A DNA stretch of 53,804 bases from an uncultured Flavonifractor sp. (GTDB lineage Bacteria; Bacillota; Clostridia; Oscillospirales; Oscillospiraceae), in contig NZ_CALWOJ010000006.1 in assembly GCF_944383115.1 (NCBI RefSeq), positions 1 to 53,804 of the forward strand, given 5' to 3'. The notes below the pieces were generated by a model that saw only the letters and a list, made by a program, of their open reading frames with translations, made no database searches and was not told the origin of the DNA. Of this stretch, positions 1 to 53,804 are shown piece by piece; position 1 is the first letter of the stretch, and each line of letters begins with the position of its first letter. A program made the translations under genes and the position numbers.

Positions 1-1131
1 AAAAAGAAGTGGATTATAGACGAGGAAGCCGCAGCCGTTGTGCAGCAGATTTTCGCGTTGTGCGTTTCCGGCATGGGTCCGACGCAGATTGCAAAATGGT
101 TAGAAAAGCACGAAATCTATAATCCGACAGCTTACTCCCAAGCAAAGGGGCGGCCTGTTACCAACAAGCCGACGGCTAACCCATATAAATGGACAAATGA
201 AACGGTTTCCCGCACTTTAGAACGCATAGAGTATTTAGGGCATACGGTGAACTTCAAGACCCGCAAGCAATCCTATAAGAGCAAGAAGAAGTTGTGGAAC
301 GACCCGTCGGAATGGGTAATCTTTGAAAACACACAGCCGCCGATTGTGGAAGAAAGCGTATTCCTCATTGTGCAGAACATACGCCGATCACGCCGCCGCC
401 CTACCAAAATGGGCGATATGGGTATTTTCTCCGGGCTGCTTTATTGTGCAGAGTGTGGCGGCAAGATGTATCAATGCCGAGCAACGAACTTTACCGAGGA
501 ACAGAAGTATTTTATCTGTTCAACCTATCGGAAAGGCAAAGATTTGTGTACGACCCATTCCATAAAAAATGTTGTCCTGCATGAAATTGTTTTGCGGAAC
601 TTGCGGGAAGCAATCGAGTATGTAACGCAGTACGAAGCCGAGTTTATCCAAGAAGCAGCGGACAGCCGTTTGCGTGAGCGCGACGCGGAGTTTTCCCGCA
701 AGCGCGAAACACTTTCCAGAGCCGAAAGCCGGATTGCCGAATTGGATAACCTGTTCAAGCATTTATACGAGGACAATGTAACCGGGAAATTATCAGATGA
801 ACGGTTTATCAAAATGTCCCGTGATTATGAGTTGGAGCAGGAAAACTTAAAATCAATGGCAGAAGTGTTGCGGGAAGAAATCAAGCAGCAGGAAAAGCAA
901 AAAACCAACGTTAAGGCGTTTATCAGCGTCGTAAAGAAGTACACCGATATGCAGGAACTTGACGCTTCCATTTTGCGGGAGTTTATAGACCGTATCGAGG
1001 TTTCCCATACCGACAAGAAATCCAAGACAAGGGAAATCACGATTGTCTATAACTTCATCGGTGCATTTGATTTTGAACGGGCAAAAGAAAAAGCCCAAAA
1101 TACAACTCAAAAACAGCAAAGAACGGCATAG
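1..1131 (+). CDS. Large serine recombinase, C-terminal part (5' end outside window)
   Basis: The frame is already open at base 1, so the catalytic N-terminal domain lies outside the window. What remains is the C-terminal half of a Tn4451/TndX-type site-specific recombinase. A recombinase-domain segment comes first (FALCVSGMGPTQIAKWL). A zinc-ribbon-like segment follows with CAEC and a later C/C pair (FICSTYRKGKDLC). After it comes a long charged coiled coil and a basic tail. Enzymes of this family excise and integrate conjugative or mobilisable elements. No other element genes are visible, so this is probably the last gene of an element whose body lies to the left. The family call is firm; the element type is inference. 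Confidence 0.88.
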   Translation, partial: KKKWIIDEEAAAVVQQIFALCVSGMGPTQIAKWLEKHEIYNPTAYSQAKGRPVTNKPTANPYKWTNETVSRTLERIEYLGHTVNFKTRKQSYKSKKKLWNDPSEWVIFENTQPPIVEESVFLIVQNIRRSRRRPTKMGDMGIFSGLLYCAECGGKMYQCRATNFTEEQKYFICSTYRKGKDLCTTHSIKNVVLHEIVLRNLREAIEYVTQYEAEFIQEAADSRLRERDAEFSRKRETLSRAESRIAELDNLFKHLYEDNVTGKLSDERFIKMSRDYELEQENLKSMAEVLREEIKQQEKQKTNVKAFISVVKKYTDMQELDASILREFIDRIEVSHTDKKSKTREITIVYNFIGAFDFERAKEKAQNTTQKQQRTA

Positions 1132-1148
1132 CCGTTTGGCTATACCGT
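1123..1148 (+). terminator. Hairpin at the end of the recombinase gene
   Basis: ACGG-c-ATAGCC and GGCTAT-a-CCGT form a stem around a GTTT loop, overlapping the recombinase stop codon. There is no clear T-run behind it, so it is only a possible terminator. Confidence 0.45.
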
Positions 1149-1223
1149 CCCTTGCTTCAATGTTTTCTTAATTCACCGCCCCATTAGCCGGGGGTTTTGA
1201 CGCAGAACATGATCGAGAAAAAC

Positions 1224-1748
1224 TCATCTGAGTTTTTCCGCTTTTTTTAATGCCTTAATATATTGATTTTTCACGCCACTTTCGTTTTCTTTTGCGCATA
1301 AATCAGAAATCCGTTCAAATAAGGGGCCCTTGGCGTAATGAGGAATCATAATAATACAAGATAATGCATAAGCACTTGCCCATCTAATTACGGTGCCGTC
1401 ATTTCCCGCGTTTTGCAATAAAGCCGCTATCGCATTCTCAAGTTTAGCGGGAAATTTATTTGCAAGATTCCCTACAATGCGGGAAGCTTCCCGTTTGCAG
1501 GAATTGTCAGAAGATAAAATATATTTTTCCGCCAAATCCAGATACTCCGGTTCCAAAGTAAACTCTTTGGAGCGGCTTACTTCTTCAACGGCTTCGAGCA
1601 AAAGTGAAATGTTTTTTTCAGACAAAGATTCACAGGCCTCTGAAACCATTGGAAAATTGGCTTCGCAATTGATCATTGCTGCAACAATGGCATTTCTCTT
1701 TTCCAAACGTTTTAATGATTTGTCATTGATTATTTCTGTGATAGTCAT
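1224..1748 (-). CDS. HEAT-repeat-like protein
   Basis: A 174-residue, mainly helical protein with no signal peptide. Segments such as CKREASRIVGNLA and VIRWASAYALSCI, with alternating acidic and hydrophobic helices, look like HEAT/armadillo repeats, which usually act as protein-binding scaffolds. The start was set at MTITEII because GGAGGA lies at a good distance just upstream; a start 11 codons further out has no ribosome site. It stands alone between the recombinase and the phosphatase-miaA gene, in the opposite direction. Its specific role is unknown. It may be cargo at the end of the left-hand mobile element or a host gene. Confidence 0.6.
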   Translation of the reverse strand: MTITEIINDKSLKRLEKRNAIVAAMINCEANFPMVSEACESLSEKNISLLLEAVEEVSRSKEFTLEPEYLDLAEKYILSSDNSCKREASRIVGNLANKFPAKLENAIAALLQNAGNDGTVIRWASAYALSCIIMIPHYAKGPLFERISDLCAKENESGVKNQYIKALKKAEKLR

Positions 1749-2078
1749 TCTTAATTCCTCCCAAAAAGTAAAAGAATGCATTCTTCACTTGCTGGCGGAG
1801 AAACGTTTTGCGGACGGCAATTCCACCGGCGAGAGCCGCACAAACGGCGCAAGAGAGAAACCACAATGATTTTATCAGAAGAGAGCGAATAAATCTATCG
1901 TCTCACAATGAAAAGGGCCAAGCAGGTTCTATCTGAAATTTGTGGTGGGAAAGACTGCTTGAATATGGTACAATCAAAGCGTTATAGCTGGGTCGTTTTC
2001 AGCACGGCAAGGCGTTTGATCATGTTGAAAAATACGTACGATCATTCGATTTTCGACTTGTGAAGGAATATATACGAG
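1749..2078. promoter_or_regulatory. Intergenic region with a probable extended -10 promoter (+)
   Basis: This 330-base stretch has no convincing gene. TGgTACAAT at 1966-1974 is a good extended -10 element for the downstream phosphatase-miaA gene, but no good -35 is visible. A GAAGGA ribosome site precedes the ATG at 2079. The rest shows nothing recognisable. Confidence 0.4.
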
Positions 2079-3431
2079 ATGATAAAAATACTTTTTGTGT
2101 GCCACGGCAATATCTGCCGCAGCCCTATGGCCGAGTTTGTCATGAAGGATCTGGTGAAAAAGGCGGGGTTGGAGGGTCAATTTGAGATCGCCTCCGCCGC
2201 CACCAGCGCCGAGGAACTGGGCAACCCGGTCTATCCCCCCGCCCGGAGGAAGCTGGCCGAACATGGTATCAACTGCTCCGGCCACGCCGCCCGCCAGCTA
2301 AATGCGGCGGACTACCGCCGGTGGGACCTGTTTCTGGGCATGGACAGCGCCAACCTGCGGAATATGCGCCGGCTCTTTGCCGGCGACCGGTCGGGGAAGG
2401 TCAAGGCCCTGCTGTCTTATATCGGCGAGGACCGGGACATCTCCGACCCCTGGTACTCCGGTGACTTTGAGGCCACCTGGCGGGATGTGTACGCCGGCTG
2501 CTCCGCCCTGCTGGCCGCCCTGACGGAGGAAAAGCTGCCCAAGCTGGTGGTGGTGCTGGGCACCACCGCCTGCGGCAAAAGCGGCCTGGGGGTGGAACTG
2601 GCCAAGCGCTTTGGCGGCGAGATCGTGTCCGCCGACTCACGGCAGGTATACACCGGCCTGGACCTGGGTACCGGCAAGGTGACCCAGGAGGAGATGGACG
2701 GGGTACCCCACCATATGCTGGACGTGGTGGCCCCTAATCAGCCCTACTCGGTGGCCGACTTCCAGGTGGGGGCCTACGCCGCCATTGACGACATCATCGC
2801 CCGGGGGAAGGTCCCCTTCCTGGTGGGGGGCTCCGGGCTGTACGTCCGGGCCGTGACCGAGGGCTTTGCCTTCACCGACGCCACCCCAGACCCCGCCCTG
2901 CGGGCCGAGCTGGAGGGCAAGACCGCCGCGGAGCTGTACGCCATTCTGCGGGAAAAGACGGGGGTCACCCTGGCCAACGGGGAGGAAAACAACCACCAGC
3001 GGCTGGTGCGCTCGGTGGAGAAGGCCCTGGCCGACGGCTGGGAGGCCCCACAGGCCCAGCCCCGGTACCGCTGCCTGCTGCTGGGAGTAAACTTTCCGCG
3101 GGACAAAGTGTGTCAGCGCATTGACGACCGGCTCCAGACCCGGATTGACGCGGGTATGATCGAGGAGGTGGCGGGCCTGCGGGAGGCAGGGGCCACCGAC
3201 GAGTTCCTGGAGGGTCTGGGGCTGGAATACCGCTACATCCTCCGCTACCTGAAGGGGGAGATCCCCTCTCTGGAGGCTCTAAAGGATGAGCTGGGCCGGG
3301 CCATCAAGCGCTTTGCCAAGCGGCAGGTCCAGTGGTTCAACCGAGACAGGGACGTACTGTGGCTGGATATGGAGGGGGATTTCCTCACCCAGGCCGTCCG
3401 GACGGTGGAGCAATTTTTGAAAGAACCCTAA
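2079..3431 (+). CDS. miaA: Fusion: low-molecular-weight protein tyrosine phosphatase + tRNA dimethylallyltransferase (MiaA)
   Basis: One uninterrupted 450-residue frame holds two complete enzymes. Residues 1-150 are a low-molecular-weight phosphatase: the CX5R loop is CHGNICR at 8-14, and the general-acid Asp is in SDPWY near 123. From about residue 155 a MiaA domain begins: P-loop GTTACGKS at 161-168, SADSRQVYTGLDLGTGK, the segment RGKVPFLVGGSGLYVRA, and the C-terminal signature RFAKRQVQWFNRD. MiaA prenylates A37 of tRNAs that read UNN codons. The linker is short (about ten residues), and both active sites look intact. Fusion partners often act in one pathway, but no such link is established here. 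The gene ends in a strong hairpin at 3438-3467. Confidence 0.9.
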   Translation: MIKILFVCHGNICRSPMAEFVMKDLVKKAGLEGQFEIASAATSAEELGNPVYPPARRKLAEHGINCSGHAARQLNAADYRRWDLFLGMDSANLRNMRRLFAGDRSGKVKALLSYIGEDRDISDPWYSGDFEATWRDVYAGCSALLAALTEEKLPKLVVVLGTTACGKSGLGVELAKRFGGEIVSADSRQVYTGLDLGTGKVTQEEMDGVPHHMLDVVAPNQPYSVADFQVGAYAAIDDIIARGKVPFLVGGSGLYVRAVTEGFAFTDATPDPALRAELEGKTAAELYAILREKTGVTLANGEENNHQRLVRSVEKALADGWEAPQAQPRYRCLLLGVNFPRDKVCQRIDDRLQTRIDAGMIEEVAGLREAGATDEFLEGLGLEYRYILRYLKGEIPSLEALKDELGRAIKRFAKRQVQWFNRDRDVLWLDMEGDFLTQAVRTVEQFLKEP

Positions 3432-3437
3432 AAAGAA

Positions 3438-3467
3438 AGCCGCTGCGGACGCTTCCGCAGCGGCTTG
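3438..3467. terminator. Bidirectional terminator between miaA fusion and ttcA-like gene
   Basis: A perfect 13-base-pair stem (3438-3450 with 3455-3467) with a four-base loop, A-rich on its left and T-rich on its right. It lies between two convergent genes and can serve both. Confidence 0.8.
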
Positions 3468-3481
3468 TTTATGCTTGGATG

Positions 3482-4237
3482 TTATCCCTCGGGCAGGGGT
3501 ACCCGCCGGTGTTCCACCGGCCCCCAGGCGGGCAGAGGCAGGCCCTGCATGGCCCCGAACACCCGGCTTTTCAGACCAGGGTACTGCTGGTCCAGGGTGT
3601 GGATCAGCTCCTTGACCTCCTGCCGCTTGGTGTAGCCGTCGGCGGGGCAGGGATTGAACACCACCGGCAGATGGTTTCGCTCAGCGGCATTGCGGATGAG
3701 GCCCTCCCCGCAGTAGAGCATGGGCCGGATCTGGCTGATGCCCATGCGGTCCAGCCAGGTCACCGGCTGGAAGCAGCTCAGCCGCCCCTCGTAAAACAGG
3801 GACAGGAAGAAGGTCTCCACCGCGTCGTCAAAGTGATGGCCCAGGGCAATCTTGCTGATGCCCCGCTCCTTGATAGCGTTGTGGAGGGCGCCCCGCCGCA
3901 TTTTGGCGCACATGGAGCAGGGGTTCTTCTCCTTGCGCAGGTCGAAGATGATGTGGTGGATCTCGGAGGGCAGCAGGGTGAAGGGCACACCAATTTGCTC
4001 ACAGTAGGCGGCCACCGGGGCAAAGTCCATCCCCTCTCCCCCGTCCACATGGCCCATGTCCAAGGTGTAGGCCTCCACGGTAAAGGGCTTGGGATAGAAC
4101 TCCCGCAGCCGGGCCAACGCGGTGAGCAGCACCAGGGAATCCTTGCCGCCGGACACCCCTACGGCAATGCGGTCTCCGGCCTGGATCATGTCGTAATCCT
4201 CCACACAGCGGCGGACATAGCTCAAAATCTTGTTCAT
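3482..4237 (-). CDS. ttcA: TtcA-like tRNA 2-thiolation enzyme (PP-loop ATPase)
   Basis: A 251-residue member of the TtcA/TilS PP-loop superfamily. It has the ATP-binding loop SGGKDSLVLL near residue 30, a CSMC motif followed by KMRRGALHNA (TtcA uses such a pair of cysteines), the GHHFDDAVETF segment and a late Cys in NPCPADGYTKRQE. TtcA adds sulfur to C32 of some tRNAs using an Fe-S cluster. The start at MNKIL was chosen because GAGGTG lies five bases upstream; an in-frame ATG 12 codons earlier has no such site. It could be a paralogue acting on another tRNA position. It converges with the miaA fusion. Confidence 0.8.
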   Translation of the reverse strand: MNKILSYVRRCVEDYDMIQAGDRIAVGVSGGKDSLVLLTALARLREFYPKPFTVEAYTLDMGHVDGGEGMDFAPVAAYCEQIGVPFTLLPSEIHHIIFDLRKEKNPCSMCAKMRRGALHNAIKERGISKIALGHHFDDAVETFFLSLFYEGRLSCFQPVTWLDRMGISQIRPMLYCGEGLIRNAAERNHLPVVFNPCPADGYTKRQEVKELIHTLDQQYPGLKSRVFGAMQGLPLPAWGPVEHRRVPLPEG

Positions 4238-4347
4238 AGGCACCTCGAAAAATTGAAAATCGAAATAGAGCATTCAAGAGAAAACAAGAGATATTGCGCG
4301 GTTTCAAGAGCATACACTTTTTCTATTGAAAAAAATCAGAAAATGTG

Positions 4348-4376
4348 TTGACACCAGATAACCCCCGTATTATAAT
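4348..4376 (+). promoter_or_regulatory. Consensus sigma-A promoter for rplM-rpsI
   Basis: TTGACA at 4348-4353 and TATAAT at 4371-4376 with exactly 17 bases between. Both boxes are perfect consensus, as expected for a strongly expressed ribosomal-protein operon. Confidence 0.92.
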
Positions 4377-4382
4377 ACAAAA

Positions 4383-4450
4383 CGCTCCAATCGTAAAGAT
4401 TGGGGCCTGTATTCTGTTTAGACATATTTTTTAAGATATCATCAAAATTG
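4383..4450 (+). promoter_or_regulatory. Possible L13 autoregulatory leader
   Basis: The 5' leader of rplM contains a perfect six-pair hairpin (CCAATC, loop GTAAA, GATTGG, 4387-4403), then an A/T-rich stretch before the ribosome site. L13 leaders that let the protein repress its own mRNA are known in Firmicutes. I could not match this leader to that family base by base, so the call rests on position and the hairpin. Confidence 0.35.
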
Positions 4451-4461
4451 GAGGTTTCACC

Positions 4462-4893
4462 ATGTCCACTTTTATGGCCAACAAGGGGAACATCGTCCGC
4501 AAGTGGTATATCCTCGATGCGGCTGGTAAGCCCCTGGGCAAGACTGCCGCCACCGCGGCCACCCTGCTGCGCGGCAAGCACAAGCCCGAGTATACTCCCC
4601 ATGCCGACTGCGGCGACTTCGTCGTGGTTGTCAACGCCGAGAAGGCCGTTCTGACCGGCAAGAAGCTGGAGCAGAAGTACTACCGCACCCACTCCGGCTG
4701 GGTGGGCGGCCTGAAGGAGACTCCCTACCGCCTGCTGATGCAGCAGAAGCCCGAGCTGGCCATGCGTGTGGCCATCCGCGGCATGATGCCCCGCAACATC
4801 ATCACCAAGGATTCTCTGTCCCGCCTGCACGTCTACCGCGGTGCCGAGCATCCCCACAACGCCCAGAAGCCCGAAGCCTGGGCGGCCAACTAA
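4462..4893 (+). CDS. rplM: 50S ribosomal protein L13
   Basis: A 143-residue protein of normal L13 length. It has the recognisable N-terminal [15 protein letters not shown], the [18 protein letters not shown] segment, and the AIRGMMPRN motif near residue 110. L13 is an early-assembling 23S rRNA-binding protein. The ATG follows GGAGG. It is the first gene of the classical rplM-rpsI operon behind the promoter at 4348-4376. Confidence 0.98.
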
Positions 4894-4910
4894 GCAGGAG
4901 GTACAAAGCA

Positions 4911-5315
4911 ATGTATAAGAGCAAGAAGCCTTATCTGTATGGCACCGGCCGCCGGAAGTCCTCCGTGGCTCGCGTGCATCTGTTCCCCAACGGCACTGGC
5001 GCCATCACCATCAATGGCCGTGACATCGACGACTACTTCGGCCTGGAGACCCTGAAGCTCATCGTGCGTCAGCCTCTGGCCACCACCGACACCCTGGGCA
5101 AGGTGGACATCGAGACCACCGTTACCGGCGGCGGCGTGACCGGCCAGGCCGGCGCCATCCGTCACGGCATCGCCCGTGCCCTGCTGCAGGTCAATCCCGA
5201 GTACCGCGCTGCCCTGAAGGCCGCCGGCTTCCTGACCCGCGATCCTCGTATGAAGGAGCGTAAGAAGTACGGTCTGAAGGCCGCCCGTCGCGCTCCCCAG
5301 TTCAGCAAGCGCTGA
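4911..5315 (+). CDS. rpsI: 30S ribosomal protein S9
   Basis: A 134-residue S9 with the family signatures [12 protein letters not shown] near the N-terminus, [19 protein letters not shown] in the middle, and the conserved basic C-terminus ([17 protein letters not shown]) that reaches the P-site tRNA. It follows rplM by 17 bases with its own AGGAGG and is clearly co-transcribed with it. The terminator follows 20 bases after the stop. Confidence 0.98.
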
Positions 5316-5334
5316 TTTATCTGCCACGTCTCAA

Positions 5335-5364
5335 GAATGCCGCCCAAATGGGCGGCATTCTTTT
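5335..5364 (+). terminator. Terminator of rplM-rpsI
   Basis: A perfect 11-base-pair stem, GAATGCCGCCC (5335-5345) with GGGCGGCATTC (5350-5360), loop AAAT, followed by TTTT. Confidence 0.9.
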
Positions 5365-5368
5365 GTCC

Positions 5369-5410
5369 AAAACAAACAGGCCGCTGCAAAAGCAGCGGCC
5401 TGTTTGTTTT
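5369..5410 (-). terminator. Terminator of the CitE-like gene
   Basis: A perfect 19-base-pair inverted repeat (5369-5387 with 5392-5410) with an AAAA/TTTT loop. In the minus strand its far side ends in T-rich sequence, so it should end the minus-strand aldolase transcript; it can also back up the rpsI terminator. Confidence 0.85.
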
Positions 5411-5416
5411 GTCTCT

Positions 5417-6382
5417 TCACTCCTGGCGTATCCCATAGATCCTGGCAAGATGCAGGATCCGGTTGGCCCAGTTGAAGTGGGTCTTATATTCATTCATCCG
5501 CGTGGCGTCCGCGCTGGAAGAGACCAGCAGCCCGCTGTCCTGCTCCCAACTCACGATCCCGCAGGCGTCTTTATAGTCCCGGGCGGACACCTTCAGCATA
5601 TCATTGACCACGGGTATCTGGTTGGGATGGATCACCGTCTTTCCCACAAAGCCGCTGAGCAGATCCAAAGACAGCTCCCTGCGCAGGCCCTCCTCCCAGC
5701 CGGCGCCGGAGTAATACTCCCACACAGGGCCGGAAACCACATAGCGGGTGGCAAAGGTGGTCACAATGTCGATGAGCAGATCCGCCACCGGCCTGACGTC
5801 ATAGATGGTGTCCCCCACCCCTCTGCGCAGCCCGAAGGCGTGGGAGAGGTCGTTGCCCCCCACACGGATGTTCAGGATCTTGTCCGACACCCGCTCCAGT
5901 TCATCCTTTACCCGCGCCAGGTTTTGATACCTGGTGCTGAGGTCGATCATGGCCGCAGACTCAAAGATGGGCATGTAACAGTATCCCGGCTGGCAGGCGG
6001 AGATCTCTTCCATGGCCTGAACGTAGGCCCCGCAGTTGTCCACAAAGAATTTGGGCAGAATAAATCCCCGCAGCACATTGGAAAAGGGGCTGTATGCGGC
6101 GGCCAGCTTTTTCAGCTGTTGGGGGCTTCTCACCCGAACAAAGACAAGGGGCAGATAAAAGTCCCGCTTGGCCGTGTTGGCACTGATCTGCCGCAGCGTC
6201 TCAAACAGTTCCTGCTCCGCCCTGTCCACAGCGGCGTCCGCCACCGTGTCTTCCAGGCAAAACGCCAGGGAAAAGGGCTTTGGATACTGTTCCCGCAGCA
6301 GCGCATCGGCAATGGTCCTGTGGGCGTTTGCCGGACAATACAGCAAAGCGCCCACGTCATAACCGCTGATCTGTTCCACCAT
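5417..6382 (-). CDS. HpcH/HpaI (CitE-like) aldolase family protein of the Ter cluster
   Basis: A 321-residue protein of the HpcH/HpaI aldolase and citrate-lyase beta superfamily. It shows LLYCPANA at the N-terminus, a FCLEDTVAD segment resembling the metal-binding part of CitE enzymes, a PIFESAAMI strand and IRVGGNDLSHAFGL near residue 185. Family enzymes make or cleave C-C bonds using pyruvate- or acyl-CoA-type substrates. A CitE-like enzyme is a known member of the biosynthetic module in Ter stress operons, together with the phosphoribosyltransferases and HAD enzyme found further along. The ATG has GAGGG seven bases upstream. It is divergent from yceG. Its real substrate is unknown. Confidence 0.82.
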   Translation of the reverse strand: MVEQISGYDVGALLYCPANAHRTIADALLREQYPKPFSLAFCLEDTVADAAVDRAEQELFETLRQISANTAKRDFYLPLVFVRVRSPQQLKKLAAAYSPFSNVLRGFILPKFFVDNCGAYVQAMEEISACQPGYCYMPIFESAAMIDLSTRYQNLARVKDELERVSDKILNIRVGGNDLSHAFGLRRGVGDTIYDVRPVADLLIDIVTTFATRYVVSGPVWEYYSGAGWEEGLRRELSLDLLSGFVGKTVIHPNQIPVVNDMLKVSARDYKDACGIVSWEQDSGLLVSSSADATRMNEYKTHFNWANRILHLARIYGIRQE

Positions 6383-6535
6383 CAGAATCCCTCTTTTAAC
6401 TGCAAGTGATTCGCAGCAGAGTTTGCTGCCATTCTGATGATTGTATCACAATATACCCAATAAATAAATGGCAAATCAAAAGGAGGCCTTTATTTTTTGT
6501 TCCATAATTATTCAGGATATGCGCCCTGCTTTCTG

Positions 6536-6563
6536 TTGAAAAAAACCGGAAAGATGATATAAT
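6536..6563 (+). promoter_or_regulatory. Sigma-A promoter for the Ter operon
   Basis: TTGAAA (6536-6541) and TATAAT (6558-6563), 16 bases apart, located about 40 bases before the yceG start in the divergent intergenic region (6383-6602). Confidence 0.75.
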
Positions 6564-6602
6564 GAAATATACTTTATAATTCAGTTGGGGATTATTGATG
6601 TG

Positions 6603-8870
6603 ATGCTGAAACATGTGGTGCCGGGAAAGCTGAATGATTTCTTCCTCCCCCTTTCCAACCGTCCGGAAAAGGGCGTATATTTTTGCCGAATTGCAGGGTA
6701 TACCCCCGCCATTGAGGAATTTATCAAGCAGTATTACGACTGCGCCCGGCGCACCGGCGTCATCATCGACGGCAGAATCCCCAATCCCGATACCAATAAT
6801 CTGTCCTACTTTTCCGAGATGATGGGGGCGGAGTTCCGGCTGGATCTTCCCTTCCTCCAGGCCAAGCTGCAAAAGTGGCTGCCCCGCATGTCTGACGGGG
6901 CCCGGGATACCGTGGTCTCAGCCATTTTTTCCACCTTGCAAGACATGCTGCGCCACGGCAAAAACGAAAATATGCTGCGCAATGCGTACATCAAATACAT
7001 GTGCTGGCTCTACTACAAATTTGAGCGGATCGTAAATCAGTTGGGTGGGGAATCCTTGCCCAAAATCCTATACGACGGGTCCATCAGCAATTACGAGTTA
7101 CAGCTACTGGTGGTATTGTCCCGGGCCGGCTGCGACATTGTGCTGCTGGAGCGGGCGGGAGACTCCCCTTACCTCCAGCTGGATCCCCGTTCGGAATACG
7201 CTTCTCTCTACCAGGAACCGGGCATGACCCCCTTCCCCCAGCAATTTGATCTGAAGTGGGTCCAGTCCGAGCTGGCCAAGCAGGCCAATCGCCAGCGCCT
7301 CTACGGCGCGCCTCCCGCCGTCCGCAACTGTACCAACGCCTGGATGAAAAAGCCTGAGATCAAAGAGATCCTCACCGATCCCAAGGCACGGGGAACCGAC
7401 CCCGGCCTGTTCTACAACGGGTTCATCCTCCAGCGTGGCGTGGAGGACAAGCTGCTCTTCTCCAACGACATCTTCTCCTTTTACAAGCAGCTGAAAAGCC
7501 AGCAGCGGCGGGTGTGCCTGCTCAGCGGCGGCATCCCCGCCCCCACGCCCGAGGAGATCTCCTCCATCCGGCGTCAGAATTATACCAATATGGATCAGCT
7601 GGCGGCAGGCCTTGTACCCAACATCCAGTATCCGGCCAATCCCGACCTCCAGCGGTGTATGGTCAAGGCGTTTATCGACCTTCTGTATGAGGAGTCCAAA
7701 GCCTCCGGCGGCATGATATCCAGACTCACCAACAAAGCCGTCTATCTGCTGGTATGGCTCAGGCGGTATCAAAAGGAACTGTTTTCCAACTGGAAGATGC
7801 CGGAGACGGCAGTGTGGATCCTCTTCGGCAAGTGCGCCACCGCAAACGAGGCGTTGTTTGCGCGGTTTCTCGCCCGGCTGCCGGTGGACGTGCTGGTTTT
7901 GCTGCCCGACCTGAATGAGAACTGCCCCCTTCAGGACCCCTCCCTGCTGGAGCTGCGGTTCGAGGCATCCCTGCCTATGGAGCGTTTCCCCGCCGAACCG
8001 TCCCAGATGCGGGTCAGTACCGCGGCCTACCAGGCGGAGCGGGAGCTGGATACCCTGATGTATCAGGACTCCGGTCTCTACCGCAACCAGCAGTACGGCA
8101 GCGCGGAGACGGTGACCCTGCAAACCATGTATGAGGAAATTGAGCTGCTGTGGGATCAGGAATTGAAGTACCGCCCCAGTTTCGCCGTGACGGGCCAAAC
8201 CGTGACGGTCCCAGTGCTTCTGGAAAAAATATGCGGCGTGAAAGACGGGCAAATGAACCCCTACTGGGCCAGCATCAAAAAGCTGATCACCCCCGACACC
8301 ACGGTGATCCGCAGCGTACCCTGGCTCTCCTCCCTGGATCCCAACCCCATCAAGCCCTTTGCCACCCAGTTTTTGAAGAACGGCCGTCTCCAGAAGGCCG
8401 CCATCAAAAACCACAAGGCCTACCCATACGGCATCCTGCGTCCGGAAATGCAGGAGCATCTTTTGGATAAGCTGCAGCTGCTGCTGGACCAGCGGACCAT
8501 CGCGGGCACTTATCAGAACGGGACGGAATACACCGTCATCGCCACCGCCCTCAATTTGAACAAGGACCTGCTGCGGCAGATTCAGAAGTTTGATTTCACC
8601 AAGAAGAATCCCAAGCTCATCATCATCAACACCACCGAAAAGATCTTGTCCCTGGAGGACAGCATCCTGGTGGCCTACCTGAATCTTGTGGGATTCGACA
8701 TCCTGTTCTTTGTCCCCACGGGGTACCAGTGCATTGAGAAATACCTCCCCGCCGGGTATGTAAACGAGCATACGCTGGGCGATTATGTGTACGATCTGTC
8801 CGTTCCCGATTTCCATTCCGTCCAGGAGAGCGGGCGCGGTTCCATCAGAAGATTATTTGGAAGGAGTTAA
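6603..8870 (+). CDS. yceG: YceG-family protein of the Ter cluster
   Basis: A protein of about 755 residues matching, by context and layout, the large YceG-type protein that accompanies TelA and TerD in Firmicute stress operons. There is no signal peptide or membrane segment. A motif region around residues 122-195 (RNAYIKYMCWLYYKF, then YELQLLVVLSRAGCDI and a D-rich stretch) recurs in the protease at 18941-20287. The biochemical function of YceG is not established. The ATG at 6603 has GGGGA eleven bases upstream; GTG at 6600 or TTG at 6585 are alternatives. The stop is five bases before telA, so the two are translated together. Confidence 0.75.
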   Translation: MLKHVVPGKLNDFFLPLSNRPEKGVYFCRIAGYTPAIEEFIKQYYDCARRTGVIIDGRIPNPDTNNLSYFSEMMGAEFRLDLPFLQAKLQKWLPRMSDGARDTVVSAIFSTLQDMLRHGKNENMLRNAYIKYMCWLYYKFERIVNQLGGESLPKILYDGSISNYELQLLVVLSRAGCDIVLLERAGDSPYLQLDPRSEYASLYQEPGMTPFPQQFDLKWVQSELAKQANRQRLYGAPPAVRNCTNAWMKKPEIKEILTDPKARGTDPGLFYNGFILQRGVEDKLLFSNDIFSFYKQLKSQQRRVCLLSGGIPAPTPEEISSIRRQNYTNMDQLAAGLVPNIQYPANPDLQRCMVKAFIDLLYEESKASGGMISRLTNKAVYLLVWLRRYQKELFSNWKMPETAVWILFGKCATANEALFARFLARLPVDVLVLLPDLNENCPLQDPSLLELRFEASLPMERFPAEPSQMRVSTAAYQAERELDTLMYQDSGLYRNQQYGSAETVTLQTMYEEIELLWDQELKYRPSFAVTGQTVTVPVLLEKICGVKDGQMNPYWASIKKLITPDTTVIRSVPWLSSLDPNPIKPFATQFLKNGRLQKAAIKNHKAYPYGILRPEMQEHLLDKLQLLLDQRTIAGTYQNGTEYTVIATALNLNKDLLRQIQKFDFTKKNPKLIIINTTEKILSLEDSILVAYLNLVGFDILFFVPTGYQCIEKYLPAGYVNEHTLGDYVYDLSVPDFHSVQESGRGSIRRLFGRS

Positions 8871-8875
8871 TCATT

Positions 8876-10030
8876 ATGGGATTGGACTTTAGCAGACCCG
8901 CCTCAGACGCGCCCCAGATGCAAGGTCAGGTTGTATCCGCCCCGCCTGCCGAGCAGGAAGATTTCCAGCAGTACGACATTGTGGCCGACCGTCAGCAGAT
9001 GAACGAGGCCATGACCAACTCCCCTGAAGTGGACCGGATCGCCAGTCAGATCGAGGTCTATAATCTGGAGTCCATCGTGTCCTTCGGCGCAGGCGCGGCG
9101 GAGGAGATCTCCAAATGCTCCGACGTTGTCCTCAACAGCATGAACATGTCCCAGCTGGACGAGTCCAGCGCCATGCTCAACACCCTGGCGAAGATCATGG
9201 ACAAGTTCGACATTGAGGAGATCAAGGAAAACCCCGGCTTCTTCGGCAAGCTGTTCGGCAATCTGCGCAAGCAGCTGGACAAGATCCTGGCCAAGTACCA
9301 CACGATGGGCGACGAAGTGGACAAGATCTACGTCCAGCTGAAGAAGTACGAGTCGGAGATCAAGCAGTCCAACCGCAAGCTGGAGGAGATGTTCCAGGCC
9401 AACGTCAACTACTACCACGAATTGGTGAAGTACATCCTGGCCGGCGAGCAGGGCTGCCGTGAGCTGGAGGCCTATATCAGCCAGCGTCAGGCGGACATGG
9501 AATCCTCCGGCGACAATTCCATCCAGTTTGAATTGACCACGCTGAATCAGGCCCTGATGATGCTGGAGCAGCGCACCCAGGACCTGCGCACCGCGGAAAA
9601 CGTGGCTATGCAGGCCATCCCCATGATCAAGACCATGCAGTTCAGCAACATGAACCTGGTGCGCAAGATCAACTCCGCGTTTATCATCACCCTGCCCGTC
9701 TTCAAGCAGGCCCTCACCCAGGCCATCATGCTCAAGCGCCAGCGCATCCAGGCCGAGGCCATGTCCGCCCTGGATGAAAAGACCAACGAGATGCTGATCC
9801 GCAACGCCCAGAATACCGCCGAGCAGTCCAAGATGACCGCCCGGCTGGCCTCTGGCAGCTCCATCAAGATCGAGACTCTGGAAAAGACCTGGCAGACCAT
9901 TGTTTCCGGTATTGATGAGACCAAGCAGATCCAGGAGAACGCCCGCAAGCAGCGGGTTGAGGATCAGAAGCGCCTGGAGGCCATCAAGGCCGACTTTAAT
10001 TCCAGATACAACGTACCCGGTAAGAAATAA
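8876..10030 (+). CDS. telA: Toxic anion resistance protein TelA
   Basis: A 384-residue, highly charged and largely helical/coiled-coil protein typical of the TelA family ([27 protein letters not shown] near the start, and long heptad-like helices such as [18 protein letters not shown]). TelA proteins occur with TerD proteins and are linked to resistance to tellurite, cell-envelope antibiotics and other stresses; the mechanism is unsettled. An AGGAG lies at the end of yceG, and terD follows after 29 bases. The length is normal for the family. Confidence 0.9.
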
Positions 10031-10059
10031 AGACAACTGAAATAAGGAGGATCACGGCT

Positions 10060-10641
10060 ATGCCTATCAATCTGACTAAGGGACAAAAAGTGGATCTGAC
10101 CAAAGGCAACCCCGGCCTGACCAAGATCGTGGTGGGCCTGGGCTGGGACGTCAACGCCTTTGACTCCGGCGCGGCGTTCGACCTGGACGCGGCGGCCTTC
10201 ATGACCAACGCCTCCGGCAAGTGCCCCACGGAGAAAGAGTTCGTCTTTTACGGCAACCTGGAACACGCCAGCGGCTCGGTCAAGCATATGGGCGATAACC
10301 TGACCGGCGAAGGCGACGGCGACGACGAGCAGATCGCGGTGGATCTGTCCAAAGTTCCCGCCAACGTGGAGCGCATCGCTTTTACCGTCACCATCTACGA
10401 CGCCGAGACCCGCAATCAGAACTTCGGCCAGGTCTCCAACGCCTACATCCACATCCAGGACATGGTATCCGGAGCGGATCTGATCCGGTACGACCTGGGC
10501 GAGGATTTCTCCATTGAGACCGCCATCGTGGTGGGCGAGCTGTACCGCCACAACGGCGAGTGGAAGTTCAACGCCATCGGCAGCGGCTTCCAGGGCGGCC
10601 TGGCGGCCCTGTGCGGCCACTACGGCATTGAAGTTGCATAA
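10060..10641 (+). CDS. terD: TerD-family stress protein (copy 1)
   Basis: A 193-residue TerD-fold protein. It opens with [26 protein letters not shown], and has the acidic calcium-binding pattern FDLDAAAFM, the block [15 protein letters not shown], and the late segment [12 protein letters not shown]. TerD domains bind calcium and are thought to act at the membrane in metal- and stress-sensing complexes. It is the first of four TerD-fold genes in a row, spaced 12-18 bases apart, each with its own GGAGG site. It is very close to copy 2, pointing to tandem duplication. Confidence 0.93.
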
Positions 10642-10656
10642 AAAGGAGGATATTGT

Positions 10657-11238
10657 ATGCCTGTCAGTCTGAAAAAGGGGCAGAAGGTCAGCTTGACCAA
10701 GGACAATCCCGGTCTGAGCCGGGTGGTTGTGGGCCTGGGCTGGGATGTGAACGCCTTTGATACCGGCGGCGCGTTTGACCTGGACGCCGCGGCCTTCCTG
10801 CTGGGGGAGAACGGCAAGACCACCTGCAGTGAAGATTTTGTGTTCTACGGCAACCTGCGCCATCCCTCCGGCGCCGTGGAGCATCTGGGCGATAACCTGA
10901 CCGGCGTAGGCGACGGCGACGACGAGCAGATCAAAATTGACCTGACCCGTATCCCCCCCAACATCAGCCGGGTGGCGTTCACTGTAACCATTTATGAGGC
11001 GGAGGAGCGCCGTCAGAATTTCGGCCAGATCAACAACGCCTTTATCCGCATTTTTGACGAAACCAACGGCCAGGAGATCCTGAGATACGACCTGGGCGAG
11101 GATTTCTCCATCGAGACCGCCGCCGTGTTCGGCGAGCTGTACAAGAACAACGGCGAGTGGAAGTTCAACGCCATCGGCAGCGGCTATCAGGGCGGTCTGG
11201 CGGCCCTGTGCGCCAACTATGGCATTGATGTGGAATAA
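10657..11238 (+). CDS. terD: TerD-family stress protein (copy 2)
   Basis: A 193-residue paralogue of the previous gene with the same blocks: [34 protein letters not shown] and [19 protein letters not shown]. The acidic residues that bind calcium in TerD are present. Differences are mostly in the exposed loop after the first acidic motif. It follows copy 1 by 15 bases with AAGGAGG and is clearly in the same operon. Confidence 0.93.
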
Positions 11239-11250
11239 GAGGAGGCAGCC

Positions 11251-11859
11251 ATGGCCATCAGTCTTGAAAAGGGCAAAAAGGTAAATCTCCAGAAACAGCA
11301 GAACACCGGCCTGGGGGAAATCCTGGTAAACTTAAACTGGAACACCCGCCCCGCCAAACAGGGCTTCTTTGCCAGCCTTATGGGCGGCAACAAGGGCGGT
11401 ATTGACCTGGATCTGGGCTGCCTGTACGAGCTGAAAAACGGAAGGAAGGGTACTGTGCAGGCCCTGGGGAACGCATTCGGTTCCCTCCGGCAGGAGCCCT
11501 ACATCGCCCTGGACGGCGACGACCGGACGGGCGCCGTCACCACAGGCGAGAACCTGCGCATCGACGGCAACCGGATCTCCGAGATCCAGCGGGTGCTGGT
11601 CTACACCTTCATCTATGAGGGCGTGGCCAACTGGCAGCAGGCCGACGCCGTGGTCACCATCAAGTACCCCGGCGCAGAGGACCTGGTGGTAAAGATGGAC
11701 TCCTACAACTCCAGAGACATCATGTGCGGCCTGGTGCTTCTGGAAAACGTCAATGACGAGACCTTCAGCGTGGAAAAGATTGTCCAGTTCTATCCCGGCC
11801 ACAAGGCGCTGGACCAGGCCTTCCACTGGGGCCTGCGCTGGACGGCGGGCCGCAAATAA
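11251..11859 (+). CDS. TerA-like TerD-fold protein
   Basis: A 202-residue divergent member of the TerD superfamily. It keeps the LEKGKKVNLQK start, the W-containing strand LVNLNWNTRP, and an acidic motif GGIDLDLGCLYELKNG in place of [25 protein letters not shown] block replaces the GDGDDEQI block, so one calcium site is changed. These traits suit TerA-type proteins, which partner TerD. An insertion (KQGFFASLMGGNKGG) follows the first strand, as in the next gene. Twelve bases separate it from terD copy 2. Confidence 0.82.
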   Translation: MAISLEKGKKVNLQKQQNTGLGEILVNLNWNTRPAKQGFFASLMGGNKGGIDLDLGCLYELKNGRKGTVQALGNAFGSLRQEPYIALDGDDRTGAVTTGENLRIDGNRISEIQRVLVYTFIYEGVANWQQADAVVTIKYPGAEDLVVKMDSYNSRDIMCGLVLLENVNDETFSVEKIVQFYPGHKALDQAFHWGLRWTAGRK

Positions 11860-11877
11860 CGAGGAGGTAACACAGAT

Positions 11878-12486
11878 ATGTCTGTCAGCTTACAAAAAGG
11901 GCAAAAGGTCAGCCTGACCAAAGAGAGCAGAGAGGGCCTTAACAAAGTGATCGTTGGCCTGGGTTGGGACGAGGCCAACCCCGCCGGCAAGGGCGGGCTC
12001 TTCGGTTCCCTCTTCTCCAAGCCCACCCAGGCCATCGACTGCGACGCCTCGGCCCTCATGCTGCAAAACGGGCGTCTGGCGGACGGCAAAGACGTGATCT
12101 ATTACGGCAACCTGACCCACAGATCGGGCACCGTAAGGCACATGGGCGATAACCTGACCGGCGCCGGGGACGGCGACGACGAGCAGATCACCATTGAGCT
12201 TGACCGGGTGCCTGCGGAATACGACCGGATTGTGCTGGTGGTCAACATCTATCAGGCCATGGCCCGGCAGCAGCATTTCGGCATGATCCAGAACGCCTTT
12301 ATCCGCATTGTGGACGCCCGCAACAATCAGGAGCTTTGCAAGTTCAACCTGTCGGAAAACTACAACGGCATGACCGCCATGATCTTCGGCGAGGTCTACC
12401 GCCACAACGGCGAGTGGAAATTCAACGCCGTGGGTCAGGCCACCACCGATCCTGCGCTCTCCGATCTGTGCAGACGCTATATGTAA
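11878..12486 (+). CDS. terD: TerD-family stress protein (copy 3, with loop insertion)
   Basis: A 202-residue TerD-domain protein. It has LGWDEANPAGKGGLFGSLFS, an insertion absent from copies 1 and 2 but placed like the one in the TerA-like protein, then IDCDASALML and [15 protein letters not shown]. It is the last of the TerD-fold set. The canonical acidic block is intact, so it probably binds calcium. A 105-base gap with a hairpin separates it from the ATPase gene. Confidence 0.92.
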   Translation: MSVSLQKGQKVSLTKESREGLNKVIVGLGWDEANPAGKGGLFGSLFSKPTQAIDCDASALMLQNGRLADGKDVIYYGNLTHRSGTVRHMGDNLTGAGDGDDEQITIELDRVPAEYDRIVLVVNIYQAMARQQHFGMIQNAFIRIVDARNNQELCKFNLSENYNGMTAMIFGEVYRHNGEWKFNAVGQATTDPALSDLCRRYM

Positions 12487-12536
12487 GCCTTACGCCTATC
12501 CACAGTTTGAAACGACTTATATACACAGGCAGGGAG

Positions 12537-12563
12537 GAGAAGGGAATGGACCCATTCCTTCTC
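12537..12563 (+). other. Intergenic hairpin upstream of the P-type ATPase
   Basis: GAGAAGGGAATGG and CCATTCCTTCTC form a 12-pair stem with one bulged G. No T-run follows. It could act as an mRNA processing or stability element between the Ter genes and the ATPase. Confidence 0.4.
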
Positions 12564-12591
12564 TTATCCTGTGTCTACAGGAGAAAGAGAC

Positions 12592-15243
12592 ATGCACTAT
12601 AACGGACTTACAGACAAAGAAGTTGCCGAATCCAGAGCGAAATACGGCAGCAACCAGATCCCGGACTCAGAACCCACCACATTCTGGGCAGAATTTAAGG
12701 AGACCTTCGGCGACCCCATGATCCGTATCCTGCTGGCCATTGCCGCGCTCATGATCGTCATGTGCATCTTTGGCTATGCGGACATCTATGAACCCATCGG
12801 GACCATCGTCGCCGTCCTCATCGTGGCCTTTGTCTCCGCCAAGACCGGCGTGGCCAGCGACACCAAATTCCGTCAGCTGAAGGACCGCACCAAGAAGGAC
12901 CAGTGCAAAGTCTACCGAAACGGCCTTGTGGCCGTCATCGACATCGACGACGTGGTGGTGGGCGACAAGGTCCTGCTGCAGTCCGGCGACAAGATTCCCG
13001 CCGACGGCGTGCTGATCCACGGCAGCATCCGGGTGGACAACTCCGCCCTCAACGGCGAGGCGGAGGAGTGCCCCAAGTTTGAGGCGCCCGAACACTTCCG
13101 TCTGGCCGACGAGATCACCGGCGACACCTTTGTGGACAAGCACTCCCTGTTCCGGGGCGCCGTACTGTTTGACGGTGAGGGCGTTCTGGACGTTCAAAAA
13201 GTGGGGCTGTCCACCATGATGGGCAAGATGGCGGAGGAGATGCAGGACGACGAGCCCGACTCCCCCCTCAAGGTCAAGCTGGCCCGCCTGGCAAACATGA
13301 TCTCCAAGTTCGGCTACATCGGCGCCATCGTCATCGCCGCCATGTACTTCGGCTACTATATCCTGTCCGCAGGCGGATTTGGGCCTTATTTCGCCTCCGA
13401 CGCCACCGTGATCATCAAAGATATCGTGGAGGCGGTCTCCCTGGCGGTGGTGATCATTGTGTGCGCCGTGCCCGAGGGGCTGCCCCTGATGATCTCCCTG
13501 GTGCTGATGCAGAATACCAGCAAGATGCTGGACCACAACGTGCTGGTCCGCAAAGCGGAGGGCATCGAGACCGCCGGGTCCCTCAACATCCTGTTCAGTG
13601 ATAAGACGGGCACCATCACCAAGGGACACCTGGAGGTGGTGGAGTTCTTTACGGCGGACGGGATCACCATCCCCATCTCCGATCTGCCCAAGCACGGCAA
13701 GATCAAGAGCATGGTGGATCTGGCCATCGGCAAGAACACCCAGTCCATGTTCGACGCCCAGGGCAACGTGATCGGCGGCAACGCCACCGACCAGGCTCTG
13801 ATGAAATTCCTGGGCGCGGAACTCTTCAACAGTCTGGAGTCCTCCTGCACCGTAACTCTGTCCCAGGGCTTCAACTCCGCAAACAAATTCAGCCAGGCCT
13901 ACCTGGGCGAGCTGAAAAAGACCTTCTACAAGGGCGCGCCCGAGCGGCTGCTGGCCGTAGCCAAAACCTATCTGAGCATCAGCGGCGAGGAGCGGGAGAT
14001 CTCTCTGGACGCCATCAACGCCAAGATCGACGAGCTGGCCAACCGCTCCATGCGGGTGCTGGCCTTCGGCTACTCCAACCAGAACATGACGGAGAACCAG
14101 ATCAATCCCGATACCACCATCATCGGCTTTGTGGGCATTCGGGACGACGTGCGGCCTGAGGCACGGGAGGCCATTTCCGCCGTTCAGCACGCCGGCATCC
14201 AGGTGGTCATGATCACCGGCGACCGGCTGGGCACAGCCGTGGCCATCGCCAAGGACGCCGGCCTTCTGAAAACGGAAGACGATATCGCCCTCACCTCCGG
14301 CCAGCTGAATGAATTGAGCGATGACGAGGTTAAGGAGATCATCCCCCGCATCCGGGTCATCGCCCGGGCGCTGCCCACCGACAAGTCCCGCATGGTGCGC
14401 CTGTGCCAGGAGATGAACCTGGTGGTGGGCATGACGGGCGACGGCGTGAACGACTCCCCCGCCCTCAAGCGCGCCGACGTGGGCTTTGCCATGGGCAGCG
14501 GCACCGAGGCCGCCAAGGAGGCCGGCAAGATCGTCATCCTGGACGACAACTTCAAGTCCATCAAGGACGCCATCTGGTACGGCCGCACCATCTATCACAA
14601 TATCCTGAAGTTCTGCAAGTTCCAGCTTGTGATCAACGTGGCTGCCGTCATCGTCAGCGCCATCTCCCCCTTCTTCGGGGTGGAGGAACCGCTGAAAGTG
14701 ACCCATCTGCTCTTCGTCAACCTGGTAATGGACGGCCTGGGCGCCATCATGCTGGGCAACGAACCGGCCCAGGAACACTATATGACCGAAAAGCCCCGCA
14801 GGCGGGACGAGAGCATTGTCAGCAAGGCAATGATGGTCCAGATCGTCATTATGGGCCTGTGGCTCACCGTGCTGAGCTTCGTATTCCTGAAGGCCCCCTT
14901 CTTCGACCAGTTCTTCGCCACCTATGAGCAGAAGCTGTCGGCCTACTTCGTCCTGTTCATCTGGAGCGCCCTGTTCAACGGCTTTAATGTCCGGGTCGAC
15001 GGGTTCGGTATCTTCAAGGGTCTGAACGAAAACACCGGTTTTATGAAGGTATTCTTCGCCATTATCCTGGTACAGGCCCTCATCGTCAACGCGGCGCTGG
15101 TTCCGGTGGAAGCGTGCGCATGGATCGGCAATATGTTCAGCTGCGTGCCCTTCGCCCCTCTGGGCTGGGTAGTGGTAGGAATCCTGGCGGCAACTATGAT
15201 CCCCGTGGACATGCTCCGCAAAGCCCTGACCCCCAAAAAGTAA
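12592..15243 (+). CDS. Calcium-type cation-translocating P-type ATPase
   Basis: An 883-residue P2-type ATPase of usual length. It has an N-terminal cytosolic actuator domain, the M4 motif VPEGLP near residue 293, the phosphorylation motif SDKTGT with Asp near 336, a hinge TGDGVNDSPALKRADVG, and M6 VNLVMDGLGA. PEGLP plus the N/D pair in M6 points to Ca2+ (or Mn2+) export, as in PMCA-like bacterial pumps. The ATG at 12592 is preceded by AGGAG. It follows the calcium-binding TerD genes on the same strand, suggesting that ion export and Ter sensing work together; that link is inference. Confidence 0.9.
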   Translation: MHYNGLTDKEVAESRAKYGSNQIPDSEPTTFWAEFKETFGDPMIRILLAIAALMIVMCIFGYADIYEPIGTIVAVLIVAFVSAKTGVASDTKFRQLKDRTKKDQCKVYRNGLVAVIDIDDVVVGDKVLLQSGDKIPADGVLIHGSIRVDNSALNGEAEECPKFEAPEHFRLADEITGDTFVDKHSLFRGAVLFDGEGVLDVQKVGLSTMMGKMAEEMQDDEPDSPLKVKLARLANMISKFGYIGAIVIAAMYFGYYILSAGGFGPYFASDATVIIKDIVEAVSLAVVIIVCAVPEGLPLMISLVLMQNTSKMLDHNVLVRKAEGIETAGSLNILFSDKTGTITKGHLEVVEFFTADGITIPISDLPKHGKIKSMVDLAIGKNTQSMFDAQGNVIGGNATDQALMKFLGAELFNSLESSCTVTLSQGFNSANKFSQAYLGELKKTFYKGAPERLLAVAKTYLSISGEEREISLDAINAKIDELANRSMRVLAFGYSNQNMTENQINPDTTIIGFVGIRDDVRPEAREAISAVQHAGIQVVMITGDRLGTAVAIAKDAGLLKTEDDIALTSGQLNELSDDEVKEIIPRIRVIARALPTDKSRMVRLCQEMNLVVGMTGDGVNDSPALKRADVGFAMGSGTEAAKEAGKIVILDDNFKSIKDAIWYGRTIYHNILKFCKFQLVINVAAVIVSAISPFFGVEEPLKVTHLLFVNLVMDGLGAIMLGNEPAQEHYMTEKPRRRDESIVSKAMMVQIVIMGLWLTVLSFVFLKAPFFDQFFATYEQKLSAYFVLFIWSALFNGFNVRVDGFGIFKGLNENTGFMKVFFAIILVQALIVNAALVPVEACAWIGNMFSCVPFAPLGWVVVGILAATMIPVDMLRKALTPKK

Positions 15244-15247
15244 CACA

Positions 15248-15278
15248 GGAAGGGGCGCCCGCAAAGGGCGCCCCTTCC
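15248..15278 (+). other. Strong hairpin between ATPase and rhomboid genes
   Basis: A perfect 13-base-pair stem (15248-15260 with 15266-15278) and a GCAAA loop, four bases after the ATPase stop. There is no T-run, so it is more likely an RNA-stability or processing hairpin than an efficient terminator. Confidence 0.55.
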
Positions 15279-15301
15279 CAACCGATGGGAGATCCCTGTC
15301 C

Positions 15302-15871
15302 ATGAAAAAACTGCAATACAATGCTCCGGTAATCCTGAGCTTTTTCTTCCTGTCCCTGCTGGCCCTGCTGCTGGGCTACCTGACAAAGGGCTGGACCACC
15401 ACCGCCCTCTTTTCCGTTTACCGGGCGTCTCTGGCCAACCCCCTGACCTACGTCCGCTTCCTGGGGCATGTGCTGGGCCACGCCGACTTCAACCACTTCC
15501 TGGGGAACATGCTGCTGCTTTTGGTGGTGGGCCCGCCGCTGGAGGAAAAGTACGGAAGCCGCGCCCTACTGGCCGGCATCCTGTTTACCGCCCTGGTCTC
15601 CGGCATTCTGCAATTCATTCTCTTCCCCCATACCGCCCTCCTGGGCGCCAGCGGTATCGTATTCATGCTCATTATGCTGGCCTCCGTCTCCGGCATGCGG
15701 GGTGGAAAGATCCCCCTCACCCTGCTCCTGGTAGGCGCCCTCTACCTGGGCCAGGAAATCTACTCTATTGTTTTCGTCAATGACAGCGTGGCCAACTTCA
15801 TGCACATCGTCGGCGGCGTCTGCGGCACGGGCTTCGGGCTGCTGGCCGGCAGGAAACGTCCGGCCCGTTGA
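15302..15871 (+). CDS. Rhomboid-family intramembrane serine protease
   Basis: A 189-residue protein with about six membrane segments. It shows the rhomboid marks: GHADFNHFLGNM in the second helix, GASG with catalytic Ser about 117, and the catalytic His about 168 in NFMHIVGG. Such enzymes cut membrane proteins within the bilayer. A short basic N-terminus (MKKLQY) precedes the first helix, and no extra domain is fused. It sits between the ATPase and the nucleoside-like biosynthesis genes of the Ter cluster, so a role in processing a cluster membrane protein is possible but not shown. Confidence 0.88.
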   Translation: MKKLQYNAPVILSFFFLSLLALLLGYLTKGWTTTALFSVYRASLANPLTYVRFLGHVLGHADFNHFLGNMLLLLVVGPPLEEKYGSRALLAGILFTALVSGILQFILFPHTALLGASGIVFMLIMLASVSGMRGGKIPLTLLLVGALYLGQEIYSIVFVNDSVANFMHIVGGVCGTGFGLLAGRKRPAR

Positions 15872-15896
15872 TACTATAACAGCGAGGAAACCATCT

Positions 15897-17045
15897 ATGC
15901 CTGAGTACACAAGCCAAAACACCCTGCGCATCGCCAAACGCTTCCATAACCGGAAGCGGACCTATCTGCTGGTCAACCCGCTGCAGGCAAAGCACATCCC
16001 CGTTCAGCCCTCCCGCGCCCTTGCCATGATGGACGCGCTGGGGGCGCGGCTGGCCCGGAAGTACCCGGACGCCGGACTGGTGATCGGCTTTGCAGAGACG
16101 GCCACCGCCATCGGCGCGGTGGTAGCCGGGCATATGGGCCCTCACTGCGTCTACCTGCACACCACCCGGGAGTCCTTCCCCGGCGCGCTCCACTGGATCG
16201 AATTTCAGGAGGAACACAGCCACGCCGTGGAGCAGAAGCTGAGCGACGACGCCCTGTCGGAGCAGCTTTCCAAAACTCACTGTGTGATTCTGGTGGACGA
16301 CGAGATCTCCACCGGCGCCACCCTGCTCAACATGGTGGCCCAGCTCAGGCAGCGCCATCCCTGCCTGGCGGAAAAACAGATTGTAGCGGCCTCCATCCTG
16401 AACCGGGTGTCCCCGGAACATGAGGCGCGGATGCGGCAGGCGGGGGTCCAAAGCGAATATCTGGTCAAACTGCCCCAGGAGGATTACGCCGCCCTGGTGG
16501 CTCCCATCGAGATCCGGGAGGCGGACCCGGCCCTCCCCCGCCCCCTGTCCTTTCAGCGCCGGACGCTGTCCTGCCCGCCGCCGGGCGACCCCAGGCTGGG
16601 CGTGCCCTTTTCCGACTACCGGCAAAGCTGTCTGGTCATGGCCCGGGCCTTTTTGGAGCAGGCCCTCCCCCACATTCCCGCCGGCAGCCGCATCCTTACT
16701 CTGGGCACGGAGGAGTGCATGTACCCCGCCCTTGTGCTGGGAGCCATGCTGGAGGAGATGGGGCGGGACTATCAGGTGCGCTGCCATGCCACCACAAGAA
16801 GTCCCATCGGCGTCTGCCCCGATCCCGGCTATCCCATCCGCTCCGGATGCCGCCTCCCCAGCTTCTACGACGGGGAGCGGACTACCTATCTCTACGATCT
16901 GGAACCCTGCGACGTGCTGATCGTCATCTCCGATACACCGGCGGAGGGGACCGACGCGCTGTGCAGTCTGGTGGGCGCGTTCCCGCCCGACGGGGTGCGG
17001 AAGGTCTTTTATCTCCAAGGAGGGCAACATGTTTGGTACCTATAA
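15897..17045 (+). CDS. Phosphoribosyltransferase with C-terminal TRSP domain
   Basis: A 382-residue protein. The N-terminal domain holds the PRPP-binding signature VILVDDEISTGAT at about residues 133-145. The C-terminal part contains TTRSPIG, the motif that names the TRSP domain. This two-domain form is a hallmark of the biosynthetic module linked to Ter operons, thought to make a nucleoside-like small molecule. The start at 15897 was chosen because AGCGAGG precedes it and it begins just after rhomboid; the open frame extends upstream inside rhomboid but without a start signal. The 3' end overlaps the next gene by 17 bases, showing translational coupling. Confidence 0.86.
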   Translation: MPEYTSQNTLRIAKRFHNRKRTYLLVNPLQAKHIPVQPSRALAMMDALGARLARKYPDAGLVIGFAETATAIGAVVAGHMGPHCVYLHTTRESFPGALHWIEFQEEHSHAVEQKLSDDALSEQLSKTHCVILVDDEISTGATLLNMVAQLRQRHPCLAEKQIVAASILNRVSPEHEARMRQAGVQSEYLVKLPQEDYAALVAPIEIREADPALPRPLSFQRRTLSCPPPGDPRLGVPFSDYRQSCLVMARAFLEQALPHIPAGSRILTLGTEECMYPALVLGAMLEEMGRDYQVRCHATTRSPIGVCPDPGYPIRSGCRLPSFYDGERTTYLYDLEPCDVLIVISDTPAEGTDALCSLVGAFPPDGVRKVFYLQGGQHVWYL

Positions 17046-18081
17046 GCCCCAGGATGTCACAATCCTGCTGAAGGATATCACCGGGTTGGTGGAACCCCTT
17101 CCCACCGGGGAGCGGGAGAAACGAATCCAGAGCGGCGTACACTACTCCGAGATGCTGCCGCTGGAATACGAACCTTCCCCGGCCTATCTTGCGGCCTACC
17201 AGGACGCGCTGCGCCGCTACGCCCCCATAACCGCCCGGGCGGTGGCCTCCGTGGCCCGTCAGATCTGGCAGGAGAAGGGCGGGGACGCCGTTCTGGTCTC
17301 CCTGGCCCGGGCCGGCACCTCCATCGGCGTGCTGATCAAACGGTACATCGCCCTGGCCTATCACGAGGATGTGAAGCACTATACCATCTCCATCATCCGG
17401 GGCAGAGGGATCGACCGCAACGCCATGTCGTACATCCTGGCCCGCCACCGGCCGGATCAGCTCCAGTTCGTGGACGGCTGGACCGGGAAGGGCGCCATTC
17501 AGTCGGAGCTGAATAAAGCCATGGCAGACTACCCCGGCGTGGACGCCGGGCTGGCCGTCCTGTCCGACCCGGCCCACCTGGCGGGGAAGTGCGGCACCCA
17601 CGACGACTTTCTCATTGCCAGCTCCTGCCTCAACTCCACCGTCTCCGGCCTGTTGAGCAGAACGTTCTACCGAAGCGACCTCATCGGCCCCGACGACTTC
17701 CACGGCGCGGCCTATTACCCCCACCTGAAGGAGAAAGACCTGACCTACTCCTTTATCCAGGCGGTGGAGGCTCACTTCCCCGCCCAGCCGGCTCCCGTGC
17801 CGGAGAATGCGGCCCCGTCCAGGCCCGCTCTGGAGGAAGTGGACGAGATTTGCAGGCGCTTTTCCATCTCCGACCGCAATCTGGTCAAGCCCAGCATTGG
17901 GGAGGCCACCCGGGTGCTGCTGCGGAGGATGCCCTGGAAGGTGCTGGTCCACAGCATGCACGACGAGGCCCATCTGGGCCACATCTATCAACTTGCAAAG
18001 GAGAAAGGCGTACCGCTGATGGAGTACCCGCTGGTCAACTACCGGGCCTGCGGGCTCATACAGTCCATCGCCGACAGCTGA
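17029..18081 (+). CDS. StiP-like phosphoribosyltransferase-family protein with PELOTA-like C-terminus
   Basis: A 350-residue protein. The N-terminal 250 residues fit the StiP/PRTase_1 family (VSLARAGTSIGVLIKRY, ISIIRGRGIDRNAM, DGWTGKGAI). The last 80 residues (from EVDEICRRFSISD to CGLIQSI) look like a PELOTA-type RNA-binding fold. StiP proteins have been called cysteine proteases in databases, but their place next to PRTase-TRSP in Ter clusters supports a phosphoribosyl-transfer role. AAGGAGG lies inside the end of the previous gene. The HAD gene starts two bases after the stop. Confidence 0.82.
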   Translation: MFGTYKPQDVTILLKDITGLVEPLPTGEREKRIQSGVHYSEMLPLEYEPSPAYLAAYQDALRRYAPITARAVASVARQIWQEKGGDAVLVSLARAGTSIGVLIKRYIALAYHEDVKHYTISIIRGRGIDRNAMSYILARHRPDQLQFVDGWTGKGAIQSELNKAMADYPGVDAGLAVLSDPAHLAGKCGTHDDFLIASSCLNSTVSGLLSRTFYRSDLIGPDDFHGAAYYPHLKEKDLTYSFIQAVEAHFPAQPAPVPENAAPSRPALEEVDEICRRFSISDRNLVKPSIGEATRVLLRRMPWKVLVHSMHDEAHLGHIYQLAKEKGVPLMEYPLVNYRACGLIQSIADS

Positions 18082-18083
18082 CT

Positions 18084-18869
18084 ATGCCAGGAACCATTTT
18101 TGCCAGCGATCTGGACAACACGCTGCTCTTCTCATGGAAACACGCTGTGGAGGGCGACCTCTGCGTGGAGTTTCTCAACGGGGCGCCCCAGGGCTATTTG
18201 ACCGGGGAGGCGCCGTCGTACCTGGAACGGATCATGCGGCACGCCCTTTTTGTCCCGGTCACCAGCCGGTCGGTGGAGCAGTATCTGCGCATCCAGTTTC
18301 CACACCGCTGCCGCCCCCGGTATGCGGTGGCGGCCAACGGCGCGCTGCTGCTGACGGACGGCAAGATCGACCCGGCATGGCGGGAGGAGTTTACCCAGGC
18401 GGTGGCCCCGTGGCAGGACGCCCTTCAGGCCGCCCTGGAGGCTCTGTCCGCCCTGCCCCAGGGCAAACGCTGCCGCATTGTGGACGGGATGTTCGCCTTT
18501 GCCGCCTGCGATAACCCCCAGGACGCCCTTGCGCTGAGCGGCGCGCTGGAGGGCGTCACCCCCCTCCAGGTATCGGTCACGGGGCGGAAGGTCTACCTGT
18601 TCCCCCCGCCGGTCAACAAAGGCGCCGCCGTCCAGAAGCTGCGCCGCCGCCTTCAGGCGGATCGGGTCATCTGCGCCGGAGACAGCGTGATTGACGTACC
18701 CATGCTGCAACAGGCGGACGTAGCCATCCTGCCTGATGCGGCGCTGCTGGAGGGCGCGCAGTCCTCCGCCCAAGTGGTCTGCGCGCCGCCGGGCCGCTTC
18801 TACGACTTCGTGTTGCAGGAGGCGCTGCGCCGCGTCTCTCCACAGCCCTGCCCGAACCAGACCGGTTGA
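18084..18869 (+). CDS. HAD-superfamily phosphatase of the Ter biosynthetic module
   Basis: A 261-residue haloacid-dehalogenase fold enzyme. Motif I is ASDLDNTLL with the nucleophile Asp at about residue 9, motif II is a Ser/Thr in PVTSRS, the Lys is in NKGAAVQKL, and motif IV is CAGDSVIDVPML. The layout suits a Cof-type sugar- or nucleotide-phosphatase with a C2 cap. It starts two bases after the StiP-like gene, so it is coupled to it. In published descriptions of Ter clusters a HAD enzyme is proposed to remove phosphate from the nucleoside-like product. The actual substrate is unknown. Confidence 0.86.
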   Translation: MPGTIFASDLDNTLLFSWKHAVEGDLCVEFLNGAPQGYLTGEAPSYLERIMRHALFVPVTSRSVEQYLRIQFPHRCRPRYAVAANGALLLTDGKIDPAWREEFTQAVAPWQDALQAALEALSALPQGKRCRIVDGMFAFAACDNPQDALALSGALEGVTPLQVSVTGRKVYLFPPPVNKGAAVQKLRRRLQADRVICAGDSVIDVPMLQQADVAILPDAALLEGAQSSAQVVCAPPGRFYDFVLQEALRRVSPQPCPNQTG

Positions 18870-18940
18870 TCCCCTTCCCCGCCGGTACTTGCAACCTATC
18901 CCTCCATTGAGAACACCTTATCTGCAAAGGAGCGGAACCT

Positions 18941-20287
18941 ATGGCAGACTACAGGCAGTATTTCCAGGCGGTCCTCCGGCCGTCCTCCGACCATATGATC
19001 GAGGAATTTTTTGCGCTGAGCGGCAGATACTCCAACTTTCAGAAAGAGACCTGCTTCATCCGCTATCTGAGCCGGGGAAACTACGGTCCCATCATGGAGA
19101 AGCTCCGTCTGTGGCAGGAGGACCCCTCGGCCCGGCGCAGCGGCTATGTGTTTGTACCCGCCCTGGCCAGGCAGCCGGATCAGACGGAGCTGGCCAACTA
19201 TGTGACGCTCTATCACCAGGGGGACTGTCAGCTGCCCTTCCACTTTGAAAACAACATCCTGGAGGGCGTGTTTCAGGCCCAGTTTCGTCACACCCTGGAC
19301 CTGTTCCGGCAGAGCCGGGGCCGGGCGGAGGAATCCATCATCAGAAACGCCGCCATTAAGCTGCTGTACTGGATCGACCTGTATTTCCCCCAGCTCTTCA
19401 CCCAGACCCGCGCCATCCGCTGCTTCCCCAAGTTTGCGTGCGGCGGGACGGTGAAGCTGCCGGAATACCTGTTTCTCTGCCTGCTCTACCAGATGGGCTG
19501 CGACGTGCTGTATGTGGGACGGGACCAGGACGTGTGCGTCACCGACCCCGACCTGCTCCGCCTGTCCGTGCTGCTGGAAGAACCGGAACAGCAGCAGCCG
19601 CAGCTCCGCCCGGCGGAGGAGATCAGAACCCGCCCCGGCGTCTCCATTCCCCGGCGGCCGGCGGAGGCTCCCCCCGTTCCGCGGCAGGCCCCACCCGCGC
19701 CCGCTGCCAACGGGCAGCCGCTGGAATATACCGAACTTGCCAAACTGGCCCTTTCCGTGGTCATGCTCCAGGTATATGACCAGAACGACCAGTGCTTCAA
19801 AACCGGCTCGGGCGTCATTGTCAACCAGTCGGGCTACATCCTGACCAACTTCCATGTGGTGGCCGGCGGCCGCTATTTCGGCATCCTGCTGGAAGAGGAG
19901 CAGGACGTCTGCTACACCGACGAGCTGATCAAGTATAATCAGGATCTGGATCTTGCCATCCTGCGCATGAACAAGCGCAGAGCGCCCATCCCCATCTGGA
20001 AGGATTCCTCCCCACTGGTCAGGGGTCAGAAAGTGGTGGCTATCGGAAGTCCCCTGGGCCTGTTCAACACGGTCTCCGACGGGATCATCTCAGGGTTCCG
20101 CATGGTGGGAGAACGCTCCATGATCCAGTTTACCGCCCCCACTTCCCACGGCAGCAGCGGCGGGGCGCTGCTGGATTTGTACGGCAACCTGATCGGCATC
20201 ATCACCGGCGGATTTGACGACGGCCAGAACCTTAACCTGGCTGTGGATGCCAAAACCATACTGGCTTTTTCCAAGGGGCTCTTGTGA
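18941..20287 (+). CDS. Trypsin-like (HtrA-type) serine protease with a YceG-like N-terminal domain
   Basis: A 448-residue two-part protein. Residues about 270-448 are an S1C/HtrA-type protease with the triad His about 305 (LTNFHVV), Asp about 335-337 (DLDLAIL) and Ser about 406 (HGSSGGALL). No PDZ domain, signal peptide or membrane anchor is visible, so it should be cytosolic. Residues about 1-215 share a pattern with YceG of the same cluster: RNAAIKLLYWIDLYF against RNAYIKYMCWLYYKF, then a GCD-centred helix and an Asp-rich tail. A proline-rich linker (about 215-265) joins the parts. It is the last gene of the plus-strand Ter operon; its terminator follows at once. Confidence 0.83.
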   Translation: MADYRQYFQAVLRPSSDHMIEEFFALSGRYSNFQKETCFIRYLSRGNYGPIMEKLRLWQEDPSARRSGYVFVPALARQPDQTELANYVTLYHQGDCQLPFHFENNILEGVFQAQFRHTLDLFRQSRGRAEESIIRNAAIKLLYWIDLYFPQLFTQTRAIRCFPKFACGGTVKLPEYLFLCLLYQMGCDVLYVGRDQDVCVTDPDLLRLSVLLEEPEQQQPQLRPAEEIRTRPGVSIPRRPAEAPPVPRQAPPAPAANGQPLEYTELAKLALSVVMLQVYDQNDQCFKTGSGVIVNQSGYILTNFHVVAGGRYFGILLEEEQDVCYTDELIKYNQDLDLAILRMNKRRAPIPIWKDSSPLVRGQKVVAIGSPLGLFNTVSDGIISGFRMVGERSMIQFTAPTSHGSSGGALLDLYGNLIGIITGGFDDGQNLNLAVDAKTILAFSKGLL

Positions 20288-20304
20288 TCCGGTACAGGAT
20301 AACA

Positions 20305-20345
20305 AGCAGGGGTCTCCGGGCGCTGAGCGCCCGGAGACCCCTGCT
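20305..20345. terminator. Bidirectional terminator closing the Ter operon
   Basis: A nearly uninterrupted 20-base inverted repeat (20305-20324 with 20326-20345). It lies between the convergent protease and AIM24-family genes. T-runs are short, but the stem is very stable. Confidence 0.8.
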
Positions 20346-20363
20346 GTATCTTACCGCTGTTGT

Positions 20364-21044
20364 TCAGTTGCTGCCTTTGGGCAGGAAGGGGAGCAGCGCA
20401 TCGGCAAGGCCGGTGACCGGCATGGTCTGGAGGGTCACCTTGCCGGGGCCGGTGATCACCGTATTGAACAGGCCCTCCCCGCCGAAGAGGACGTTTTTCA
20501 CGCCCTTGATCATCTGTACATCAATGGAACAGGTGGCGTCCATCATGGCCAGGTTGCCGGTATCCACCACAATGCTCTGCCCCGGCTTCAGCTCGTATTC
20601 CACCACCGAGCCGTCCAGTTCCACAAAGGCCATGCCGTAACCGGACAGCTTCTGCATGATAAAGCCCTCACCGCCGAAAAAGCCGGTTTTCATCTTTTTC
20701 TGGAAGTGGATGGACAGCTCCACTCCCTGCTCCGACGCCAGAAAGCCCCGCTTCTGCACGATGATCGGATGGGCCGGGTCGATAGGGATGGCCCGAATGG
20801 TGCCGGGCAGGCTGGAGCCAAAGGCAATCATGCCCGGGCCGCCTACCGCCGTATATGTATTCTGGAAGATGGAGTCACCGGAAAACATCCGGCCAAAGGC
20901 CTTGCCAATGCCCCCCGCGCCGGTAGACATCTCCATATTGGGGGACATCCAAACCATAGACCCCCGCTCGGTGATCATGGACTCGCCGGCGGCCACCTGA
21001 CAAATCACTACCGGCATGGGCTCTCCCTTGATCTCATACTGCAT
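20364..21044 (-). CDS. AIM24/TIGR00266-family protein
   Basis: A 226-residue all-beta protein of the AIM24 family: MQYEIKGEPMPVVICQVAAGESMITERG at the start, a Gly-rich helix GGIGKAFGRMFSG, FGSSLPGTIRAIPI, and the FFGGEGFIMQKLSG and NVLFGGEGLFNT blocks. Family members are often found next to TerD-type genes and are thought to be structural or membrane-associated, but no reaction is known. GAGGAGG lies ahead of the ATG. It faces the Ter operon across a terminator, so it is transcribed separately even if functionally related. Confidence 0.85.
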   Translation of the reverse strand: MQYEIKGEPMPVVICQVAAGESMITERGSMVWMSPNMEMSTGAGGIGKAFGRMFSGDSIFQNTYTAVGGPGMIAFGSSLPGTIRAIPIDPAHPIIVQKRGFLASEQGVELSIHFQKKMKTGFFGGEGFIMQKLSGYGMAFVELDGSVVEYELKPGQSIVVDTGNLAMMDATCSIDVQMIKGVKNVLFGGEGLFNTVITGPGKVTLQTMPVTGLADALLPFLPKGSN

Positions 21045-21119
21045 ACCATCGCCTCCTCATCAAATGGGTTTCCAAAATGAGTATACGATAGAGGCCGCTG
21101 GGATGCAAGCCGTTTTTCG

Positions 21120-21737
21120 TCAGACTTCCACCCCCTCCAGGCGCATGACCGACACCTCAAAGGCGGTGCGCTGACGGCTTTCGCCATTCTCCAGCTTGGT
21201 GTAGGCCCGGCTTTGGAGGCGGCCCTCCAGCCGCACCCCGTCCCCTACCTCCAGCTCGCCGCAGCAGCGGGCCAGGGCGCCCCAGGAGATGCAGGGCAGA
21301 TAGTCCGCCCGGCCGTACTTCCGGTTCACCGCCAGCATCAGATCGCAGATCTCCCGGCCCAGAGGGGTGCGTCGGAACACCGGCGGCTTGCACAGTACCC
21401 CGGCCAGGGTGAGCCGGTTCTCGTTGGGCCCCTCCCCCGGCTTGATGCTCTTGGCATGCAGGGTGATAACCAGCTTGCTGCCGGTGCCGCTTTTGTTGTT
21501 GAAGGAGCGCACCTCCCCCTCCACCTCCACCGGCATGCCCGCTTTTACCGGGCAATCCTCCAGCATCCCTTTGGGGACAATGACGTTGATGGTGTCCTCC
21601 GACCCGGACAGCCGGAGGACGGTGAGGGGAAAGGTCTCGTATACCACGCCGTGAGTCTCATGGGACCACACCGGGTCCGCCGCGGCGGTACCCCGGAGCA
21701 GCGCCCGGTTTTCATTCCATCCTGTCTGCATATCCAT
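21120..21737 (-). CDS. Tandem OB-fold single-stranded-DNA-binding-like protein
   Basis: A 205-residue protein with two OB-like halves. Residues 110-200 follow the SSB pattern well (NRLTLAGVLCKPPVFRRTPLG, LMLAVNRKYG, YLPCISWG, LEGRLQSRAY). Residues 8-100 form a more divergent OB domain (NRALLRGTAAADPVW). There is no acidic SSB tail, so it is probably not the main replicative SSB. The start at 21737 is set by AGGAG five bases upstream. It stands between the AIM24 gene and the eut operon on the same strand, with no evident link to either. Confidence 0.78.
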   Translation of the reverse strand: MDMQTGWNENRALLRGTAAADPVWSHETHGVVYETFPLTVLRLSGSEDTINVIVPKGMLEDCPVKAGMPVEVEGEVRSFNNKSGTGSKLVITLHAKSIKPGEGPNENRLTLAGVLCKPPVFRRTPLGREICDLMLAVNRKYGRADYLPCISWGALARCCGELEVGDGVRLEGRLQSRAYTKLENGESRQRTAFEVSVMRLEGVEV

Positions 21738-21800
21738 CCACACTCCTGCCTGTTTTGGGTAGCTGTGGAATCTATATGCGGGTTTGTCCCAGGATATGCC

Positions 21801-22217
21801 CTACTGCTGGTTCTGCCAGTCGGCGGGATAGACGAAATAGAGAAACCGGGCGTGGCCGGTGACCGAGAACTGGATCTCGCTGCCCTTGGGAATGTGGATC
21901 AGCTCCCCCGGCCCGGCGGACACCTTCTGCCCGTTGCACAGGATGTCCAGCCGCCCCTCCACCACATAGTCCATCTCGTCGTAGTTAAGGGTCCAGGGGA
22001 AGGTGGTATCGGTCATCTCCATGATACCCACCCCCAGCCTGGGGGACTGCTCCAGGGTGAACAGGTCACAGGTGTATACCTGGTCACCGGGGTTGCCGGT
22101 GATCATCCGGTGGGCCTCTGTAACGGTGATGGCAGGCACTTTCACCGCCTGCACCCCGCCCCCCAGATGCTCCAGCAGCACCTGGCGGATGATCTCTTCC
22201 AGCCGGTTACGCTCCAT
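21801..22217 (-). CDS. eutQ: Ethanolamine utilisation cupin EutQ
   Basis: A 138-residue EutQ-type cupin, shorter than enterobacterial EutQ because it has only the cupin domain plus an N-terminal amphipathic helix (RLEEIIRQVLLEHLGG). That helix looks like a microcompartment encapsulation peptide. The cupin core shows YDEMDYVVEGRLDI and PGELIHIPKGSEIQF. Acetate-kinase activity has been reported for a EutQ, but the role is debated. It is the last gene of the operon and overlaps eutH by 11 bases. Confidence 0.88.
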   Translation of the reverse strand: MERNRLEEIIRQVLLEHLGGGVQAVKVPAITVTEAHRMITGNPGDQVYTCDLFTLEQSPRLGVGIMEMTDTTFPWTLNYDEMDYVVEGRLDILCNGQKVSAGPGELIHIPKGSEIQFSVTGHARFLYFVYPADWQNQQ

Positions 22218-23295
22218 GCCGCTCCTCCTTTCGGGTCAGGAACATAGCCACCGCCACGGCGGTGACGCCGCCCACCAGCTTGCCCACGATCATGGGGAAG
22301 ATCATGGTGGAATCAAAGCCGGCGGTAAAGCCCAGATGGTCGCCGAACACGAAGGCCGCCGACACGGCGAAGGCCACGTTGATAATCTTGCCCCGGCGGT
22401 CCATGTCGTGGAGCATCTGGAACATGGGGATGTTGTTGGCCAGAGTGGCCACCATCCCCGCCGCCGCCACGTCGTTCATGCCCAGAAGGCTGCCCAGCTT
22501 CATCAGGGGCTTGCGGAACACCTTGGTAATGACGTACACCAGGGGGAAGGCCCCCGCCAGCACGATGGCGATATCGCCCACGATGCTGATGCCCTCGTCA
22601 ATGGAGTTGAGGCCGGGGATGACGGTGAGGGGGGTCAGGGCCTCAATGATGGCGGCGGCCAGGCCGATGGTGATGATGATGACAATGATGCGGCCAAAGA
22701 CCTGGAAGCCCTTCACCATGCCGTTAGGCACAAAGGCCAGCCCCAGGGCGATGAGTACCGCGAACAGGATGATGGGCAGCAGATTGCGGGCCACCATCCC
22801 CACCGGGAACCCGGCCACCAGGCCGCCCACAAAGCTGCCGATGGGAATGGTGATGACGCCGGCCAGCACGCCGGTGGCCAGGGCGGGTCGGTCCTCGGCT
22901 TTAATGATACCCAGGCCCACCGGGATGGTAAAGACGATGGTGGGCCCCAGCATGGCGCCCACGATGAGGCCGCCGAACTGGCCCGCCTCCTCGGTCAGGG
23001 CCAGCTCCTGGGCCAGAGGGGCGCCTCCCATGTCGTTGGCCAGGATGGTGCCGGCAAACATGGCCGGGTCGGCCCCCAGGGCCTGATAGAAAGGCACCAC
23101 CACCGGCCGCAGCAGGTTGGCCAGCACCGGGGCCAGGCAGATGATACCCACCATAGCCAGGGCCAGGGAGCCCATAGCCAGGATACCCTCCTCAAACTTC
23201 TCCCCCAGGCCGAACCGGTTGCCGATGATCCGGTCGATGGCGCCCAGGGCCATAAAGAGTACCATCAGATAGACGATGATCTCGTTGATGGACAT
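22207..23295 (-). CDS. eutH: Ethanolamine permease EutH
   Basis: A 362-residue, very hydrophobic protein with about ten to eleven membrane segments, typical of EutH (ALGAIDRIIGNRFGLGEKFEEG at the start, ANDMGGAPLAQELA, GLIVGAMLGPTIVFTIPV). EutH helps ethanolamine enter the cell when it is scarce. It lies between eutN and eutQ, as in clostridial eut loci. AGGGA precedes the ATG. Confidence 0.93.
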   Translation of the reverse strand: MSINEIIVYLMVLFMALGAIDRIIGNRFGLGEKFEEGILAMGSLALAMVGIICLAPVLANLLRPVVVPFYQALGADPAMFAGTILANDMGGAPLAQELALTEEAGQFGGLIVGAMLGPTIVFTIPVGLGIIKAEDRPALATGVLAGVITIPIGSFVGGLVAGFPVGMVARNLLPIILFAVLIALGLAFVPNGMVKGFQVFGRIIVIIITIGLAAAIIEALTPLTVIPGLNSIDEGISIVGDIAIVLAGAFPLVYVITKVFRKPLMKLGSLLGMNDVAAAGMVATLANNIPMFQMLHDMDRRGKIINVAFAVSAAFVFGDHLGFTAGFDSTMIFPMIVGKLVGGVTAVAVAMFLTRKEERHGA

Positions 23296-23343
23296 AAACT
23301 GTCCCTCCCTTTTGTAAAACGGAGCGGCGCGGGGGCCGCCCCC

Positions 23344-23574
23344 TTATGGATCAATGATCCCAATGACGGCGGCGTCCACCGGTACGTCCGCACCGGCGGC
23401 AATGCGGGCCGCCCCGCCGGTGGCAATGAGGACCCGCTCGCCCTCACCCGCCCCCACGCAGTCGGCACACACCATCAGTCTGTCCCCCACCTCCACCGTC
23501 AGAAAGGTCTGGCCGGTGAGGTTGGGGGCTTTTTTTGTGGCCCATACCTTACCGGCCACCTGTCCCAGCAACAC
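23344..23574 (-). CDS. eutN: Microcompartment vertex protein EutN (CcmL family)
   Basis: A 76-residue EutN/CcmL pentamer protein that caps the vertices of the shell. It starts MLLGQVAGKVWATKKAPNLTG and has the family's GAGEGERVLIATGGAAR loop and the VDAAVIGIID end. The start is a GTG that overlaps the upstream small gene by 26 bases, so the two are translationally coupled. Confidence 0.93.
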   Translation of the reverse strand: MLLGQVAGKVWATKKAPNLTGQTFLTVEVGDRLMVCADCVGAGEGERVLIATGGAARIAAGADVPVDAAVIGIIDP

Positions 23575-23821
23575 AGATCCCCATCTCCCTCAGCTGCCGC
23601 TCCAGGGCCAGGCAGCGGCGATAGATTGACGGCGGGGCGGTGCGGCGGTAGAGCCGGTACTCCAGCGCCTTCCGCTCCAGACACACCCGCGCCCCCGCCA
23701 GCAGGGCGGCCAGCACCTCGGTCTCCCCCGGACTGGCCGGGGCCAGGGCGGCCAGCCGTCCCATAGCCCCTACCGGCAGCCAGGTAATCACCAGGGTGCG
23801 CCCCCGCCACTCCAGCCTCAC
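23549..23821 (-). CDS. Small eut-locus protein between pduL and eutN (possibly TIGR02536-like, N-terminally short)
   Basis: About 90 residues from a GTG at 23821. It occupies the slot between pduL and eutN that in other Firmicutes holds a poorly known ethanolamine-utilisation protein. Its C-terminal half (ARVCLERKALEYRLYRRTAPPSIYRR) is what I recall for that family, which I believe is longer; if so, this copy has lost its N-terminus. The GTG overlaps the TGA that ends the duplicated pduL tail. No function can be given. Confidence in the frame is moderate, in the family low. Confidence 0.5.
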   Translation of the reverse strand: MRLEWRGRTLVITWLPVGAMGRLAALAPASPGETEVLAALLAGARVCLERKALEYRLYRRTAPPSIYRRCLALERQLREMGICVAGTGGR

Positions 23822-24024
23822 GGCAAAATCAGTCCCCGGTCGCCTTTTTTGAACCCGCAGGCATTGGCCTCTGTCTCCCCACAAAAGGCATAGCCTTTTG
23901 CGGGGGCCCCGGACTTTTTATCTGCTCGGGCGAAGTGAATTCGCCCTGCGCCGAGGTTTTGCCACTGGCAAAACGCTCGTGACGCGCCAAAAGGCGCGGT
24001 AACTCCTCGGCCAACATCAGACAT
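23818..24024 (-). pseudogene. Chimeric 68-codon frame: repeat module read into a second PduL C-terminus
   Basis: Downstream of the complete pduL, an ATG with AGGAGG upstream opens a 68-codon frame that runs through the multi-hairpin repeat (QNLGAGRIHFARAD). It ends in EANACGFKKGDRGLILP, almost the same as the true PduL end (EANACGFKKGDRALILPGG). The two tail copies differ mainly at silent codon positions, so the extra tail is not a fresh copy. It is most simply the remnant of another pduL brought in with the downstream genes. It is unlikely to be a functional protein. Confidence 0.6.
23881..23999. repeat. Multi-hairpin repeat module, copy 1 (in eut operon)
   Basis: Four hairpins stand in a row: CAAAAGGC/GCCTTTTG, GGGCGAA/TTCGCCC, GTTTTGCC/GGCAAAAC and CGCGCC/GGCGCG. 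A 27-base core at 23920-23946 is identical to 28207-28233 in copy 2, and the following GTTTTGCC hairpin is shared too. It resembles REP/BIME-type elements, which affect mRNA ends or serve as recombination points. Confidence 0.78.
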
Positions 24025-24028
24025 GGCT

Positions 24029-24658
24029 CTATCCTCCTGGCAGGATCAACGCCCGGTCACCCTTTTTGAAGCCGCAGGCATTTGCTTCGTCATAGTCAAT
24101 GTGGGCTGCAGCAGCAAACTGGGGGGATACCCGCACCTCCACCCCTTCAAAGGTGAGGGGGCGCTGGGTGAGGCACTTGAGCCGCACCTCCTGCCCGTTT
24201 TCCACCCCGAAGCGGGCGGCGTCCGCCGGGGTCATGTGGATGTGCCGCTTGGCGGCAATAACCCCCCGGTTCAGCCGCAGCACCCGGTCTCCATTGCGCA
24301 GGGTGATGCCGGGGGTGCCCTCAATGTCCCCCGACAGCCGCACCGGGGGCGTAATGCCCAGCACCACGCCGTCGGTGAGGGAGATCTCCACCTGGCTCTC
24401 CTTCCGCTCGGGGCCCAGCACCACCACGTTGGGGATGGACCCTTTCGGCCCCTCCAGAGTCACCCGCTGGGCGGCGGCAAACTGCCCCGGCTGGGACAGG
24501 TCCTTCACCCGGGCAAGCTGGAAGCCGGGGCCGAACAGAGTCTCCAGATCGGCCCGGGACAGGTGGACGTGGCGGCCGCTGGCCTCCACCTCCACCGTCA
24601 GGCGGTTTACGATCTGTGCCGCCAGGGCCTCAATATTGATGGTATTAAGCGTGTTCAT
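24029..24658 (-). CDS. pduL: Phosphate acyltransferase PduL (EutD role)
   Basis: A 209-residue PduL-type phosphotransacylase, which converts acetyl-CoA made by EutE to acetyl phosphate inside the microcompartment and recycles CoA. The two zinc-site motifs are clear: ASGRHVHLS near residue 27 and AKRHIHMTP near residue 132. The N-terminal helix (INIEALAAQIVNRL) fits an encapsulation peptide. It overlaps eutT by 14 bases. A second, diverged copy of its last 17 codons lies downstream (23818-23870). Confidence 0.93.
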   Translation of the reverse strand: MNTLNTINIEALAAQIVNRLTVEVEASGRHVHLSRADLETLFGPGFQLARVKDLSQPGQFAAAQRVTLEGPKGSIPNVVVLGPERKESQVEISLTDGVVLGITPPVRLSGDIEGTPGITLRNGDRVLRLNRGVIAAKRHIHMTPADAARFGVENGQEVRLKCLTQRPLTFEGVEVRVSPQFAAAAHIDYDEANACGFKKGDRALILPGG

Positions 24659-25367
24659 ATTGTCCCGCCTTTAACTTGATCATCATGATCCACATGAGGG
24701 AGGACAGCCGGTTCAGGGCCAGGATGATGTCCCCCCGGGTCACATTGCCCTCCACATCCTTGAAGGCGGCGTAGGCCGACAGTTCGGTCTGCCGCACCAG
24801 AGTGCGCACCTTGTTCACCGCCAGCAGGGCGGGCCCGTCGGTGTAGGCGGGCAGGAAGTGGGGCTGGCCCAGGTGCTTATCCGGGTAGTGGGAATACTCC
24901 CGCAGCTGCCCGGCGTCGTAGCCGCACAGGTGCAGCTCCCCCACCGGCTCGTCCAGCACATCGCACCGGATGAGCCGCCGCACCAGGGCCAGAGCCTCCT
25001 CCAGTTCCTTTACCAGAAGCGGATAGGCCTGGGACGCCTGCTGGGCCAGCATGATCTCCCCCTCCAGGGCGTCGATCATGCCCCGGAAGGCGATGCGGGG
25101 GTGGTCCTTACGCACCAGGATGTTGCCCTTCAGGTGGGTCATATGCTCCGGCTTTTCGTTCAAAGTGGCGCCGAAGAGGGTACGGTATTTACCAGGGGCG
25201 GGTGCGCCGGCATCCTCCCGCCCCTGAGGGAATACCGCCTGAATCTTGTGGGCGGCCAGCCAGTCCCGGGCGCCGGGGGTCAGCTTCTGGTCGCGGTTGA
25301 CCACCACCGGCCCCCGGGTGCCGTTGTCCGACATGCGCCGCACGTCCTCACGGGTGAGCAGCTCCAT
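24645..25367 (-). CDS. eutT: Cobalamin adenosyltransferase EutT
   Basis: A 240-residue EutT-like corrinoid adenosyltransferase, making adenosylcobalamin for the EutBC lyase. It shows MELLTREDVRRM, the MTHLKGNILVRKDHPRIAFRGMIDALE block shared with EutT, and two C-terminal helices. A His/Cys-bearing stretch (RCDVLDEPVGELHLCGYD) is where EutT enzymes carry metal ligands, but the exact enterobacterial CCxxC pattern is not seen. It starts one base after the eutM stop and overlaps pduL. Confidence 0.85.
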   Translation of the reverse strand: MELLTREDVRRMSDNGTRGPVVVNRDQKLTPGARDWLAAHKIQAVFPQGREDAGAPAPGKYRTLFGATLNEKPEHMTHLKGNILVRKDHPRIAFRGMIDALEGEIMLAQQASQAYPLLVKELEEALALVRRLIRCDVLDEPVGELHLCGYDAGQLREYSHYPDKHLGQPHFLPAYTDGPALLAVNKVRTLVRQTELSAYAAFKDVEGNVTRGDIILALNRLSSLMWIMMIKLKAGQYEHA

Positions 25368-26030
25368 TTATTCGCTCATGCCCTCGCCGCCGTGGGGCAG
25401 AATGTGGTCCACCTCGGCATGGGGACGGGGGATGACGTGGACGGAGATCAGCTCGCCCACCTTCTCGGCGGCGGCGGCGCCGGCGTCGGTGGCGGCGTTG
25501 ACGGCTCCCACGTCGCCCCGGACCATGACGGTTACCAGACCGCCGCCCACCTGCTCCTTGCCCACCAGCTGCACGTTGGCGGCCTTCACCATCGCGTCGG
25601 CGGCCTCAATGGCCCCCACCAGTCCCTTGGTTTCCACCATACCCAGCGCGTTCGTATTTGCCATGTTCTGTTTCCTCCTGTCAGTTGTCTGTTTCATAGG
25701 CTCCGCCGGTTGGGCGGGCGCCGGTTTGCTTCTTCTGCCCCGGCCCGGCTGGGCCTTCTTCTTTTGGGTCTCCGGGGGATGCTGGGCGGCGTAGCTGCCG
25801 CTGCCCGCCCCCTTATGCCCCGGCGCGGCCAGGGCCGCCTCCACCGGCATGTGGGGGGCTCCCCCCGCCTGGCCGGCCTCCTCCCCGTTGGCGGAGCGGA
25901 CATCGTGTTCCATGTCCTCCTCCAGCCCCTGGGGTTTTTCGGCCAGCAGGGCATTGGTCAGGTTCTGGGCCTCCTGCAAGATGGCCTCATGGGGGTCCAG
26001 CAGCACGCCGTCGGCGTTGACTTCGCTCAT
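25368..26030 (-). CDS. eutM: EutM-type shell protein with a 122-residue N-terminal extension and an internal start
   Basis: The full 220-residue frame starts at an ATG with GAGGT, two bases after eutE. Residues 1-122 are a predicted amphipathic helix ([19 protein letters not shown]) and a disordered Pro/Gly/Lys/Arg-rich linker. Residues 123-220 are a complete BMC shell protein ([20 protein letters not shown] and [21 protein letters not shown]). This inner part has its own ATG at 25664 with a strong AGGAGG nine bases upstream, so the gene can make both an extended and a standard hexameric shell protein. The BMC part is certain; translation of the extension is inference from the ribosome site and composition. 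Confidence 0.85.
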
Positions 26031-26031
26031 C

Positions 26032-27486
26032 TTACCTCAGCCTCCCCATGATCTGCTCCACCAGGCGGTTGAGCAGGGTCTCGTCCACGGTGCAGGAGGA
26101 AAGGGCCGGGCTGCTCCCCCGCAGCTCCTCCAGTTCCTTCACACCCCAGGCCACCCGCTTGATGTTGATGAGATCCAGGGGCCCGATGTTGTTGGAGCTG
26201 GACGACCCGCCCACCGCGCCGCAGCCCAGGGTGAGGGCGGGGAACAGGCAGGTGGTGGCCCCGATGCCGCCCAGGGCGGAGGGGGTATTCACCAGCACAC
26301 GGCTGGCGGGAACGGCGGCAGCAAACCGCTTGGCTACCTGCTCGTCCTCGGTGTGGATGGAGAAGGTGTGACCCGCGCCCTCCCACTCCAGGATCTCGAT
26401 GCAGCGGTTCAGCACCGCCTCCTCGTCCTCCTCCACAAAGCAGCCCAGGATGAGGCCCAGCTTCTCGCTGGAGTAGGGGTGGCCCTTGCCCACCCCGGTC
26501 TCTTTGGCCACCAGCACCCGGGCGGAGGGGGGCACCCGGTTCAGGCCCGCCAGCTGGGCCACTGTGGACACGCTCTTGCCCACGATGGCCGGGTTCATGG
26601 TGCCGTTGGGTCGGAGAATGAAGCGGGAGAGCTGCTTTGTCTCCTCCTCGTCCAGCAGGTAGGCCCCCTGGGCACGGAGGGCGGCCTTGACCGCCGGTTC
26701 CATTCGCCGGGTCATGATGACGCTCTGCTCGCTGGCGCAGATGGTGCCGTTGTCAAAGGTCTTGGAGTCCAGGATGCGCTTTACCGCCTGCTCCACGTTG
26801 GCGGTGTGGTGGATATAGGCCGGGCCGTTGCCGGCACCCACGCCGATGGCGGGGGTGCCGGAGGAGTAGGCCGCCTTCACCATGGCCGCGCCGCCGGTGG
26901 CCAGGATGAGCCGGGTGGTGTCGTGGCGCATGAGGGCGTTGGTGGCCTCGATGGTGGGGGTGGTGATGCAGGAGATGGCTCCCGTCGGTGCCCCCGCCTC
27001 CTCCGCCGCCCGGCGGATCACATTCACCGTCTCCTGAATGCAGTTGGCCGCGCCGGGATGGGGGGAGAACACGATGGGGTTGCCCGCCTTCATGCAGATC
27101 ATGGCTTTGTAGATCACCGTGGAGGTGGGGTTGGTGGAGGGTACCAGCCCGGCCACCACACCCACCGGCACGCCGATGTCCACCGTCCGATGCTCCCTGT
27201 CCTCGGCCAGGATGCCGTGGGTCTTTTGGTCCCGGATGGCCTGGTACAAGGTCTCCGCCGCAAAGCGGTTCTTGATCTCCTTGTCCTCCTTCCGGCCGAA
27301 GCCGGTCTCCTCCACCGCCATGTCGGCCAGCCGCCGGGCGTGCTGGGCACCGGCCCGGGAGATGGCTGCCGTGATGGCGTCCAGCTGTTCCTGGGTCATG
27401 ACGGCCAGGGCTCTCTGGGCCTTTTGTGCCTGGGCCAGCAGGTCCCGGACCTCCTGGATGGAGCGCAGATCTTTATCAAATTCCAT
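26032..27486 (-). CDS. eutE: Acetaldehyde dehydrogenase (acylating) EutE
   Basis: A 484-residue CoA-acylating aldehyde dehydrogenase that turns acetaldehyde into acetyl-CoA inside the shell. The catalytic Cys is in NGTICASEQ near residue 250. [15 protein letters not shown] and [12 protein letters not shown] are typical of EutE/PduP. The N-terminus ([20 protein letters not shown]) has the helix and linker expected for encapsulation. It lies between eutL and the extended eutM, four bases from eutL. Confidence 0.95.
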
Positions 27487-27490
27487 AGGG

Positions 27491-28144
27491 TCACACCTCC
27501 TTAGGATGGGCGGCTACCGCCTTCACCGCCTCGGCAAAGGCCGCCGCCGCCGCGTCGCAGGCACTCTGGGTACCGGTGAGAAGGCCGCCGCCGAAGTTGG
27601 TCTCGCTGGGGGGCTCAAAGAGGGTCACCAGCTCCACGTCGGAGGCCTTCATGGCCTCGTCCAGACCCACCATGGCCTCCAGGGGCGGAGCGATCAGGTA
27701 GGCCAGGGCCTCCCCCTCCCGTACCCCCGCCACCTTGGACAGGTAGGTGCCGGTGCGGGAGACGGTGTGGGCAAAGTAGATGATGGAGTCATCCTGATTG
27801 GCGGAGCGAAACCCCGCCCCGCTGTTCATAAAGTCCACGCAGGCCCGCAGGCCGGACTGAACCTCCGCCGGGTTGGGCCCGGCCAGGATGCCGATGACCT
27901 CGCCGGCCAGGGCGGTGGAGGCGTTGGCCGCACCGGCATAGAGGGACTTGCCGTACACCACCTCCACCGCCGCCGCCTTGGTGGCCTCGTCCAGGGCGCA
28001 GTAGGTCATGTCGTCGCTGTCGGCGGTGATGAGGCCGATAGAGCGGTACTGTTTGGGCAGGCCCAGCTTTTTGGCCAAAGTCTCGCTGACGTTGGCAATG
28101 GTGCGGGTGGCCAGCACCTTGGCCGGGATCAGATCGCCTGTCAT
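27491..28144 (-). CDS. eutL: Microcompartment shell protein EutL
   Basis: A 217-residue EutL with two permuted BMC domains that form trimers with a gated pore. It has SIGLITADSDDMTYCALDEATKAA and the SRTGTYLSKVAGVREGEALAYL block. The start has GGGTGAGG just upstream, beyond the repeat module that separates it from eutC. The length is normal. Confidence 0.94.
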   Translation of the reverse strand: MTGDLIPAKVLATRTIANVSETLAKKLGLPKQYRSIGLITADSDDMTYCALDEATKAAAVEVVYGKSLYAGAANASTALAGEVIGILAGPNPAEVQSGLRACVDFMNSGAGFRSANQDDSIIYFAHTVSRTGTYLSKVAGVREGEALAYLIAPPLEAMVGLDEAMKASDVELVTLFEPPSETNFGGGLLTGTQSACDAAAAAFAEAVKAVAAHPKEV

Positions 28145-28154
28145 GTCCTCACCC

Positions 28155-28313
28155 CCTCAAACTTTCCCCACGGGGCAGGCCCCGCGGGGACTCCAAGTGT
28201 ATTTTCATCTGCTCGGGCGAAGTGAATTCGCCCGGCATCAAGGTTTTGCCTGGCGGCAAAACGCTTGTACGCGCTGACGCGCGCCCCGCCGTGCGGGGCC
28301 CCGTTGCCGCTGG
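28155..28313. repeat. Multi-hairpin repeat module, copy 2 (between eutC and eutL)
   Basis: It shares the core ATCTGCTCGGGCGAAGTGAA and onward (28207-28233) and the GTTTTGCC/GGCAAAAC hairpin with copy 1, but has different outer hairpins (GGGGC/GCCCC type, and GCCCCGC/GCGGGGC). On the minus strand it reads QNLDAGRIHFARADEN, the same frame as copy 1, without a convincing gene. Confidence 0.78.
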
Positions 28314-28318
28314 TATCC

Positions 28319-29191
28319 TCAACGCAGGTCAATTCCACTCGCCTTCCTTTCCAGCATGGTCTTAATCAGCTCTGCAATATGGGCCCCCGCCTCTACGGCG
28401 GTGGTGCCCCCCTTGTGGATGTTGGAGATCACCGTCCGCTTGGACTCGGGGATGCCGATGTGGGGCTTGTAGGTCAGGTAGGCGGACATGGACTCGGCGG
28501 TCACCAGGCCGGGCCGCTCCCCCACCAGCATACAGACCACCTCCGCGCCCGTCAGATCACCAATGTGGTCGGAGGCTCCCACCCGGCAATACTTCACGTA
28601 GAGTACCGGGCCGCCCTCCAGGCCGTAGGCCTTCAGGCCCGCCCGCACCGCCTGGAGGCAGTCCACGGCGTTGGCCTCGATGGCGGCGGAGCTGAGTCCA
28701 TCCCCCACCACCAGGGCAATTTTCGGGTTCTGCCCAAAGGTCTTTTTGATGACGGCCTGATTCTCCTCGTCAAACCGGCGGCCACGGTCGGGCCGGGTCA
28801 AATACTCGTCCTTGGTCTGGCACAGGGTCTGGACGGGCACAAAGCCGTTCTGTACCGCAAATTCGTCGGGTACATGGGAGAACACCGAGTCCTGAGCGGC
28901 GGCGTGGTCGGCCCGCATCCGCAGCATGGAGATGGTCCTGTATCGGGCCCCCGCCCGTCCCAGCCCCAGCCGGGCCGGGGTTTTTAACTTCAAATCCTGA
29001 AAGGCCTGGCCGCTGCGGGGGTTGTCCACCAGGTACTGCCGCCGCAGGTCGATCTGGGTGATATCCTCCAGGCAGCCCCCGCTCACGTCCTCCTGCCGGG
29101 AGGCGGGCCGGGTCGCGGTCACAGCGGCAGGCTTCCCCGCCAGCTCCAGCACCATCCGCTCCACCATGGAGCGCAGTTCTTTTTCATCCAA
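28319..29191 (-). CDS. eutC: Ethanolamine ammonia-lyase small subunit EutC
   Basis: A 290-residue EutC, the small subunit of the adenosylcobalamin-dependent lyase that splits ethanolamine to acetaldehyde and ammonia. Marks include [29 protein letters not shown], and the [20 protein letters not shown] block. The start is a TTG at 29191 with AGGAGG eight bases upstream; the longer frame would overlap eutB and has no ribosome site. The N-terminus ([15 protein letters not shown]) is an encapsulation-like helix. Confidence 0.93.
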
Positions 29192-29204
29192 ATTCAAAAC
29201 CTCC

Positions 29205-30569
29205 TTACCCCAGCAGCACCGACGCGTCACCCGCCAGGGGGGTCAGCTTGCCGTTTTCCACAAAGCCCATGTCCTCCAGCCACCGCTGGAAGGGGGGAAT
29301 AGCAGTCAGGCCAAACATCTCCCTCAGGGCGGCGGTCTCGTGGAAGCCGGTGGTCTGGTAGTTGAGCATCACGTCGTCCCCGTGGGGGATGCCCATAAAG
29401 TAGTTGCACCCGGCGGCGGTGAGCAGCACCGCCAGATCCTCGATGTCGTTCTGGTCGGCCTTCATGTGGTTGGTGTAGCAGGCGTCGCACCCCATAGGGA
29501 TACCGGTCAGCTTGCCCATGAAGTGATCTTCCAATCCAGCCCGTATTACTTGCTTGGAATTATACAGATATTCCGGCCCAATGAAGCCCACCACCGTGTT
29601 TACCAGGTAGGGCTGGAACCGCTTGGCAAAGCCGTAGCACCGGGCCTCCATTACCACCTGGTCGGCACCGAAGTGGGCCTCGGAGGACAGCTCGGAGCCC
29701 TGGCCGGTCTCGAAGTACATTACGTTGGGCCCCACGGCGGTACCCTCCTTCAGGGCCAGCTGCCGGGCCTCCTCAATGAGTTTGCCGTCCAGGCCGAAGG
29801 CCTCGTTGCCCTTCTGGGACCCGGCGATGGACTGGAAGATCAGGTCGCAGGGAGCCCCCTTGCGCACCGCCTCCATCTGGGTGGTGACGTGGGCCAGCAC
29901 GCAGATCTGGGTGGGAATGTTCCAGCGGTTGCGCACCTCGTGGAACCGATCCAGCACCCGGCGCACACTTTCCACCGAATCGTCCACCGGGTTGAGGCCC
30001 AGCACCGCGTCCCCCGCCCCGTAGGTCAGGCCCTCCAGCAGAGAGGCCAGGATGCCGTCGGGGTCGTCGGTGGGGTGGTTGGGCTGGAGCCGGCAGGACA
30101 GAGTGCCCGGCAGGCCGATGGTGGTGTTGCAGTGGGCGGTGACCTTGATCTTCTTGGCGGCGTAAATGAGATCCATGTTGCTCATCAGCTTGGCCACGGC
30201 GGCGATCATCTCCGCCGTCAGGCCACGGCTCACCCACCGGATGGCGTCGCCGTCGTGGTTTTCCACCAATAACCACTCCCGCAGCTCGGCCACCGTCCAG
30301 TTCTTGATCTGGTCGTAGATCTTCTCGTTCACGTCGTCCTGAATGATGCGGGTGACCTCGTCCTCCTCATAGGGGACGGCGGGGTGGTTGCGCAGGTCGG
30401 CCAGGGTCAGGTTGGCCACCACCACCTTGGCCGCCACCCGCTCCTCGGCGTTCTCAGCGGCAATACCCGCCAGTCGGTCTCCCGACTTCTCTTCATTGGC
30501 TTTGGCCAGGGCGTCCTTCACTGACTTGAATTCATAGACATGCCCCAGCAGCTTGGTCTTGAGTATCAT
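29205..30569 (-). CDS. eutB: Ethanolamine ammonia-lyase large subunit EutB
   Basis: A 454-residue EutB, the catalytic TIM-barrel subunit. It has [29 protein letters not shown], and a [16 protein letters not shown] block (ethanolamine- and cofactor-binding loops). It lies directly before eutC (13 bases) and after eutA, as in other eut operons. Nothing is missing. Confidence 0.97.
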
Positions 30570-30587
30570 GTGATCGCTCCTTTGCGG

Positions 30588-32003
30588 CTACGATTTGTGA
30601 AATACAAGGGTCTTGATAACGATGGGTAATACGGCGCCCCCGGCCACCGGGGCGCCGATGTCGATATAGTCCCCGTTGTCCATCTCCACGCCGTCCAGAC
30701 AGAGCAGGGGGCCGGGCAGCAGGGCGGCCATGGCCTGACCCAGCACCTTGGCCTGGTCGGCCTCCACCGCCACGATAGGGACAAAGCCCGCCTCCACCAG
30801 AGGGGCCAGGCCCTCCGCCACTCCCCGGGCCAGCTCCTGGATGCGGCTGTAAGAGGGATTGCTCTCCCCCCTAAGGGCCAGGGCCAACTGCACCAGTCCC
30901 CCCTGGTCCTGGTACCAGCTCAGTTTGTCTTTGATCCTTCGGGCCAGTTCCTCCGGCCCTCCCCCCTCCTCCCGGCTGGCCAGTTTGAGGATGGGGATGT
31001 TTTTCAGGGGGAAGGTGATGTCCCGGTAGAAGATGGTGGAGCCGGACAAATCGGTGGCGTGGCTCCCCGCCCCCACCACTGTGGCCCTTATAGTCTCCGC
31101 CCCCCGGAAACGGCCCGCCTTCTGAAAGGCGGGCGAGGCGGCGATGGCCCGCCCCAGCAGCACGCCCATGTCTCCGAAAGCCAGCCAGTCCGGCGGCGGG
31201 TCGTAGATGCAGTCGGCCACCCCGCCGGAGAAGGACACCACCGGTACCTCCTCCACCGTCCAGCGGGTGCCCTGGGTGAGAAAGGCGTCCAGCCTGTCCC
31301 GGCCGGGCCGCAGGCCCGCCGCCTGCTCCAACGCCTCCGCCATGATTTGAAGGGTGGGCTGCAAGCCCTCCGGCGTGATCCGCTGACCCACCGCCGGGGC
31401 GGGACATCCCGCCCGTGCAAAGACCGGCGATACATAGGTGACTCGTCCGTCTTTATCCATCTTAATAAGCCGCCCGCCCACGTCCAGGCAGCCGGTACGC
31501 ACCAGCTCCCCATTTTGGTACAGAGCCAGGTTGGCGGTGCCACCGCCGATATCAAAGTGTAATACGGTTGTATGTTGTTCCTTTGCGTATTCATCCGCAC
31601 CCGCTCCACGAGCCGCCAGGATGGACTCCAGGTCGGGCCCGGCGGTGGCCACCACGAAGTCCCCGGCGAACTCCGACAGGGCGGCAAGCACCTCCTGGGC
31701 GTTCTCCTTCCGGGCGGTCTCCCCGGTGATGATGACCGCCCCGGTGTCCACCTGGGACTTGTCAAAGCCCGACTTGCGGTACTCCTCTTCCACAATGGCC
31801 CGCACCCCGGCGGCGTCGATGACGGTGTCGGACAGGAGCGGGGTGAAGTGGATAGCCGAGCGGTAAAGCACCTCCCGCCCGGCGATGGACACCCGGGGCA
31901 CCGTAAAGGGGGTGGCCCGGTTCTCCAGGGTCAGCCGGGACAGAATCAGTTGGGTGGTGGAGGTGCCGATATCAATACCTACAGAGAGTAACTGTTCTCC
32001 CAT
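30588..32003 (-). CDS. eutA: Ethanolamine ammonia-lyase reactivating factor EutA
   Basis: A 471-residue ASKHA-fold ATPase that frees damaged cobalamin from EutBC. The ATP-site motif GIDIGTSTTQLI lies near residue 10 and DIGGGTANLALY near residue 150. The ATG overlaps the eutG stop (TAATG at 32001-32005) and GGGAG lies upstream. The open frame extends further out only inside eutG, so this start is preferred. Confidence 0.93.
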   Translation of the reverse strand: MGEQLLSVGIDIGTSTTQLILSRLTLENRATPFTVPRVSIAGREVLYRSAIHFTPLLSDTVIDAAGVRAIVEEEYRKSGFDKSQVDTGAVIITGETARKENAQEVLAALSEFAGDFVVATAGPDLESILAARGAGADEYAKEQHTTVLHFDIGGGTANLALYQNGELVRTGCLDVGGRLIKMDKDGRVTYVSPVFARAGCPAPAVGQRITPEGLQPTLQIMAEALEQAAGLRPGRDRLDAFLTQGTRWTVEEVPVVSFSGGVADCIYDPPPDWLAFGDMGVLLGRAIAASPAFQKAGRFRGAETIRATVVGAGSHATDLSGSTIFYRDITFPLKNIPILKLASREEGGGPEELARRIKDKLSWYQDQGGLVQLALALRGESNPSYSRIQELARGVAEGLAPLVEAGFVPIVAVEADQAKVLGQAMAALLPGPLLCLDGVEMDNGDYIDIGAPVAGGAVLPIVIKTLVFHKS

Positions 32004-33088
32004 TACGCCAACTCCCGCAGAATGGCCTTGATATCCTGGGGGGTGACGCTCCGGGGATTGGAGGGGGCGCACAGGTCGGCCAGGGCGGCGGCGGCGATCT
32101 CGTCCCCCTGGTCCCGCACTGTCTTTGCGTCCACTCCGCACTCCGACAGGCGGCCCGGCTGTTCCAACCGTCCCCGCAGCCGCTCCATGGCAAAGGCCAG
32201 ACCTCTGGCCGTGGGCGTCAGGCCGCAGGCCTTGGCCAGGGCGGCGTACCGCTCCGCCGTTTGGCGGTCAGCGGCGTTGAAGCGGATCACATGGGGCAGC
32301 AGCATGGCGTTGAGCCGCCCGTGGGGGATGTGGAACCGCCCGCCCAGGGCGTGGGCCAGGCTGTGGCTCAGCCCCAGTCCGGCGGCGTTGAAGGCTATGC
32401 CCGCCAGGTTGGAGGCAAGCAGCATACGCCCTTTGGCCTCCTGCTCCCCGTGAAAGGCGGCGGGCAGGCTGCTCCAGGCCAGGGCAAAGGCCTTCTCCGC
32501 CAGGGCGTCGGTATACACGTTAGCTCCCTTGGCCACATAGGCCTCGGCGGCGTGGGTCAATACATCCATGCCGGTGTCGGCTGTCACCTTGGCGGGCACC
32601 CCAGCAAGAAAGACCGGGTCCAGCACCGCCCGATGGGGCAGCAGGGCGTCGTCCACCAGGGGGTACTTCACTCCCTTCCGGCTGTCGGTAAGGACGGCGA
32701 AGGAGGTGACCTCCGAGCCGGTGCCGGCGGTGGTGGGTACCGCCCAAAAGGTGATCTCCGCCGGCGCGCCCAGCTTTTTGCCGTACTCCACCATAGCCTT
32801 GGCGCAGTCCAGGGCGGAGCCGCCCCCGAAGGCCACCACCGCCTGGGGCTTACAGTCGGCCAGGGCTTTGGCGCCCTTTGCCACCACCTCCAGAGGCGGG
32901 TCGGGCACCACGCCGGTAAAGGTCTCCACGGTGCAGCCGGGCAGCCGGGCTTTCACTTTGTCCAGCAGGCCGGACTTGGCCAGAAAATCGTCGGTGACCA
33001 CCATCACCCGCTGCCCGGCCAGCTCCTCCAGGGCGGCCAGGGCGTCCGGGCCGAAGGAAATCGCGGTTTTCAGCTTGAATACTTCCAT
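32003..33088 (-). CDS. eutG: Iron-containing alcohol dehydrogenase EutG
   Basis: A 361-residue group III (iron-dependent) alcohol dehydrogenase that reduces acetaldehyde to ethanol and regenerates NAD. It shows VAFGGGSALDCAKAM, TTAGTGSEVTSFAVL and the metal-ligand stretch HALGGRFHIPHGRLNA. As the first gene of this operon it matches the position of eutG in Firmicutes. The upstream region (33089-33510) contains a large hairpin, described separately. No eutV/eutW regulator genes are present in the window. Confidence 0.92.
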   Translation of the reverse strand: MEVFKLKTAISFGPDALAALEELAGQRVMVVTDDFLAKSGLLDKVKARLPGCTVETFTGVVPDPPLEVVAKGAKALADCKPQAVVAFGGGSALDCAKAMVEYGKKLGAPAEITFWAVPTTAGTGSEVTSFAVLTDSRKGVKYPLVDDALLPHRAVLDPVFLAGVPAKVTADTGMDVLTHAAEAYVAKGANVYTDALAEKAFALAWSSLPAAFHGEQEAKGRMLLASNLAGIAFNAAGLGLSHSLAHALGGRFHIPHGRLNAMLLPHVIRFNAADRQTAERYAALAKACGLTPTARGLAFAMERLRGRLEQPGRLSECGVDAKTVRDQGDEIAAAALADLCAPSNPRSVTPQDIKAILRELA

Positions 33089-33302
33089 GAGCGTTCCCCT
33101 GTTTCTTCCTTGATGGCCTTAGTATGGCGGCAGTGGATGAGAATATACCAAAAAACCATACAAAGCCAGCGAAAGAAAAGCTTCATCATTCCTTTAGAAT
33201 CTGTTCACAGCCTGTTCACCACCCGCCGTGCAAAAACGGCTATGATTACAGTGTCAGATACAAATGACAAACCATTCTCCTCTCTCTCTTACCTCTCTGT
33301 TC

Positions 33303-33354
33303 AAAACAACAGGAGAAGGGCCCGCCGTTTGGCGGGCCCTTCTCCTGTTGTTTT
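33303..33354 (-). terminator. 24-base-pair perfect inverted repeat upstream of eutG (possible attenuator)
   Basis: A perfect 24-pair stem (33303-33326 with 33331-33354) and loop GTTT, ending in TTTT on both strands. It lies in the 422-base gap between two divergent genes, eutG (minus) and the spore protein (plus), so no gene runs into it from either side. On the minus strand it would stop transcription before eutG, as leader terminators do in EutV-controlled operons. I found no clear ANTAR-target hairpins beside it. The rest of the gap shows no gene. Confidence 0.7.
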
Positions 33355-33510
33355 AATGTTCCTTTAAAAAAGAAACCTTGTCATTGATGATGGACAAAAT
33401 TGCCCTCCATTGATTGGAAGGAGAAAATCCGCATAGAAATTTCGGCTGAGGCAAAGCTATGCTCGGATCAACCGATCCAGACAAAACGTTTGCAAAGGAG
33501 ATGCAACATC

Positions 33511-33774
33511 ATGTCTAACAGCAACAGCAATCAGCCCGTGGTTTCCAGCGCTCGTGAGGCCCTGAACAAGTTCAAGATGGAAGCTGCCGCCGAAGTGGGC
33601 GTCAACCTGAAGCAGGGCTACAACGGCGACCTGACCAGCCGTGAGGCCGGTTCCGTGGGCGGCCAGATGGTCAACATCATGAAACCCGTACGAACCGCGA
33701 ACTATGAGCGGGCAGACCGCACCGCGCCGGGCCATGTTCAGCGCATTTGCTACACAGCCACTGTCACAGCCTGA
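33511..33774 (+). pseudogene. Alpha/beta-type small acid-soluble spore protein, 5' part, fused to recombinase tail by element insertion
   Basis: Codons 1-54 are a typical alpha/beta SASP: AREALNKFKMEAAAEVGV, LKQGYNGDLTSREAGSVGGQMV. The conserved second helix should continue with KKMIxAYE, but after the crossover at 33673-33674 the frame reads NIMKPVRTANYERADRT and 33 foreign residues to the stop. The missing tail (KKMIQAYENGMAGK, stop) is found 8.1 kb downstream at 41779-41821. Joining the two gives a perfect 68-residue SASP. These proteins coat and protect spore DNA. As it stands the DNA-binding helix is lost, so this copy is probably inactive until the element excises. AAGGAG precedes the ATG. 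Confidence 0.88.
33655..33695. other. attL of the integrative element
   Basis: Left junction. Host SASP sequence ends and element sequence begins at the shared AA (33673-33674). The element-side arm ACCCGTACGA (33684-33693) is an inverted match of TCGTACGGGT at the right end. Rejoined, the two arms are centred exactly between the two A bases, as attP arms of serine integrases are. Confidence 0.85.
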
Positions 33775-33784
33775 CATACAACCA

Positions 33785-33819
33785 GAGGCCGAGGATGTTA
33801 TAACCCCGGCCTCTTTTTT
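33785..33819 (+). terminator. Terminator after the displaced recombinase tail
   Basis: GAGGCCG and CGGCCTC pair across a 15-base loop and are followed by TTTTTT. It lies ten bases after the chimeric SASP stop. In the circular form of the element it would be the recombinase gene's own terminator. Confidence 0.75.
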
Positions 33820-34214
33820 ATTAAAACCCCATCCCCCTCAGGGGATCACAGCGACGGAATATCCCACGGGGACCAGCCCTCTATTTTTGCCCAAACCTAC
33901 GGCGGGGATATTCCATGGAGCGGGACCAACCTTTGACCCCGCCTTATGCCCAGCCAGACACAGCACCCAGGCCCTCACCCGTGGCGGGCTACCCGGCCAC
34001 CGTCACCGCACACACTCCTTTTCTGAACAACAAAAAACGGCCCTTTCGGACCGTTTCAAATGACCTTGCAATCTTTCAGGTTATGGAGTAAAATAGTGCC
34101 ATCGAGATAAATAGAGGCAGGACGTGAGAGGCGGCAACCTCCCACGCCCCTATGCAGGAGACAGACCCTCCCACACAATAGCATTTCGCTACGCCTTTTC
34201 TCATTATAGCTGTT
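33820..34214. other. Non-coding left part of the element
   Basis: I see no convincing gene here. An inverted repeat GGAATATCCC (33856-33865) and GGGATATTCC (33905-33914) encloses 39 bases. An A-run followed by a short inverted repeat, ACGGccctttcggaCCGT, lies near 34035-34053. These could be replication or regulatory sites of the element. Confidence 0.35.
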
Positions 34215-34292
34215 TTGTGTTTTTTTGACAAGGTGGTTATAATGGGCTTTGTGTCGTACCTCATGCGGTGTAGGGAAACCTGCACCGCTTTT
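34215..34292 (+). promoter_or_regulatory. Promoter and leader hairpin of the lipoprotein gene
   Basis: TTGTGT (34215-34220) and TATAAT (34238-34243) are 17 bases apart. About 22 bases downstream, GCGGTG-t-AGG and CCT-g-CACCGC form a hairpin followed by TTTT (34265-34292), a terminator-like structure in the leader that could attenuate the gene. Next to the ribosome site an inverted repeat GCCGTCAC-t-GTGACGGC (34376-34392) may be an operator. Confidence 0.5.
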
Positions 34293-34408
34293 GTTTATCT
34301 CGGCGGGAACGCCCAACGGGGGACCGGGAGAAATCCCACCCCCAACGGGCCGGACCGTTGAGAGCCAATAAAAGAGCCGTCACTGTGACGGCATAGGAGG
34401 AAACCGTA

Positions 34409-35176
34409 ATGAAAAAGGCGATCATATATGGTATGTCCCTGGCACTGATTTTATCCATGACAGCCTGTGGTGGTTCCAATGAAAACGCCGCTGATAAGAG
34501 CCAGGAAACCAGCACCCCCGAAGTCTCCCAGTCCGTGGAGAGCAGTACCCCCGCCCCAGAGCAGACCACCCAGACCGCACCCGAAACCACCCCCACCCCG
34601 GAGAGCGTTTCCACTCCTGCCCAGGAGAATACCACTGCACCCCAGGAAACTGACTCCCTGTTTACAGAAACCGACGAGACCATGTATGCAACCACCACAG
34701 TCAATGTACGTTCCAGTTATAGCACCAACAGCGATAAGTTAGGTAGCTTAACCAAGGCTCAATCTGTTACTCGTACAGGCATAGGAACTGGTGATGCGGC
34801 GGGATGGAGTCGGATAGAGTTTAATGGTAAGGTAGCGTATGTATCTAGTGACTATCTCAGTGCTACCAAGCCACAAGTAAATACCTCAACTGGTTCAAGT
34901 GGTAGTTCTGGTGGTCAGACCAGCAAGCCCAGCAGCAAGCCCAGCACAGGTGGAAACAGTGGTAGCTCCTCAGGTGGCTCTTCTGGTGGTAGTACAGCTC
35001 CAGTACCTCCTGGAGGTTCTGGTAGCTCTGGAGGAAGCTCCAGTGGAGGTTTAGGAGACTTAGCCAACCAGATACAGCAAGGCAGAGACGACATGGGTTA
35101 TTCAGGTGGAGGTAACGGCGGAGCTTTATCTGATGAAGATTATGACTGGATATCTGGTAATGTACAGTTAGACTAA
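34409..35176 (+). CDS. Surface lipoprotein with bacterial SH3 domain
   Basis: A 255-residue protein with a lipoprotein signal (MKKAIIYGMSLALILSMTAC, lipobox MTAC with Cys 20). A Ser/Thr/Pro-rich spacer follows, then an SH3b domain at about residues 95-152 (VNVRSSYSTNSDKLGSL to VAYVSSDYLS). The tail is low-complexity, rich in Gly and Ser. SH3b domains often bind peptidoglycan. It is probably cargo of the integrative element displayed on the cell surface; no catalytic domain is seen. GGAGG lies before the ATG, just after a 17-base inverted repeat. Use of less GC-rich codons than the host genes supports transfer. Confidence 0.8.
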   Translation: MKKAIIYGMSLALILSMTACGGSNENAADKSQETSTPEVSQSVESSTPAPEQTTQTAPETTPTPESVSTPAQENTTAPQETDSLFTETDETMYATTTVNVRSSYSTNSDKLGSLTKAQSVTRTGIGTGDAAGWSRIEFNGKVAYVSSDYLSATKPQVNTSTGSSGSSGGQTSKPSSKPSTGGNSGSSSGGSSGGSTAPVPPGGSGSSGGSSSGGLGDLANQIQQGRDDMGYSGGGNGGALSDEDYDWISGNVQLD

Positions 35177-35527
35177 CCATTATTTAAAGAAGGTAAAGCT
35201 CACTGCATTTTAGGTACATATAATTAATAATATGAACTGAGAGATTGGAAAGAGGTAATTTCCAATCTCTCACCAATTCAGCCTCCTGCGCCCTTGGCGC
35301 AACCGGCATAAACCCCATCGCTTGCCGCCGCGACCATTTTTGAAATATGCGTGTTTTATAGACACTCTTTTGAGGTCCCCAAATCGGGGGCCTCTTTTTT
35401 TAACCCTTATGCATTACAAACTGTATTTATTTAATGAAGATTGATACAACTTCATAATCAAAAATGAATACGTGTTTTTAGACGTGTTGGTATTAACAGG
35501 CATCTTAAATGAAAGGAAAGAGATGTC
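35177..35527. terminator. Gap with hairpin (35239-35271) and terminator (35372-35401)
   Basis: A perfect 13-pair stem (35239-35251 with 35259-35271) lacks a T-run. Further on, GAGG-t-CCCC and GGGG-g-CCTC form a stem followed by seven T bases, a good terminator. An A/T-rich region before 35528 probably holds the promoter of the regulator gene, but no clear -35/-10 pair was assigned. No gene is seen in the gap. Confidence 0.65.
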
Positions 35528-35896
35528 ATGAAAAAGCTACATCATACCGCTACGTCTAACCCTGCTGCGAATACCCCTAAATCTGAGCCCCCTGATACTT
35601 CTACCATTGGAGGACGCATTAAAGCACTCCGAAAGAAAAAAGGTATGTCTCAAGAGGTTCTCGCTGGCCTACTAGCAACCGATAAATCGGTTATTTCTCG
35701 CTGGGAAAATGGCGAAAGAGTGCCTACTTGGGAGATGGCAGGACAGATTGCTAATGTCTTTGGGGTTAGTCCTGACTACATCAGCTTTGGTAGTGACCAT
35801 AGAGATAATAATGATTATATCTATGTAGGCGGTCTGTCTTTTAGAGAAACCGCAGTCGTACGGATGATAGTAGATATTCTCCGTAAAGATTGCTAA
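35528..35896 (+). CDS. XRE-family helix-turn-helix regulator
   Basis: A 122-residue protein with a Cro/CI-type helix-turn-helix at about residues 26-85 (IGGRIKALRKKKGMSQEVLAGLLATDKSVISRWENGERVP). A short tail follows with no enzymatic domain. Such proteins usually repress the replication or excision genes of the element that carries them. It is the first gene ahead of the replication block; the following 186 bases contain no gene but several short GC-rich inverted repeats. Confidence 0.88.
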   Translation: MKKLHHTATSNPAANTPKSEPPDTSTIGGRIKALRKKKGMSQEVLAGLLATDKSVISRWENGERVPTWEMAGQIANVFGVSPDYISFGSDHRDNNDYIYVGGLSFRETAVVRMIVDILRKDC

Positions 35897-36082
35897 AGCA
35901 GCACACTTAGTTGTCTGCCGAGCAAAGCGATTAGCCGATAATGTGAGACAATATTAGCAAGGAAGGGATAGGCCCTCCGGGGCCTCCCCCCTCTCCCTCC
36001 CGGCGAAGTGCCGCCACGACCTCTGTGTTGAGCAGAGCGAGCGCACCAAGGGAAAACAATCTCAGATTGGAGGAATTTTACA

Positions 36083-36355
36083 ATGAGCAGGATTGTGGGC
36101 ATTGTGGATGTGTCTTTCTCGACCAAGGATGGCAACACCATAACGGGAAAAACTTTCCACGTAACAAATCCGGTAGAGGCAGGTCAAGGAAGAGGAGAGG
36201 TCACGGACCATTTCTTTCTCTCCGCTGCTAAGTTAGCGGCTCTTGCCTTTGCCCCGGCGCTAAATCAGGAGGTTCAAGTTCTGTACAACCGTTTCGGTAA
36301 GGTCGCCAGCCTTGTTCTGGTTGATCCGTTGGACTCAACCATGGAGGTGGACTGA
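36083..36355 (+). CDS. Unrecognised small protein of the element (possible OB-fold DNA-binding)
   Basis: A 90-residue, beta-rich protein that I do not recognise. The pattern GKTFHVTN and LNQEVQVLYNRFGKVASLVLVD recalls the small ssDNA-binding proteins of filamentous phages, and a rolling-circle element would need such a protein, but this is weak. GGAGG precedes the ATG. Its stop overlaps the next start (TGATG at 36353-36357), the first of a chain of four coupled genes. Confidence 0.7.
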   Translation: MSRIVGIVDVSFSTKDGNTITGKTFHVTNPVEAGQGRGEVTDHFFLSAAKLAALAFAPALNQEVQVLYNRFGKVASLVLVDPLDSTMEVD

Positions 36356-36687
36356 TGACCATTCAGAAAGCCATTGAGGTCTTTTTGATGGCCTGGAGGT
36401 TAACCTGGGACCCAGCCTTGGAGGTCATGACCTGGCCCCGCTACCCTTATAGGGAGTTGGGGCCGAGTCAGGCCCCTGACGGCTCCGTGGTTCTTCGGGT
36501 CTACAAGCGGGGGTTTGGTTACAAGCGCAAAGGAATCAGGCCCCGTGAGCCTCCTGCCGCTGATGTGCGGAGTATTCGGGAAGTTTTGAATCTGGCTCTG
36601 CCTGCTGGATTTCGCATCCGTGAAGTCCAGGACCAGGGCAAGAGCGTAATAATTATCTTGGAGGAAAGATTTTATGCCAAAGATTGA
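36355..36687 (+). CDS. Unrecognised protein of the element
   Basis: A 110-residue, fairly basic protein without signal peptide or clear domain. It contains a Trp/Tyr-rich N-terminal region (WRLTWDPALEVMTWPRYPYREL) and a basic middle (VYKRGFGYKRKGIRPREPP). It overlaps the previous gene by one base and the next by 14, so it is translated as part of the cassette. No function proposed. Confidence 0.7.
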   Translation: MTIQKAIEVFLMAWRLTWDPALEVMTWPRYPYRELGPSQAPDGSVVLRVYKRGFGYKRKGIRPREPPAADVRSIREVLNLALPAGFRIREVQDQGKSVIIILEERFYAKD

Positions 36688-37192
36688 AGAAATGGCGGGC
36701 GGCTTGCAGCGTGGTCTAGCCCGTGGCATCGGTACTGCCGCTGCTTCTTATCGCTGTTACTTGGCTAGAGCCAATGCTTTAGCGGTAGCTCAAGCCCGTA
36801 CAGCGGAGGAGAATCAATTTTCTGGGAATTGGCTGGCAACCTTCGCTTGCCTGTTCCAGAGTGCTGTCCACAACACTGTGGAATTGACGCATCTGGTTGA
36901 ACCAGACTCGTTTGAGGATTTTTACTCTGAACATCCGGTTCGGCGTGCCAAAAAGGGCTTTCTTGCAGTGTGTCTTGTTGGTTGGCGTCGTCCTGGCTTT
37001 GAGATTTCTGCTAGGGATGTACAGCGCATTTTGAATATCGAGATGCGCCGTCTGTGTAAGCAATGCGGCATTCCCAAGATTCAAGTAACTGTACAATATC
37101 TTGCGTGCAACCAGGTTCAATTTGCACTTGCATTTGCGAGGGATATGGTTGCAGCAAAGAGGGAAATCAATGATGAACCTCTTAAAATTTAA
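36674..37192 (+). CDS. Unrecognised protein of the element
   Basis: A 172-residue, mostly helical protein with a Gly/Ala-rich N-terminus (GGLQRGLARGIGTAAASY) and three cysteines spread through the chain. No membrane segment strong enough for an anchor and no known motif are seen. GGAGG lies inside the preceding gene. Its end overlaps the next gene by 23 bases. A structural or relaxosome-helper role could be imagined but is not supported. Confidence 0.7.
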   Translation: MPKIEEMAGGLQRGLARGIGTAAASYRCYLARANALAVAQARTAEENQFSGNWLATFACLFQSAVHNTVELTHLVEPDSFEDFYSEHPVRRAKKGFLAVCLVGWRRPGFEISARDVQRILNIEMRRLCKQCGIPKIQVTVQYLACNQVQFALAFARDMVAAKREINDEPLKI

Positions 37193-37496
37193 TCGTGACT
37201 ATATCTCGTTAGAGGATCTGGCTGTTATTGGCAAGGTTCTGGCCGCCCTGGGGGAGTTAGGGATTACCCTGCTCCTCCGGGACCCGGTCCCCGTCAGGTG
37301 GGATTATGGCCCCCACCGGTTGTACCAATGGGAGGTTATCACCCGTAATGACGAGCCAATAGGTACCCAAGCTATTCAGGATCTGTTGGGCGCTGTCAAT
37401 TCTGTGGGCAAATTCAGGCCCCAAGTTTACAGCGTAGAAGACTATCCCACCGAATATGGTAATTTTACTCAATACTATATTACGGTGTTTATATAA
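37170..37496 (+). CDS. Unrecognised protein of the element
   Basis: A 108-residue protein starting at ATGATG with GAGGG upstream. It shows alternating beta and helical stretches (LEDLAVIGKVLAALGELGITLLLRD) and an aromatic C-terminus (NFTQYYITVFI). It is the last of four coupled genes and ends 149 bases before the stem-loop origin. No family recognised. Confidence 0.68.
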   Translation: MMNLLKFNRDYISLEDLAVIGKVLAALGELGITLLLRDPVPVRWDYGPHRLYQWEVITRNDEPIGTQAIQDLLGAVNSVGKFRPQVYSVEDYPTEYGNFTQYYITVFI

Positions 37497-37533
37497 TAGG
37501 CGGCACATCTATTTCCCAAAGTCCTACATGATC

Positions 37534-37554
37534 GTGTTGGCCCAAAGCCAACAC
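37534..37554. repeat. Hairpin near the origin
   Basis: GTGTTGGC (37534-37541), loop CCAAA, GCCAACAC (37547-37554). A larger imperfect stem follows at about 37559-37605. Both may be part of the replication or packaging region of the element. Confidence 0.5.
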
Positions 37555-37644
37555 CAAGGGGGTGAGCGAGCGGCGCAGGCGCAAGCCGAAGCTGCCGCCC
37601 ACCCTCTTGTCAGTTGTAAGGCTCACATCCATGTGCCGCCCGGA

Positions 37645-37692
37645 TGCCCTAAAGCCTAGTATTACCTTTAGGGCACTTCTGTACCGTGTACC
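37645..37692 (+). promoter_or_regulatory. CRESS-type rolling-circle replication origin (stem-loop with TAGTATTAC)
   Basis: A perfect 10-pair stem, TGCCCTAAAG (37645-37654) with CTTTAGGGCA (37666-37675), displays TAGTATTAC (37657-37665) at the end of an 11-base loop. This nonamer in a stem-loop is the nick site of circoviruses and their relatives. Immediately beyond are two TGTACC copies (37680-37685 and 37687-37692) that look like Rep-binding iterons. The origin lies about 100 bases before the rep gene. Confidence 0.88.
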
Positions 37693-37782
37693 ATCATTGT
37701 TTCCTTGTCACTTTTGGCATTACAAGATATGGCCTTCTGCCTTGCACTGGACCCACATCGAACAGATAGGAGGTGAACACAA

Positions 37783-38811
37783 ATGACTGACACACGCCAC
37801 AGGCGATACCTTTTGACAATCAACAATCCCGGCAACGATTGGTCACACGAAAAAATTCGCACAGTGCTGAAAAACTTGAATTTGCGTTATTGGTGTATGG
37901 CTGACGAAATCGGCTTGCAAGAACAGACACCTCACACGCATATCTACTTTGTAGCGGCGGCTTCAGCGGTTCGGTTTTCCACTGTTAAAAAAATGTTTCC
38001 TACCGCTCATATTGACCCGGCTAATGGGAGTAGCGTAGAGTGCAGGGATTATGTTCAGAAGTCGGGTAAGTGGGCTGATGATCCCAAGGCTGACACCAGC
38101 ACCCCCGGCACCTTTGAGGAGTGGGGAGAGCTGCCAGACGAACCCGGACAAGGCTACCGCTCCGATATTGCTCAACTTTACGCTATGATTTCAGACGGCA
38201 TGAGCAACGCCGAAATCATGGCCCAAAATCCAGACCTTGCAATCCACATCTCCCGCATGGATAAAATACGGCAGGATATTTTAGAAGCCAAATACCGGGA
38301 CGAATTTCGGCAACTGGATGTGACCTATATTTTCGGCCCCACTGCAACTGGAAAAACCAGAGGGGTTATGGAAAAGCATGGTTATTCCAATGTCTACCGT
38401 GTCACGGACTACACCCACCCATTTGACCGCTATGCTCAGGAGCCGGTTTTATTGTTCGATGAATTTCGCTCCTCTCTTATGGTCGGTGATATGTTGGACT
38501 ACCTGGACGGCTACCCTCTGGCCCTCCCAGCAAGATACGCCAACCGACAAGCCTGTTATACAACGGTCTATATTATCAGCAATATTGACCTCTCCCAGCA
38601 ATACAAAAACGTGCAGGAGACAGAGCCAGCCACCTGGAAAGCGTTTCTCCGAAGAATTCATCATGTCGTTGAACAGAACCGGGACAAGCCCCCTACGGAC
38701 CACGGCACCGCCCTGGACTACATATTTCCCCCGCCTAAACCAACCCCCGATTGGGTCCGGGAGATCGAGAACGACGAAACACCCCCGGAGCAGTTTGGCC
38801 TCCCATTTTAG
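37783..38811 (+). CDS. rep: CRESS-type replication initiator Rep (HUH endonuclease + SF3 helicase)
   Basis: A 342-residue Rep with all expected motifs in order. Motif I is LLTINN (10-15). Motif II is PHTHIYF with His 51 and His 53. Motif III is DYVQK with nicking Tyr 90 and Lys 93. Walker A is GPTATGKT (185-192), Walker B is VLLFDEF (Asp 226-Glu 227), and motif C is YIISN with Asn 267. Length and layout equal those of circovirus/CRESS-DNA virus and related bacterial plasmid Reps. It should nick the loop of the upstream origin and unwind DNA for rolling-circle replication. AGGAGG precedes the ATG. Nothing essential is missing, so it may be active. Confidence 0.93.
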   Translation: MTDTRHRRYLLTINNPGNDWSHEKIRTVLKNLNLRYWCMADEIGLQEQTPHTHIYFVAAASAVRFSTVKKMFPTAHIDPANGSSVECRDYVQKSGKWADDPKADTSTPGTFEEWGELPDEPGQGYRSDIAQLYAMISDGMSNAEIMAQNPDLAIHISRMDKIRQDILEAKYRDEFRQLDVTYIFGPTATGKTRGVMEKHGYSNVYRVTDYTHPFDRYAQEPVLLFDEFRSSLMVGDMLDYLDGYPLALPARYANRQACYTTVYIISNIDLSQQYKNVQETEPATWKAFLRRIHHVVEQNRDKPPTDHGTALDYIFPPPKPTPDWVREIENDETPPEQFGLPF

Positions 38812-38926
38812 GGTTGCTGAAATGGCAACAAATCTTGCCACTATTGGCATTGCAGGATTCCTGTCCCCGTGATACCATTAGGCCATCAAGAGGGACAACC
38901 CCTCAAAAATTTAAGGAGGAACTATT

Positions 38927-39283
38927 ATGGATAACTTCAAGATCGCCATTGCCACTGGAGAGCCTGTCACTGAGCAGGCCCCTACCGTGGACACCCCCAG
39001 CACCACCGAGGTGTCTGTTATCTACACGATATTGATTCCCAACGAAAACAGGTCGTATACGTTTGAGGTTTTTATTGACCCCAAAGTATATGATTTCGGA
39101 TGGAGAGATGCCGAAATTGAGCGGATTGTCACAGGAACGCATCATGTGACAGTTTGCGCCCCAGAATACTGGGACGGGACAATAGATGAAAAAGTCAATG
39201 TAACGTGTGACGCCGAGGGACGAATTGTTCTTCATAAGGAAAGGCTCACACCAGATGATAAGGAGGACACTAACAATGGATAA
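38927..39283 (+). CDS. Unrecognised element protein with shared N-terminus (1)
   Basis: A 118-residue protein. The first 29 residues (ATGEPVTEQAPTVDTPSTTE) almost match the start of the next gene; the rest (VSVIYTILIPNENRSYTFEVF and on) is a beta-rich domain with no counterpart there. AAGGAGG precedes the ATG. It follows rep by 115 bases and its end overlaps the next gene by eight bases. No function recognised. Confidence 0.72.
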   Translation: MDNFKIAIATGEPVTEQAPTVDTPSTTEVSVIYTILIPNENRSYTFEVFIDPKVYDFGWRDAEIERIVTGTHHVTVCAPEYWDGTIDEKVNVTCDAEGRIVLHKERLTPDDKEDTNNG

Positions 39284-39764
39284 CATCAATACAACTATCT
39301 CCACCGGGGAGCCTGTCACTGAACAGGCCCCCGCCGTGGACACCCCCAGCACCAGCACCATCGCCAGTGATAACACCCCCGTTTATCTGCCTGCCGACTA
39401 TCTCTCTGCTGGCTACTATGCCATTACCGACAAGGGTGCTAAGTACCTTCGCCCCGAGTTTGTTGGCAAGTACGCTGAGACGATGGCCTCTCTGCTGGCT
39501 GATATGAAACCCACTGATTTTAACGGTCTACTTCGGGAGATGAAACGTAGCAAGAAAAAGACGCTCCCCTTTGAAGCCCGTTTGACTGCTGCCGCTGAAA
39601 TGCTCCCCAAGGCTCTGGCTCTGGTACACCGTAAAAAAGCCCCGGCCCTGTTGGTCACTTATATCAAGGACAATCTGGACCATCTTCACGATGACGATGA
39701 TTGGACGGCCTACTATCGCAATTTGGAGGCTATCGCCGGTTATATGATCGGGGGAGATACCTAA
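39276..39764 (+). CDS. Unrecognised element protein with shared N-terminus (2)
   Basis: A 162-residue protein. Its N-terminus (STGEPVTEQAPAVDTPSTST) repeats that of the upstream gene. The remaining 130 residues are helical and basic (MKRSKKKTLPFEARLTAAAEML, then an acidic HDDDDW patch). The start at 39276 was chosen for its AAGGAGG; the open frame runs further upstream inside the previous gene. Its stop overlaps the next ATG (TAATG). No family recognised. Confidence 0.72.
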   Translation: MDNINTTISTGEPVTEQAPAVDTPSTSTIASDNTPVYLPADYLSAGYYAITDKGAKYLRPEFVGKYAETMASLLADMKPTDFNGLLREMKRSKKKTLPFEARLTAAAEMLPKALALVHRKKAPALLVTYIKDNLDHLHDDDDWTAYYRNLEAIAGYMIGGDT

Positions 39765-39880
39765 TGTCCCCCGATGACATAGGAGGCATACAGGGCTGCA
39801 CATATACTGCCTTTCCGCCTGACAGAGAGGGCAGATCGTATGGAGAATATATTTTCTTTGTTGGGGAAAGGTATCTGTAA
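39764..39880 (+). CDS. Tiny coupled gene, 38 residues
   Basis: A 38-codon frame that begins inside the stop codon of the previous gene (TAATG at 39762-39766): MSPDDIGGIQGC, then TYTAFPPDREGRSYGEYIFF. The coupling is the main support. No function known. Confidence 0.45.
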   Translation: MSPDDIGGIQGCTYTAFPPDREGRSYGEYIFFVGERYL

Positions 39881-39894
39881 GGGGGGAGCCACCT

Positions 39895-40029
39895 TTGCAG
39901 ATTGACAGCAAATCATCCATGGAGAGCCTTGTCCGTCAAACTTGGCTCCACTACTATAATGACTACCTTCGGGAGCGTGGAATTATTACCGAGGAGAAAT
40001 GGCGGAAAATGCGGCAAAAAATTGGATAG
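39895..40029 (+). CDS. Small SHOCT-like protein upstream of the recombinase
   Basis: A 44-residue frame from a TTG with GGGGGGAG upstream (an ATG at 39919 is the alternative). The sequence YYNDYLRERGIITEEKWRKM resembles the short SHOCT-type motif that often sits just before recombinase genes of Firmicute mobile elements. It may be an oligomerisation or regulatory peptide, or an excision helper; none of this is shown. A terminator follows nine bases later. Confidence 0.6.
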   Translation: MQIDSKSSMESLVRQTWLHYYNDYLRERGIITEEKWRKMRQKIG

Positions 40030-40037
40030 TGATAATT

Positions 40038-40073
40038 AAAAGGCGCTCAGAATGATACCTCTGAACGCCTTTT
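40038..40073 (+). terminator. Terminator before the recombinase gene
   Basis: AAAAGGCG-c-TCAGA and TCTGA-a-CGCCTTTT form a 13-pair stem with one mismatch, followed by further T-rich sequence. It separates the replication operon from the recombinase gene. Confidence 0.85.
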
Positions 40074-40077
40074 GTTC

Positions 40078-40105
40078 TTGCTTTTTTCTTTGAATATGAT
40101 ATAAT
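40078..40105 (+). promoter_or_regulatory. Promoter of the recombinase gene
   Basis: TTGCTT (40078-40083) and a perfect TATAAT (40100-40105) with 16 bases between, about 40 bases before the recombinase start. Confidence 0.7.
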
Positions 40106-40144
40106 ATAGATGATGATAAAACGAACTTTTTGGAGGTAGCCAGT

Positions 40145-41821
40145 ATGGACATACATACCGCACGGCAGCAGCTCAAAACAAAATCTATCTATGACATTCC
40201 TATGCGGGTTACCTACTACGCCCGTGTTTCGTCCGAGAAAGACGAACAGCTCAACTCCCTGGGCAACCAGATTTCCTATTATGAGGACTTTATTAAGAAA
40301 AATCCCAACTGGACTTATGTAGAGGGCTACATTGACGAGGGCCTTTCCGCCGCCACCACCAAAAAGCGAGAGAATTTCCACCGCATGGTGGACGATGGGA
40401 AAGCGGGCGTTTTTGATTTCATCATTACGAAAGAGATTTCCCGTTTTGCCCGTAACACCCTGGATTCCATTCAGTTTACCCGTGAACTGCTTAACGCCGG
40501 GGTGGGGGTATTCTTCCAGAACGATAATATCAACACGTTGGACGAGGACAGCGAGCTGCGCCTTACCATCATGTCCGGTATCGCTCAGGACGAGCTGCGC
40601 AAGCTGTCCAGCCGTGTCAAATTTGGTCACGCCCAGGCCATCAAGAAAAATGTGGTGCTGGGAAACAGCCGAATTTTTGGATACACCAAAGACGGCGGGC
40701 GGCTGGTGATTGACCAGGACGAGGCTCCCATGGTACGGGAACTGTTTGAACTGTACGCCACGGGACAATACAGCATGAAGCAGATCGAAACCCTGTTTTG
40801 GGCAAAGGGCTACCGCAACCACAACGGCAAGAAGATCGCCCACACCACCATGTCGGGCATGATTTCCAACCCCAAATATAAGGGTTACTACGTGGGTAAC
40901 AAGGTGAAGGTTATTGACCTGTTTACCAAGAAACAGAAATTCCTCCCCCCGGAGGAATGGGTCATGTTCAAGGACGAGACAGGCGAGATTGTCCCGGCTA
41001 TCGTGGATGAAGAACTTTGGGAACAGGCCAACAAGGTATTGAAAAAGCGGAGCGAGGACGTAAAGGGGCGGCAAGGGATATGTAACCACGCCAACCTCCT
41101 AACCGGGAAACTGTATTGCGCCGACTGCGGCACGGCCTACTATCGCCGGGAGTCCAAAGATAAGCAGGGAAACAAAAACAGCAAGTGGGTATGCAGCAAC
41201 AAAATCAAAAGCGGGGCTGACGCCTGCGCCTCTTTCCCTATTTATGAAGAAGAATTAAAGCCCTTACTTTTTGAGGTGTTCCAAGAGACAGAGGCAGACG
41301 CTGAGGCATTGATTGAGGAATATATTGAGATGTACAAGTCCCTGGCAGACGGCGGAGACACCGCAAAACAGATTGACGCTCTCCGGGATCAGGCAGACTT
41401 AGCACGAAAGAAAAAAAGTAAGCTGCTGGGCTACAATGCCGCCGGTCAGCTCTCCGACAAGGACTTCCTCGCCATGAATAAGGAGTGTGACAAGGAGATC
41501 GAGGAGGCCGAGCGGCAGATTTACGAGCTGGAACAGCAGCAGCTTTCCAAAGAGGAATTCAAAAAGCACATCGACACCATCCGCCGGGTGCTGCATGACG
41601 CCAAACGGGACGCCGCTCAGGGGATTATCAACAAGGATTTCATCGACAAGTATATTGACAAGATTTTTGTCACCCCGGAGGCGGACGGCACCATGCGCCT
41701 GCAAATCAAGATTTTTACCGGGGAAACTACGGACAAGTACCTCTCTAAACTCAGAGGTCGTACGGGTCACACGTTGAAGAAGATGATCCAGGCCTACGAG
41801 AACGGTATGGCTGGCAAGTAA
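40145..41821 (+). CDS. Large serine recombinase (integrase) with spore-protein tail
   Basis: A 558-residue serine integrase of the element. It has the catalytic domain with YYARVSSEKDEQ (nucleophile Ser 29), FIITKEISRFARN, a recombinase domain, a zinc ribbon (LYCADCGTAYYRRES with a later Cys pair), a coiled coil and a basic end. The ATG at 40145 has GGAGG upstream. The last 14 residues (KKMIQAYENGMAGK) do not belong to it: they are the C-terminus of the interrupted SASP, gained at the AA crossover (41777-41778). In the excised circle the frame would continue instead into 33 residues now found at 33675-33774, giving about 577 residues. So attP lies inside the coding sequence. Confidence 0.93.
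   Translation: MDIHTARQQLKTKSIYDIPMRVTYYARVSSEKDEQLNSLGNQISYYEDFIKKNPNWTYVEGYIDEGLSAATTKKRENFHRMVDDGKAGVFDFIITKEISRFARNTLDSIQFTRELLNAGVGVFFQNDNINTLDEDSELRLTIMSGIAQDELRKLSSRVKFGHAQAIKKNVVLGNSRIFGYTKDGGRLVIDQDEAPMVRELFELYATGQYSMKQIETLFWAKGYRNHNGKKIAHTTMSGMISNPKYKGYYVGNKVKVIDLFTKKQKFLPPEEWVMFKDETGEIVPAIVDEELWEQANKVLKKRSEDVKGRQGICNHANLLTGKLYCADCGTAYYRRESKDKQGNKNSKWVCSNKIKSGADACASFPIYEEELKPLLFEVFQETEADAEALIEEYIEMYKSLADGGDTAKQIDALRDQADLARKKKSKLLGYNAAGQLSDKDFLAMNKECDKEIEEAERQIYELEQQQLSKEEFKKHIDTIRRVLHDAKRDAAQGIINKDFIDKYIDKIFVTPEADGTMRLQIKIFTGETTDKYLSKLRGRTGHTLKKMIQAYENGMAGK
41757..41798. other. attR of the integrative element
   Basis: Right junction, with AA core at 41777-41778. The element-side arm TCGTACGGGT (41757-41766 region) mirrors ACCCGTACGA at attL. 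Host spore-protein sequence starts directly after the core. Confidence 0.85.
41779..41821 (+). pseudogene. 3' remnant of the interrupted spore-protein gene
   Basis: Codes for KKMIQAYENGMAGK and a stop, the standard alpha/beta SASP ending, in frame with the recombinase. It completes the SASP begun at 33511 when joined across the AA core. Confidence 0.88.
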
Positions 41822-41855
41822 GACGCCATCCATCGGGATAAAAGCCCCGTCATAC

Positions 41856-41899
41856 AACAGGAGCCGCCGGTCGTTTGACCGGCGGCTCCTGTTCTTTTT
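41856..41899. terminator. Terminator of the spore-protein gene (now after the recombinase)
   Basis: A perfect 17-pair stem (41856-41872 with 41877-41893), loop GTTT, then a T-run. It is probably the original SASP terminator, and also ends the minus-strand gene that follows. Confidence 0.88.
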
Positions 41900-42351
41900 T
41901 AGATCCGGGGCAGCTTTTTCCACCGCTCCGGCGCTTCCTCCGGGCTGTACAGACAATCCGCCGCCAAACAGCGGTATGCCTTTCCCCGGAAACTGACGGT
42001 ATCTCCCATCTGGTACCCGTCGCCTTCCCCCGCAGGGCGGCTCCACAGCGGCAGGCCACGGCTGTCGGTACCGATGGGTTCGTAGAGTTCCAGCGTGCGC
42101 TCCGGCGGCAGGTGGACGCTGGCGCGGTGATCCAAGGTCACCTGATAGAGCTGCGGGTCTCCCACGGCGTTGGTACCCCAGCGGAGGTAGTCCCCCGTCT
42201 GATAGACTGCGCCCGGTACAAATTCCGGAAAGACCCAGGGCACTTCCAGGGCCTGAGACGGTTCCAGCTGCGCGGCAAACATCTGCAGCAGCCGGCAGAA
42301 CTGCCGGGCCTCACTCTCACTGCCAAACGGAAACAAAGCACGCTCCCACAT
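41899..42351 (-). CDS. Protein with carbohydrate-binding-module-like repeats
   Basis: A 150-residue protein. Two stretches, YQTGDYLRWGTNAVGDPQLYQV and (more typical) YQMGDTVSFRGKAYRC with SPEEAPERW, follow the pattern of the small chitin-binding/CBM5-12-type module (Y-x-x-G-D-x-V, then Y-x-C, then a Trp). No signal peptide is present, so it may come from a phage-type tail or cell-wall-related gene. GGGAGG precedes the ATG. It stands alone. Confidence 0.6.
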   Translation of the reverse strand: MWERALFPFGSESEARQFCRLLQMFAAQLEPSQALEVPWVFPEFVPGAVYQTGDYLRWGTNAVGDPQLYQVTLDHRASVHLPPERTLELYEPIGTDSRGLPLWSRPAGEGDGYQMGDTVSFRGKAYRCLAADCLYSPEEAPERWKKLPRI

Positions 42352-42441
42352 GGGCCATTCCTCCCCTTCTCTACTTATGGCGCAACACCGGCGTGGGTTG
42401 CACGCCGCAGTACACCGACGGGGAGAAAAAACAGTCCAGGC

Positions 42442-45072
42442 TCAGTTTCGGCCCTTACCCAGGCCGGCAATAATCTTCACGATCTGGATCACCAGGGTGG
42501 GCAGGAACGCAAGGCCCGCCACCTGGCCCAGGTGGATCAAGCGGAAGGAGGGGGCCACCATGAACAGGCCGTTCAGGCCGGGCACAAACAGCACCAGCAT
42601 CAGCAGCACCACACCGGCAAAAAAGGCCATGACGGAGTAGGGGTTGCTGGACAGGCGCAGCCGGAAGATGGACTCGCTGCCCCGGCAGTTGAAGCCGTGG
42701 AACAGCCGGGCCAGGGTGAGGGTGGAGAAGGCCATGGTGGAGGCCAGCACGGCGTCTCCGCCCTGATAGCCCAGATAGAAGGCGATCATGGTGACGATGG
42801 CGATGAGCAGGCCCTGGCCGCCAATGCGGGAGAGCAGGGACTTGTTCAGGATGGGCTCCTTGGGGTCTCTGGGCTTCTGGTCCAGCAGGCCCTGGCGGGC
42901 GGGCTCCATGCCGATGGCAATGGCGGGCAGGGAGTCGGTAAGCAGGTTGATAAACAGCAGATGCACCGGCTGGAAGGGCACCGGCAGAGCCATCAGGGAG
43001 GCGTACAGCACACAGAAGATACCGGCAGTATTGCCGCTGAGCAGGAATTGGATGGCGTTTTTGATGTTGGCGTATACGCTGCGGCCGTTGACCACCGCCC
43101 GCACGATGGTGGCGAAGTTGTCGTCGGCCAGGATCATGGAGGCGGCGTCCTTGGACACCTCGGTGCCGGTGATACCCATAGCAACGCCGATATCCGCCTT
43201 CTTCAGAGCGGGGGCGTCGTTGACGCCGTCGCCCGTCATGGACACGATGTTGCCCCGGCGCTGCCAGGCGTTGACAATGCGGATCTTATGCTCCGGGGAC
43301 ACCCGGGCGTATACCGAGATCTTCTCCAGGCGCACATCCAGGTCGGCATCGCTCATCTGGTCCAGTTCCACGCCGGACACCGCCTGGTCCCCGTCCCGGA
43401 AGATCCCCAGCTGGCGGGCGATGGCGGAGGCGGTGACCTTGTGGTCGCCGGTGATCATAATGGTGCGGATACCGCCCCGCTTGGCGTCGGCCACCGCCTG
43501 AATGGCCTCGGGCCGGGGCGGGTCGATCATGGAGATGAGGCCGATGAAGGTGAATTCGTTCTCGTCTTCCAGGGTCAGGGGCCGGACGGCCTCCAGCTCC
43601 CGGTAGGCAAAGGCCAGCACCCGCAGGCCCTCCATGGACAGTTCCATATTGATCCGGGCGATCTCCTCTTTCCGTTCGGGGGTCAGCTCCACCCGGCCTT
43701 CCCGGGTCAGCAGCCACTTGGAGCGGTCCAGCAGCACATCAATGGCGCCCTTGGTAAAGAGGGTGGGTGTCCCGTCAATGTCGTGGAGGGTACTCATGAG
43801 CTTGCGGTCGGAGTCAAAGGCCAGTTCACCCAGCCGGGGGTGCTGGGCGCGGTAGGACTCTTCGTCCACGCCGAACTTCTCCCCCAGCATCACCAGGGCC
43901 ACCTCGGTGGGGTCGCCGATGGAGGCGCCGGTCTGCTCGTTGTTGGTGGCGTCGCTGGCCAGCAGGGCGGCCTTGAGGAGCAGCCGCTGTACGTCGTTGA
44001 CCAGCTCCAGGTCGTCTCCCTCCAGCAGGGAACCGTCGGCGTACACCTTCTGGGGGGTCATTTTATTCTGGGTCAGGGTGCCCGTCTTGTCCGAGCAGAT
44101 CACCGACACACAGCCCAGGCTTTCCACCGCCTTCAGATCCTTCATAATGGCGTTCTGCTTGGCCATCTTCTGGGTACCCATTGCCAGTACGATGGTGACG
44201 ATGGAACTGAGAGCCTCGGGGATGGCGGCCACCGCCAGGGCCACGGCGAACATGAGGGAGTCCAGCACCTCCATGCCGGTGCGGAAGATGGACAGGGCAA
44301 ATACCACGGCGCAGATGGCCAGGATCACCACCGCCAGTTTGGCCGAGAAGTTGTCCAGGCTCTGCTGCAGCGGGGTTTTGCGCTGCTGGGTCTGATTCAT
44401 GAGGGCGGCGATTTTGCCCAGTTCGGTGTCCATACCGGTGGCGGTGACCAGCACGGTGGCACGACCATAGGTCACCAGAGAACCGGAGAACACCATATTC
44501 TTTTGGTCGCCCAGAGCCACCTGGTCGGCGTTTATGGCGTCGGCGGCCTTATCCACCCCTTCGCTCTCGCCGGTGAGGGAACTCTCATTGACTTTGAGGG
44601 AAAAATTCTCCAGCACCCGGCCATCGGCCACCACCATGTCCCCGGCCTCCAGCAGCACGATGTCGCCGGGCACTACGTCGGCGGAAGGAATCTCCACCCG
44701 CACGCCCCCACGCAGCACCTTGGCACTGGGGGAGGACATGGCCTTCAGGCTCTCCAGCGACTTCTCCGCCTTCAGGTACTGGACGGTACCCAGGACGGCG
44801 TTGAGGATGAGTACCGCAAAAATCACAATGGTACTCTCCACATTTTCCGACAGCGCGGAGATGATTGCCGCAATGATGAGGATGATCACCAGCAGGTCCT
44901 TGAACTGCTCGGCAAAGACCTGGATCACGCTCTTCTTCTTGCCCTCGGACAGCTTATTGGGGCCGTATTGCTCCGCCCGGCGGCGGGCCTCCTGCTCACT
45001 CAGGCCGTCCGCCCCGGCCTGCTGGGCTTCCAGCGCCTGCTGGACGGTTTTTCGGTAATATACCTCTGCCAT
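42442..45072 (-). CDS. Cation-translocating P-type ATPase (Ca2+/Mn2+ type)
   Basis: An 876-residue P2-type ATPase: M4 motif AAIPEALSS, phosphorylation motif CSDKTGTLTQNKMT, MTGDGVNDAPALKKADIG, and M6 NLLTDSLPAIAIGMEP. The start was set at MAEVYYRK (45072), where AAGGGAAGG precedes the ATG. The leader holds a probable yybP-ykoY manganese riboswitch with a terminator, so the pump most likely exports Mn2+ (or Ca2+) when Mn2+ is high. It is a different branch from the ATPase at 12592 (PEALS against PEGLP in M4). Confidence 0.92.
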   Translation of the reverse strand: MAEVYYRKTVQQALEAQQAGADGLSEQEARRRAEQYGPNKLSEGKKKSVIQVFAEQFKDLLVIILIIAAIISALSENVESTIVIFAVLILNAVLGTVQYLKAEKSLESLKAMSSPSAKVLRGGVRVEIPSADVVPGDIVLLEAGDMVVADGRVLENFSLKVNESSLTGESEGVDKAADAINADQVALGDQKNMVFSGSLVTYGRATVLVTATGMDTELGKIAALMNQTQQRKTPLQQSLDNFSAKLAVVILAICAVVFALSIFRTGMEVLDSLMFAVALAVAAIPEALSSIVTIVLAMGTQKMAKQNAIMKDLKAVESLGCVSVICSDKTGTLTQNKMTPQKVYADGSLLEGDDLELVNDVQRLLLKAALLASDATNNEQTGASIGDPTEVALVMLGEKFGVDEESYRAQHPRLGELAFDSDRKLMSTLHDIDGTPTLFTKGAIDVLLDRSKWLLTREGRVELTPERKEEIARINMELSMEGLRVLAFAYRELEAVRPLTLEDENEFTFIGLISMIDPPRPEAIQAVADAKRGGIRTIMITGDHKVTASAIARQLGIFRDGDQAVSGVELDQMSDADLDVRLEKISVYARVSPEHKIRIVNAWQRRGNIVSMTGDGVNDAPALKKADIGVAMGITGTEVSKDAASMILADDNFATIVRAVVNGRSVYANIKNAIQFLLSGNTAGIFCVLYASLMALPVPFQPVHLLFINLLTDSLPAIAIGMEPARQGLLDQKPRDPKEPILNKSLLSRIGGQGLLIAIVTMIAFYLGYQGGDAVLASTMAFSTLTLARLFHGFNCRGSESIFRLRLSSNPYSVMAFFAGVVLLMLVLFVPGLNGLFMVAPSFRLIHLGQVAGLAFLPTLVIQIVKIIAGLGKGRN

Positions 45073-45110
45073 GTAGATCCTTCCCTTACAATTTACTTTC
45101 CGGCGAAGAG

Positions 45111-45252
45111 TAAAAGAAAAAAGACCCTTCGCCAACCGCCGAACATTCCCGGCAGTTGTCGAAAAGTCTTGTTACCCACAGGGTGCATACCGCCAGGCCG
45201 GTAAGAGAGCCGTGGTGTTGACGGTATGGCTTTAAACTACTCCCTTTTCAAC
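45111..45252 (-). ncRNA. yybP-ykoY-type manganese riboswitch with terminator
   Basis: The minus-strand leader begins AAAAGGGAGTAGTTTAAAG, continues with CCGTCAACACCACGG, and later reaches ACAAGACT, matching the conserved framework of yybP-ykoY riboswitches as I know it (GGGAGTAG and GTCAACA boxes). It is followed by a long hairpin (45121-45170, inner stem CAACtGCCG/CGGCgGTTG) and a T-run, a transcription terminator. Family members sense Mn2+ and often precede P-type ATPases. Not folded by program. Confidence 0.72.
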
Positions 45253-45259
45253 TGCGGTC

Positions 45260-45288
45260 ATCATAGCATAGTTTCAACGGCAAGTCAA
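45260..45288 (-). promoter_or_regulatory. Promoter of the riboswitch-ATPase transcript
   Basis: On the minus strand, TTGACT (45283-45288) and TATGAT (45260-45265) are 17 bases apart, placing the transcript start just before the riboswitch. Confidence 0.8.
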
Positions 45289-45339
45289 TCTTATTCTGGT
45301 AGGATGCCCGAAAATTTCCGCCGCTATGCCTTCCCGCCG

Positions 45340-45369
45340 TTGACGGACTACCGCCCCATCCGGTATAAT
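45340..45369 (+). promoter_or_regulatory. Promoter of the membrane-protein/EFR1 pair
   Basis: TTGACG (45340-45345) and TATAAT (45364-45369) with 18 bases between, about 33 bases before the start at 45403. It is divergent from the ATPase promoter. Confidence 0.8.
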
Positions 45370-45402
45370 TTGGAGAGAAAACAGGCCGAAAGGAGCCCAC
45401 CC

Positions 45403-45846
45403 ATGAAATCTACCATCGTAAAGTTCCTGCTCAAGACCGCCTGGATCCTGGAGCTGGTCATCGCGCTGTTTATCTTAATGGTCACCGTGGTGCAGATGGT
45501 GCTGACAGGAAAGGATTCTCTCAACTATTTGACCCTGGGCCAGTTCAGCCTTAACGACTTTTTTATCAGCACCATGAATATCGTGGTGGGCCTGGAGTTT
45601 GTGAAGATGCTCATCCTCCATACCCCCCGGGCGGTCACCGACGTGCTGCTCTTTGCCATCGCCCGGCAGCTGGTGGTCAGCCACTCCAGCTCCATGGACG
45701 CGCTGCTGGGCGTGGCCGCCGTGGCCCTGATCTTCCTCATTAAAAAACTCCTGCTCTCCCGGGAGGATTCCATCCCGCCCGCCGATATCCTGCAAAAGTT
45801 TATAGGCAACCGTGCAGAGAAAGAGGAGGCGTCTCACCATGAATGA
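45403..45846 (+). CDS. Small membrane protein (PsiE-like)
   Basis: A 147-residue protein with about four membrane segments (WILELVIALFILMVTVVQMVL, MNIVVGLEFVKMLIL, VLLFAIARQLVV, LLGVAAVALIFLIKKLL) and a charged C-terminal tail. The arrangement resembles phosphate-starvation-inducible PsiE-type proteins, but without an alignment this is only a likeness. AAAGGAG precedes the ATG. Its end overlaps the next gene by eight bases. Confidence 0.65.
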   Translation: MKSTIVKFLLKTAWILELVIALFILMVTVVQMVLTGKDSLNYLTLGQFSLNDFFISTMNIVVGLEFVKMLILHTPRAVTDVLLFAIARQLVVSHSSSMDALLGVAAVALIFLIKKLLLSREDSIPPADILQKFIGNRAEKEEASHHE

Positions 45847-46591
45847 CCGGCACTGGCTCTCCGCCCTGTTCAGCCCCACCGGCGGCACCGCCGCCATCGC
45901 CAAAGCAATCACGGGGGGCGCCGGGCAGGTGGTGGACCTGTCTGTTCCCGCGCCCGACACGCCCGTTCCCGCCTCTGCGGTCATGCTGGCCGCTGTCCCG
46001 GTATTTGGCGGGCGTATCCCCGCCGTGGCCCTGGATCGGCTGGCCGCGCTGCACGGAAGCGGACCTGCGGCAGCCGTGGTGGTCTACGGCAACCGCGCCT
46101 ACGAGGACGCGCTGCTGGAGTTGTGCGACGCTCTGACCGGCGCAGGTTTTCAGGTCATTGCCGCCGCCGCCTTCGTCGCTCAGCACTCCATTGTCCCCGC
46201 CATTGCCGCCGGCCGTCCGGATGAGAGCGATCTGGAGGCCGCCGCCCGCTTCGGCCAGGCGGTGCTGGACAAGCTGGCCCAACCTGTTCCGCCCACGCTG
46301 GTCACTCCGCCGGGAAATCTCCCCTACAAGGACTGGAAGGGCGTCCCCTTCCACCCCGCCGCCGGTGAGAGCTGCATCGCCTGCGGTCTGTGCGCCTCCC
46401 GCTGTCCGGTGGGGGCCATCCCGCCGGGACAGCCCGGCCATACCGACCCGGAGCGGTGCATTACCTGCATGCGCTGCGTCTCCCTCTGCCCCCGGAAGGC
46501 CCGGGCCATCCCCGCCCCCGCCTTCCAGGCCACCGCCGCCATGCTCTCGGAAAAGGCCGCCGCGCCCCGGCAGCCGGAGTGGTTCTTGTAA
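45839..46591 (+). CDS. Flavodoxin-ferredoxin (EFR1-family) protein
   Basis: A 250-residue protein with an N-terminal flavodoxin-like domain (FSPTGGTAAIAKAI is the FMN phosphate loop) and a C-terminal pair of 4Fe-4S clusters (CIACGLCASRCPVGAI and CITCMRCVSLCP). This is the layout of the EFR1 family, electron carriers common in anaerobes. Start 45839 has GAGGAGG upstream and overlaps the previous gene, so both form an operon. The redox partner is unknown. Confidence 0.9.
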   Translation: MNDRHWLSALFSPTGGTAAIAKAITGGAGQVVDLSVPAPDTPVPASAVMLAAVPVFGGRIPAVALDRLAALHGSGPAAAVVVYGNRAYEDALLELCDALTGAGFQVIAAAAFVAQHSIVPAIAAGRPDESDLEAAARFGQAVLDKLAQPVPPTLVTPPGNLPYKDWKGVPFHPAAGESCIACGLCASRCPVGAIPPGQPGHTDPERCITCMRCVSLCPRKARAIPAPAFQATAAMLSEKAAAPRQPEWFL

Positions 46592-46603
46592 TCTGCTTAT
46601 GGT

Positions 46604-46645
46604 AAGACCCGCCCACCCTGATGGATCAGGATGGGCGGGTCTTTT
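46604..46645. terminator. Bidirectional terminator
   Basis: AAGACCCGCCCA and TGGGCGGGTCTT pair, with CCTGAT/ATCAGG extending the stem, then TTTTT. It lies between the EFR1 gene and the convergent PP2C gene. Confidence 0.9.
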
Positions 46646-46660
46646 TGCCCTGTGGGACGC

Positions 46661-47548
46661 CTAGGGCTGGTTGATCCGGCCCCACAGCTCCTCTGCTTCG
46701 GGCTGTATTCGTTCCCGCTTGCATAACAGACGGATGGTGCTTTCCAGGTCTATGGTATCTTCCATAGCCGCGTTCTGCTTGCCCATACGGATGGTCACCG
46801 CAGTGATGTTGTCCCGCTCGCCCCGGGACTTGACGGTCTCGCCCAAATTCCGCAGCTGTTCCTCCAGGTCCTCCCGGCAGGGAAACCGCCTTGGCTGGAG
46901 GGCCTGGCACAGTTCCTTTTCCTCCAGCACGTTCCGGAATCCATCGGTACACAGCAGGTACACGCTGTCCGGTACCTGGGCGCTGGAGTAGTAGTCCGGC
47001 TTTGCCCCCGCTTCCGCGCCAATGCAGCGTATCAGAATGTTCTTCCGCCGGTCGTGCCGGGCGGCTTCCGGGGTGAGCAGGCCCCGCTCCACCTCCTGCT
47101 GGACCAGCGTATGATCCCGTGTCACCTGGCGCAGCTGCTTGGCCGCCATATGGTAAAGCCGCGTGTCCCCGATATTCATGGCATAGGCCCGCCCCTGGGC
47201 CAACAGCAGCACCGTGGCGGTGGTCCCGATGCTGGTCCCTTTAGCTCCCGCATAGTCCAGCAGGCCCAGGTTGGCCTTGTTGGTGATCTCTCCCCACTGT
47301 CTGAAAATGTCCGCCTCTGTCAGGCCACCGGTCATCAGCTGGGACATACTGGCCTGAAACCAGTCCAGAAAGGCGCATACCACCACGCTGCTGGCGATCT
47401 CGCCCTCCGACATGCCGCCCACTCCGTCGCACACAATGGCGATGGCGCTCTCATCCAGGCCGTTGCTGACGATACGCAGGCCAAAGGCATCCTGATTGAT
47501 GTTTTTTCGCGTGCCCACATCCGTGTACGCACCGGCTGCAAGCGCCAT
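46661..47548 (-). CDS. PP2C-family serine/threonine phosphatase
   Basis: A 295-residue PPM/PP2C phosphatase. Metal-binding Asp residues are in INQDAF, VCDGVGGMSEGE, CTDGFRN and GERDNITAV. No transmembrane segment. About 45 residues follow the catalytic domain. Such enzymes remove phosphate from targets of Ser/Thr kinases. It follows an FHA (phosphothreonine-binding) gene by 17 bases, a typical pairing; no kinase is in the window. AAAGGAG precedes the ATG. Confidence 0.93.
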   Translation of the reverse strand: MALAAGAYTDVGTRKNINQDAFGLRIVSNGLDESAIAIVCDGVGGMSEGEIASSVVVCAFLDWFQASMSQLMTGGLTEADIFRQWGEITNKANLGLLDYAGAKGTSIGTTATVLLLAQGRAYAMNIGDTRLYHMAAKQLRQVTRDHTLVQQEVERGLLTPEAARHDRRKNILIRCIGAEAGAKPDYYSSAQVPDSVYLLCTDGFRNVLEEKELCQALQPRRFPCREDLEEQLRNLGETVKSRGERDNITAVTIRMGKQNAAMEDTIDLESTIRLLCKRERIQPEAEELWGRINQP

Positions 47549-47565
47549 GCTCCATCGCTCCTTTC

Positions 47566-48864
47566 CTACCGAAGTTCAAACACAAATTCCTCGTTGGCCA
47601 GGAAAAAGTGGGTGCCGTGGAAGATCTGGCAGGGCTGGCCCGGCACCAGGCGCTTGCCGTCCACATAGGTATGGTTCTTGGAGTTGTTGTCGGTCAGCCA
47701 ATACCCCTGTTCATCCTGCTGGATGTCCGCATGGCTGCGGCTGACCGCCGCGTTGCCCGTAATGCAGAAATCGGCATAGGACGGTTCCTTGCCCAGTCGA
47801 TAGGGCAGCCGATCCACCGGCTGGGCCGTGCCGGTGTGCAGGCGTATCAGCCAGGGCTTGCCTGCCACGGCTGAGCTGCCCGCGCCCATGACCACCGTCT
47901 CCTCCGATACCAGGTCCACCACAGGCACGCCGCCCGCCGGCGCGGCCTGATAGACCGGGCGGGCTGCGTTCTGGGGCTGGGCGGCCGGAGCGGACACCCG
48001 CTCCGGCGCGGGGGAACTCACCTCCGCCTGCTGGACAACAGGGGCCTCCATACCGGGCACCTGGAATCCCAGGTCGGGCTGGGGCGCGGCTCCCGCCTTC
48101 TGCTTGCGCTCCTTTTTGGGGGCGGAGGGCTTCTTCTCCCGCTTGCCGCCGAACAGGCCCTTCTTTTTCTCCGGCTCCGGCTGGGGCTGCGGCGGAACGG
48201 GCTGAGGCCGAGGGGGCTGTTGGGGGGCCGGCTGGGGCCGCTGCTGCGGCGGCGCGGACTGGACCGGCGCCGGGCCTGCCTGAGGCCGGGGAGCCGGCTG
48301 CTCCTTTCCGGGCGCGCCGTCCAGCATTTTCTTCAGCCGGTCATGGAACTGCCGATAGCTGCCTCCGGCAGGCTGGTTCATGATGCTGATCAGCTCCGCC
48401 ACATAGCTGCGGTCCTCATGCTCGTCAAACACAGTCTTGAACAGCAGCTCCCGGAAAAAGGCCAGCAGATCCGGGCCGGCGTTGTCCTGCGCCACGGGAA
48501 GGCAGAGCAGAAACGGCATTCCGTCGGACACGGATATGTAAATATACTCCGGATCAAACACCAGATCGCTCTGGCGGATCAGATACTCCTTGGCGTGATC
48601 CACCCCGTCCAGAATACCCAGCATGACCTGGAGCAGCGTGTTCCGCCGGACCGGCCTGGAAAAATACTGCTTAAGCGGGATTTTCGAGGTGATGTTGTAG
48701 CTGATGATTCTCCGGCCGTCCACCTGGGCCGCCGAATAGGGCAGCAATCCCTCAATATTGTTGCGCAGCAGCATTCCCGACACGGTGCTGTCCAGCTGCT
48801 TCTCCTCCAGCGAGCAGGTCAGAAAGGTACACGCTTCCCGCTGTTCCACCACAAAGTCCAACAT
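47566..48864 (-). CDS. FHA-domain protein with N-terminal DUF6382-like domain
   Basis: A 432-residue protein. Residues 1-190 form a domain seen in clostridial FHA proteins (LVFDPEYIYISVSDGMPFLLCLP), probably DUF6382. A long Pro/Gln/Lys-rich linker follows (about 195-320). The last 100 residues are an FHA domain (YRLGKEPSYADFCITGNAAVSRSHADI, with WLTDNNSKNHTYVDGKRL), which binds phosphothreonine. The start ATG at 48864 is set by AGGAGG eight bases upstream. It belongs to the same operon as the WG-repeat and PP2C genes. Confidence 0.88.
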   Translation of the reverse strand: MLDFVVEQREACTFLTCSLEEKQLDSTVSGMLLRNNIEGLLPYSAAQVDGRRIISYNITSKIPLKQYFSRPVRRNTLLQVMLGILDGVDHAKEYLIRQSDLVFDPEYIYISVSDGMPFLLCLPVAQDNAGPDLLAFFRELLFKTVFDEHEDRSYVAELISIMNQPAGGSYRQFHDRLKKMLDGAPGKEQPAPRPQAGPAPVQSAPPQQRPQPAPQQPPRPQPVPPQPQPEPEKKKGLFGGKREKKPSAPKKERKQKAGAAPQPDLGFQVPGMEAPVVQQAEVSSPAPERVSAPAAQPQNAARPVYQAAPAGGVPVVDLVSEETVVMGAGSSAVAGKPWLIRLHTGTAQPVDRLPYRLGKEPSYADFCITGNAAVSRSHADIQQDEQGYWLTDNNSKNHTYVDGKRLVPGQPCQIFHGTHFFLANEEFVFELR

Positions 48865-48877
48865 CTCCACCAGCCTC

Positions 48878-50170
48878 CTATACCAACAGTTTTATAAAGT
48901 ACCACGCGCCGCCGGACTCCACCGGCGCGGTCTTGTAGGACGAGAAGGGCCCCGCAGCGTCAAACTGGGGCTCGATCACCACCCGCAGGTTGTGATCCAT
49001 ATAGCCCCACGCGCCATCCACCTGTACGGCGGCCAGGCCCGCGCTGTAGGAATCGGCGCCCTCCCATTGAGGCTCCGCCGACCAGGCCCCTTCCGTGTTC
49101 ACAAAGCCCCACTTCCCGTCCACACACACGGCGGCGGGCTCGGTATCGCTGTAGAAGGGCCGCGCTTCGTCAAAGGTCAGCTCGGAGCAGGCCTCGCCCT
49201 TGGTGTTCACCAGGCGCCACTGACCTGCGGACTTGACAAAGATCACGCCCGCGGTGGAACACAGGCCGTCCGTGTCCCGTAGCACATCCTCGTACAAGTC
49301 GGCGCACACCGCCTCCCCCGAGGTGTTAATGAGCTGCCAGCTGCCGTTGGTCTTTACCGCGGCCACCCCGCCGGCAAAACCGGTGGCATCCTCGTAGGGG
49401 CCCAGGCGCACCGTGCCGATCCGGTCCACAAACAGGGCCTGCCCGTTCCGGACGATCACACCCAGCCCGTCGTGGAAGGGATAGGCCTCCTCAAAGGGCT
49501 CCTCCAGCACCACATACCAGGTTCCGTCGGCTTTCAGGAAGCCGCACCGCTCTCCGTCCCGGGCGGCGGCCAGGTCGCCGTTATAGGGGGTCACCATATC
49601 ATAGAGGGTATTGCCTATGATATAGCCGGTACTGTCCACCAGGCCCATCCGGTCCCCGTCGGATACGGCGGCACAGCCGTGGAGCATGGGGGTTACGCTG
49701 TCATAGCTGCCCCGCATGGCGTAATACTCAAAGGCGTGGGCGTAGTAGAGCTGCTGCAGAGTATCCGAACCCGCCTCTGCTTGGTAAGCCTGACGCACCA
49801 CCTCCACGCAGTCGCTGTGGGCATCCACGCTGTCATAATATCCCGCCAGCGCCTCATAGCCTCTGCTGTCCTTGGGATAGACCGCGATCATCTCCTCCAG
49901 CGTAGCCTTGTAAGTGTTGGTCAGTCCTGCTTCCCGGTACATCTCCGCCATGGCCAGGCGGGCCTCCGGACTGTCCTGCAGGGCGATGATCTTACTGTAA
50001 CAGTCGGCGGCCAGGCCGTATCCGCCCCGGGCGGCCTGTTCCTGGGCCAGCTGCTGGTATTGGGCGATCTTTGCCTGGGTATCGTCTGGACGAAGCAGCG
50101 TCAGCATTGTGACCGCCCAGCCGCCCAGCAGGCACAGGACCACAACGCCGGCAACGATGATTTTTTTCAT
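48878..50170 (-). CDS. Membrane-anchored TPR/WG-repeat protein
   Basis: A 430-residue protein with an N-terminal membrane segment (IIVAGVVVLCLLGGWAVTML), a helical TPR-like part (about 35-150), and a C-terminal set of WG repeats (DRMGLVDSTG, SWQLINTSG, QWRLVNTKG, KWGFVNTEG, AWGYMDHN), which form a beta-propeller-like domain outside the cell. The start at 50170 has AGGAGG eight bases upstream. It lies between the prepilin peptidase and the FHA gene. Role unknown; probably an extracytoplasmic binding protein. Confidence 0.85.
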   Translation of the reverse strand: MKKIIVAGVVVLCLLGGWAVTMLTLLRPDDTQAKIAQYQQLAQEQAARGGYGLAADCYSKIIALQDSPEARLAMAEMYREAGLTNTYKATLEEMIAVYPKDSRGYEALAGYYDSVDAHSDCVEVVRQAYQAEAGSDTLQQLYYAHAFEYYAMRGSYDSVTPMLHGCAAVSDGDRMGLVDSTGYIIGNTLYDMVTPYNGDLAAARDGERCGFLKADGTWYVVLEEPFEEAYPFHDGLGVIVRNGQALFVDRIGTVRLGPYEDATGFAGGVAAVKTNGSWQLINTSGEAVCADLYEDVLRDTDGLCSTAGVIFVKSAGQWRLVNTKGEACSELTFDEARPFYSDTEPAAVCVDGKWGFVNTEGAWSAEPQWEGADSYSAGLAAVQVDGAWGYMDHNLRVVIEPQFDAAGPFSSYKTAPVESGGAWYFIKLLV

Positions 50171-50182
50171 AGACACGTCCTC

Positions 50183-50875
50183 CTATACACCCAGCAGCAT
50201 CATCAGGACCATCCCCGCAAAGGCGAAGGGCCCGATGGGGACCTGGCTTTTCCGGTTGAGCTGCCGGCGCAGCAGCAGCACAATACCGTATAGCGCCACC
50301 AGCAGCACCGAGAGAAAAATCAGATCGAACACGCCCGTCCAGCCCAGCACCATACCCAGCACGCCAAAGAGCTTTACATCGCCCATGCCGATCCCGCCCT
50401 TGGTCAGCAGCGCGCATATAAGGAAGACGCCGCCGCCCATCGCCAGGCCCAGCAAAAGCTCTTTCAGCAGGGGTACCGGCGGGGCGCTCATCAGAACCTG
50501 GGCGGCAAAAAAGCCCGCCGCGCCCACACATCCGCCCAGCACCAGGCTGTTGGGAATGACCTGAAATTTTTTGTCCACCAGCGCCGCCACCGCCAGATAG
50601 TCAAAGCAGAACAGCATCTGGAGGCTGTACAGCAGCGGTCTCTGATAGAATAGCAGTTGCAGCAGCAGCAAACCGCCGCCGCCCACCAGGCAGATCCCGC
50701 CGCAGAGCAGGGCGCTGAACCGATCCACTTTCTCTGCTTTTGGGGGGAGCGCCTGCCCGGTCTCTTCCCCGCCGGCGGACAGATGTTGGCTCCGCACGGC
50801 AACCTCTCTGCCGCAGCACAGGGCCGCGGCGGCGGCAAAGAGCAGAAGCAGGCACACAGACACTGCAATGGTCAT
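50183..50875 (-). CDS. A24-family prepilin peptidase
   Basis: A 230-residue polytopic membrane protease. The two catalytic Asp motifs are visible: VDKKFQVIPN (about residue 102) and GIGMGDVKL (about residue 165). It lacks the N-methylation domain, like the short TadV/CpaA-type peptidases. These cut the leader of Flp/type IV-like pilins. It overlaps the TadE-like gene by four bases, supporting a joint role in a Tad-type pilus or secretion system. Confidence 0.9.
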   Translation of the reverse strand: MTIAVSVCLLLLFAAAAALCCGREVAVRSQHLSAGGEETGQALPPKAEKVDRFSALLCGGICLVGGGGLLLLQLLFYQRPLLYSLQMLFCFDYLAVAALVDKKFQVIPNSLVLGGCVGAAGFFAAQVLMSAPPVPLLKELLLGLAMGGGVFLICALLTKGGIGMGDVKLFGVLGMVLGWTGVFDLIFLSVLLVALYGIVLLLRRQLNRKSQVPIGPFAFAGMVLMMLLGV

Positions 50876-52275
50876 GATGCGTTTCCTCCCTCGCCCTTGG
50901 ATGAGTTGCCGCCGCCCGTGACCACGCGGATGCTGACGGTAACAGTACGTTCTCCCTCCGCCTGGCTGCTGTTCAGCTCCTGGGCGGCCTTGTTTGCAAT
51001 CTCCTGGATATGTTCTTTCCGGTCGGCGGCGTTTTCCGGGATGACTACCAGCAGTTCCACCCCAGCCGGCTGGTTGGGATCAATGGTGTGGGTGGCGCCG
51101 TCGTCGGTGGACAGGCTGTCCATTCGGGTTACTTTTTCCCTGGTCTTGGACGCGCTTTCCTTGATCCGGCTCTTGATACCGCTGTCCTTTTGATAGCTTG
51201 CGGAAAACACGTCCATAGCCGTGCAGTTATAGAAGGTATTGTTGGTCGCATGATAGCCGTAAATGCCGGTCTCCTCCGAAACGAAGCCCACGCCCTCATA
51301 CTCAGAGCGCACCAGTTCCTTCATAGCCGCCCCTTTGACAAGGTTGTTGGTCTCGTCCCAAATGTTGGTTCTCTCCGGCGAGGGAGAGGGTTCCGGCGTG
51401 CCGGAGGGCTCCGGGCTGGGGCTCTCGGACTCCTGGGGCAGGGGCTCAAATTTCTTCACGTTGGCGTCGCCGCCCAGCCATGCTCTGGTGGAGGCGCTCT
51501 GTGCAAAGGTGGCGGTCAGCCCGTCGTAGAGGCCGGGAAAGATCTTTACCTCATAGGTCACCACCAGGTTCACATCCTGGCTGGTGCCGCCCAGGATGGA
51601 GGACCAGTTGAAGTTCAGCCCCTCCAATCCGTCCACCACGCCCATACCCTTCAGCCATCCATCTGCGCCGTTCTCCACACCGTTTCCAATGTACTTCTGG
51701 CACATGGATTTGCCGAACAGGCCGCCCAACACCCGGCCCTTGACCGTATCCAGGCCGGTACCTGCGGTCAGCGCAGCCAGGCTGCGGGCAAAGGAAATGG
51801 GATCGTCGCCCACCTGGGACACCAGGCCTTTCAGGCCGTCGATCTGCTCGACAATGTTTTTTCCTTCCGTCTCTATGGTCTCGGCCTGCTCTTTTAACTT
51901 GTCCATGAGGTCGCCTGGACTACTGGAACTTTCGCCGTCACCGGGGTCAGTGCCGCTGATGGCGTTAAAAATGGCTTCCACACCCTTGACGGACTGGTCC
52001 AGCCGGTTGCCAGCATCGGACAGGGCTTCTTCCGCTTGTTCGCCGCTGCCCTTGATGTCCTGTTCCAGATCGTATAGTCCGGTGGAATAATACAGGTATG
52101 TATACTGAGAAATATCCAGCGCCGCCATATTGATGCTGTATTGCACCGCCGCCTGAACGCGGCTGACCCGGATAAAAAACAGCAGTCCCAGCATGGCAAA
52201 AATAAACAGGGTCAGCGAAATGGAGGCTTCAATGGAAATGGAACCGCGCTCCCCCTTTTTTCCCTGCCGTACCAT
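50872..52275 (-). CDS. TadE-like pseudopilin-type protein (large)
   Basis: A 467-residue protein. The N-terminus (GERGSISIEASISLTLFIFAMLGLLFFIR) is a TadE-like start: a short basic leader, a Glu five residues into the processed region and a hydrophobic helix. The long extracellular part has coiled-coil helices and a Pro/Ser/Glu-rich spacer (SPSPEPSGTPEPSPSPE). Much longer than classical TadE. It is probably processed or exported by the neighbouring pilus system. Confidence 0.78.
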   Translation of the reverse strand: MVRQGKKGERGSISIEASISLTLFIFAMLGLLFFIRVSRVQAAVQYSINMAALDISQYTYLYYSTGLYDLEQDIKGSGEQAEEALSDAGNRLDQSVKGVEAIFNAISGTDPGDGESSSSPGDLMDKLKEQAETIETEGKNIVEQIDGLKGLVSQVGDDPISFARSLAALTAGTGLDTVKGRVLGGLFGKSMCQKYIGNGVENGADGWLKGMGVVDGLEGLNFNWSSILGGTSQDVNLVVTYEVKIFPGLYDGLTATFAQSASTRAWLGGDANVKKFEPLPQESESPSPEPSGTPEPSPSPERTNIWDETNNLVKGAAMKELVRSEYEGVGFVSEETGIYGYHATNNTFYNCTAMDVFSASYQKDSGIKSRIKESASKTREKVTRMDSLSTDDGATHTIDPNQPAGVELLVVIPENAADRKEHIQEIANKAAQELNSSQAEGERTVTVSIRVVTGGGNSSKGEGGNAS

Positions 52276-52307
52276 CGGACTTCACCTTCTTTCCTCTCTC
52301 TGAACAA

Positions 52308-53000
52308 TTACTCCGCGGGGCCGTCCTCGTAGGTATAGGCCATCTCGTCAATAATGGCGGCCATCACATCTAGTTTATCCTGCGCATCACTCATATCAAT
52401 GCCAAAAAGTAATACAGGAGTTTCACTGCCCAAAATACAATAGCCAACCATACCTACTTCCCAAGGGGTATCCAAACCTTCTTCATCATATGTAAAAACA
52501 CAGGTGCCCTCATGCCTAACTGCTTCTAGTCCGTCAATCTCACAAGCCGTCGTAGTGTACGTCCAATCTTGTATATGAAGACCGTAGAGATACCCCATCA
52601 TTGACTCAGTTTTTCCCTTTTGGAGTTCCGCCAAGGCATGCTCGGCGGTGTCAAACTGGGCGGTGTCGTAGGCGTCACCATCCTGCTTCTCGTTGTAGTG
52701 GTTGATCAGCACTACGGCGCGATTATCATCTCCACCGCCCCTTTGGATAAAGTAACCAACACCTACTACGTCTTCAGTCTGGAGTACCGGGGTCTTGAGT
52801 TTAAAGCCATAATAATCATCTACATAGTCCCGGTACATCTTGACCCCGGTGTCGATGCCGGAGGAAGGAGGGGCGGAGGGACTCTCCTGGGCGGGCGTAC
52901 TGGGCTGGGCGCTGCCGCCGGCGGGGACGGGATTTCCGCCGCAGGCGGACAAAAGCAGGGTAAAGGACAGGGCGGCGGCGGCAAGTCGTTTGGTTTGCAT
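52308..53000 (-). CDS. Lipoprotein (tandem copy 2)
   Basis: A 230-residue lipoprotein: signal MQTKRLAAAALSFTLLLSAC with lipobox LSAC (Cys 20), a Pro/Ser-rich spacer, then a domain beginning YRDYVDDYYGFKLKTPVL. The start was taken at 53000, where AGGAGG precedes the ATG. The N- and C-terminal codons are almost identical to the neighbour at 53032-53724, while the middle (YGLHIQDWTYTTTACEI) has diverged. No known domain recognised. Confidence 0.85.
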   Translation of the reverse strand: MQTKRLAAAALSFTLLLSACGGNPVPAGGSAQPSTPAQESPSAPPSSGIDTGVKMYRDYVDDYYGFKLKTPVLQTEDVVGVGYFIQRGGGDDNRAVVLINHYNEKQDGDAYDTAQFDTAEHALAELQKGKTESMMGYLYGLHIQDWTYTTTACEIDGLEAVRHEGTCVFTYDEEGLDTPWEVGMVGYCILGSETPVLLFGIDMSDAQDKLDVMAAIIDEMAYTYEDGPAE

Positions 53001-53031
53001 GGTTGGTATCCTCCTTTCTATGGGAGAATAA

Positions 53032-53724
53032 TCACTCCGCGGGGCCGTCCTCGTAGGTATAGGCCATCTCGTCAATAATGGCGGCAAGGACTTCCATCTT
53101 GTCCTGGCCCTGGCTCAAATCAATGACGCAGAGCAGCACAGGGGTCTGGCTGCCCAGGATACAGTAGCCGGTCACGCCCACTTCCTGCCATTTCTCCGGC
53201 TCGTCCTTGTGGCGGCCTATGGTATAGGTGCCCTCATAGCGCACCGCCTCCAGACCGTCGATCTCACAGTCGGTAGTGGTGTAGGAGGAATCCATCACAT
53301 GCTCACCGTACAAATAACTTAGCATTCCATCCACCTTGTCCTGGTGGAGTTCCGCCAGGGCATGCTCGGCGGTGTCAAACTGGGTGGTGTCGTAGGTGTC
53401 CCCGTCCTGCTTCTCGTTGTAGTGGTTGATGAATACGATGGCAGCATTATCGTCTCCGCCGCCACGCTCAATAAAGTAGCCCACACCCGCTGTGTTTTCG
53501 CTTTGGAGTACCGGGGTCTTGAGTTTAAAGCCATAAAAATCGTCCACATAGTCCCGGTACATCTCGACTCCGGTGTCGATGCCGGAGGAAGGAGGGGCGG
53601 AGGGGCTCTCCTGAGCGGGACTACTGGGCTGGGCGCTGCCGCCGGCGGGGACGGGATCGCCGCCGCAGGCGGACAACAGCAGGGTGAAGGACAGGGCGGC
53701 GGCGGCAAGTCGTTTGGTTTGCAT
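53032..53724 (-). CDS. Lipoprotein (tandem copy 1)
   Basis: A 230-residue paralogue of the previous gene with the same signal, lipobox and length. AGGAGG precedes the ATG. The region differing most from its sister lies about residues 130-185 (YGEHVMDSSYTTTDCEI and the RHKDEPEKW stretch). It is the most upstream gene of the minus-strand group that is fully contained in the window. Function unknown. Confidence 0.87.
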   Translation of the reverse strand: MQTKRLAAAALSFTLLLSACGGDPVPAGGSAQPSSPAQESPSAPPSSGIDTGVEMYRDYVDDFYGFKLKTPVLQSENTAGVGYFIERGGGDDNAAIVFINHYNEKQDGDTYDTTQFDTAEHALAELHQDKVDGMLSYLYGEHVMDSSYTTTDCEIDGLEAVRYEGTYTIGRHKDEPEKWQEVGVTGYCILGSQTPVLLCVIDLSQGQDKMEVLAAIIDEMAYTYEDGPAE

Positions 53725-53804
53725 GGTTGGTATCCTCCTTCAAAATCAATAGCCTTTTATGGTCTCATAGTGATATTTCCAAAGGCCGAGGCCTGTGGAG
53801 CCGT

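Follow-up and report, generated by a model that had tools for sequence, protein, structure and literature searches.

Layout of the locus and the rejoined genes

The window, the whole stretch of DNA analysed here, comprises 53,804 nucleotides from an uncultured Flavonifractor sp. (NZ_CALWOJ010000006.1, assembly GCF_944383115.1, positions 1 to 53,804). Within it, an 8.1-kb element interrupts a gene for an alpha/beta-type spore protein (SASP). The features are listed in order, with + for the forward strand and a point where no strand is assigned.

33511–33672, +, 5' part of the SASP gene, 54 codons (PF00269, E 1.4e-22, model positions 1–51 of 59; reading of the rejoined protein)
33673–33674,., left crossover AA, the centre of attL (junction comparison)
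33673–33774, +, the recombinase's own tail, 33 codons and stop, continuing the frame of the SASP 5' part
33684–33693,., right attP arm, ACCCGTACGA
33784–33820, +, hairpin and T run that follow the circle-form recombinase
34409–35176, +, cargo: bacterial SH3 domain protein (PF08239)
35528–35896, +, cargo: helix-turn-helix protein (PF01381)
36083–37192, +, cargo: three overlapping ORFs (90, 110 and 172 amino acids) of unknown function, without a Pfam match
37783–38811, +, cargo: CRESS-virus-like replication protein (PF02407, E 1.6e-6)
38927–39764, +, cargo: two overlapping ORFs (118 and 185 amino acids) of unknown function, without a Pfam match
40145–41776, +, large serine recombinase, portion common to both states (PF00239, PF07508, PF13408)
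41758–41767,., left attP arm, TCGTACGGGT
41777–41778,., right crossover AA, the centre of attR (junction comparison)
41777–41821, +, 3' end of the SASP gene (14 codons and stop), forming the present recombinase C-terminus
41856–41893, +, terminator-like hairpin 3' of the SASP 3' part (hairpin scan)

The recombinase carries Resolvase, Recombinase and zinc-ribbon domains in that order, each above the Pfam cut-off, and the resident form retains all three. Residues Y25, R27, V28 and S29, the last of which we take to be the catalytic nucleophile, are invariant among 22 aligned sequences.

The original prediction placed the exchange at two AA pairs, and these were located at 33673–33674 and 41777–41778. 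When the outer halves are rejoined, they encode the anticipated SASP of 68 residues, ending in KKMIQAYENGMAGK. The inner halves encode a recombinase of 577 residues, compared with 558 in the resident form, and its 33 new terminal residues match the alternative tail that had been proposed. The expected terminator is also present, in that the stop codon of the circle-form gene is followed by a hairpin with a T run (-16.9 kcal/mol, z -4.2 upon folding). This structure is missing from the hairpin scan because its folded loop of 10 exceeds the scan's loop limit of 8.

Inverted arms had likewise been claimed for the reconstructed attP, and the two arms listed above do lie symmetrically about the AA. 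At this centre 16 of 25 positions are symmetric, compared with 4–8 at 12 other centres tried, and a dyad score of at least 16 occurs at 16 of the 53,744 centres in the whole window. We assign the crossover to the AA because the dyad centre fixes it there. A longer shared core was considered and rejected, given that the junctions aligned in register share just AA near the centre plus scattered matches of 3–4 bases. A dyad att site whose central 2 bp are AA in both attP and attB, together with the serine recombinase domains, agrees with the proposed assignment to serine integrases.

The prediction also turned on whether relatives carry the SASP gene uninterrupted, and same-genus genomes do. The rejoined 68-residue protein is encoded at 99–100% identity in three of the four matched same-genus genomes, and the fourth encodes a SASP that is 94% identical over 66 residues. 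Same-genus DNA spans the join as a single alignment with small gaps (L003–L006; 77.9–80.5% over 666–673 bases). The window and the loci of relatives thus bear out the placement of attP within the recombinase gene and attB within the SASP gene. We consider it almost certain that the recombinase gene, an attP 33 codons before its stop and the hairpin constitute an integration cassette.

An assembly artefact was rejected as an explanation, since both ends lie on one contig, in the correct order, in 30 relatives besides the window (a strict set of 31, with contigs matched by number and length). These include the isolates Oscillibacter sp. 1-3, Pseudoflavonifractor phocaeensis An858 and An901, and Flavonifractor sp. 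An10. An insertion at another site (L107) that sits in a complete genome also counts against an artefact. Flintibacter muris (L069/L194), whose recombinase is on the opposite strand 89 kb away, falls outside the strict set and inside the 57 rebuilt elements described below.

Exchanged ends in related elements

The element belongs to a family found in gut bacteria, and the SASP tail forms the C-terminus of 95 of 102 distinct related recombinases, a few of which are partial. For 57 elements rebuilt from their two ends, the AA is in every case unbeaten as dyad centre among 17 centres, with one tie (L056). The lost tail is in frame with the SASP gene in all 57, and the claim that both proteins change C-terminus in frame upon integration stands more firmly than on the window alone. 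Crossover between the attP AA and the SASP AA trades the recombinase's extension for 14 host-encoded residues and moves that extension onto the SASP 5' part, an arrangement that recurs across dozens of elements as well as in phage copies that were never joined.

Two loci (L106 and L119) are inserted backwards. Their junctions carry TT, as the central-dinucleotide rule predicts, with one junction readable per locus. The enzyme in these insertions has just LTI past the junction, and the SASP part ends in KNV followed by a stop. For the inverted insertion in genome G340, the other end was not found by a motif search of L119 or in L233 up to the contig end. The L107 element is inserted in a different gene, from which its recombinase gains the end of a UmuC-like protein (named by eye). 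These three loci rule out the SASP tail as a necessary part of the resident enzyme. Because L106 and L119 end in LTI and L107 in a UmuC-like segment, the common feature of the integrated state, as judged from sequence, is the loss of the enzyme's own tail rather than the gain of a particular one.

The tail might instead be conserved for the host, by giving the cut SASP a usable end such that a carrier makes a working spore protein. The constant frame noted above fits this explanation, and a functional chimera would benefit the host, given that 76 of 79 genomes lack a SASP match extending to the normal end. However, the recombinase and the SASP are read in the same frame across the junction, and a single frame thus serves both. 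Furthermore, phage copies that were never joined have the tail as well, L107 carries it on its UmuC-like gene, and the SASP part of the inverted insertions simply stops after KNV. We consider a host-side role very improbable. Hosts whose sole findable SASP match is interrupted raise the question of how their spore DNA is protected.

Conservation of the lost tail

The circle-form recombinase bears a conserved C-terminal extension, whose length is exactly 33 amino acids in 56 of the 57 rebuilt elements and 35 in the other. Among the 56 tails of 33 residues, R13, R16 and Y27 are invariant, with G20 and H21 each present in 54. Codons 10–33, which lie beyond the attP arm, give an omega of 0.54, compared with 0.95 for the bases after the stop (56 tails). 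Frame controls with 26 tails yield 0.54 for the true frame versus 1.08 and 1.15 for the shifted frames. Conservation purely as attP DNA is therefore ruled out for codons 10–33. Codons 1–9 have an omega of 1.16, as expected if the DNA itself is constrained there. Integration thus removes a conserved C-terminal extension from the recombinase. The recombinase proper has lower values than the tail, at 0.09–0.23 for residues 1–360 and 0.33–0.41 for residues 361–540.

One alternative is that the tail is a degradation signal, in which case the enzyme would turn over rapidly in its free form and be stabilised by integration, much like the repressor of mycobacteriophage BPs. According to the available text on BPs, integration strips that repressor of 33 residues, an ssrA-like tag among them, and the BPs integrase too bears a C-terminal proteolysis signal (PMC4557955). 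The last residue is A, V, L or I in 49 of the 56 tails, but conservation spans the whole tail (R13, R16, Y27) and not just its last residues. Moreover, ssrA tags end in AA, whereas the next-to-last residue here is most often T or Y. This alternative strikes us as very improbable.

Phage contigs carry never-joined copies of the recombinase, of which 19 were examined. In seven of them the region's best dyad sits at precisely the predicted position, 98 bases before the stop, and in five of these seven it is unbeaten across the last 600 coding bases. In 12 of the 19 the best dyad lies 92–110 bases before the stop (unbeaten in nine); the range of 90–112 bases was set after a first look at the phage data, and just the 98-base position was predicted beforehand. 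No such dyad was found in the remaining 7 of 19 phage recombinases. Because never-joined phage copies show the dyad at this position, the nesting of attP within the integrase gene is, on this comparison, an old arrangement.

Natural uncut attPs were found solely in these more distant relatives (at most 64% identity). A profile of the tail matches that of the natural 576-residue recombinase L204 (second copy L239) with E 5.8e-6 for 25 sequences. On the divergent natural copies it scores weakly or not at all, with E 0.0075 for the next best. When the window is compared with L174 or L198 at E 1e-10, just two blocks are common, the recombinase (from 39837 or 39889) and one ending at 33819, and these are contiguous in the circle. 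A tail common to a sister family (40–44% identity) is unsupported, as no such tail was found at the other end in the ten loci read.

An assembled free circle of the close family was not found in the window's own genome, 400 family genomes or IMG/VR contigs. A 122-base attP query against the own genome matches the two half sites and nothing else. A pattern allowing up to three mismatches, loose enough to recover 50 of the 57 rebuilt attPs, matched none of the 400 family genomes, and an exact pattern, able to recover 10 of the 57, matched no IMG/VR contig.

The nested attP could simply be a by-product of compactness. On this account, the enzyme and its att site need to move as a unit, the extension aids folding or stability slightly, both forms catalyse the same reactions, and a separate factor alone gives direction. 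Several observations fit, including the intact three domains of the resident form, its tolerance of very different ends (SASP tail, LTI, UmuC-like end), the moderate constraint on the tail, and the description, in the available text on the related skinCd, of a separate directing factor, CD1234 (PMC5025042). Against it stand the fixed length of 56 of 57 tails, the invariant residues far past the attP arm, and the recurrence of the att position in distant phage copies. We regard this explanation as possible but doubtful.

Possible direction control and known systems

The best explanation, towards which we incline mildly, combines the nested-attP cassette with a self-resetting latch. The extension would matter to the enzyme while the element is free, that is, for integration. 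Tail loss would leave a resident enzyme with its three named domains and without the extension. This form may be poorer at attP x attB recombination, which would leave it to excision, probably aided by a directionality factor, and excision would rebuild the full-length enzyme, such that the latch is written into the att site. The switching of direction by tail loss and regain is offered tentatively.

The original suggestion that a swapped tail gives built-in control of direction is a plausible hypothesis, favoured by the conservation of the lost tail as a protein segment whose length hardly varies. A point against the latch is that a resident enzyme would be unable to excise if every activity depended on the extension. 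The weaker constraint on the tail than on the recombinase proper, the phage recombinases lacking the dyad, the weak profile matches, the sister family and the negative circle searches also count against the explanation as a whole. A stronger version seems rather unlikely, namely that the extension is an integration domain, with a free form that integrates and a resident form that can only excise, interconverted without a change in expression. If this were true, one gene would set direction by where its DNA is, and the family would have kept that geometry through changes of target gene and of insertion orientation.

How the reverse reaction of large serine integrases is prevented matters centrally to phage biology and to genome engineering with these enzymes. 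About 100 enzymes with a conserved end removed by their own reaction make the direction question testable by a comparison of two proteins. The data also yield dozens of attP/attB pairs with a mapped crossover, as well as natural reversals of orientation.

The closest precedent for a nested attP, in the available portions of the sources, is the integrase of Myxococcus phage Mx8 (IntP/IntR). There attP lies in the coding sequence and integration gives a new 3' end, which modified integrase specificity without inactivating the enzyme (PMC6070905). An Islander paper concerned with tyrosine integrases only also names the Mx8 integrase as extending across attP (PMC4383910). The element described here likewise has attP in a coding sequence and a new C-terminus after integration. 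Mx8 has a tyrosine integrase, whereas this is a large serine recombinase with serine domains only, a dyad attP, a 2-bp crossover and about 100 elements. In the literature searched, whose coverage was partial, we found no report of a serine integrase with attP in its own gene or of SASP genes as attB.

Mycobacteriophage BPs and its relatives carry attP in the repressor gene, and their integration takes 33 residues off the C-terminus and alters what the protein does, as far as the available text describes (PMC4557955). This integration-dependent immunity resembles the present case in that attP lies in a gene whose product loses 33 C-terminal residues, but the altered gene there is the repressor and here the integrase. 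In this element attP lies in the recombinase gene and not in a repressor gene, and the helix-turn-helix gene (35528–35896) is at neither end.

Intervening elements in spore genes include skinCd in sigK, gin in gerE and SP-beta in spsM, and the skinCd recombinase adjoins one half of the split gene (PMC5025042, PMC5595907, available portions). Here too, a sporulation gene (PF00269) is interrupted by an element with a serine recombinase. In contrast to these elements, the target is a SASP gene, and a change to the recombinase end goes unmentioned for them in the available portions of those papers.

The cargo invites comparison with pCRESS, integrated bacterial plasmids with a CRESS-virus-like Rep (PMC6668415, available text). 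The likeness of this integrated element rests on the PF02407 match, the one Rep domain that reached threshold in Pfam. An integration cassette of the kind reported here goes undescribed in that text.

Exchange of gene ends at the window element

The alpha/beta-type small spore protein (SASP) gene of the window is interrupted by an 8.1-kb element, whose two ends have the following features:

SASP frame, start 33511: SASP sequence ends after codon 54 at AA 33673-33674, followed by 33 element codons
Large serine recombinase, ATG 40145: PF00239, PF07508 and PF13408; enters the last 14 SASP codons at AA 41777-41778

The original prediction held that integration exchanges the 3' ends of these genes at the two AA dinucleotides, and both frames indeed read through their junctions. 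Joining the outer halves rebuilds the expected 68-residue SASP, and joining the inner halves yields a 577-residue recombinase with the other 33-residue tail; the predicted terminator, a hairpin with a T run, lies 3' of the stop codon of this circle form. The rebuilt attP is centred on the AA as proposed, with 16 of 25 positions symmetric about it versus 4-8 at 12 other centres tried, and an equal score is reached by 16 of the 53,744 centres of the window. The element also carries a CRESS-virus-like Rep (37783-38811), here in an integrated bacterial element using the serine integrase. Genes on the minus strand at 27491-33088, next to the SASP gene, resemble by eye those for ethanolamine utilisation (eut).

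With the rejoined SASP as query, matches were obtained in 198 of 250 family genomes. In three genomes of the same genus the encoded protein is 99-100% identical to it across the full 68 residues, in a fourth it is 94% identical across 66, and the DNA of all four aligns through the predicted join (77.9-80.5% over 666-673 bases). Protein and DNA matches thus span the join, and uninterrupted relatives continue as predicted rather than departing at this point, the outcome named in advance as refuting.

Rebuilt elements and uncut copies

The search for relatives of the recombinase covered 300 family genomes, of which 96 gave a match at E 1e-60 or better, genome contigs, where the best 80 of 271 relatives were retained, and collections of viral, phage and plasmid sequences. 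The 118 loci classified, 110 (L032-L141, window copy included) plus 8 from viral or phage records, comprise 110 with a SASP tail, 2 inverted in SASP and 6 others (95, 2 and 5 as 102 distinct proteins). A SASP search in 79 of the recombinase-carrying genomes gave a match in 70; the match extends to the normal end in 3 (G335, G186 and G316), and the usual best match ends at residue 56-61. Because many of these assemblies are incomplete, that no intact SASP is present is a weaker statement than that the SASP seen is cut.

From 60 fetched stretches, 56 were paired with a recombinase; of the four left over, L173 is an inverted insertion, L199 is an insertion at another site, and L200 and L201 carry the SASP gene intact. 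The window brings the rebuilt elements to 57. All 57 open a tail in the recombinase frame (33 residues in 56, 35 in one; 55 distinct), and in all 57 the AA is unbeaten as dyad centre among the 17 centres compared, with one tie (L056). The attP dyad scores average 14.7 (11-19), versus 6.1 when these P halves are placed against random AA sites of the window. The elements are related, and their scores are therefore not independent trials. For 31 elements, counting the window's, a single contig carries the two ends in correct order and strand, with spans of about 6 to 42 kb by our own arithmetic; in the other 26, the SASP part and recombinase are presumed partners from a shared genome. The latter include L069, on one contig in the wrong arrangement: in this Flintibacter muris pair (L069/L194) a distance of 89 kb separates the SASP 5' part from the SASP-tailed recombinase, and the two are on different strands, which is an inversion or misassembly.

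The strongest evidence comes from uncut copies, which are free of any joining step. Intact-end relatives are present in IMG/VR contigs, including L204 (64% identity), on a 100-kb contig with phage-like genes, by eye, on either side. Its frame passes through a complete attP with AA as dyad centre. Of the viral recombinases, 25 distinct ones are complete and have at least 500 residues; six of these end in a SASP-like tail. Seven of the other 19 (L204, L205, L206, L208, L245, L251 and L265) have their best dyad within the tested range at exactly 98 bases upstream of the stop, where a 33-codon tail predicts it, and five of these are unbeaten by 24 other blocks in the last 600 coding bases. Five more (L249, L252, L253, L260 and L264) have their best dyad 92-110 bases before the stop, four unbeaten, but the 90-112-base range was set after these positions were seen, which leaves the 98-base count as the only one predicted beforehand. 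No such dyad was found in the remaining seven (L209, L247, L248, L255, L256, L258 and L263). Among these viral recombinases, identity to L204 falls to about 40% (L260: 38%). The joined-tail profile recognises the L204 tail (as its second copy, L239) at E 5.8e-6 but is weak on divergent copies (next best E 0.0075), so geometry is better conserved than tail sequence. Two uncut attPs (L206 and L249) have TG at the dyad centre, neither AA nor TT, which suggests other targets.

The tail and its possible role in the direction of recombination

At E 1e-10, only two blocks of the window element match the elements at L174 (genome G128) and L198 (G300), one running from 39837 or 39889 into the recombinase end, the other ending at 33819, just past the hairpin. 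These blocks are contiguous in the circle, as recombinase, attP, tail and hairpin. Since only they match, and since G128, of a different genus than the window, has a 97% identical recombinase, the module, tail included, moves as a unit between hosts and elements. L064 also has the Rep region in common with the window (66-69%).

Residues R13, R16 and Y27 are invariant in the 56 equal-length tails, and 54 tails have G20, as 54 have H21. Omega for codons 10-33, past the attP arm, is 0.54 versus 0.95 for the bases 3' of the stop, and frame controls with 26 tails give 0.54 in the true frame versus 1.08 and 1.15 when the frame is shifted. Values elsewhere in the enzyme are 0.09-0.23 (residues 1-360) and 0.33-0.41 (361-540), so the tail is constrained as protein, but less than the rest.

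The geometry, the exchange of ends and the conservation of the tail are shown by these data. The tail extension would have a job in the free-form enzyme, and the resident form, with three domains kept, would be left for excision. Close cassettes occur in different hosts with different cargo, so insertion is no dead end, and excision must be possible for the resident form or through full-length enzyme supplied in trans. We offer only tentatively the proposal that the tail swap on integration sets the enzyme's direction, and consider a neutral by-product somewhat less likely still. In the related skinCd element, direction is set by a separate factor, CD1234, according to the available text (PMC5025042); none of this type has yet been recognised in the window element.

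Mx8 is documented to have attP within its integrase gene, which gains a new end after integration (PMC6070905), and in BPs integration takes 33 residues off the repressor (PMC4557955); neither case involves the end of a serine integrase. In the part of the literature covered, we found no report of attP within a serine integrase's own gene, or of a SASP gene as attB. Durrant et al. catalogued thousands of large serine recombinases (PMC10083194), which may include members of this family.

Orientation, other targets and second insertions

In L106 and in L119 (Butyricicoccus pullicaecorum DSM 23266), the junction between the recombinase end and the SASP 5' part is backwards and has TT rather than the AA of the others. 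For the Listeria phage A118 integrase, the available text states that the central 2 bp must be identical and alone set orientation (PMC3556126). TT is also the dyad centre of two uncut attPs (L205 and L208), so TT variants exist; from one junction, we infer TT in L119's own attP. The L107 cassette (AP018533.1, complete genome, 714130-735764) lies in a UmuC-like gene (by eye), in frame on both sides, and the SASP gene of this genome is intact. The inverted and UmuC-like cases have very different resident ends and, in common, loss of the recombinase's own tail.

KKMI-type, SASP-like tails also occur on recombinases at 42-46% identity (L242, L243, L244, L246 and L254), so the use of SASP as target may predate the close family. 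The SASP gene carries a second cut in 10 of the 56 paired relatives (L189-L198), immediately upstream of the EVGVNL codons. Nine of these (L190-L198) have one element edge in common, AC(A/G)CCAAGG then GAGGT, and in eight of the nine another recombinase-like end (..YKFIG..) lies just upstream; two elements thus interrupt a single small gene. A similar short tail, ..PS or ..PY, is found at the end of nine of ten N-terminal pieces (L279-L288). Sister recombinases at 40-44% identity (L212-L231 and L267-L277) lie, in both orientations, in a gene that by eye looks like sigK, at NLRLVAH(I/V), and this target has VKK codons in common with the SASP target.
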